From Thermoplasmata archaeon (GTDB lineage: Archaea; Thermoplasmatota; E2; DHVEG-1), in NCBI GenBank assembly GCA_003942085.1, contig DQIQ01000014.1:1-37321 (forward strand): a stretch of 37,321 bases of DNA. The letters run 5' to 3'. Below are positions 1 to 37,321 of the stretch, one piece after another. The position numbers were made by a program, and so were the translations under genes. The notes under the pieces are model-generated. The model worked only from the letters and a program-made list of their open reading frames with translations. It was not told the origin of the DNA and made no database searches. Each line of letters begins with the position of its first letter. Within the stretch, counting starts at the first letter, position 1.

Positions 1-79
1 CTGAGAGCGGCCCACGATCATGAAGGGTCTGCCAGAGTTTACCGGCTTGGTCACCGAATAAAGACATGATGTCGTTCAT
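1..79 (-). CDS. Partial winged-helix domain protein (N-terminus only, truncated by window edge)
   Basis: Reverse strand from ATG at 79 reads MNDIMSLFGDQAGKLWQTLHDRGPLS..., similar to MKTLTDEFGWNAGKVWKILSTKGPLK of the 1413-1820 gene; GAGGATGA SD-like upstream. Confidence 0.6.
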   Translation of the reverse strand, partial: MNDIMSLFGDQAGKLWQTLHDRGPLS

Positions 80-207
80 AGGCTCATCCTCAAAAAAGGA
101 AACATACTTTTGATGATTATATACATTGTGATTTGTGTAATACATTTTAGTAGTGCGATAAACTATATGATATGCTTTCCAGTTTCCTGCAATGAGGTTG
201 TCCTTGT

Positions 208-717
208 ATGGCACATATCCACAAATCAAGTTTCATAGCACCCACTGCGGTCATCATTGGTGATGTGACAATCGGGAAGAACTGCGGGGTCTATCCCCAT
301 GCAGTAATCCGTGGCGATGAAAGCTCCATTGTGATTGGTGATGGATCTAATATTCAAGATTGTTGCGTTATTCACACGGATTCTGAGCATCGTGTATCGA
401 TAGGTGAGAATGTGACCATCGGTCATGCTGCAATAATCCATGGTGCAACGATCTCAGATGATTGTCTGATTGGTATTCATGCAACCGTGCTGAATGGTGC
501 TCAGATCGATTCTGGTTCGATTGTCGGAGCCTGCGCTCTCGTGACTGAGGGCATGGTCGTTCCCAAGCATAGCCTTGTCCTGGGCATCCCTGGAAAGGTC
601 GTAAAACAAGATCCACAGTTTGTGGACGTAATAAGGAAAAACGCAGAGGTGTATCATCACCTCGCTGAGAAACATAAAAAGGGGATATTCCCAATCTATT
701 CTTCAAAAGATGATTAG
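208..717 (+). CDS. Gamma-type carbonic anhydrase-like protein (left-handed beta-helix hexapeptide repeats)
   Basis: Hexapeptide repeats and IHTDSEHRVSIGENVTIGHAAIIHGATISDDCLIGIHATVLNGA, typical of the gamma-CA/YrdA-like family. Confidence 0.88.
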   Translation: MAHIHKSSFIAPTAVIIGDVTIGKNCGVYPHAVIRGDESSIVIGDGSNIQDCCVIHTDSEHRVSIGENVTIGHAAIIHGATISDDCLIGIHATVLNGAQIDSGSIVGACALVTEGMVVPKHSLVLGIPGKVVKQDPQFVDVIRKNAEVYHHLAEKHKKGIFPIYSSKDD

Positions 718-732
718 TCCTTGTAAAAGGAC
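717..732. terminator. Hairpin between convergent genes, possible bidirectional terminator
   Basis: GTCCTT-gtaa-AAGGAC perfect 6-bp stem followed by T-rich sequence, between convergent CDS ends 717 and 738. Confidence 0.4.
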
Positions 733-737
733 CTATT

Positions 738-932
738 TTACAGTTTTTTCACATCAACTGCTTTGGGTCCTCTCTCCGTTGCGTCAACCTGGTATTCGAC
801 AGGCTCGCCAGGGAGTAGGAAGATATCGAAAAACGGGATAGCTGTTTTGTGGACAAAGATGGTATGGCCATCGTTTCCTCTGATAAAACCATATCCTTTT
901 CGGATATCATAATATTTTACTATTCCTTTCAT
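738..932 (-). CDS. Cold-shock-domain protein (CspA-like)
   Basis: MKGIVKYYDIRKGYGFIRGNDGHTIFVHKTAI: RNP1-like KGYGFI and RNP2-like IFVH; strong SD AGGAGGTGA upstream. Confidence 0.9.
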   Translation of the reverse strand: MKGIVKYYDIRKGYGFIRGNDGHTIFVHKTAIPFFDIFLLPGEPVEYQVDATERGPKAVDVKKL

Positions 933-1000
933 AAAGTGTTCACCTCCTGTAATGTGTAGTGTTAAAAAAAAGAAAAAAATCTTTTAGTTACTCTCTTGTT

Positions 1001-1177
1001 TTAAAAAGAATGTTTACAATTCTTACAATTTTTTTGTGTGTCTGATCCTGCTTTTAGCACGTATTGTGGACAGACTTCATGTTCGTAGACTGGACGTTGA
1101 AGAACGTCGCATCTGATCACAATTTTTTGAAATGATTCTTGATTCTTTCTTCGTTGATTATTTGATCTTTGAGCCAT
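1001..1177 (-). CDS. Small (58 aa) Cys-containing protein, not in ORF track
   Basis: Codon-by-codon translation MAQRSNNQRRKNQESFQKIVIRCDVLQRPVYEHEVCPQYVLKAGSDTQKNCKNCKHSF*; SD AGGAG upstream of ATG; Cys pattern C-x12-CP-x14-C-x2-C. Confidence 0.6.
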   Translation of the reverse strand: MAQRSNNQRRKNQESFQKIVIRCDVLQRPVYEHEVCPQYVLKAGSDTQKNCKNCKHSF

Positions 1178-1412
1178 AGGTAATCGCTCCTATAATAAGA
1201 GCACATATATTTGTAAAGAAAAAAACAATAAAATTTCGAAAATCCTCATTGAGGGGAAAATGAAATGTTATTTTCTCTTCTTTCGTTGCACCAGTACGGA
1301 CCAGTCTCTTATAAAGTTTTGCATCATCTAAAGTCAGTGTTAAAAAAGGGAAAAAACAGAAGGAGGGCAGAGGTATCCCTGAACAATCCTTCTTATGCGG
1401 TGAAAAAAATAG

Positions 1413-1820
1413 TTATTTCAAAACAACCTTAATTTTCGGATCTTTTGATTTTATTTTCTTGCATTCTATTTTATCTTCTCTTGCAAGCCATCCGAGTGCG
1501 TAGTATGCATCAACCTCGGTGATCTGAGCGGTCCTTGCTATGGCTGAGACATCTAATTCGCCTTGTTTTGCAACCGTGTTCCATACTTTGCCTGCATCGG
1601 TTCCGATCTTCGGGGTCAGGTTGGTTTTTCCGAGTTTATACATATTGTTTTCCCGGCAGATCTTGCCTTCTCGAGCTAACCAGCCGATAGCAGTCCAGAG
1701 TTCATCTTCTTTCAGTTTTGTCGTCTCAAGCAACGTTTCTTCTTTCAAGGGGCCTTTTGTACTCAGAATCTTCCAGACCTTACCTGCATTCCATCCAAAT
1801 TCATCTGTTAGTGTTTTCAT
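1413..1820 (-). CDS. Tandem winged-helix protein (DUF2582-like), two internal wHTH repeats
   Basis: Two repeats: FGWNAGKVWKILSTKGPL...AIGWLAREGKI and IGTDAGKVWNTVAKQGEL...ALGWLAREDKI; SD GAGGT upstream. Confidence 0.8.
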   Translation of the reverse strand: MKTLTDEFGWNAGKVWKILSTKGPLKEETLLETTKLKEDELWTAIGWLAREGKICRENNMYKLGKTNLTPKIGTDAGKVWNTVAKQGELDVSAIARTAQITEVDAYYALGWLAREDKIECKKIKSKDPKIKVVLK

Positions 1821-1908
1821 AACCCTACCTCACACACGAAGGATATCGGATATAGGATTAAATATATTTTCATGCCGCATTGATGAATTCTTCTATCCAG
1901 CTCTATGC

Positions 1909-2451
1909 TCATGAAATAACATTTTCCAGCTCAGAAGGTTCCGTTTCCCCGTCTATTGTTCCTGCACCAATCGCAATGAGATAGCCTTTCGCTCGTTCTG
2001 CATACCGATATTGATTTACTTTTTCCCAGAAGTTCTTTGAATGATCTGGATAGATGAGGTGAGTTAGTTCATGGATGATGATGTAGTCTTGAACCCATGA
2101 CGGCATGGTTTTCACACGATCCGAGATGCGTATGGTTTTATCTATTGAGGTGCAGCTCCCATACCTTGAGTTTTGATTGGTGACAAACCTGATAGAAAAG
2201 GTAAGGGCGCCATTGAAATATTTCTTGTTGAGTTCTTCAGTATGTTGTACCAACCAGCTGTCGCTCTCCTTGACTTTTTTTTTCCGTTCCGATCGATTGT
2301 TCCGTTCAATCATCCGATCTATCCATTTCTGCTCATCTTTCGGATTCATTCCCGCAGGAAGATATATCCAGAGGTGCCCATCTCCATATTTTGTTTGAAT
2401 CGTCTTTTTCCGACGTCGACTCCGAACGATGGTGATCTGAGAAGGCTCCAT
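1909..2451 (-). CDS. YgjP/DUF45-like zinc metallopeptidase (SprT/WLM-type)
   Basis: HELTHLIYPDHSKNFWEKV motif; likely start is the internal ATG (MEPSQIT), about 30 nt after a TATA-like TTATAAAA. Confidence 0.82.
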   Translation of the reverse strand: MEPSQITIVRSRRRKKTIQTKYGDGHLWIYLPAGMNPKDEQKWIDRMIERNNRSERKKKVKESDSWLVQHTEELNKKYFNGALTFSIRFVTNQNSRYGSCTSIDKTIRISDRVKTMPSWVQDYIIIHELTHLIYPDHSKNFWEKVNQYRYAERAKGYLIAIGAGTIDGETEPSELENVIS

Positions 2452-2554
2452 GGTGAGTACCTGCAAAGAAAAAGCCTTTTATAATGATTATTTTAAAAAA
2501 ATAATGTTAAACAGGCCTAAAAGAAAAAAAAGGGAAAAAAATGGGGAGGTTGAC

Positions 2555-3220
2555 TTATTTCTTCATCGGTGAAAGATCAAATCCTCGAATAGTGTCTGCG
2601 AAGCCGAAGAAAAATGTTATTGCTTTATTCGCAATATTACCAGATCGGTGAATGTATAAACCTTTGAAATCTGACATTAATCCAATCTGTCGTCCGGTGA
2701 GCATCTTAACGCTGAATGGATAGGGATCAATAATGAGGGTACGGCTGTTGAGTATAAGGTTGGATTTTCCTGAGTAGTACCAACCGGTTATTGGTCTAAG
2801 CAAGTTGATTTTGTTTTTCCCTAATGAGAGTAATTTGTTTGTAAATCCCCAGCTCATGACAAATGCGTTTCTCCTAATTGGACGGAATTCATTGAATTTA
2901 AAGTTAAAATCAATTGCTTTAATCACGAGTTTAAGAAGTAAAACGACACCAAGCATTCTTCCGTACTCATTTACGGAACTTTGAACAATTTGCTTAAGCT
3001 CTGAGTAGGATGTTGCCGTTGACATTTTTTCAAGTAATGCAGGCATGATTTTTTCCATAGTGGCGATATCTTTTCCGGTTAATTGTACAGGTGCAATCTC
3101 GCCAATGGTTGTTACATTAGATTGGTCTTTTACAGCGGTTTGAGCCGTTGCTGGGCTGAACGCTAATCCTAAGAAGAGAATGATTATGCCTATTGCAAGA
3201 ATGCCTTTTATTTTTACCAT
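2555..3220 (-). CDS. Secreted protein, paralog of 3401-4069
   Basis: N-terminal signal peptide (...LAFSPATAQ); C-terminal GRQIGLMSDFKGLYIH...FFFGFADTIRGFDLSPMKK aligns with the neighbouring protein. Confidence 0.75.
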   Translation of the reverse strand: MVKIKGILAIGIIILFLGLAFSPATAQTAVKDQSNVTTIGEIAPVQLTGKDIATMEKIMPALLEKMSTATSYSELKQIVQSSVNEYGRMLGVVLLLKLVIKAIDFNFKFNEFRPIRRNAFVMSWGFTNKLLSLGKNKINLLRPITGWYYSGKSNLILNSRTLIIDPYPFSVKMLTGRQIGLMSDFKGLYIHRSGNIANKAITFFFGFADTIRGFDLSPMKK

Positions 3221-3400
3221 AGTTTTTCCCTCGTTTTCGAAATCGATTATTTTCTTATGAATCTATATTATCTTAACTATTTATATAATTTTCTACGTCA
3301 GATAAGGCAATTGTCGAATTTCTGCTTTATATGACTGGTTTTATGAATCATTGAATTGAGAGAAGAATAAGGATAAAAAAGGGAGAAAGAGGGAAAGATT

Positions 3401-4069
3401 CTATTTTTTAAGCGGAGTGAGATCGAATGTGCGGATTCGATGGGCGCTGCCTAAAAAGAGCACATACGCATTGCCGGTAAGTCTGCTTTCGATATCAAGA
3501 TAGATTCCTTTAAAACCTTTCATGAAACCGACTTGAGGTCCTATCATCTTTTGGTGAATTCCGAAGGGATGTCTCTCAAGGATCAGGGTTCTTCCTTTTA
3601 AAAGTTTAGAGACGTCTGAATATCGCCACATCGAAAGTCCTTCTTTGAATCTGTTTATGGAGTTTTCTTTGCGTGGGCTTAATCGGTGATAGGCTCCGTA
3701 GCTGATGACAAAGTAGCTGGGGCGGAGTGTTGTAGAGAATCTTCCAAGGAGATCTAATAGGTTGATCCCTGAACCGAGGATTCCTTTTTCCGTGGTGAGG
3801 AACTGGAGCATTTTTGCGACTAATTCATTGACGATGGTAAATTTACTAAATTCACTGTTGAGAAGGAGGTCTTGAAGCTTTTGAGAGAATTCAGAGAAGG
3901 TTTGTGATTCAGAAGCGATGCGTTCAACGTTGTCCATAAACTTCTCGATTACGTTTGTTTCTTGGAGAGCGATATCTTCTGTTTGTGTCATTTGTGCGGT
4001 GATTGGTAAGATAGCGACTCCTATGAAGAGAAGGGCTACACTTAGGGTAAGCAATGTTTTTTTATACAT
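3401..4069 (-). CDS. Secreted protein, paralog of 2555-3220
   Basis: Signal peptide MYKKTLLTLSVALLFIGVAILPITAQ; C-terminus GPQVGFMKGFKGIYLD...LFLGSAHRIRTFDLTPLKK. Confidence 0.75.
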   Translation of the reverse strand: MYKKTLLTLSVALLFIGVAILPITAQMTQTEDIALQETNVIEKFMDNVERIASESQTFSEFSQKLQDLLLNSEFSKFTIVNELVAKMLQFLTTEKGILGSGINLLDLLGRFSTTLRPSYFVISYGAYHRLSPRKENSINRFKEGLSMWRYSDVSKLLKGRTLILERHPFGIHQKMIGPQVGFMKGFKGIYLDIESRLTGNAYVLFLGSAHRIRTFDLTPLKK

Positions 4070-4189
4070 AGAGAGACCTCTTTTTCCTCGCTGAGATAGC
4101 TATATATTATTTTGTTGTATTTATATAATTTTCTATGTTTATGTTAAAATAGACAGAAAAAGACCTAGTTTTCGTTACTTTCCGGTTTT

Positions 4190-4696
4190 TTAGGTGATGT
4201 AGGGGTTTGTGCTGGAGAAATCAAAGCCATGGACAAGTTCGATTCTCGGTGTTTCTTTCAGGGGAAGCCATCCATGAATAGGGTAGACGAGATTGGGGAA
4301 GAACTTTCGAATGTTGGTGGACAGCTCGGTGATGATATGGTGTTCTCCGAACTGCTGTCTGCTGATTTCATAGGTTTTTTGCCCGGTGGTTTCCTCGTCA
4401 AGGAACCCAAGTGTGTGGATGTATTCATGAAGGAGGACGTGGAAGACGTATGGCTTCAGGAGTGCTTTATTGGTCTCAAGGATGCGACGAAGCGGTGTTT
4501 TGTTGACGATGATGATATTGGAGGCGACCGGGTAGTACGCCCCTATGAATCCGTCGAGTGATGCGCCGATCTCTTGGAGTCCAAGCATGAGACCTGCACG
4601 AGACCGCCTCTCGTTTTTTTGTACTGCTTTCTTGACTTCTTCATAGGTTTCGATGAGGCTTTGGTGAAGTTCAGAAAGATCTGTGGGATTTTTCAT
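4190..4696 (-). CDS. Putative zinc metalloprotease-like protein (HEYIH)
   Basis: FHVLLHEYIHTLGFLDEETTGQKTYEISRQQFGEHHIITELS: HExxH with downstream His/Glu. Confidence 0.65.
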   Translation of the reverse strand: MKNPTDLSELHQSLIETYEEVKKAVQKNERRSRAGLMLGLQEIGASLDGFIGAYYPVASNIIIVNKTPLRRILETNKALLKPYVFHVLLHEYIHTLGFLDEETTGQKTYEISRQQFGEHHIITELSTNIRKFFPNLVYPIHGWLPLKETPRIELVHGFDFSSTNPYIT

Positions 4697-4794
4697 TCAC
4701 CACTATGTAGTTAACAATCGTTAATAAACTTTTCTACATCTTAAGGAAGCACAAGAAGGCACAAGTTACGATACGTAAGAGTTTTTTTAGAATA

Positions 4795-5094
4795 TTAATA
4801 CTGACGCCACCGGTGCTCACATTTCGTACAGGTAAAAATCCTGGTCTCCGGTTCATCGCTTGCCCGTGTCTGACGAAGAATCCAGAACGCCTCATTATTA
4901 CCACATTTCGGGCATTCAGTGCGTGTTTTCGGAAGAATATCGATCTTCTTTTCAAGGACGACCCTTTCTTTCTGTTTTTGTTTCTCAACAATAACTGAAC
5001 TGCCGCGTTTCTTCTGTTCTGCCCCACAGCCATTACAGACCAAAATATCACCGCGGGGAAGCATTAACGATTTACATTTCGGACAAAACTCCAT
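4795..5094 (-). CDS. Transcription factor S (TFIIS/RPB9-like)
   Basis: MEFCPKCKSLMLP...CNGCG and C-terminal ribbon CPKCGNNEAFWILRQTRASDEPETRIFTCTKCEHRWRQY. Confidence 0.92.
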   Translation of the reverse strand: MEFCPKCKSLMLPRGDILVCNGCGAEQKKRGSSVIVEKQKQKERVVLEKKIDILPKTRTECPKCGNNEAFWILRQTRASDEPETRIFTCTKCEHRWRQY

Positions 5095-5095
5095 A

Positions 5096-5494
5096 TTAAA
5101 CCCTCTCGAATGCATCCTTTACGATTATCGCATGATCAAATGCTAATGTTGGTAACTCATTTGGCTTGAAAAACTTTGCACTGCTTGCGTCATCACCGGC
5201 ATTCAGTTCGCCACCAACCCGATCCATCAGATAGGCGACGGTCACGGTATGCCCGCGAGGGTCGCGATGTGGGTCTGAATAGACACCAAGCAGCGAGCGA
5301 ATCTTTGTTTTCAACCCGGTTTCCTCGAAGACTTCACGCACCACGGCCTCCTCGGTTCTCTCGCCGTACTCCACAAAACCACCAGGGAGCGCCCAAGCAC
5401 CCTGAAATGGCTCGTGTTTCCGCTGCACAAGAAGGACTGAGGATCTCTCAAAGAGGATGCCGTCGACGGTGAGTGCAGGTGATCTTGGTTTCAT
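5096..5494 (-). CDS. NUDIX hydrolase
   Basis: Nudix box GGFVEYGERTEEAVVREVFEETGL. Confidence 0.92.
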   Translation of the reverse strand: MKPRSPALTVDGILFERSSVLLVQRKHEPFQGAWALPGGFVEYGERTEEAVVREVFEETGLKTKIRSLLGVYSDPHRDPRGHTVTVAYLMDRVGGELNAGDDASSAKFFKPNELPTLAFDHAIIVKDAFERV

Positions 5495-5633
5495 AAAAAA
5501 AGAAATCGATGTACGGTATAAAGAGTTAACCGGATTTCTCCAAGCTTCGATGTGAACAAAAAAAAATGTAAATGTTAAACTTATTGGTTCTATATGATAA
5601 AACAGAAAGACACATTACCTGTTTTTATCTTTT

Positions 5634-6242
5634 TTATCGCTTCAACTGTATGGTGATTTCATCGATGTGTTGTATACCTTTCAGAGAACCAAGCATTCCG
5701 ATGATCGTGTTTGTGATTATCTGTTCAGGAAACTCAGTTAGGGGTACATTTTTACCGTTCACCGTAATGCAAAGATGCGGTTTCGATGGTTTTATTTTTA
5801 ATTCTTTTTTGATGAGCGCTAGAATTTCATTTACATCACCTTTGTAAGAGGTGATGGTATTACTCCGTTTTTTACCAGCCCCCAGCTGTATCTTTGGGAT
5901 GCTTGGGTCATCAGCACCTTCTATAAGAACAATAGTATAGCACCCAAATCCCATGATTCTTTTAATGATCTCCGAAGTTGTTAAGGCATCGTTCCAAAGA
6001 AAATCTGTCTCACAACCTGAAGAGAAAACAACAAGGTCAGCGCCTGCCTGATGATGCCGCCAGGTATCCTTGTTTGCGGTATCCATCGAGATAGATTTCT
6101 TCGTCTGCTTGACCGTTGCTACCTGGTACCCTTCCTTAGTAAGCTCTGATACAAGGCGCACCATCAATGTCGTCTTCCCAGTATCTGAAAACCCATAGAC
6201 TCCAAAAACCGCTGGTGTGGACATAAAAAAACGATAACCCAT
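5634..6242 (-). CDS. mobB: Molybdopterin-guanine dinucleotide biosynthesis protein MobB-like
   Basis: GVYGFSDTGKTTLMVRLVSELTKEGYQVATVKQ (P-loop), DTWRHHQAGADLVVFSS, VLIEGADDPSIPKI. Start may be the internal ATG at 6224. Confidence 0.85.
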   Translation of the reverse strand: MGYRFFMSTPAVFGVYGFSDTGKTTLMVRLVSELTKEGYQVATVKQTKKSISMDTANKDTWRHHQAGADLVVFSSGCETDFLWNDALTTSEIIKRIMGFGCYTIVLIEGADDPSIPKIQLGAGKKRSNTITSYKGDVNEILALIKKELKIKPSKPHLCITVNGKNVPLTEFPEQIITNTIIGMLGSLKGIQHIDEITIQLKR

Positions 6243-6317
6243 CCGACTGTTTATGTTTTACTCTTACGGAGTTTGGTAAATAATATAACCAATAAATCTT
6301 TATCACCTCTCCTAACC

Positions 6318-7508
6318 ATGAGCCAACAGGGTAGAATCTTATCGACGGTCAGCCTCATCCATGCGATCAACGACGGGTCTGTTGCGGTCATCTCCATACT
6401 GTTTCCGATTTTTAAGGAACTCTTCCATCTGAGCTATACAGAGGTTGGTATCATCACCGGCGGAGGGCTGTTTGTAACCCTCGTTGCCCAGCTGCTTCTC
6501 GGCAGACTCGCTGATGGGAAAAACGTCAATTCCTTCCTGCTCATCGGATTGCTGATGACCAGTCTTTCGCTTGTCCTGCTTACCTTCAGCAACGCGTTCA
6601 TCACTCTCATCTTCCTCATTTTTTTTATGAGGTTTGCCACTTCTTTTTTCCATCCGATAGGGATTGGGTGGATCTCACGGACCTACAAAAAAGGGAATCT
6701 GGACTGGGCGATGGGCATTCAGAGCGGCTCTGCAGACCTGGGGGCGTTTCTTGCCATCCTTACTACCCTTTCCATCACCCAACTTACTCACTGGATGGTC
6801 CCCTTGTATGGCTGGGCCGCTGTCTGCCTGCTTGGTCTGCTGGTGAGTCTAGTGCTAACGCAACAGTTGAAGAAAGAATTCGTCATCGTTCCAAAAGACC
6901 CAAAGAAACATACGATAAAGGAAATGGCGACAGATGCGTTCAAACGCATGAAAGGAATACAAATCCTTATCCCTGCATTTATGATCAGCGGCGCCTCCTG
7001 GGGTGTCATCATCACCTACCTTCCTTTGCTGCTCAACGAACGAACCACGTTATCTCTCCCCGTGATAGGTTTTTTGGTTGCCCTCTGGGCAGGGGTCGGC
7101 AGCATCACCTCGCTTTCCTACGGGAAGATACGGTCCTATATTCATCGTAAAAAAATCCTGGTCGCATCTTATCTAACCATAGGGGTACTCAGTCTGTTCC
7201 TTGCAATCTTCACGCACATCATTATTCTGATCGGGATCATGATCCTGCTGGGGATAGCAGTGTTTCTCACGTATCCTGCTTTGTTTTCCTTTGTCTCAGA
7301 AGTGACCCATGAGTCGGTCGAGGGGTGGACGTTTGGGTTGACGTTCACGTTTCAGACTGGGGGAGGGACCATCATTCTTTTCCTCGGTGGTGTGCTTTCC
7401 GATCTTTTTGGGATCTGGATGCCGTTTGTATTACTCGGTGTACTGTCCCTTCTTTTCACCATGGCTCTGCTCATCAACTACCGTAAACCGTTCGCCCTAC
7501 CAATATAA
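6318..7508 (+). CDS. MFS transporter, fosmidomycin-resistance-like
   Basis: About 12 hydrophobic segments; STVSLIHAINDGSVAVISILFPIFKELFHLSYTEVGIITGGG resembles Fsr-type MFS. Start MSQQGR chosen over the TTG at 6273. Confidence 0.82.
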   Translation: MSQQGRILSTVSLIHAINDGSVAVISILFPIFKELFHLSYTEVGIITGGGLFVTLVAQLLLGRLADGKNVNSFLLIGLLMTSLSLVLLTFSNAFITLIFLIFFMRFATSFFHPIGIGWISRTYKKGNLDWAMGIQSGSADLGAFLAILTTLSITQLTHWMVPLYGWAAVCLLGLLVSLVLTQQLKKEFVIVPKDPKKHTIKEMATDAFKRMKGIQILIPAFMISGASWGVIITYLPLLLNERTTLSLPVIGFLVALWAGVGSITSLSYGKIRSYIHRKKILVASYLTIGVLSLFLAIFTHIIILIGIMILLGIAVFLTYPALFSFVSEVTHESVEGWTFGLTFTFQTGGGTIILFLGGVLSDLFGIWMPFVLLGVLSLLFTMALLINYRKPFALPI

Positions 7509-7551
7509 CATAGAGAAAAACAAATAGCACGGCAGCTGTTTACCCATAAAC

Positions 7552-8472
7552 ATGCAAAAATATTCTCTTGGTTTGTTTATTTCCATTGTCGCAGTCTCCT
7601 TTGCATCCATCTTTATTCTCTCCTGTCAGGCTCCTCCGTTGAGCATCGCGTTCTACCGACTCTTGTTTACAACGATTCTCCTTTTACCGGTTCTTTTGAT
7701 CAGGAAGAAGACCAGGGACGAAATCCGCTCGCTTCCTCGGATGACCCTGCTGATCATGATCGTGATCGGGGTCATTCTTGCTGCTCATTTTTCACTATGG
7801 ATCACTTCGTTGAAGATGACGTCGGTGGCAAGCTCTGTGATTCTTGTCACGGCCCATCCAGTGCTCGTCGCACCAGTCTCGTTTTATTTCCTGAAAGAAA
7901 AACTATCCTGGATAAATGCACTCGGGATAGCTATCTCCTTGGCCGGAGTTGGTGTGCTCGTCATCGGGAACTACGGGTTTTCTGCTTTTGGTCTTGATAC
8001 CATCGAAGGAAACATCCTGGCACTCCTTGGAGGGGTTGCCGCTGGCTTGTACATCCTTGGAGGAAGAAAACTACGGAAAACCGTATCAACCGTCTCCTAC
8101 GCGTTCGTCGTCTATACGGTCGGCGCGATAACCTTGTTTTTCATTTGTCTTTCGTTTGACGCACCGATCATTAATCTTGCGATCTCTGATTACAGCATCA
8201 TTTTACTTATGGCGCTTGTCTCTGGTATATTTGGACATACCCTCTATAACTGGTCCCTGGGTCATATTCGCGCTTCAGTGATGTCTGTTGCACTCTTAGG
8301 AGAACCAATAGGTTCAACATTCCTTGCATTCGTAATCCCGCAAATCATCCTGGTTCCGTGGGTCGCTCAAATCCCCTCAGCATTCACGATAATCGGTGGA
8401 ACCATCATCCTTTTAGGAATCTATCTGACCGCACGAACCGTTAAAGAGACCGATTTATTAGAAAATGTTTAA
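7552..8472 (+). CDS. EamA/DMT family transporter
   Basis: About 10 TM segments; two EamA halves (AFYRLLFTTILLLPVLL...; LGHIRASVMSVALLGEPIGSTFLAF). Confidence 0.88.
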   Translation: MQKYSLGLFISIVAVSFASIFILSCQAPPLSIAFYRLLFTTILLLPVLLIRKKTRDEIRSLPRMTLLIMIVIGVILAAHFSLWITSLKMTSVASSVILVTAHPVLVAPVSFYFLKEKLSWINALGIAISLAGVGVLVIGNYGFSAFGLDTIEGNILALLGGVAAGLYILGGRKLRKTVSTVSYAFVVYTVGAITLFFICLSFDAPIINLAISDYSIILLMALVSGIFGHTLYNWSLGHIRASVMSVALLGEPIGSTFLAFVIPQIILVPWVAQIPSAFTIIGGTIILLGIYLTARTVKETDLLENV

Positions 8473-8497
8473 AAGGGCATCTTCTTCACCGTCCCTT

Positions 8498-9094
8498 ATG
8501 ACAACGAAAACAAATAAAATTCTCAGCGCAGCTGTTGCGATTGCCATCATCGTTTCAATCGCTGTCCTTGTGTATGTAAATCTGCCGAAACAAACAAGCA
8601 CTCTGCCCGAGGATAATCCTGATCATAAGACATCCCCTTCGATCTTTTCACTTATTTTTGATGACAAGCAAACAAATTACACCATGAACGATCTTGTAAA
8701 ATTAGAAAAATATACCGGGAAAGGAGGATACCTGGCTCAGTCTGGGTTCATCAAAGGAGTGGGAAATTACACCGGGGTAAATATTAGTACGCTGGTAAGC
8801 ACGTTCCAACCAGCCCCCCATCAGTATAACATTATGGTTATTGCTTCTGACGGAAATTTGACATATAATTATTCGATCATACTTGGGAACGTTGATGTCT
8901 ATAATGTATCAGACCAAAGTCCTATGGGAAAAAGCAATATGACCATGGTTCTTGTTTATAAATATGAAGGCAACTGGTTGAATGAATCCAGCGACGGGAA
9001 ACTGAAGATCGCGTTCCTTGATGAAAAAGGATCCATCACAAAGGCATCTCTTTGGTGGAAAAAGGTCATATCGATCAGAATATTGACCGAATAA
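8498..9094 (+). CDS. Membrane-anchored protein with molybdopterin-oxidoreductase-like (sulfite-oxidase-fold) domain
   Basis: N-terminal TM; YTMNDLVKLEKYTGKGGY...GVNISTLVSTF...YNIMVIASDGNLTYNYS...KASLWWKKVISIRI matches the short Moco-fold pattern. Confidence 0.55.
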   Translation: MTTKTNKILSAAVAIAIIVSIAVLVYVNLPKQTSTLPEDNPDHKTSPSIFSLIFDDKQTNYTMNDLVKLEKYTGKGGYLAQSGFIKGVGNYTGVNISTLVSTFQPAPHQYNIMVIASDGNLTYNYSIILGNVDVYNVSDQSPMGKSNMTMVLVYKYEGNWLNESSDGKLKIAFLDEKGSITKASLWWKKVISIRILTE

Positions 9095-9179
9095 CCAAAG
9101 CAAAACGACCCTTCAGAAAGTAACTCTCGGATCGTATAGGAAGTTATTTCTCATTCCAAGGCATTCTCTGGTTCAGACG

Positions 9180-9920
9180 ATGAGAGACATCCAAGAGCTT
9201 ATCAAGAATGTCGAGAAATACAAAACCATGTTAGTACAGAGAAGTTTTAAGAGTAAAAAAAACACGGTTGCTTACGTTGTGTCCAATGGTCAACCCCGGA
9301 TCTTGAAATGGTTCGTCCCTGGCCTTAAGCAAAACATGGACATCGAATATAATGTTTTAAAGATAGGGTTTTCCGATCTTGCCATCCCGTCTCCTTTTGA
9401 GAAGGATACCGAAAATAACGTGTTGGTGATGAGTTACATTATGGGGGAAAACGTCTGTGATTTCATAAACAATCCAGCGACTGCTCTTGAAGAGAAAAAA
9501 AAGGTTGTTTGTCTCCTTGCAGACTGGTTTGTTCATTTTCATACTTTTTTTAAAAACGAGGATGAGATTCGTCTTCGCGGTGATGCGACCTTAAAAAACT
9601 TTATCCTGAGCAGAGGTCGGATCTACGGTGTGGACTTTGAGGAATCCCGTATCGGCAGACCAGGGGCGGATTGTGCGACCCTCTGTGTGTCCCTGTTGAG
9701 TACAGATCCGATGTTTATTGATGAGAAGTTCCAGCTGTGTCAGACCTTTCTTGATGCGTATCGGAAATCAGCGAAATGGGATATTGAGAATTCAAATGCT
9801 GAGATTTCGTATGCGCTGCTGGAGCGGATCCAATGGCGGCCGAAAGATGAGGAGCTCCTCAGGAAATATGCAACAAGAATAAAGGATAAAGGATTACAGG
9901 TCGCGCGTCATAATTTTTAA
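9180..9920 (+). CDS. Small kinase-fold protein (Bud32/APH-like)
   Basis: RGDATLKNFILSRGRIYGVDFEESRIG resembles the GDxxxxNxxx...xxDFE catalytic and metal-binding motifs. Confidence 0.6.
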   Translation: MRDIQELIKNVEKYKTMLVQRSFKSKKNTVAYVVSNGQPRILKWFVPGLKQNMDIEYNVLKIGFSDLAIPSPFEKDTENNVLVMSYIMGENVCDFINNPATALEEKKKVVCLLADWFVHFHTFFKNEDEIRLRGDATLKNFILSRGRIYGVDFEESRIGRPGADCATLCVSLLSTDPMFIDEKFQLCQTFLDAYRKSAKWDIENSNAEISYALLERIQWRPKDEELLRKYATRIKDKGLQVARHNF

Positions 9921-10022
9921 GATGCACTCATACTTTTTTTATTTTATTCTAAAGAAGAGAATGATTTCAATTGCTATCCATTTCATTTTCATTTCGATTG
10001 CGGTAAATTGGAAGAACCTATA

Positions 10023-10916
10023 CTAGTGAAGATAAGTAAAATATCCACAAATAAAAGTAGGTTTAAATATTCCATGAAATTCTGCGCCGCCCCAGCTGCA
10101 AGAATAGTGACCTACATAGTGGTCAAAGGAGAAACCCCATGAACGAACGCTATATCTCCAAAACCCAATTTCCCGGATATTGTAGGATTCAAAATGGTAA
10201 TCATTCCCGTCAATTGTCATGTTATGAATTTTTCCAAAAAAATAGGTTCTATCTATAGGTGGTAGAATAGGTGAGTCAGATATAATGGGGTTTTGTCCAT
10301 TTAGGAGGGGATACGAGGCGTTCCCTGTAACACTGCCATTAAGTCCAGCAGCATCATAGGCGATAACCTTTACCGTATCACCATACCAAACATCCATCAC
10401 AAATTCCCACGGTGGACTTGTTACATTTCCCATCAGCACATCGTCAAGATAGAATTCAATCAAAACAACATCGCCAGAGACATTTATTATAAACGTATAC
10501 TTGAAAAGCCCCATTCTGTGCTTAGTAAGGGTTACCGTCGGAGGCGTCATATCAATCTTGAAGGTCACTGAAAAGATAACAGATTGATTCCCCCACTGGT
10601 CAATATAATACCCCAACACATCATGAACTCCTTCGGCATCAACTACAAATGGTGTTGTATATTCAAACCAGACTCCAGTATCGATTTTTATATAACTCCT
10701 GTTGCCACCGACAAATGTTATCAGAACAGGACTTATGTACCAGGCGTTTTGTCCCATCGTCCCATTGAGAATGAAACCATCTGAGCAAACCTTTTTTTCC
10801 ATGGTTTTTTTTTCATTTGGCAGACTCCCAATTGATGGTACGAGAGTTGTACTCAAAAACAAAACGATCAGTCCAATAACCAGCGTCTTCCTACCTAAAG
10901 TATTTTTTTTCATCAC
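10023..10916 (-). CDS. Secreted protein with Ig-like/bacterial-Ig type region
   Basis: Signal peptide (LVIGLIVLFLSTTLVPSIGS); repeats such as TPFVVDAEGVHDVLGYYIDQWGN and VVLIEFYLDDVLMGNVTSPPWEFVMDV. Confidence 0.65.
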   Translation of the reverse strand: MMKKNTLGRKTLVIGLIVLFLSTTLVPSIGSLPNEKKTMEKKVCSDGFILNGTMGQNAWYISPVLITFVGGNRSYIKIDTGVWFEYTTPFVVDAEGVHDVLGYYIDQWGNQSVIFSVTFKIDMTPPTVTLTKHRMGLFKYTFIINVSGDVVLIEFYLDDVLMGNVTSPPWEFVMDVWYGDTVKVIAYDAAGLNGSVTGNASYPLLNGQNPIISDSPILPPIDRTYFFGKIHNMTIDGNDYHFESYNIREIGFWRYSVRSWGFSFDHYVGHYSCSWGGAEFHGIFKPTFICGYFTYLH

Positions 10917-11150
10917 TTTCCGCCCCTTTCCACTATTTTATAACAAATCTCTCCTATAATAACGTTATTGGTCCTTTACATACAAATCGAGCCTGGAAGT
11001 AAACATCATCATGACGAATTATCAAGATAGATAAATAAAATAAAAATGGAATAAACCAGTTAACATCCTGACTTGTTTTTTCTTCAATGAAAAAAACCCA
11101 CTCCCCATAATAGTTAAATATTCAGCTTTGTATGCATCCCATCGATATCT

Positions 11151-11546
11151 ATGGGGAAGGACCGACTACTCCCGATTCTTGCGCTCCTGATACTTCTTAC
11201 CGCTAGTGGCTCATCGTTCTATGTGTATGCGACACAGACAACGACCGATACACTGCTGGTGAACGGACAACGCTATACTATAGACCAGCTGTTTTCTCTT
11301 GCCCAGCCACGGGTCTTGAACGACTCTCAATATAATGGGATTGCATTAGACGATCTGATGTTGAAAACCGGGGTCTCCCATCCTGAGCAGCATACCTACA
11401 CCCTGAGAGGAGCAGACAACTATGAAAAGACCGTCAGCTGGGATAACATGAAGAACGGGTTGCTGACGAAGAATCGTGAATCCATTTTTTCTGATTTACC
11501 GAACGCGTTTCGGGTGAAAGATATCGTTACGATTGAGGTGAAATAA
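11151..11546 (+). CDS. Secreted/anchored small molybdopterin-oxidoreductase-fold-like protein
   Basis: N-terminal TM; DTLLVNGQRYTIDQLFSLAQ...YNGIALDDLMLKTGV...YTLRGADNYEKTVSWDNM...VKDIVTIEVK. Confidence 0.55.
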   Translation: MGKDRLLPILALLILLTASGSSFYVYATQTTTDTLLVNGQRYTIDQLFSLAQPRVLNDSQYNGIALDDLMLKTGVSHPEQHTYTLRGADNYEKTVSWDNMKNGLLTKNRESIFSDLPNAFRVKDIVTIEVK

Positions 11547-11548
11547 GT

Positions 11549-12199
11549 ATGATAAACAAAAAATTCATCGCAGGGATCATCGTTTTTGGGTCCCTCTGGG
11601 GTTTTGCTGAATGCATCATCGGATCATTATTCCGTGACGCAAACCTTCCAGCTGGCGCGCTCATGACCGGCATCTTTGCCATTGGTCTGATGACCTTAAG
11701 CAGGGTTGGCTTCAGACAACCAGGGATGCAAACCGGCATCGGTCTTGTTGCTGGAGCGCTCCGATTCTTCAACCCCTTCGGCGGCTGTTTTATGTGCTCT
11801 GCGATCGCGATCATGGCTGAAGGTCTTCTATTTGATCTGATCTGGACTGGTTTTTCCCTTGATTCGAAAAAAACACAATCATTGACTAACCAGGTAAGCC
11901 TTGGGATAGTCTCTACCTACTTTGTCTATGTCGGTGGGTACCTCGTAACCCAGATCCTGACACCCGTGTTTTCATCTGCAAGCTTCCACCTGGAAAATCT
12001 CATTGCCTTCATCCCGCAAATCCTTGCCAGCGGACTGCTCGCAGCACTCATCGGATCGGTGAGTGTCCCTGTGGTATTCAGTGTAAAAAGAATTGATCTC
12101 GCGCTCAAAGACCGCCTCTATTACCCGGTCACTATTGGTGTGTCTGCGGTCTGCTGGGGCATTGTTATTACCAATACCATTTTCATCGTTTGGATGTAG
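11549..12199 (+). CDS. Polytopic membrane protein, ECF S-component-like
   Basis: About 6 hydrophobic segments, 216 aa; starts 2 nt after the preceding stop codon (operonic). Confidence 0.6.
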   Translation: MINKKFIAGIIVFGSLWGFAECIIGSLFRDANLPAGALMTGIFAIGLMTLSRVGFRQPGMQTGIGLVAGALRFFNPFGGCFMCSAIAIMAEGLLFDLIWTGFSLDSKKTQSLTNQVSLGIVSTYFVYVGGYLVTQILTPVFSSASFHLENLIAFIPQILASGLLAALIGSVSVPVVFSVKRIDLALKDRLYYPVTIGVSAVCWGIVITNTIFIVWM

Positions 12200-12210
12200 A
12201 AGGGGCGCCT

Positions 12211-12660
12211 ATGAACAACCCAACCACCGTAAAGATCCTGAAGTTTCATACCGAGAAATGCAAGAACTGCCTGGAGTGCGAGAAAGCATGCTCACAGGTG
12301 CATTTTAAAACAAAGGACGGCGGTGAGAAATCAGCGATCCGCATCATCAAGACAGAGAACGGATACCGTATGCATGTCTGCGATCATCGCGGGCTGTGTC
12401 TCGATATGTGCCCGGTTGGTGCGTTGAGCCGGAGAAAAAATGGTATCGTATGGCTGGATGTTGACACCTGTATCGGTTGTCAAGCCTGTGTCGGGTTTTG
12501 CCCGATCGGGGCGATGAGAAAAGCAGATGTCCGGATTGAACCATTCAAATGCATCTCGTGTGGAGCGTGTGTCCGCGCATGCCCAGAAAAAGCATTAGAG
12601 CTAGTTGAAACTAAAATTGCGGACATCCAAGAAGTCGTCTATCACAAACTAGGGGTGTAA
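12211..12660 (+). CDS. Polyferredoxin-type 4Fe-4S protein
   Basis: Four Cys clusters: CKNCLECEKAC, CDHRGLCLDMCP, CIGCQACVGFCP, CISCGACVRACP. Start MNNPTTVKI favoured over 12190. Confidence 0.88.
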   Translation: MNNPTTVKILKFHTEKCKNCLECEKACSQVHFKTKDGGEKSAIRIIKTENGYRMHVCDHRGLCLDMCPVGALSRRKNGIVWLDVDTCIGCQACVGFCPIGAMRKADVRIEPFKCISCGACVRACPEKALELVETKIADIQEVVYHKLGV

Positions 12661-12661
12661 C

Positions 12662-14989
12662 ATGGTCGAAGGACAAATTGCAATCGAGGAATACAAAACC
12701 GGGAACACCGAGCATACCTGGGACTTACAACAAATCAAATCAGCTCATAAGGTTCTCACAACCTTCTCTTATAAGAAAGGCCAAGTTACTAAGGGATATG
12801 CAAACCGAACACTCTACGTAAATCTCAACACCGGGGTGATTTCAGAAAAACCAGTGACTGATGAGATGAAAAAGATGTTCACTGGTGGGCGGGGATTTGG
12901 GTTAAAGCTCATGTGGGATTCCATAAAACCGACGACCCGGTGGGACAGTCCAGAGAACGAGTTGCTCATCACGACCGGTCCGCTCTGTGGTGCCACCGAG
13001 TACGCAGGATCAGGCAAATCCCTCTGTTTGAGTGTGTCTCCTTCGACGAACATCATTTGTGACTGTAACGTCGGTGGGTTCTTCGGTCCATATCTGAAAT
13101 TCGCTGGTTTTGACGCACTCGAAATCCAGGGCAAAGCAAAGCAGGACGTCGTGGTGGTTATCGATGGTGAAAAAGGGACGGTTACGATCGAGACGGCTCC
13201 ATTAGAGGAAACCAACACGCATGTGCTCAGTGATCAACTCACCCATATGTTTGCAACAGAGAATACTGATAAGTCCAGGCAGAAGGTATCAGTGGTGTCC
13301 TCCGGGACTGCTGCGGAGCATAGTTACTGGGGGTGTCTGAATTTCTCGTTTTATGATATCAGGCGGAAGGTTCCTCGGATAAAACAAGCTGGCCGTGGCG
13401 GTCTTGGAACGGTGCTACGGGATAAGAAAATCAAGGCTCTTGTCGTTAAAGTGGAACGGTTCGACGGAGTCTCCAATCATCCTGCAGATCCCATAACCTT
13501 AGCCAACGTCGGGACAAAACTGCATCGTGAAATCCGTAATCTTGACCGATATCAGTGTAACATGCGGGCGGTAGGGACTGGGCATCTGGTGGAGATCATG
13601 GACGCTTATGATCTGCTCCCAACTGAGAATTATCGATTCGGGAGTTTCCCAAAAGCGTCAAAAATTTATTCACCGAAGTTCTATGAGTTGTTTACAAAAA
13701 TCATCCCTGATGGGTGCTGGCATGGGTGTACGATGGCGTGTGCAAAAACTGTCGATGGGTACACTGTGATGACCGGACCGTACAAAGGGGAAAAGGTCAC
13801 GGTTGATGGGCCTGAGTATGAAACCATTGGCGCATGCTCTAATATGAGCATCTGGGATCCGTTGTGGATTTTAGAGTTCAATTTCTACTGTGATACCTAC
13901 GGGATCGATACCATCTCAGCAGGGACCGCTACGGCGTTTTATATGGAGATGTATGAGTATGGAATTTTAAACAAGGAGCGATGTGATGGACTGGAGCTGT
14001 GCTTCGGAAACGCGGATGCAGCGCTAACGCTGCTTCATCGAATCGCTCAGGGTGACAGCGGTGAGTTCATCAAGGTCGCAGCAAAAGGTGCACGACGGGT
14101 GAAAGATTGGATCATTCAGAACGGCTGGGGTGAAAAACAGCTCGTGGAGGACGCCGGCATGGAAAGCAAGGGGCTTGAGTTCTCCGAGTATGTCACCAAA
14201 GAGTCTTTGGCGATGCAAGGAGGATACGGGCTGACCCTGAAAGGACCGCAGCATGATGAAGCCTGGTTGATTTTCATGGACATGGTGAACAACGCGATTC
14301 CGACGTTTCAGATGAAAGCTGAAGCGCTTCATTATTTCCCGATGTGGCGGACCTGGTTTGGGCTTAACGGCCTCTGTAAGCTCCCCTGGAACGATGTTGA
14401 GCCGGCGAACAATGCAGAGAGCTCAGAGCCTTCAAAGGTCCCTGAGCATGTGCAGAACTACGTAGAGTATCAGAATGCGATGACTGGTTGGAACGTTACA
14501 AAGGAAGACCTTATTGCACAGAGTGAACGCTGTTATAACTGGCAGCGTGCGATGAATGTGTGGCTGGGGCGAGGGCAGCGAAAGGATGACTGGATCCCGT
14601 TCCGGGCGATGGGGCCAGTGACTGAAATGGAGTACGTATCACGGAAAGAACGATACGATAAATATCTTGTTGAAAAACTCGGAAAAGCTCAGAAAGACGT
14701 TGACAAAATGACAGTTCAAGAGAAACTTACGATTCTTTACGAGTTTCGTCGGAATCAGTATCAAAAACTCTCCGATGCGGTCTATTATCGCAGAGGATGG
14801 ACACAAAACGGGATCCCCACCCCGCAGAAAATGAAACAACTTGGGTTTAGTGATAAAAAGATGCTCAAAATGTTGCAGGATAAGATTGACGATGATGAGA
14901 AAAAGGGGTTGAATGTCTGGGGTGGCATCTATGGAAAAGGGGAACAGCCTCCGATCACAGAGAAGCGATATTGGGAGAAGTGGAAGTAA
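12662..14989 (+). CDS. Aldehyde ferredoxin oxidoreductase family protein (tungsten/molybdenum)
   Basis: GGRGFGLKLMWD, ATGPL-like TTGPLCGATEYAGSG, VGGFFGPYLKFAGFDALEIQGKA, GRGGLGTVLRDKKIKALVV, CWHGCTMAC and a C-terminal Cys in GLNGLCKLPW. Confidence 0.92.
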   Translation: MVEGQIAIEEYKTGNTEHTWDLQQIKSAHKVLTTFSYKKGQVTKGYANRTLYVNLNTGVISEKPVTDEMKKMFTGGRGFGLKLMWDSIKPTTRWDSPENELLITTGPLCGATEYAGSGKSLCLSVSPSTNIICDCNVGGFFGPYLKFAGFDALEIQGKAKQDVVVVIDGEKGTVTIETAPLEETNTHVLSDQLTHMFATENTDKSRQKVSVVSSGTAAEHSYWGCLNFSFYDIRRKVPRIKQAGRGGLGTVLRDKKIKALVVKVERFDGVSNHPADPITLANVGTKLHREIRNLDRYQCNMRAVGTGHLVEIMDAYDLLPTENYRFGSFPKASKIYSPKFYELFTKIIPDGCWHGCTMACAKTVDGYTVMTGPYKGEKVTVDGPEYETIGACSNMSIWDPLWILEFNFYCDTYGIDTISAGTATAFYMEMYEYGILNKERCDGLELCFGNADAALTLLHRIAQGDSGEFIKVAAKGARRVKDWIIQNGWGEKQLVEDAGMESKGLEFSEYVTKESLAMQGGYGLTLKGPQHDEAWLIFMDMVNNAIPTFQMKAEALHYFPMWRTWFGLNGLCKLPWNDVEPANNAESSEPSKVPEHVQNYVEYQNAMTGWNVTKEDLIAQSERCYNWQRAMNVWLGRGQRKDDWIPFRAMGPVTEMEYVSRKERYDKYLVEKLGKAQKDVDKMTVQEKLTILYEFRRNQYQKLSDAVYYRRGWTQNGIPTPQKMKQLGFSDKKMLKMLQDKIDDDEKKGLNVWGGIYGKGEQPPITEKRYWEKWK

Positions 14990-15637
14990 ATGGTTCAAAA
15001 AAAAGAAGCAATCTTTTCAGAGCAGAAAGGCATTTTCAGCATGGAAACAACCGTAAAGGCTTTACCGGTGGCTGACCCAGCACCGCTTGGTTTAATAGGT
15101 CTTGCTGTCGCGGCGTTGGTGCTTGCATCAGCTGACCTTCAGCTGGTGGCAAGTACTCCTTCAAAATCTTTGATGATCCCCTGGATCGTATTCTTTGGTG
15201 CGACCGCTCAGCTCATCGCTGGAGGTATGGAGTTTAAACGCAACAACATTTTTGGCGCAACTGTTTTTTCAGTCTATGCGATGACGATGTATTCGATTGC
15301 ACTTACCTTGGTCATTAACAACTCGTCAGTCGTCACACCAGGGAACCTTGCGCATTATGCGTATGGCCTCATCGGCATTCTTGCCTTCAGCATCATTGCA
15401 ACCATGGCATCGTTGATGACGAATAAGGCGCTGTTCGGTATATTGATCGCGGTTGATTTGGCGGTCGCTTTGCTCATTCCGCATTATCTCTACGAGATGT
15501 CTTCACTGCCTGCTGGCGTGTTCCTTCTGCTGACCTCGGTGTTATCGTTCTATGCTGCTGTGGCGGTCATTCTGAACACGATGGCGGGAAAGACGATCTT
15601 ACCTCTTGGGAAGGCGCTCTGGATTCCAAAAAAATAA
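14990..15637 (+). CDS. GPR1/FUN34/YaaH (AceTr) family acetate-transporter-like protein
   Basis: DPAPLGLIGLAVAALVLASADL...IPWIVFFGATAQLIAGGMEFKRNNIFGATVFSVY. Start may be the internal ATG at 15041. Confidence 0.85.
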   Translation: MVQKKEAIFSEQKGIFSMETTVKALPVADPAPLGLIGLAVAALVLASADLQLVASTPSKSLMIPWIVFFGATAQLIAGGMEFKRNNIFGATVFSVYAMTMYSIALTLVINNSSVVTPGNLAHYAYGLIGILAFSIIATMASLMTNKALFGILIAVDLAVALLIPHYLYEMSSLPAGVFLLLTSVLSFYAAVAVILNTMAGKTILPLGKALWIPKK

Positions 15638-15777
15638 CCTTGCATGGGAGATTCCAGTAAAAAATAATTGGCTTCACCAGAGGATTGCAGCGATCATAAA
15701 TAAGGAGTTTTATCTCCTTCTTTGTTCTTTTGTCAGTGCGCTTTTTTAAAAAGGGCAAAATAAAATATATAAAAAAA

Positions 15778-15785
15778 TTTATATA
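15778..15785 (+). promoter_or_regulatory. Candidate TATA box of orphan transcript
   Basis: AAAAAATTTATATACATG, about 30 nt upstream of the 15811 stem. Confidence 0.45.
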
Positions 15786-15807
15786 CATGTGTCATCAATA
15801 TATATTA

Positions 15808-15940
15808 TTAGAGAATGGGGGCAATAGTCTTTTTAAAACACATCTCCTCACCACCTCACTAACGACCCCATTCTCCCACTATCACAATAAAAAACACATT
15901 TCAAGCAGGAGATATATCATCGACTTTTTTATAGTTTTTT
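15808..15940 (+). ncRNA. Candidate small RNA with 5' stem and CU-rich anti-SD-like loop
   Basis: GAGAATGGGG (15811-15820) pairs perfectly with CCCCATTCTC (15866-15875); TATA about 30 nt upstream; T-runs at 15925-15930 and 15935-15940; loop contains CATCTCCTCACCACCTCAC. Confidence 0.4.
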
Positions 15941-15982
15941 AAATATTCAAAAAAATAAAATGAAAATGAGGAAGATAAAAAA

Positions 15983-17065
15983 TTACGAGTGATTAAGTGC
16001 AGCTTTCTCCACCCCAATGGTCAGCGCCCGCTGACACAGATACAGATGCACCGTGGTTTGCGTCATGCAGAGATCATACACCACTTGAGGATCGCTCGGC
16101 CGTCGTTCTTGCCCAACCTCTATCGTGTAGGAAATAACCCCTCGTGCGCGATATAGCCAATTTTCTGAGCTGCCCAGGGTTCCTCCAAACCTCTGAAAGA
16201 CATGATCCTTTTTCACAAACAAATAGTAATGATTTATCAACGAGATGTTTTCACCGACCGAGCGGAACAATGGCTCATCCGGTGTTTGTTTCGTGGTATG
16301 CATCCACGGATAGATGATGAACTCACCATACGAGTGGTAGGAAATCGAAAGGGAGATGTTGTGTACTTCTGCGAAGTTTTTAACGGCTTTGGTTTCATTT
16401 TCCGAAAAGGGATACGGACCACGATAATTGAAGCTTGAGTCAGGAAGAATGAACGGAAGGTTATAACTGACTGGGAAGATGTAGGCGAGGTACCACGGAT
16501 CCCCGTAGTTCCGGTTGAGATTGACTCCATAGGAAGTGATGGTTGCACTCCTCCCGAATGGCCCATGGTTCGGCGCGCAGTTTTTCCGCGAATCAGCTTC
16601 AACCCCATCTGGGTTCACCATTGGGATAAGATAGATCTGCGTGCTGTTGATGGCGCTACGTACTTCAGGGAGACTGTTGTTTTGATACTGTTCAACCATG
16701 TAGCGGATGAAGAACAGACATATCTCAATCCCCGGTCTTTCATCGCCATGATGCGCTCCCATTAACAGGACACCAGGTTCATTTTCCTCCTGGTTTACGT
16801 TATCAGAAAGCTTCACCATCCACAGGTCCCTTCCTTCGTATGTCTTCCCAATCGAGCTTAAAGACATGATGTCAGAGTAGTTCTCCTGCAGTGAGTGCAG
16901 CTCATCAGTGAGTTCTTGATACGTATGATAATGGTATGGTTCAAATGAGACGGTATTAAATGTTTGAGGGATCAACGCACTCGATAAAGGAGCCAACAGA
17001 AAGAAAGCGATGCAGCACACAGCAGATAGTAATCGTTTATGCGAAAGCAAGGCAGTATTCTTCAT
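15983..17065 (-). CDS. Secreted M14-family zinc carboxypeptidase
   Basis: MGAHHGDERPGIE (HxxE), YGVNLNRNYGDPW, SISYHSYGEFIIYPW, SYTIEVGQE; signal peptide. Start MKNTALL favoured. Confidence 0.9.
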   Translation of the reverse strand: MKNTALLSHKRLLSAVCCIAFFLLAPLSSALIPQTFNTVSFEPYHYHTYQELTDELHSLQENYSDIMSLSSIGKTYEGRDLWMVKLSDNVNQEENEPGVLLMGAHHGDERPGIEICLFFIRYMVEQYQNNSLPEVRSAINSTQIYLIPMVNPDGVEADSRKNCAPNHGPFGRSATITSYGVNLNRNYGDPWYLAYIFPVSYNLPFILPDSSFNYRGPYPFSENETKAVKNFAEVHNISLSISYHSYGEFIIYPWMHTTKQTPDEPLFRSVGENISLINHYYLFVKKDHVFQRFGGTLGSSENWLYRARGVISYTIEVGQERRPSDPQVVYDLCMTQTTVHLYLCQRALTIGVEKAALNHS

Positions 17066-17128
17066 AGGTAGTATCCCCATATATACTATAATTAGGAAGT
17101 ATATATAATTTTTTTAACGAATCTCGAT

Positions 17129-17215
17129 TTAGACCTGTAAGTAGATCTTAGCAAGGACGACAACTGTCGAAACAACAATGAGCAATGCCATGAATTGTTT
17201 TGTACCTGTGTTCAT
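17129..17215 (-). CDS. 28-aa single-TM microprotein, not in ORF track
   Basis: MNTGTKQFMALLIVVSTVVVLAKIYLQV*, with SD GAGGT about 7 nt upstream of ATG (GGAAGTGAGGTAACTTGTATG). Confidence 0.5.
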   Translation of the reverse strand: MNTGTKQFMALLIVVSTVVVLAKIYLQV

Positions 17216-17431
17216 ACAAGTTACCTCACTTCCGATTATGTCCCTCATTCTTTATATAGTGTCAGAATTCGTTTGGCAAAAACCAAATATTGATCAACAG
17301 AAAATTACTAACTGATCCCAGGGGTTCACTTCTTATATCTTGCGCTTTTTTATTCTAACGCGGAAGCCAAGAACTCCTAACAAAGGTTTAAATAAACAAG
17401 GATTATTTAAATCTCAATAGGAAGAAAACAG

Positions 17432-19228
17432 ATGAAAGCACATCCTCTGACAGGGAAATGTCTGGCGGTTGGAATCATTCTACTGTTCATTGGAGTCAGT
17501 ATTATTCCTACTCTTGCTCAGAGTGGGAAGGAGCCATCTCAATCGACATTTAGCGAGAATTGGTGGTATGTCGGTGGTTCAGGCCCAGGGAACTATACCG
17601 ATATTCAGGATGCTATAGACAATGCAAGTGACGGAGACACCGTGTTTGTGTTCAATGGAACATACGTTGGTTATGTCATCCTCAACAAACCAATTAATCT
17701 CATCGGTGAGGATAAGAACACGACAGTTATCGCTGGATTTTTTGCCTATACCATTTCTATTGTCTCTGATGGGGTGACGATGAGTGGGTTTACTATTCAA
17801 AACAGTGGGCGGCTTGGTGAGGGCGTTAGAATAGATTCATCCTACAACAGCTTTTATAATAATATCATCGAGATCCCCAATGATAGAATACGGCTATCTG
17901 GCGACAACAACCTGTTCGCTGGTAACACCATCCTTGACAGCTATCTTTTTCTCTCTGGTGACCGCAACATCATTTCTGGCAACACCATTTCAAACATCTA
18001 TTATGGTATTTACTTCATTGATGCTTCTGACAACATAATTTCAAATAATTCTTTTTTTGGTTCTGGTCTGTTTATCTCCGATGATACGGTTTGGAACAAT
18101 AGTGTGACGAACAATACCGTGAATGGCAAACCACTCGTCTATGTCGATGACAAGTCCGATATGGTACTGAATGGTGATGCGGGGCAAATAGTTCTGGTCA
18201 ATTGTACCAATATCACGGTACAAAACCAAGAGATATCCAACACGACGGTCGGCATCCAGCTCTGGGGATCCAGCAGCTGTGTCATCTCAGGGAACACCCT
18301 TGCAGGGAACCATTATGGTATTAGCCTGTATGGATGGAACAACACCATAGATGACAACACCATCACCGATAACTATTATGGCATCAGTCTTACTGGTGAT
18401 CGCAACACCATCTCCGAAAACATAATCTCAGAAAACCAGGGTAACGGCCTCTACCTAGCGTATAGTGATCACAACAGCATTATCAAGAACACTATCACAA
18501 ACAACTCATATAGCATACTGCTGGATTATGGATGTGATTTCAACAACCTTATCGACAACACCATCATAAACAACAGTCATGCTGGTATCGGTCTTTCTGG
18601 TGACAGCGCTACTATTATTTCTGGTAACACCATCTCAGATAATGCTGATGGCATAGACATCTCGTATAGCGATCGCAACACCATCATCAATAACACCATC
18701 ACACAAAACAAGGGTAATGGCATAAACCTAGTTGACAGTGATTTCAATATCATCATCAATAACGATATCATCCACAACAATCAGGGAGGCATCCATCTAT
18801 CTGGTGATAACAACACGATTGCTGCTAACACCATCACACACGACTATTGCGGCATATACGTCCTGAGACATCAGTTCAACACGATCACAGACAATGATAT
18901 TGCTTGGAACAATGGGTCTGGTCTTTTCCTGAATCGTTCCATCGGTAACACTCTGTCCGGCAACAGCATTTCAAAAAATGGACACGGCATATATTTCGTG
19001 ACATCGACCAACAATACGGTCCTGAACAACAACTTCCTGAGAAACAATCGACATGCTTTTTTTGAAAACTGTACAAACGTATGGATTCATAATTATTGGG
19101 GGAGGCCACGGGTATTGCCTAAACTCATTTTTGGAACCAGAAGTACGCAGAATAACAGACTGTTTCCACCAATGGATGTTGACTGGCATCCTGCACTAAA
19201 ACCCTATGATATTCCAGATAAGAGTTAA
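17432..19228 (+). CDS. Secreted right-handed beta-helix protein (NosD/PbH1 repeats)
   Basis: Signal peptide; GPGNYTDIQDAIDNASDGDTVFVFNGTY; many GNTISDN/NTIxxNxI repeats. Confidence 0.9.
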   Translation: MKAHPLTGKCLAVGIILLFIGVSIIPTLAQSGKEPSQSTFSENWWYVGGSGPGNYTDIQDAIDNASDGDTVFVFNGTYVGYVILNKPINLIGEDKNTTVIAGFFAYTISIVSDGVTMSGFTIQNSGRLGEGVRIDSSYNSFYNNIIEIPNDRIRLSGDNNLFAGNTILDSYLFLSGDRNIISGNTISNIYYGIYFIDASDNIISNNSFFGSGLFISDDTVWNNSVTNNTVNGKPLVYVDDKSDMVLNGDAGQIVLVNCTNITVQNQEISNTTVGIQLWGSSSCVISGNTLAGNHYGISLYGWNNTIDDNTITDNYYGISLTGDRNTISENIISENQGNGLYLAYSDHNSIIKNTITNNSYSILLDYGCDFNNLIDNTIINNSHAGIGLSGDSATIISGNTISDNADGIDISYSDRNTIINNTITQNKGNGINLVDSDFNIIINNDIIHNNQGGIHLSGDNNTIAANTITHDYCGIYVLRHQFNTITDNDIAWNNGSGLFLNRSIGNTLSGNSISKNGHGIYFVTSTNNTVLNNNFLRNNRHAFFENCTNVWIHNYWGRPRVLPKLIFGTRSTQNNRLFPPMDVDWHPALKPYDIPDKS

Positions 19229-19368
19229 TCGGGAGTTTTATTATCTTCACTGTTTGTTTACCTGACGCCGTCCTCATATTATAGACATTACTTATGTAGT
19301 TATTTTGTAATTTTTCTGTTATGCCATTGTTCCGTGAAAGGTATATATAGTATCGTCGTCAGATATAG

Positions 19369-19389
19369 CCGTGATAACAAATATCACGG
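19369..19389 (+). promoter_or_regulatory. 5'-leader hairpin of response regulator mRNA
   Basis: CCGTGATA-acaaa-TATCACGG perfect 8-bp stem, 5-nt loop; TATA-like GTATATATAG at 19341-19350; SD-like AAGGTAAGG right after. Confidence 0.5.
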
Positions 19390-19400
19390 AAAAGGTAAGG

Positions 19401-19916
19401 ATGATGAAAAAAATGGAAATATTGCTCGTGGAAGATAATGCAGATGATGCGGAGCTCACATCGTTGATATTTGAGAAGACCTGCAATATTCCAAAAAATA
19501 AGATTCATGTTTCAAAGGACGGGGTTGAAGCCTTGGAATACATATTTGGTTTTGCAGATGAAAATATAAATGGACACACTCCCTTGAAACGTCATCCAAA
19601 CCTGATCGTTCTTGACCTTAAATTACCGAAGATAGACGGATTGGAAATACTCAAAACAATCAAATCACATCCAGAGACAAAAAACGTCCCTGTCATTGTC
19701 TTAACCGGTTCGAACGATTGGATGGATTGGACCAATGCTCATTCGTTCGATGTTGCGTACTATATTGATAAACCTCCGAAATCTTGTCAAATTGTTGATA
19801 TAATAAAATTTGTAAATGTTGGAGTTACAATGCAAGGATTCAATCATGAAAGAAGAATGTTATGTACCCCATTCTACCCTTTAGGCGTCTCAAAGAAAGA
19901 GGACGATAAAAAATAA
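19401..19916 (+). CDS. CheY-like response regulator (single receiver domain)
   Basis: MEILLVEDNADDAEL, LIVLDLKLPKIDGLEIL, VIVLTGSND, YYIDKPP. SD AAGGTAAGG supports an ATG start at 19401 or 19404. Confidence 0.88.
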   Translation: MMKKMEILLVEDNADDAELTSLIFEKTCNIPKNKIHVSKDGVEALEYIFGFADENINGHTPLKRHPNLIVLDLKLPKIDGLEILKTIKSHPETKNVPVIVLTGSNDWMDWTNAHSFDVAYYIDKPPKSCQIVDIIKFVNVGVTMQGFNHERRMLCTPFYPLGVSKKEDDKK

Positions 19917-19982
19917 AGGAAAAAACAGAAAAAATACACCAAACGATGAGCTTTTAAATAATACGTGCCTATTCTCCTTTTG

Positions 19983-21275
19983 ATGAAACCGGTTTTACAG
20001 GTAGCTTTAGACCTTCTCAACGCAGACCGAGCTATTGCTATTGCGCATGATGCAGTGAATGGGGGTGCTGACTGGCTGGAAGTAGGGACTCCGCTCATTA
20101 AAAGCGAAGGCATGGACATTGTCAGGCAGCTTCGAGAGCAGTTCCCGGGAAAGATTCTGGTCGCAGACATGAAAATCATGGATACCGGCGCTCTGGAGAC
20201 GGAGATGGCCGCCAAAGCAGGTGCTGACGTCATTTGTCTTCTTGGTGTATCAGATGATAGCACCATTCGTGATGCGGTGAAATCCGCACGGAAATACGGC
20301 GTCAAGCTCATGGTTGATCTTATCGGCGTCCCTGATATAGCCAAACGAGCAAAGATGCTTGAGGCCCTTGGGGCTGATTATCTCTGCATTCATGTCGGTA
20401 TCGATGAACAGATGCACGGGAAAAAACCTCGTCAAGTTCTTTCGTCACTAGCAAAACAGACCAGCCTTCCGATCGCGGTCGCTGGTGGACTGAACAGCGA
20501 AACAGTCGCAGACATGATAGGCGTCGGTGCATGCATCATCATCGTTGGTGGCGCGATTACAAAAGCAAAGAGTGTTACTGAGGCGACACGATTGATAAAA
20601 AAAGCAATGACGCAGAAAAAATCAATAAAGACCGATCTTTTTAAAAAATATGATACCACACAGTTGTGTGAAGCATTCAGACGGGTCTCTACCCCTAATA
20701 TCTCCGATGCAATGCATAAGCAAGGAGCCCTGCAGGGGATACGACCGGTCATTCCTGGCTTTCATATGGTGGGACGTGCGCTGACGGTGCGGACCATGGA
20801 TGGCGATTGGGCTAAACCTATTGAAGCAATCGATAAAGCAGACAAAGGATCGGTCCTGGTTGTGGATGTGAACCAGGGGAGAACCGCGGTGTGGGGGGAG
20901 CTGGCGACCTGGAGTGCATCGCTCAAGGGTTTGGCTGGTGTCGTCATCGACGGCGCAGTCCGAGATTATGATGATTTAATGAAAATCAAATTCCCGATCT
21001 TCTCTAGATATATCGTCCCTAATGCGGGGGAGCCAAAAGGATTCGGGGAGATCGGTGCTGAAATAATGTGCGGGGGTCAAATCGTGCGGACCGGTGACTG
21101 GATCATCGGTGATGATTCCGGAGTCGTTGTGGTTCCACAGGAGATTGCACAGGAGATAGCGAACCGAGCACTGGATGTGAAAGAACAGGAGAACCGCATC
21201 CGTGAAGAAATAAAACATGGTGGGTCGCTTGGCAGTGTGCTTAAGGTAAAAAAGTGGGAGAAAAAAGTCGGATGA
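19983..21275 (+). CDS. 3-hexulose-6-phosphate synthase (OMPDC superfamily) fused to RraA-like domain
   Basis: N-term MKPVLQVALDLLNADRAIAIAHDAVNGGADWLEVGTPLIKSEG...VADMKIMDTG; C-term PNISDAMHKQGALQGIRPVIPGFHMVGRALTVR...GVVIDGAVRDYDD. Confidence 0.9.
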   Translation: MKPVLQVALDLLNADRAIAIAHDAVNGGADWLEVGTPLIKSEGMDIVRQLREQFPGKILVADMKIMDTGALETEMAAKAGADVICLLGVSDDSTIRDAVKSARKYGVKLMVDLIGVPDIAKRAKMLEALGADYLCIHVGIDEQMHGKKPRQVLSSLAKQTSLPIAVAGGLNSETVADMIGVGACIIIVGGAITKAKSVTEATRLIKKAMTQKKSIKTDLFKKYDTTQLCEAFRRVSTPNISDAMHKQGALQGIRPVIPGFHMVGRALTVRTMDGDWAKPIEAIDKADKGSVLVVDVNQGRTAVWGELATWSASLKGLAGVVIDGAVRDYDDLMKIKFPIFSRYIVPNAGEPKGFGEIGAEIMCGGQIVRTGDWIIGDDSGVVVVPQEIAQEIANRALDVKEQENRIREEIKHGGSLGSVLKVKKWEKKVG

Positions 21276-22258
21276 CCAAGGTCGTTTTTTTCATTAATCT
21301 AGAACATCTTCATCAAGCACTTACAGAATTTCCTCTTAAGAAGTTTGCTGAAAAAAAAGTCCCGGTGAAACTTCATATGGGGGAGAAGGGCAATCCATAT
21401 TTTGTGAAACCTGACTTTGTGAAGCTTGTGGTTGATGAACTAAAGAATGTCTCTGCGGATCCTTTTCTTTTTGACACCACGGTTGCCTACCATGGATCGC
21501 GGCATACAAAACAAGAGTATCTGAAACTTGCTGACCATCACGGGTTTACTAAAGAAAACGTCGGCTGCAACGTCGCTATCGATGATTCCGGTGTGCCTAC
21601 CGTCATCGAAGGACGGACCTTTCACGTCGCCAATCATCTGAAGGAAGCAACCCATATCTTTGCGCTTTCTCACGTGAAGGGACATATCCAATCAGGGATG
21701 GGTGGCGCAATCAAGAACTTTGGTATGGGTGGGGTGACCAAGGAAACAAAAATAAGAATCCATGATGGCAGCAGCCCCGTTTATCAGAAGGATGCCTGCA
21801 CCTTCTGCGGCGTGTGTGCTGAGGTCTGTCCGTTCCACGCTATCAAGGTGACTAAGCATTCCTGGGTCTATCATGAGAACAAATGTTTCGGATGTGGTGT
21901 GTGCGTTGAAAATTGTCAGAACAATGCGCTGAAGAACCAGGATGCTGACATCCAGTTCCTTCTCGCGTGCTCCGCAAAGGCATGCGTGCAAGGTAAAAAC
22001 GTGCTATATCTGAATGAGCTCAAACGTATCGCGAAAGGATGTGATTGCGATCCGAACGCAGGACCGGTCATCTGCCCTGATATCGGTTATCTGGTGAGCG
22101 ACGACCCAGTAGCGATCGATAAAGCATCATTGGACCTTATCAACAAGGTTGTAGAAAACGTGTTTTTAAAAATCAACAGGATAGACCCGTTAAAACAAAT
22201 AAAATATGGAGAGGAGATCGGGTTAGGATCATCCTCATATCAGCTGATTACGCTGTAG
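21272..22258 (+). CDS. DUF362 domain protein with 2x[4Fe-4S] ferredoxin motifs
   Basis: CTFCGVCAEVCPFHA and CFGCGVCVENCQNNA; KGHIQSGMGGAIKNFGMG typical of DUF362; ATGA overlap with upstream stop. Confidence 0.85.
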   Translation: MTKVVFFINLEHLHQALTEFPLKKFAEKKVPVKLHMGEKGNPYFVKPDFVKLVVDELKNVSADPFLFDTTVAYHGSRHTKQEYLKLADHHGFTKENVGCNVAIDDSGVPTVIEGRTFHVANHLKEATHIFALSHVKGHIQSGMGGAIKNFGMGGVTKETKIRIHDGSSPVYQKDACTFCGVCAEVCPFHAIKVTKHSWVYHENKCFGCGVCVENCQNNALKNQDADIQFLLACSAKACVQGKNVLYLNELKRIAKGCDCDPNAGPVICPDIGYLVSDDPVAIDKASLDLINKVVENVFLKINRIDPLKQIKYGEEIGLGSSSYQLITL

Positions 22259-22260
22259 AT

Positions 22261-22851
22261 TTATTTTATCAATGGTTTTCCAAGGGGAAGCACTGTTTTT
22301 CCGTAGGTTTCGTTTAATAATTCAGCGATAGCGACGTAGAACGCGCTCAGCCCGCAGATGATTCCCTCATAACCGATCCATGCGCCGCTGATGTATCCCC
22401 AGTCTCGTAGTGCGAGAAGGAAGAACAAGACAAATAATGATCCGAAGATGAACTGCAGACCAGTGTTCTTTTTCAGCGTTCCGATGAACATGCAGAAGGT
22501 GAAAAGTCCCCACATGAAGAAGTAAAATGCCATGAATCCAGTTTCTGTTGCCCCTGCTTTTGAGCCTGCGGCAATAAACGTAAGACTTGGGAACACCCAG
22601 AGTGCCACCAAGGATATCCAGAACAGGCCATAGGAGGTAAATGCGGTTGTCCCGAAGGTGTTTCCTTTTTTGAACTCCATGATTCCCGCGATGATCTGCG
22701 CAAGACCCCCATAGAAGATGCCCATGGCAAGGATCATTGCACTCACACCGTATGCACCGGTGTTATGGATGTTCAGCAGTACTGTTGTAATTCCAAAGCC
22801 CAGTAAACCAAGCGGCGCTGGGTTTGCTAATATGTTATTCTTTTCAACCAT
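22261..22851 (-). CDS. GPR1/FUN34/YaaH (AceTr) family acetate-transporter-like protein
   Basis: [23 protein letters not shown] matches the family signature N-P-[AV]-P-[LF]-G-L-x-[GSTA]-F. Confidence 0.9.
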
Positions 22852-22909
22852 AATATGTCACTGTCCCGCTGAATAAAACAGTTGTTTAAAAATCTATCGA
22901 GAAAAACAA

Positions 22910-23017
22910 CTATTTCCAAAGGATGACGACAAACCCGGTGAGAATCATTCCTAGAACGATCAGAATGGCAATAATCTTGATCGCCCAGCTTCGTAGGTTT
23001 TTTCTACTCATCTTCAT
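22910..23017 (-). CDS. 35-aa single-TM microprotein, overlapping the synthetase stop (ATGA), not in ORF track
   Basis: MKMSRKNLRSWAIKIIAILIVLGMILTGFVVILWK*; positively charged N-terminus then TM; start codon overlaps the upstream TGA. Confidence 0.5.
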   Translation of the reverse strand: MKMSRKNLRSWAIKIIAILIVLGMILTGFVVILWK

Positions 23018-25731
23018 GGTTTCTTCCTCTCAAGTTCAACATAAAAACCATCAAACGACAGGATGGTGCTGCCTTTTTTGCCTTTCAGACCTGCTTCCCG
23101 TTTCACCTGGATGTAGCCTGCTTTGAGCAGGCCTTCTTTTTTCGCTGCTTTTAGTCCGGGGATCTCTGAAAGAAGCATGTCTCCTTTCTTTTCGAGAGTC
23201 GTGATCAGTTGCTCTTGATGTGTTTTGATCCATTGGGCAATGGTGTTGCTTTCGGTCTTAAACGCAGGACCAAGTTTGGCAAACACCGGCTCAACAGCGG
23301 TGATGGTCTCCTGGATTTCTGGTTTTCCTGGGATGAATCTATGATCATCAGGGTATCGAAGGGTTGAAAAAATTATCGAGCCGTTGGTATTCAATCTGGT
23401 GATGATTTCTGAGGGCGCGTAGGTCGCCAGCGCTGGTATCGGTGCATTGAGTGCGATTCCTTGTTCGCTTTTCCATGCCCGCACCTTGGCGATGTAATCT
23501 TTTACTGATTCGCCTGCTTGTTCTTTTTCCTCATCGATAAGGATTGGCTGGGGCCAAGCAGAGAGATGGATGCTTCTGTCACCTTCTAATCCTTTGTAGA
23601 CCGTAGAGAAAATCTCTTCGGTGATATGCGGGAAGAACGGGGCAAATAATTTCAGGATTCCTAATCCAACCGAATATAGGGTGTAGCGGATGCTCTCGAC
23701 GTTTTCTTTGCTGTAGAGGGATCCTTTGATCATCTCAAGGTAATGGTCAGCCAGCTCATGCCAGAGGAAATATTCTATCTCTTTCATGGCTTGTGAGTAA
23801 TCGAACACATCCATCTGCTGAGTGCATTTCTTGACAAGTTTGCTGTATTTTGTCAGGATCCATTGGTCGATATCCTGGATTTTTTTTGGTTTTGAAGGTT
23901 TTCCTTCTTTGACGATGTTGCCGATGAACTGTTGCACGTTCCAGAGTTTCCGCAGGAGTTTAGTTCCGCGAACCACGTCTTTTCGTCGGAACGGGTTGTC
24001 CTCGCCAAGGGCGCAGCTGGCCGCGTAGCAGCGGAACGCATCAGTCCCGTATTCATCGATGACCTGAAGTGGATCAATGACGTTGCCAAGGCTAGCATGC
24101 ATCGGGGTGCCATCCTCAGAGAGGATGAATCCACCCATCATGATGCTTTCAAAGGGTTTTTCATCGGTGAGCAGCGTGCAGCGTAAAATCGTGTAAAACG
24201 CCCAGGTGCGGATGATGTCATGTGCCTGTGCACGTAGTGACATCGGGTAAAGAGCTTTGAATCTTTTTTCGTCACGGTGCCAGAACGTGTTGTAAAGGGG
24301 TGAGATGGAAGAGTCCATCCAGGTGTCAAAGACGTCCTCGCATCCTTTCAGATGACCACCGCATTTCGGACAAGTAGGAACTGGCGGTTTGTCGATCGTC
24401 GGATCAATGTAGCAATCCTCTTGTCTGGCAAGCACGACTTCTTCACATTTCTCACATTCCCACAAGGGGATTGGAGTTGCGAAGTAACGTTGTCTGGAAA
24501 TCACCCAGTCCCATTCCAGGGAGCCGACCCAGTCTTCAAGCCGTATTTTCATAAACAACGGATGCCAAGCCATCGCGTTGCTCGCATCTAGAACCATTTG
24601 TTTGAACGGGATTGTTTTCAAAAACCATTGTTTCGCGTTGATGAACTCCACCGGTGTTTTGCATCGCCAGCAGACGCCTACGTTCTGTGCGAGCGGCTCT
24701 TGTTTCAGCAGCAACCCGCTCTGGGTCATATCCTGTATGACTGCTTTGCGGGCATCTTCGATTTTCAGCCCCTTGTATTTGCCGGTGATCGCTGTCATCT
24801 TTCCTTCTTCATCGATGCTCATCTCAAGAGGAAGTTTATATTTGAACACCCAGTTGAGGTCCTCTTTATCTCCGACCGTGCAGATCATGACCAGACCAGT
24901 CCCAAACTCCGGGTCTACCGCGTCGTCTTCAACGATTTTGACTTCTTTGTCAACCGTAGGGACCTTCACGGTCTGGCCGACAAGCCAAGCTGCTCGTTCA
25001 TCGGTCGGATGCACCGCCACGATCTGGCAGGCTGCAAGCATCTCAGGTCGGGTGGTCGCTATTTCGATGTACGTTCCCTGTTTGTCTCTGCCGATTCCAT
25101 GGAATTTCAAGAGATGTTCATCTGGTGATTTTGTAAAATAGAATTTTATGGTGTTAAGTTTAGTGGTCCGGTCGCTATAGACGACCTCTGCGTCAGCCAT
25201 AGCGGTCATACAACGGGGGCACCAGTTCACCGGGAACTCACCTTTGTAGATATGACCTTTTTTGAACAGTTCGATAAATGATATCTGTGTAATCCTGCGG
25301 TAGTACTTCGCATCGGTCTGATAAAAAATCGAAGGATCCATGCTTTCCCCGAGACGAATGAACTGATGGGTCATGGTTGCGATATTCTTTTCAGCAAACT
25401 CAGAGCACAGCTTAGTGAACTTATGGCGATCGATGTCTTTACGGGTGATGTTGAGCTGTCGTTCGACACGCTCTTCAATCGGGATGCCGTTGACATCAAA
25501 ACAAAGGGGGAAGAACACGTTGTATCCTTGCATGCGTTTGTACCGTGCCGCAAAATCGATATGAGTATAATGCACCGCGTGACCAGCATGCAGCGGGCCT
25601 GAAGCATACCGCGGGGGCACATCGATGCTGTAGGGTTTTTTAGTACTGTTAAAATCGAAATGATAGATTTTCAGCTCTTGCCATTGCTTCTGCCATTTCT
25701 CTTCCATGGCTTTCTGGTCGTAGTCTGTCAT
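23014..25731 (-). CDS. valS: Class I aminoacyl-tRNA synthetase, valyl-tRNA synthetase-like (archaeal type)
   Basis: HAGH (HIGH) motif, YPMSLRAQAHDIIRTWAFYTI, RLEDWVGSLEWDWVISRQRYFATPIPLWECEKC, DTWMDSS; KMSKS site reads PMHAS. Confidence 0.85.
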   Translation of the reverse strand: MTDYDQKAMEEKWQKQWQELKIYHFDFNSTKKPYSIDVPPRYASGPLHAGHAVHYTHIDFAARYKRMQGYNVFFPLCFDVNGIPIEERVERQLNITRKDIDRHKFTKLCSEFAEKNIATMTHQFIRLGESMDPSIFYQTDAKYYRRITQISFIELFKKGHIYKGEFPVNWCPRCMTAMADAEVVYSDRTTKLNTIKFYFTKSPDEHLLKFHGIGRDKQGTYIEIATTRPEMLAACQIVAVHPTDERAAWLVGQTVKVPTVDKEVKIVEDDAVDPEFGTGLVMICTVGDKEDLNWVFKYKLPLEMSIDEEGKMTAITGKYKGLKIEDARKAVIQDMTQSGLLLKQEPLAQNVGVCWRCKTPVEFINAKQWFLKTIPFKQMVLDASNAMAWHPLFMKIRLEDWVGSLEWDWVISRQRYFATPIPLWECEKCEEVVLARQEDCYIDPTIDKPPVPTCPKCGGHLKGCEDVFDTWMDSSISPLYNTFWHRDEKRFKALYPMSLRAQAHDIIRTWAFYTILRCTLLTDEKPFESIMMGGFILSEDGTPMHASLGNVIDPLQVIDEYGTDAFRCYAASCALGEDNPFRRKDVVRGTKLLRKLWNVQQFIGNIVKEGKPSKPKKIQDIDQWILTKYSKLVKKCTQQMDVFDYSQAMKEIEYFLWHELADHYLEMIKGSLYSKENVESIRYTLYSVGLGILKLFAPFFPHITEEIFSTVYKGLEGDRSIHLSAWPQPILIDEEKEQAGESVKDYIAKVRAWKSEQGIALNAPIPALATYAPSEIITRLNTNGSIIFSTLRYPDDHRFIPGKPEIQETITAVEPVFAKLGPAFKTESNTIAQWIKTHQEQLITTLEKKGDMLLSEIPGLKAAKKEGLLKAGYIQVKREAGLKGKKGSTILSFDGFYVELERKKP

Positions 25732-25946
25732 AGCAGCTTCCTCATAGGGAGCAGGTTTAGAACGCAGAGTAGATTTTTCTTTATTAACCTTATTATTCAG
25801 AAAATTTCTTGATACTCAATCAATATAAGTGACTCTGAAAAAATCTGCATGTTTGGTTCGACCTTCGTTTCGATAAAAATTTATAGTATAACTTGTTATT
25901 ATATATTAATTTATATGGAGGAAAAGAAAAAACGACAAAAAAAATA

Positions 25947-27248
25947 ATGGTTCTTGTAGTGACATTATTCTTATTTACAGTCGGATTGAGTGGTTGTCAG
26001 CAAAAGCTCTCTCGTGAAAAAAACGCTGAGGACACACTCTTAGATAGTTTTGTCGGGACATGGAAGACGTTTCAGCATAACGATCAAGAATATACTTACA
26101 TTCCGTCTCGATTGAATTATTTCAACGATTCGATTACCATTACCTTTTTTTCAGATCGCACTCTCTCATGGGATATCGAAGAAACTTGGATCATAAGAGA
26201 TACGACTGACCCAGGTCAGAATCAGGAACAGTTTAAGGAATATACATACCCAGGTTACTACAAGATGCTAGCTGGAAAACTTGTGATAACATCATATGGG
26301 GTTGGTTTTTATAATTATATTTTTTCAAATAATTCTCAAAATCTGACATTAACACCTATCTTCGATGTTCCGGATGCAATACAATGGAGAAGAAATCAGA
26401 CGATGATTCTGATAAAATCTAAAGAACAAAATCAGCAAAGTGTAGAGGAACAAAATACAGCAAGTAATACATCACGCGAATTTTATGGAACATGGATGAC
26501 ACAAATCACTGGTGAAGTAAACGACGGGAGCCAGATTAACCGTTATAATGATTCTGTTCTGATAACATTCTTCTCAAATGGCTTTTTTTCATGGGTGATG
26601 AATAGAACGGGTAATTTTCAATGGATATCGGTTTACTCATCAGAATGGCACTCATATAACGAAACCTACACGTTTAATGGGTATTATGAGATCAAAGGCA
26701 AAAAACTTGTACTCACCGCTCTAGGTGTTGGTATATTTATTTTTTTCTTTTCAAACAATTCTCTTACGTTGACATTAACACCGATCTATTGTAAGAATCT
26801 TTTATTACATGATTTTCCAGTCGAGTTCTATGCTCAGACGTTGATTCTGAAAAAACAAAGTGAAAGTTATCAACAAAATTCTGAGGAAAAAAACCCAGAC
26901 GAAAACGTAAGTAGGTTTGTAGGAGCATGGAAAACCTCAAAGACGGCTAACGATTCATCATATTTTATCATTTATAACGATACCCTCACCCTCTATTCAG
27001 AAGGTTTTGTCATCTTGATGATTAATACGACAATAATATCTGAAAAAGATAGGCAGAATTGGAGTCAAAAATATCAGGGTTATTATGATTTAAAATCCGG
27101 AAAATTCGTAATCACAGCAACCTCAGTATTTATTTCTAATTTTTCATTTTCCAATGATTCGTCTACACTGATATTAACACCTCTCTTTAAAGAACACCAT
27201 TCGTTCCTTGGATTTGATAGTGAAAGGATACTTCTTACAAAAAAATAA
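25947..27248 (+). CDS. Putative lipoprotein with three tandem repeats of a beta-rich domain
   Basis: Signal and LSGC lipobox-like site; repeats open FVGTWKT / FYGTWMTQ / FVGAWKTSK and end xxFSNNSxxLTLTPIF. Confidence 0.75.
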   Translation: MVLVVTLFLFTVGLSGCQQKLSREKNAEDTLLDSFVGTWKTFQHNDQEYTYIPSRLNYFNDSITITFFSDRTLSWDIEETWIIRDTTDPGQNQEQFKEYTYPGYYKMLAGKLVITSYGVGFYNYIFSNNSQNLTLTPIFDVPDAIQWRRNQTMILIKSKEQNQQSVEEQNTASNTSREFYGTWMTQITGEVNDGSQINRYNDSVLITFFSNGFFSWVMNRTGNFQWISVYSSEWHSYNETYTFNGYYEIKGKKLVLTALGVGIFIFFFSNNSLTLTLTPIYCKNLLLHDFPVEFYAQTLILKKQSESYQQNSEEKNPDENVSRFVGAWKTSKTANDSSYFIIYNDTLTLYSEGFVILMINTTIISEKDRQNWSQKYQGYYDLKSGKFVITATSVFISNFSFSNDSSTLILTPLFKEHHSFLGFDSERILLTKK

Positions 27249-27396
27249 GAGCAGCTAAGATCAATATTTCATTATAGACATAACTCTCGATTTCATTACT
27301 TACATTTTGTCTTTTATATCGTCATGCAATAATTTTATAATAACCTTATCTATTACCGTTACCGGATGCGACATCACTCTACCGTGGAGGGATATT

Positions 27397-29334
27397 TTGC
27401 CGGAAGCAATCGCCTATGAACTAGCTAAAAAACAAAAAGAAATCTCAGTTGCAGAATTCTTCGAACGAAATAAACATATCCTGGGTTTTGGGAACCCGAC
27501 CAGAGCACTCATCACCAGTGTGAAAGAAGGAGTGGACAACGCTCTTGACGCCTGCGAGGAATCCGGTATCCTCCCTGATATCTATGTAGAAATAAAAAAT
27601 ACAACAGAAGAAGAATGCGTCGTCATCGTGGAAGATAATGGTCCAGGTATCATCAAACAGCAGATCCCTCATATTTTCGCCCGATTGCTCTATGGCTCAC
27701 GGTTTCATGCGGTTCGACAGAGCAGAGGACAACAAGGGATTGGCATTTCAGCGGTTGTCTTGTACGGACAACTTACGACAGGAAAGCATGCGAAGATCAT
27801 ATCAAAGATCCAAGCAGACCAACCCGCAGTTGTCGTTGAACTCGCGATTGATACGAATAAGAACCGTGGTGAGGTCCAACATCAGGAGATCATGCATTGG
27901 GACAAACCATCTGGGACCCGTATCGAGGTGAGTCTGAACGCGGATTACAAACGAGGAAAACGGTTTGTTTATGAGTATCTTCAAAGCACATCCATCGTAA
28001 ACCCGCATGCACGGATCGTCTTTAAAGAATCTGACGGCACCGAGCATGTCTTTGAGCGGACCGCAGAGATATTACCAAAGAAAAGCGAGGAGATCCGTCC
28101 GCACCCATATGGTGTTGAACTAGGAACCTTAATAAAGATGTCTAAGGAGACGAAAGCACGGAAGCTTGCGTCATTTCTAAAAAGCGATTTCAGCAGCATG
28201 GGTGATCGCACCGCTGATGCGGTCTGTGATGAGGCAAAACTTGACCGCAACCTCAACCCTGCTGATATGTCTCGTGAACAGTTCTTGTTCGTGCATCAGG
28301 CATTCAAACGAGTAAAGATCATGGCACCGCCGACCGAATGCCTCTCCCCGATCGGTGAGACCCTTATCCGCCGCAGCCTGAAGAGTGAAACAAAAGAAAT
28401 CTCCCCGGAGTTTATTTTTACTGCCTCACGGCCTGCCTCGGTGTTTTCAGGCAATCCGTTCCAGGTGGAGGTCGGGATCGTCTATGGTGGGAACCTTCCG
28501 AAGGATAAACAAGTAAGGATCCTTCGGTTCGCCAATCGCATCCCCTTGCTCTATCAGCAGGGTGATTGTGCGATTACGACTGCGATTGCGTCGATCGACT
28601 GGCGCAGGTACGGCCTTGACCAGCCATCAGGCAGCGGTATCCCGATTGGTCCAGCAATCTTTCTGACCCATGTCGCATCCACGCAGATCCCGTACACATC
28701 AGAAAGCAAGGAAGCGATCGCTGATATCGAAGAAATAGAAAACGAGATCAGACTGGCGTTTCGTGAGGTCGCACGAAAAGTCCAGACGCATATCAACAAG
28801 AAAGTAAAACGGGTAAAAACCCGTGAGAAATTCGATTTAATTACAAAAATCCTACCAGAGATTGCAAAGAAATCCGCTCATATGCTCAACAAACCGATTC
28901 CTTCGCTGGAGAAGGTGATTACCAGAATCATGGATATCGTCTGGATCGAGGATGTGGTCGAGTATGAAAAAGTCCGGGGTAAACCAGTGCAGACGAAGCT
29001 TGATGCATCCGATCCTTCAGGGAAAGCAGAGAGCGGCGGGTGGATTGCAAAAAGCACGATTATGGTGGTGAACTATAAGAGCAAGCCTCAGAAGTTCAAC
29101 CTGTATGCTCTTTTTCCAAAGGATGCAGTGGTCGGCGAGGTGAAACCCAAACCAACCAAGGTGACCGACTCGTTCATCAAATGGAGTCTGGAGAGTATAG
29201 AACCTACCAATAAGATCGATATTTATTTTGAGCTGGCTGGTCTGAACAAAGGTGATTTTGATGAAAACGATCTGTATGTGCAGAACATCAACCCGTCGTT
29301 TGTGATCGGGGCTGACAAATGGGAAGGTGAATAG
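27397..29334 (+). CDS. top6B: DNA topoisomerase VI subunit B
   Basis: [57 protein letters not shown] (GHKL ATPase). TTG start at 27397 favoured (GGAGG 7 nt upstream). Confidence 0.95.
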
Positions 29335-29338
29335 GAGT

Positions 29339-30436
29339 ATGGTGCGTGATTACTCAGGGGTTATAACCAAGATTGATTCGATCGCTGCAAAGGTGTATGC
29401 TGATTTAGTAAAAGCTGAAATCCCGGCGTTGCAGCTGTCGACCCGTACAAAAGCAAACATCAGGTTTGATGATGATCTCAATGTGTGGAAATACGGCAAG
29501 AACAAGACCGAGCGGTCTGCTAACTCTCTGGATGGTGCGTACATGTTGCTTCGTACGATGTACCTGGTGGATTTTATCAAGGATATGATCAAGGATAAAA
29601 AATCTTCGACGTTAAGAGAAACGTATTACATCTCAGAGGGATGGAATCTTGCGAAGTTCAGCAGTCAGAACGAATCTGATCTGCTTGCGGAGGACCTTGA
29701 GGTGATCACCGGGTGCATGCGTGAGGATTTTAAGCTCCGACCTGAGGAGGACGGTGCTCGGGTGATTGGCAATGTGGTCGTCGAGGAGGTGACCAGGAAC
29801 AACGAAAAGAAGAGGATCCACTGTCAGGATGATGTCGGGGATGCTGGTTACGGGATCCCCTATAACGTGGAGAAGGAAAAACTCAACTTCAAAGAGGTTG
29901 ACGCTGATTTTATTGTCGCCATAGAGACCGGGGGTATGTTTGATCGGCTTGTGGAAAACGGGTTTGATACCGATTCCCGTGCCATCTTGGTCCATCTTAA
30001 GGGACAGCCGGCGCGGTCGACACGACGGTTCATTAAACGCTTAAATGAGGAAAAGAAGCTTCCGGTGCTGGTGTTCACCGATTGTGACCCATGGAGTTTC
30101 CGTATCTACGGCAGTGTCGCGTACGGTGCGATTAAGACTGCTCATATCTCTGAGTATCTGGCGACACCCGCGGCGCAGTACCTCGGCGTGACACCATCCG
30201 ACATCGAAAACTACAAGCTACCGACCGATACGTTGACGACCGAGGATATCGCAGCGTTGAAAAGCGAGCTGGATGATCCTAGGTTCCAAGACCAGTTCTG
30301 GAAACATGAAATCAAACTTCAGTTGACCCTTGGGAAGAAATCTGAGCAGCAGGCGCTAGCAAAATACGGTCTTGATTATGTGACAGACACATACCTGCCA
30401 GAAAAACTCGTGGAAATGGGGATGTTAAAAAAGTAG
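29339..30436 (+). CDS. top6A: DNA topoisomerase VI subunit A (Spo11-like)
   Basis: [11 protein letters not shown] (catalytic Tyr region), [10 protein letters not shown]-like and [18 protein letters not shown] (TOPRIM DxD). Confidence 0.95.
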
Positions 30437-30442
30437 GCTTGT

Positions 30443-30892
30443 TTATTGTTTTTGTCCCCACAGGTCGTTGGAGGGTATCATCTGGTAGCGGATGTTCAAC
30501 ACCTTTGTCTCATCTATGAGGATGTAGGTTTTGCTGAAGATACCGCCTTTAGCATCCAGAGGAACCGTGAAGTTGACCAGTTCTTTTCCTTGAATATACG
30601 ATGATTGTTTTTGTTTCTCTGGTAATTGATGTTTCTTTTTTGTAAGCAGATAATGAAGAAGGAATATCACTTCAAGGCCGATGACAGCGCCGATGAGGAC
30701 GATGGCAGAAAGAATCCACTGTTCGATGGTCAGGACCGCCCATTTACTCCCCTGCTGGAGAAAAAAAGCAACCATGATTACTAAAGCAGTCCAAAGTGAA
30801 TAGATAACGGTTAATAAGAAAAGAAATTTTGATGCTCTGAGGTATCGGTGTTGTAGTTTTTCTTCATCGATGATGGGTTCTGTTGCAACCAT
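30443..30892 (-). CDS. Hypothetical membrane protein with two TM segments
   Basis: Two hydrophobic segments (FLFLLTVIYSLWTALVIMVAFFL; ILSAIVLIGAVIGLEVIFLLHYLL). Confidence 0.65.
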   Translation of the reverse strand: MVATEPIIDEEKLQHRYLRASKFLFLLTVIYSLWTALVIMVAFFLQQGSKWAVLTIEQWILSAIVLIGAVIGLEVIFLLHYLLTKKKHQLPEKQKQSSYIQGKELVNFTVPLDAKGGIFSKTYILIDETKVLNIRYQMIPSNDLWGQKQ

Positions 30893-31012
30893 TTCTTTTC
30901 CTACCGGTCCCCTTATGACTCATCGTCTTTAAAACTTTTTGTTTTGATGATAATTCTGAAGAGTGTGTTTATATATGACATTTCCTTATATTATCCTGCG
31001 TAGGGTGAGAGT

Positions 31013-32227
31013 ATGAACCAGAGTGTGATCAAAGTTGGAGCATATTGCGTTGTTTTTCTGTTCATGACTGCTGCGTGGTCTGTTACATCAGCTCTTCCTA
31101 TGAACCGCTCCGCTTCGATGCGTATGGAGCAGACGTTATACGTTGGAGGAGATGGTCTAGGGAATTATAGTAAAATTCAGGATGCCGTAGATAATGCATC
31201 TGATGGTGATACAGTGTTTGTGTATGACGATTCCGCACCGTACTATGAGAGCATTGCTATCAATGTCTCGATTCGTCTTCTTGGCGAAAACCGGAATACC
31301 ACTAGCATCGAGGGAGGAAACCATGCAGTATCCATTTTTGTCGACGGGGTGACCGTGAGTGGATTTCGGATCAGTAACGTGGGTGATTTTTGGAACTGTT
31401 GCGGTTTTTATGTGACGTCTCAGGGGAACAATATTTCACGGAATAATATTATCAATAATCTTCGGATGAACGGGATTTTTCTGGATTGTGCTTCGTATAA
31501 TACGATTTATGGAAACTTGATTGAAAACAACCGGTATCATGGGATTCGTCTAGAATATGCCACTCATAATGTGATTGAAAACAATATGCTTGTGAATAAT
31601 AGAGGGTATGGTATTTATCTTTGGGAATCACCTGAAAACATTCTTGTTGGAAACACGGTACAGCAGAGTTTCTTTAACGGACTGATGCTTGGAGACAACA
31701 GTCGTAACAATACGATTTTTCATAACAACTTTATTGATAACCCTGGAAACGCGTATGATGGAACAGGTAACACCTGGGATGATGGTTCGGTTGGAAACTA
31801 TTGGTCTGATTACACGGGATCAGATAATGATGGCAATGGTATTGGTGATAGCCCCTATTTTATTCCTGGGAATATCAGTCAAGATACGTTTCCGTTGATG
31901 GCGCCCTATGAAAAGGAAGCACCAAAGGTCGCAATTTCGATTTCTGGTCGTCTTGGGTTTACAATCTCGGTAAAAAACATAGGAGCAGATGATCTCCTTA
32001 ATCTAAAGTGGTCTTCTCGGCTCACCGGGGGATTTTTACTTGCGCCCTCAGAGCGTTCTCATCAAGGGTCCGTCGTCTTTCTTTCTTCCGGTCAGACGCT
32101 GGTGATTCAAAAGGTGGGTATGTTGTTGGGATGTGGGGTCATCGAGGTTAATGTGACGGTCGGAAAAACTACGGAGTCGTTGCGAGGATTTTTACTCCTC
32201 GTCTTGTTCGTCCCTGTTTCAAAATAA
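31013..32227 (+). CDS. Secreted PbH1/NosD beta-helix protein with C-terminal surface domain
   Basis: Signal; GDGLGNYSKIQDAVDNASDGDTVFV; PbH1 repeats; C-terminal about 100 aa domain shared with the 33972-35240 protein. Confidence 0.88.
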   Translation: MNQSVIKVGAYCVVFLFMTAAWSVTSALPMNRSASMRMEQTLYVGGDGLGNYSKIQDAVDNASDGDTVFVYDDSAPYYESIAINVSIRLLGENRNTTSIEGGNHAVSIFVDGVTVSGFRISNVGDFWNCCGFYVTSQGNNISRNNIINNLRMNGIFLDCASYNTIYGNLIENNRYHGIRLEYATHNVIENNMLVNNRGYGIYLWESPENILVGNTVQQSFFNGLMLGDNSRNNTIFHNNFIDNPGNAYDGTGNTWDDGSVGNYWSDYTGSDNDGNGIGDSPYFIPGNISQDTFPLMAPYEKEAPKVAISISGRLGFTISVKNIGADDLLNLKWSSRLTGGFLLAPSERSHQGSVVFLSSGQTLVIQKVGMLLGCGVIEVNVTVGKTTESLRGFLLLVLFVPVSK

Positions 32228-32311
32228 TGTGCTGTTTGAAAAGAACCGTAGAAAGATTCTTTGTTGATTATTCCAATACCTTTATATCCAAGGACTGACA
32301 CATATATACAT

Positions 32312-32328
32312 GCTAGTAAAAATCTAGC
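32312..32328 (+). promoter_or_regulatory. Leader hairpin adjacent to SD
   Basis: GCTAG-taaaaat-CTAGC, 2 nt upstream of GAGGAGGT. Confidence 0.4.
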
Positions 32329-32345
32329 TTGAGGAGGTGTGCAAC

Positions 32346-32573
32346 CTGGATATAAAGATTGTAGGGGCGGTGACTGATGAAAACGGACTTGAAGAAATTG
32401 AAAACATCGCCAAGGTCTTTGCCTATGAGCAAAGAATGAAAGATTATACCTCTCTTCTGTATGTACCGCAACAAAAAACAGAGGGGAAAAAAAGCATTGA
32501 CAAAAAAATGGGGGAGACGAGTCGATTTATTCAAAACACCCAACCACGCAACCTGGTGAAAGGTTTGTGTTAG
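32346..32573 (+). CDS. Hypothetical small protein, possible CTG start
   Basis: GAGGAGGT, about 7 nt, then CTG GAT ATA AAG...; product (L/M)DIKIVGAVTDENGLEEIENIAKVFAYEQRMKDYTSLLYV. The listed GTG start (32337) lies inside the SD. Confidence 0.5.
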   Translation: MDIKIVGAVTDENGLEEIENIAKVFAYEQRMKDYTSLLYVPQQKTEGKKSIDKKMGETSRFIQNTQPRNLVKGLC

Positions 32574-32714
32574 AGTAATCATTCTGTAGCAGGTTGATCT
32601 AACAGGAGAACCACTTTTTTTCTTTTCCTCATTTTCTATTTTTCCCTCAAGCTTTTGTTTAATAGAAAAAGTTTAAATTCCACAAACCTTTTCTTTAGGG
32701 CAAAGAGGTAGACA

Positions 32715-32942
32715 ATGGTTGAATTTGAGACACTGAAAGCAGAGGAAGTAAAATTTGGAAAAAATAATTTCATCGAAGTTGCACGGAAGAAAGCTATCGG
32801 TGAATCGATCTCGAAAGAATTCGTCGCAATATCCCGCGGGTTTTATCTTTCAGATGGAACGAAGAAATGGAAATCATCCATCACGCTTCCCGATGAAGAA
32901 GATAAAAGGAAGCAGATTGCAACGTTAATTAACGACCTATAA
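32715..32942 (+). CDS. Small hypothetical archaeal protein (75 aa)
   Basis: MVEFETLKAEEVKFGKNNFIEVARKKAIGESISKEFVAISRGFYLSDGTKKWKSSITLPDEEDK; SD-like AGAGG upstream. Confidence 0.7.
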   Translation: MVEFETLKAEEVKFGKNNFIEVARKKAIGESISKEFVAISRGFYLSDGTKKWKSSITLPDEEDKRKQIATLINDL

Positions 32943-33041
32943 GAATCATATTTCATATCGCAACTCCACGTATACAGGAAGAATCGAAACGCTGGTAGGT
33001 TGCTCGTTTTATTTTTTTTTTTTATTTTCAGTGTGTACTGG

Positions 33042-33740
33042 TTAGTGTTTGTATCGGACAAAATATTCTTCGTCTTGCCACACCGCATCATCAGGTTTCT
33101 TTCTGAAATAATAGATCTGCTTTGGTTCGAATGTACGTTGCTGAAGTGGAAGTGGTTTTGTGTGCTGCTCTTTGGGCTGCTGTTCAAAGAAATGCGGGAG
33201 TTTTTTACTGACAAATATCGTGACGATGACCTTAGCACAGAGCAACGCAAGCATTACTTCTACACACAGCAGGGTGACAGCGACACCCCATCCTGCTGTT
33301 AGGAATTGTTGAGAAATATCGTAGTGCTGGTAAAAAGAATTTAACGTAATCATCGTAATAAACGCGACACCCAGGTAAATGAAATACATGAGGTCAAGGG
33401 TGAGCGGTATTGATTTTTCACCCCGGTTAACAAACCCGTAGAGCTCATAGAGATGGAGTAACAATAAAAAGAATGCAGACGGACCAATAAGCAGGGAGAA
33501 CATGTACAAGGTCGCATCCAGATCGGTCATCACGGCCCCGTAGATGAGATAGGAAAATGTCTGAAAGACGATGGCGACTAGACCAGCAAGAAGCAATGCA
33601 TCGATGCTGTGTTGGATCTGAATTTCTTTGAGATAGTGTTGCGTGTCATGTAGTTGTACGGTTATTTTTTCAAGATCTCCTTTAGGTTGTTGGATGTGAT
33701 CATCACTCATTTTACCCATCACCTCAAATGTTCCTTCCAC
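33042..33740 (-). CDS. Hypothetical four-TM membrane protein
   Basis: Four hydrophobic segments, charged C-terminal tail; no recognisable family. Confidence 0.65.
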   Translation of the reverse strand: MEGTFEVMGKMSDDHIQQPKGDLEKITVQLHDTQHYLKEIQIQHSIDALLLAGLVAIVFQTFSYLIYGAVMTDLDATLYMFSLLIGPSAFFLLLLHLYELYGFVNRGEKSIPLTLDLMYFIYLGVAFITMITLNSFYQHYDISQQFLTAGWGVAVTLLCVEVMLALLCAKVIVTIFVSKKLPHFFEQQPKEQHTKPLPLQQRTFEPKQIYYFRKKPDDAVWQDEEYFVRYKH

Positions 33741-33971
33741 TGATGTAATCGGAGCAGTAGTATAAAAATAGTCAAGGTGACATGGTGAAGAATCGCCAGT
33801 CTACAGGGATATTCCCAAGTGAACACAGTCAATTATTTTCGTCTATAATATAAGTGAATATATGGTGAAATGAAGGAAAATTGGTTCGTCTCATTCTTTA
33901 ATAAAAAAACATAGATTTATTAAGGAGAGTCTCTATTGAACCATTTAAATCATTTAATAGGGGATCCTCAT

Positions 33972-35240
33972 ATGAAGAAATCGTTCATCGCACTAAGTCT
34001 TTGTCTGCTCCTGCTTGGCATGCCGATCGGGTTAAGTGATTGTGGCTGCACGCTCCCAGATGACCATACATCCCAACTACCTGGTCAACCATGGATGTCT
34101 GATGCTGATATTACCGCATTGCGGAACCAATCGATTGCGGAAGGTTGGACCTTCACTGTTGGGAAAAACCCTGCGACGGAGCGTCCGTTGTCTGAGCTCT
34201 GCGGTCTTGTCGAGCCGGAAAACTGGTGGGTTAATGCGTCTTTTGATCCGTGTACTCCGACCAGTGGTCTTCCATCTCGTTTTGACTGGCGGGAGCTTGG
34301 AGGTTGCCCAGCGATACGAAATCAAGGAGGATGCGGGAGTTGCTGGGCGTTTGGCTCGATGGCACCTCTTGAATGTAACATTCTCATTAAAGACCATAAG
34401 GAAGTGGATCTCTCAGAACAGTGGCTGGTAAGCTGTAACCTCAATGGATGGGGATGTAACGGTGGATGGTGGGCGCATGATTACTTTCAATGGAAAATGG
34501 ACCGGTCGAATGGAACCGGTGCCGTGTTAGAGGAGGAATTTCCTTATCAAGCATTGGATGTTCCCTGCAATGGGCCGTATCATCATCCGTACATGATCGA
34601 TTCCTGGCATTATGTTGGGTTTTCCCAGGGAGTCGCCCCTACCGATGCGATTAAACAAGCGATTCTGACCTATGGCCCTGTCTCGGTCGGTGTTGCGGTT
34701 ACCGAGGCGTTCGGGGCGTACTCAGGCGGGGTCTTTAACGTAGATGATCCTCATGCGCAGATCAATCATGCGGTCGCCTTAGTCGGCTGGGACGACAGCC
34801 AAGGGACAAATGGATCCTGGATCCTTCGAAACTCCTGGGGTCCTGGGTGGGGTGAGGAAGGGTACATGCGCATCGAATATCGCGTCTGTAAGGTCGGGTA
34901 TGGGGCCTGCTATGTGAATTATCCGGTGAAAACAAAAGTCGATATCTCCGGCGGCTTTCTCGGGCTGAATGTCGGGTTACGCAATGTGGGCAACACCCCG
35001 ACGACCAATATCAAATGGAGCATTGTTTTGAAAGGCGGAATTTTTGGAGCAATCAACACCTCTGTCGGCGGCACTATAGACGCCTTAGATCCTGGGGTGG
35101 TGGTATATGAGAGAATCCCACGTCTTGGATTCGGACCTCTGAGCATCTCAGTTTATGCGGTACCAAAAAACGCAGGGAAAATGGTTAAACACGCTGAGGG
35201 TTTCTTATGTGGATTTCTGTTAATTGTTCCACAAAATTAA
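33972..35240 (+). CDS. Secreted C1A papain-like cysteine protease with C-terminal surface domain
   Basis: NQGGCGSCWAF, NHAVALVGWDD, LRNSWGPGWGEEGYMRI; signal peptide. Start MKKSF favoured. Confidence 0.92.
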   Translation: MKKSFIALSLCLLLLGMPIGLSDCGCTLPDDHTSQLPGQPWMSDADITALRNQSIAEGWTFTVGKNPATERPLSELCGLVEPENWWVNASFDPCTPTSGLPSRFDWRELGGCPAIRNQGGCGSCWAFGSMAPLECNILIKDHKEVDLSEQWLVSCNLNGWGCNGGWWAHDYFQWKMDRSNGTGAVLEEEFPYQALDVPCNGPYHHPYMIDSWHYVGFSQGVAPTDAIKQAILTYGPVSVGVAVTEAFGAYSGGVFNVDDPHAQINHAVALVGWDDSQGTNGSWILRNSWGPGWGEEGYMRIEYRVCKVGYGACYVNYPVKTKVDISGGFLGLNVGLRNVGNTPTTNIKWSIVLKGGIFGAINTSVGGTIDALDPGVVVYERIPRLGFGPLSISVYAVPKNAGKMVKHAEGFLCGFLLIVPQN

Positions 35241-35313
35241 TAAATACCTCCCCTTTCGGCTTCAGATATATTTTTAAACTCCTGGAAGAATATTCGCTAC
35301 GCACGGGGTTGGC

Positions 35314-35499
35314 ATGAAAAAAGAAAATTGCCCGTTCTGTGGACATCGATGGATTCGAAAATCATCAGAATCGATGATAGAATGCCCAAATTGTCAGACA
35401 GAATATTTCGTTTCACAAAGGCACGAAGAAACAGCGGATGAAGAAATCTTAGAGGAAGAAGAAACCATCGCTGATGAGTTCGAAGAGAGAAACCTTTAA
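35314..35499 (+). CDS. Small zinc-ribbon protein
   Basis: CPFCGHRWIRKSSESMIECPNCQTEYF with acidic tail. Confidence 0.8.
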   Translation: MKKENCPFCGHRWIRKSSESMIECPNCQTEYFVSQRHEETADEEILEEEETIADEFEERNL

Positions 35500-35565
35500 G
35501 GCGTTTAGCTTTTTTTATCAGAATGGTTCATCAAATTTAAAAATACCTTGTTGATACCGATTCTG

Positions 35566-35946
35566 ATGGTAGATGTACTCAGCGAGGAAAGTGCACTCGT
35601 ATTGACCGGCATTATAATCACGTTTATCTCAAGCATGCTTTATACGATTAACGCTCAGGGTTTTGTTCACCGCGGGAAATACCGGAAAAAGGAAGAAGCG
35701 ATCCTTATCTTCCTTGGCGCGACCATCTTCTTAGGGCTTATCACCCCAGTTATCAATGAGATATCCAAGTTGATTATACTGTACGTTCCGGTCATTACTA
35801 TCGCCGGGGTGGTTCTGATGACGACCAATTTTGTTCTTCACTACAGCATCCCAAGCTGGAAGCAGACCTCGACAAAATCACTTCTCATTTATCTGCTTGG
35901 TTTATTTCTCTCGGTGTTGGGACTCCTGATAAGTATCTACGTCTAA
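35566..35946 (+). CDS. Hypothetical membrane protein, four TM segments
   Basis: Hydrophobic segments; ATG at 35566 about 25 nt after TTTAAAAATA suggests a leaderless start. Confidence 0.65.
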   Translation: MVDVLSEESALVLTGIIITFISSMLYTINAQGFVHRGKYRKKEEAILIFLGATIFLGLITPVINEISKLIILYVPVITIAGVVLMTTNFVLHYSIPSWKQTSTKSLLIYLLGLFLSVLGLLISIYV

Positions 35947-36063
35947 AAGAAGGGAGAGCCGGTTTTTTTTTCTCGCTCTAGTCTACATGCTATGTTTTTT
36001 ATTGTTTTTTGAAGCGGAAAACCGGTAAGAACTGTACAATATAATTTATATAGTATATTTTAC

Positions 36064-36078
36064 ACAATATAATATTGT
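36064..36078 (+). promoter_or_regulatory. Palindromic operator-like site upstream of the HELTH membrane protein
   Basis: ACAATAT-a-ATATTGT; a partial copy ACAATATAAT at 36036-36045 flanks the TATA region. Confidence 0.35.
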
Positions 36079-36104
36079 ATGATTCTTAACAACGAGGTGT
36101 AACC

Positions 36105-36536
36105 ATGGATCCGATACTGCAATTTATATTTGGAGTGAGTCTCGCGATCGTTCTTCATGAATTAACACACCTGCTTACACTAATATACTATAACATTCCG
36201 TTTAAGGCGATTGTGCTGACCAAATGGTCTGCCATCGGATTTCTCGTTGACAACGAAACCTACGTGACCGATAACAAAAAACTACTGTTCCTGTATTTTT
36301 TACCAATCGTCTGGTGCCTGATGTATTTCATCAACCCTAGCGAGCCGTTCTTCGTCATGTTCCCGGTTGTCAATATCTTCGGCGGAATTGGTGATTTCTA
36401 TAGTTTCTTTCGCATCATCATCGTACCACCAGAAAAAAGAATTGAGCTGGCCAACCGAAGCGATGACAAAGTGCTAAAAAAAATTATTTGGAGAAAGGAT
36501 ATCTCCGCACATAGCAGATTCTTCAATGGGAAATAA
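36105..36536 (+). CDS. Membrane-embedded HExxH protein (DUF3267-like putative metalloprotease)
   Basis: VLHELTHLLTLIYYNIPFKAI in a TM context, and downstream NIFGGIGDFYSF. Confidence 0.6.
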   Translation: MDPILQFIFGVSLAIVLHELTHLLTLIYYNIPFKAIVLTKWSAIGFLVDNETYVTDNKKLLFLYFLPIVWCLMYFINPSEPFFVMFPVVNIFGGIGDFYSFFRIIIVPPEKRIELANRSDDKVLKKIIWRKDISAHSRFFNGK

Positions 36537-36792
36537 GCAGCGTTCCCCATCTTTTTTTTATGCAATTATCCGTATTGAGATGAGTTTGTAAAAGACTTGA
36601 GGCTTCTTTGTTCGATGAATTGAGTGTTGCAACAAGTCTCCACCTCGCAATTTCTATCTCTAGAACGTTAATGACAGATGGTTCTTCAAACCTTATCAGA
36701 AGAAGGTTGCGTAATCATCTGTTTTTGTGTCGTTTTGGCTATAAATTTATATACGTGACACGCATTAGCAATATGTAAGGAGGAAAAAGATC

Positions 36793-37321
36793 ATGAACAC
36801 ATCGTTTTTTGGAAAGGTGTTAACGTTTATCATTGTCGTTTTATTTACCGGAATGAATTGTGTGTCAACCGTCGATAGTATAACCTTTAAAAAATGCGAT
36901 TCAACAGGTGTTTTGAACTGGGCAACGATTGGAAATCCATGCCTTGAAAGACAAAAAACACCACAAATAAAACCTGACGGATTATCATCAACCTCCTGTC
37001 AACAAATCCAACCCGGTACCGTAACACCGCGACCAATTAACAACAGAGGAGAAGTTATCTTCAGTCAAGGATACTATCTTCCGACTGAATCCTGGAACTT
37101 TTACACAAGCGCATCAGAACCTGCGTATCTTGCTCAGGAAGACTTCTGGGGCCTCACCAGTGATATTGGTGACGTCGAATGGTACGGTCTGCCCTTGATT
37201 TATAACTACGGATGGACCCCCGGTGACCCAACAGGTATGACCTTTGAGATTAAATTCTTCGAAGACAATGCCGGTTCACCTGGTGCTGAAGTCGCAAGTT
37301 TCTCCGATCTCCAACCTGAGG
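36793..37321 (+). CDS. Partial secreted protein running off the window end, not in ORF track
   Basis: SD AAGGAGG, ATG, MNTSFFGKVLTFIIVVLFTGMNCVSTVDS...PTGMTFEIKFFEDNAGSPGAEVASFSDLQPE, open to window end; TATA-like TTTATATA at 36747. Confidence 0.75.
   Translation, partial: MNTSFFGKVLTFIIVVLFTGMNCVSTVDSITFKKCDSTGVLNWATIGNPCLERQKTPQIKPDGLSSTSCQQIQPGTVTPRPINNRGEVIFSQGYYLPTESWNFYTSASEPAYLAQEDFWGLTSDIGDVEWYGLPLIYNYGWTPGDPTGMTFEIKFFEDNAGSPGAEVASFSDLQPE

Follow-up and report, generated by a model that had tools for sequence, protein, structure and literature searches.

To our knowledge, most of what has been learned about archaeal regulatory RNAs comes from a small number of species in culture, and MBG-D archaea are among the commonest uncultured archaea of sediments. 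The closest described systems are found in bacteria and in Methanosarcina. The cuckoo-type RNAs, or alpha-r14 sRNAs, of the Alphaproteobacteria are sibling sRNAs which, according to PMC10746234 (citing Reinkensmeier and Giegerich 2015), combine an ultraconserved unpaired anti-Shine-Dalgarno motif with highly different stems. Paralogous sRNAs of Neisseria likewise act as siblings (PMC5362039, PMC9973317). Among archaea, sRNA154 and sRNA41 of Methanosarcina mazei are intergenic sRNAs that mask ribosome binding sites (RBSs), and sRNA154 displays its anti-RBS sequence in a loop (PMC5867862).

The locus described here, at positions 15778-15942 of a 37,321-nt stretch of DNA from a Thermoplasmata archaeon (the window), is one member of a conserved structured-RNA gene family. 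Like the alpha-r14 RNAs, the family has a conserved unpaired anti-Shine-Dalgarno-like loop, varying stems and several copies, a likeness of architecture only, for which no homology is claimed. In contrast to the three hairpins and the CCUCCUCCC motif given for alpha-r14 RNAs, there is one hairpin here with the motif CUCCUCACCACCU, its loop also carries a U-run, and the promoters are archaeal; CCUCCUCCC is absent from the family loops, which have CUCCUCACCACCU instead. This would be an apparent convergence with the bacterial cuckoo-type sibling sRNAs. The Neisseria siblings are also bacterial, and the likeness to them is one of sibling paralogs only. The two Methanosarcina RNAs resemble the family in the role that we propose for the loop, but they have known targets, whereas the RNAs described here occur in multiple copies, belong to a different phylum, and gave no conserved target when one was searched for.

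The RNA locus in the window

The locus lies between two convergent genes, as the earlier note on this DNA had reported and as Pfam agrees: upstream, a GPR1/FUN34/YaaH (AceTr-type) gene that ends at 15637 and, on the other side, an M14 carboxypeptidase gene on the minus strand whose coding sequence ends at 15983. The TATA-like box, the two stem arms, the C-rich loop motif and the T-runs (15925-15930 and 15935-15940) described in that note are all present in the sequence (Table 1). The stem is a perfect 10 bp enclosing a 45-nt loop, and the stretch folds at -23.9 kcal/mol (z = -3.26), with 0 of 200 shuffles as good. The locus very likely encodes a small non-coding RNA, some 70-130 nt long, and by sequence comparison the window copy is a member, of the type called A below, of a multi-copy sibling-RNA family specific to MBG-D-type Thermoplasmatota. 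The overlapping open reading frames had been taken as non-coding; among them, a 70-aa ORF (15730-15942) is not supported as a coding sequence because the loop lengths of the copies differ by numbers that are not multiples of three. We would also like to note that, after the M14 peptidase gene region, the window encodes a protein of 598 aa (17432-19228) that looks secreted and contains NNTI repeats of a beta-helix-like kind.

Table 1. Features of the type A RNA gene, in window coordinates.
Feature	Position	Strand	Basis
Promoter: A-rich BRE-like stretch, then TATA box TTTATATA (15778-15785)	15771-15785	+	Sequence; family TATA motif; conserved alignment block
Predicted transcription start, at hairpin foot	15805-15811	+	Suggested by TATA spacing, constant across paralogs despite changing spacer sequence
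Stem 5' arm GAGAATGGGG	15811-15820	+	Sequence, fold, covariation
Loop U-run, possible SmAP/Lsm contact	15830-15834	+	U-run in nearly all copies; protein contact conjectural
Unpaired conserved C-rich motif ACATCTCCTCACCACCTCAC	15840-15859	+	Invariant or >=90% columns, 44-sequence alignment; kept in nearly all copies, all paralog types
Core CTCACCACC of C-rich motif	15847-15855	+	As for the whole motif
Stem 3' arm CCCCATTCTC	15866-15875	+	Sequence, fold, covariation
Covariance-model match to family, full extent	15809-15879	+	68.7 bits
Type A RNA tail	15876-15924	+	Alignment: moderate conservation in genus, partial in two other genera
Probable terminator, T-rich CTTTTTTATAGTTTTTTAAA	15924-15943	+	Conserved in type A; role suggested by archaeal T-run termination

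Family extent and stem covariation

The earlier note had called the RNA an orphan, which proved wrong. Searching at the DNA level turned up a second, diverged copy in the window's genome and matches in 38 of 59 relatives; that genome holds one or more further strong copies (C1:27933-28001), and other genomes commonly carry members of the family. A covariance model, R1, was built from 44 copies, and at E<=1e-5 it matches 47 of the 390 genomes of the phylum, including 43 of 45 in the window's own family. The same order has two sister families, and 3 of their 7 genomes match. Of the remaining 338 genomes of the phylum, a single one, from a different family of the class, gives a weak match. Genomes carry from one to about nine copies. 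Among named records, the pattern is found in Thermoplasmatota assemblies, SM1-50 and SG8-52-3 for example, both of which PMC6461988 assigns to Thermoprofundales/MBG-D. Three bacterial matches from a pattern scan of the collection look like chance, two of them lying at 18-19 bits among the matches listed.

Across the 44 aligned copies the anatomy is common, i.e., a stem of 10-14 bp, a U-run, a near-invariant loop core, and the closing stem, and the near-invariant unpaired loop motif of the family is CUCCUCACCACCU. In an unconstrained MAFFT alignment, 10 of 14 pairs show two-sided changes, in 34 cells against 11.2 in shuffled alignments, where cells are sequences counted and not independent events; sliding the partners as a control brought the number down to 3-12 cells. 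When 96 distinct copies were aligned to the model, 11 of 13 pairs show two-sided changes (100 cells versus 25.9 shuffled), an alignment that is fitted to the model and so leans towards structure. Compensatory changes, which the earlier note had proposed to look for in relatives, are found across about 95 distinct copies and arise in separate paralog types and genera; the 5'-arm variants GAGAATGGGG, GGATGGGG, GAGAACAGGG and GGGAAGGAGGG, for instance, each come with a matching 3' arm. The window copy has all of the features that mark the new family (a compensated stem, the U-run, a CUCCUCACCACCU-like loop, and a TATA box about 28-36 nt upstream).

No Rfam 15 family matches the window at the gathering score, nor, at E<=1, any of five loci chosen to represent different types, and a full-text literature search for CUCCUCACCACCU returned no paper. 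A C/D or H/ACA box guide RNA was considered and rejected, the aligned copies having no conserved RUGAUGA/CUGA pair and no ACA-ended hairpin, in addition to the absence of an Rfam match. From conservation, covariation, promoter spacing, and synteny together, we hold with high confidence that this is a real RNA gene family. The family is well supported and lineage-wide in MBG-D, its genomes have several paralogs each, the loop is strongly conserved, and Rfam does not list it; it gives sediment metatranscriptomes a defined object with a model for annotation.

Some divergent loci were noticed as well. In one genome (G034), two loci (L053:1986-2044 and L200:3053-3120) keep the C-rich loop apparently inside a longer nested hairpin, with outer arms such as TTGGGGAGTTG and CAACTCCTCAA, and perhaps represent an elaborated subtype. 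The second BLAST match in L036, missed by the model, is a possible distant relative; its loop reads CATCCCATCCCCTCCTAGTG, and a TATA-like box precedes it with roughly the spacing of the other copies.

Promoter and predicted transcript ends

Scanning the region 28-36 nt ahead of the stem for a TATA-like motif gave 70 matches among 93 distinct copies, compared to 4.8 when the same upstream stretches were shuffled, and the sequence between TATA box and stem is variable while the spacing is kept. Because of this spacing, transcription would be expected to start at the foot of the hairpin, as had been suggested for the window copy, and the spacing is kept family-wide. Conservation of stem and TATA box in relatives, on which the earlier note had staked its proposal of an independently promoted small RNA gene, was looked for and both are conserved; with covariation and synteny, that proposal is now strongly supported. 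Archaeal transcription terminates at T-runs, and the type A copies have in common a T-rich block about 50 nt past the stem, which is probably their terminator.

Genomic positions of the copies

The copies group into intergenic position types that are common to different genera. Type A (12 loci) lies beside the M14 gene, and type B (21 loci) directly adjoins an HD-domain gene at its 3' end. Type C is found between a thymidylate-kinase-like gene and either a NUDIX gene or a PurQ-like gene, type D between PAS/histidine-kinase-like and alpha/beta-hydrolase-like genes, and type E after a ribosomal L37ae gene and before a Pcc1-domain gene. These gene names are from Pfam, except for PurQ and both names of type D, which were assigned by reading the sequences.

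In types A, B, and C the neighbours are convergent and the copy is close to their 3' ends, only a few bases from a stop codon in type B, whereas most copies of types D and E precede a gene on the same strand by about 70-140 nt. Positions of this kind would suit a cis element, which could serve the convergent neighbours as a hairpin terminator or as part of their mRNA 3' ends, or could be the leader of the gene that follows. However, the orientation of the neighbours differs by type and yet nearly all copies keep the TATA distance and the loop sequence, neither of which a terminator needs, and we consider a cis element very unlikely. For individual type D and E loci (e.g., L163, L166, L167, L182, L035, L042, and L048), read-through or cis-regulation is possible.

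Several copies per genome could also point to a mobile or MITE-like repeat. The copies nevertheless occupy orthologous intergenic positions in different genera and diverge in the manner of paralogs, and the pattern was searched for in viral contigs and not found. A mobile repeat was rejected on this cross-genus synteny and the absence from viral contigs, and we give it almost no weight. The orthologous positions between genera instead argue for inherited paralogs, not a mobile repeat or the terminator of one gene, and the copies are most readily taken as vertically inherited.

The loop, the 16S tail, and candidate targets

The earlier note had further proposed that the loop is anti-Shine-Dalgarno-like, and here the evidence is divided. 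The 16S 3' end of a relative in the genus is GGATCACCTCCT, and the loop sequence UCACCACCU is identical to the tail sequence UCACCUCCU at 8 of 9 positions in one stretch, but shuffled loops equal this likeness in 5-9% of cases. Within the 20 nt that precede start codons, hexamers that could pair with the loop are overrepresented (GAGGTG 18x, GTGAGG 11.8x, and GAGGAG 7.2x, for 668 genes in 800 kb of the complete relative G014), an enrichment biased by the fact that these starts were chosen partly by Shine-Dalgarno strength. The mean predicted pairing energy of the loop with initiation regions is -9.60, versus -8.90 (SD 0.38) for shuffled loops, an excess of only about 1.8 SD.

Searches for individual targets covered nine genomes of the genus and the 800 kb of G014. 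In the nine genomes, every occurrence of the exact 13-mer complement of the loop is the opposite strand of one of the RNA genes. When one mismatch was allowed, most sites in these genomes fell within coding sequence or antisense to it, and the few close to starts did not recur in orthologs. The patterns GGTGAGGA-ATG and AGGTGGTG-ATG are about 2-3 times commoner there than reversed controls, counts that include the antisense strands of the RNA genes, but this is the enrichment expected of any Shine-Dalgarno-like word, and no orthologous targets were resolved. A pairing scan of the G014 stretch gave no convincing target, and pairing with 16S rRNA at loci L234 and L237 gave no compelling site. 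An extended target common to orthologs was not found in the genus. It is plausible that the loop can pair with Shine-Dalgarno regions, and specificity for particular mRNAs would be a candidate property only.

Proposed function and alternatives

The likeliest function, to which we assign a probability of about one half, is that of trans-acting sibling sRNAs that mask Shine-Dalgarno sites. RNA polymerase would start at the hairpin foot and stop at the T-runs, and the hairpin would display a loop resembling the 16S 3' tail. The loop would pair with G-rich Shine-Dalgarno regions (of the GAGGUG or GGUGAGG type) in several mRNAs and so block 30S binding, perhaps assisted by SmAP/Lsm on the U-run. 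With several copies under different promoters and at different sites, the same regulator could respond to different conditions. A bolder version, which we regard as speculative and improbable, has the sibling RNAs of a genome, about nine at most, copying the 16S 3' tail with one base changed, as a dedicated multi-input system that would compete with ribosomes for a sub-class of Shine-Dalgarno sites.

The same resemblance could alternatively make the RNAs mimics of the 16S 3' tail with a global effect on translation, either by occupying Shine-Dalgarno sites at large or by binding factors that read the tail. The 8/9 identity, the overlap of the complementary hexamers with the Shine-Dalgarno core, and the several copies per genome are all consistent with such mimicry; the fact that 5-9% of shuffled loops reach the same identity, and that the conserved loop is longer than the mimicking stretch, argues against it, and we think this reading doubtful.

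The main rival to Shine-Dalgarno masking is a protein ligand, in which the U-run and the invariant CUCCUCACCACCU would bind one RNA-binding protein (SmAP or another), with the copies serving either as sponges or as the RNA component of an RNP. Such a role would explain equally well a loop that is nearly constant across the whole family while the stems vary freely, and it would agree with a conserved mRNA target having been searched for and none found, with pairing that barely exceeds that of shuffled loops, and with LSM genes that are nearly universal in these genomes. Nevertheless, there is one motif per RNA, unlike in CsrB-type sponges, we know of no protein that reads the CUCCUCACCACCU motif, and the anti-Shine-Dalgarno resemblance would have to be a coincidence. 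We consider a protein ligand somewhat unlikely and keep Shine-Dalgarno masking as the preferred reading.

LSM-domain proteins are the archaeal relatives of Hfq. Their genes were found in 36 of the 40 genomes searched and would fit the U-run of the loop. As a separate observation, an LSM-domain (SmAP) gene lies about 2.5-3.7 kb from a copy on the same contig in four genomes (L174 in G009, L022 in G017, L020 in G018, and L037 in G021).
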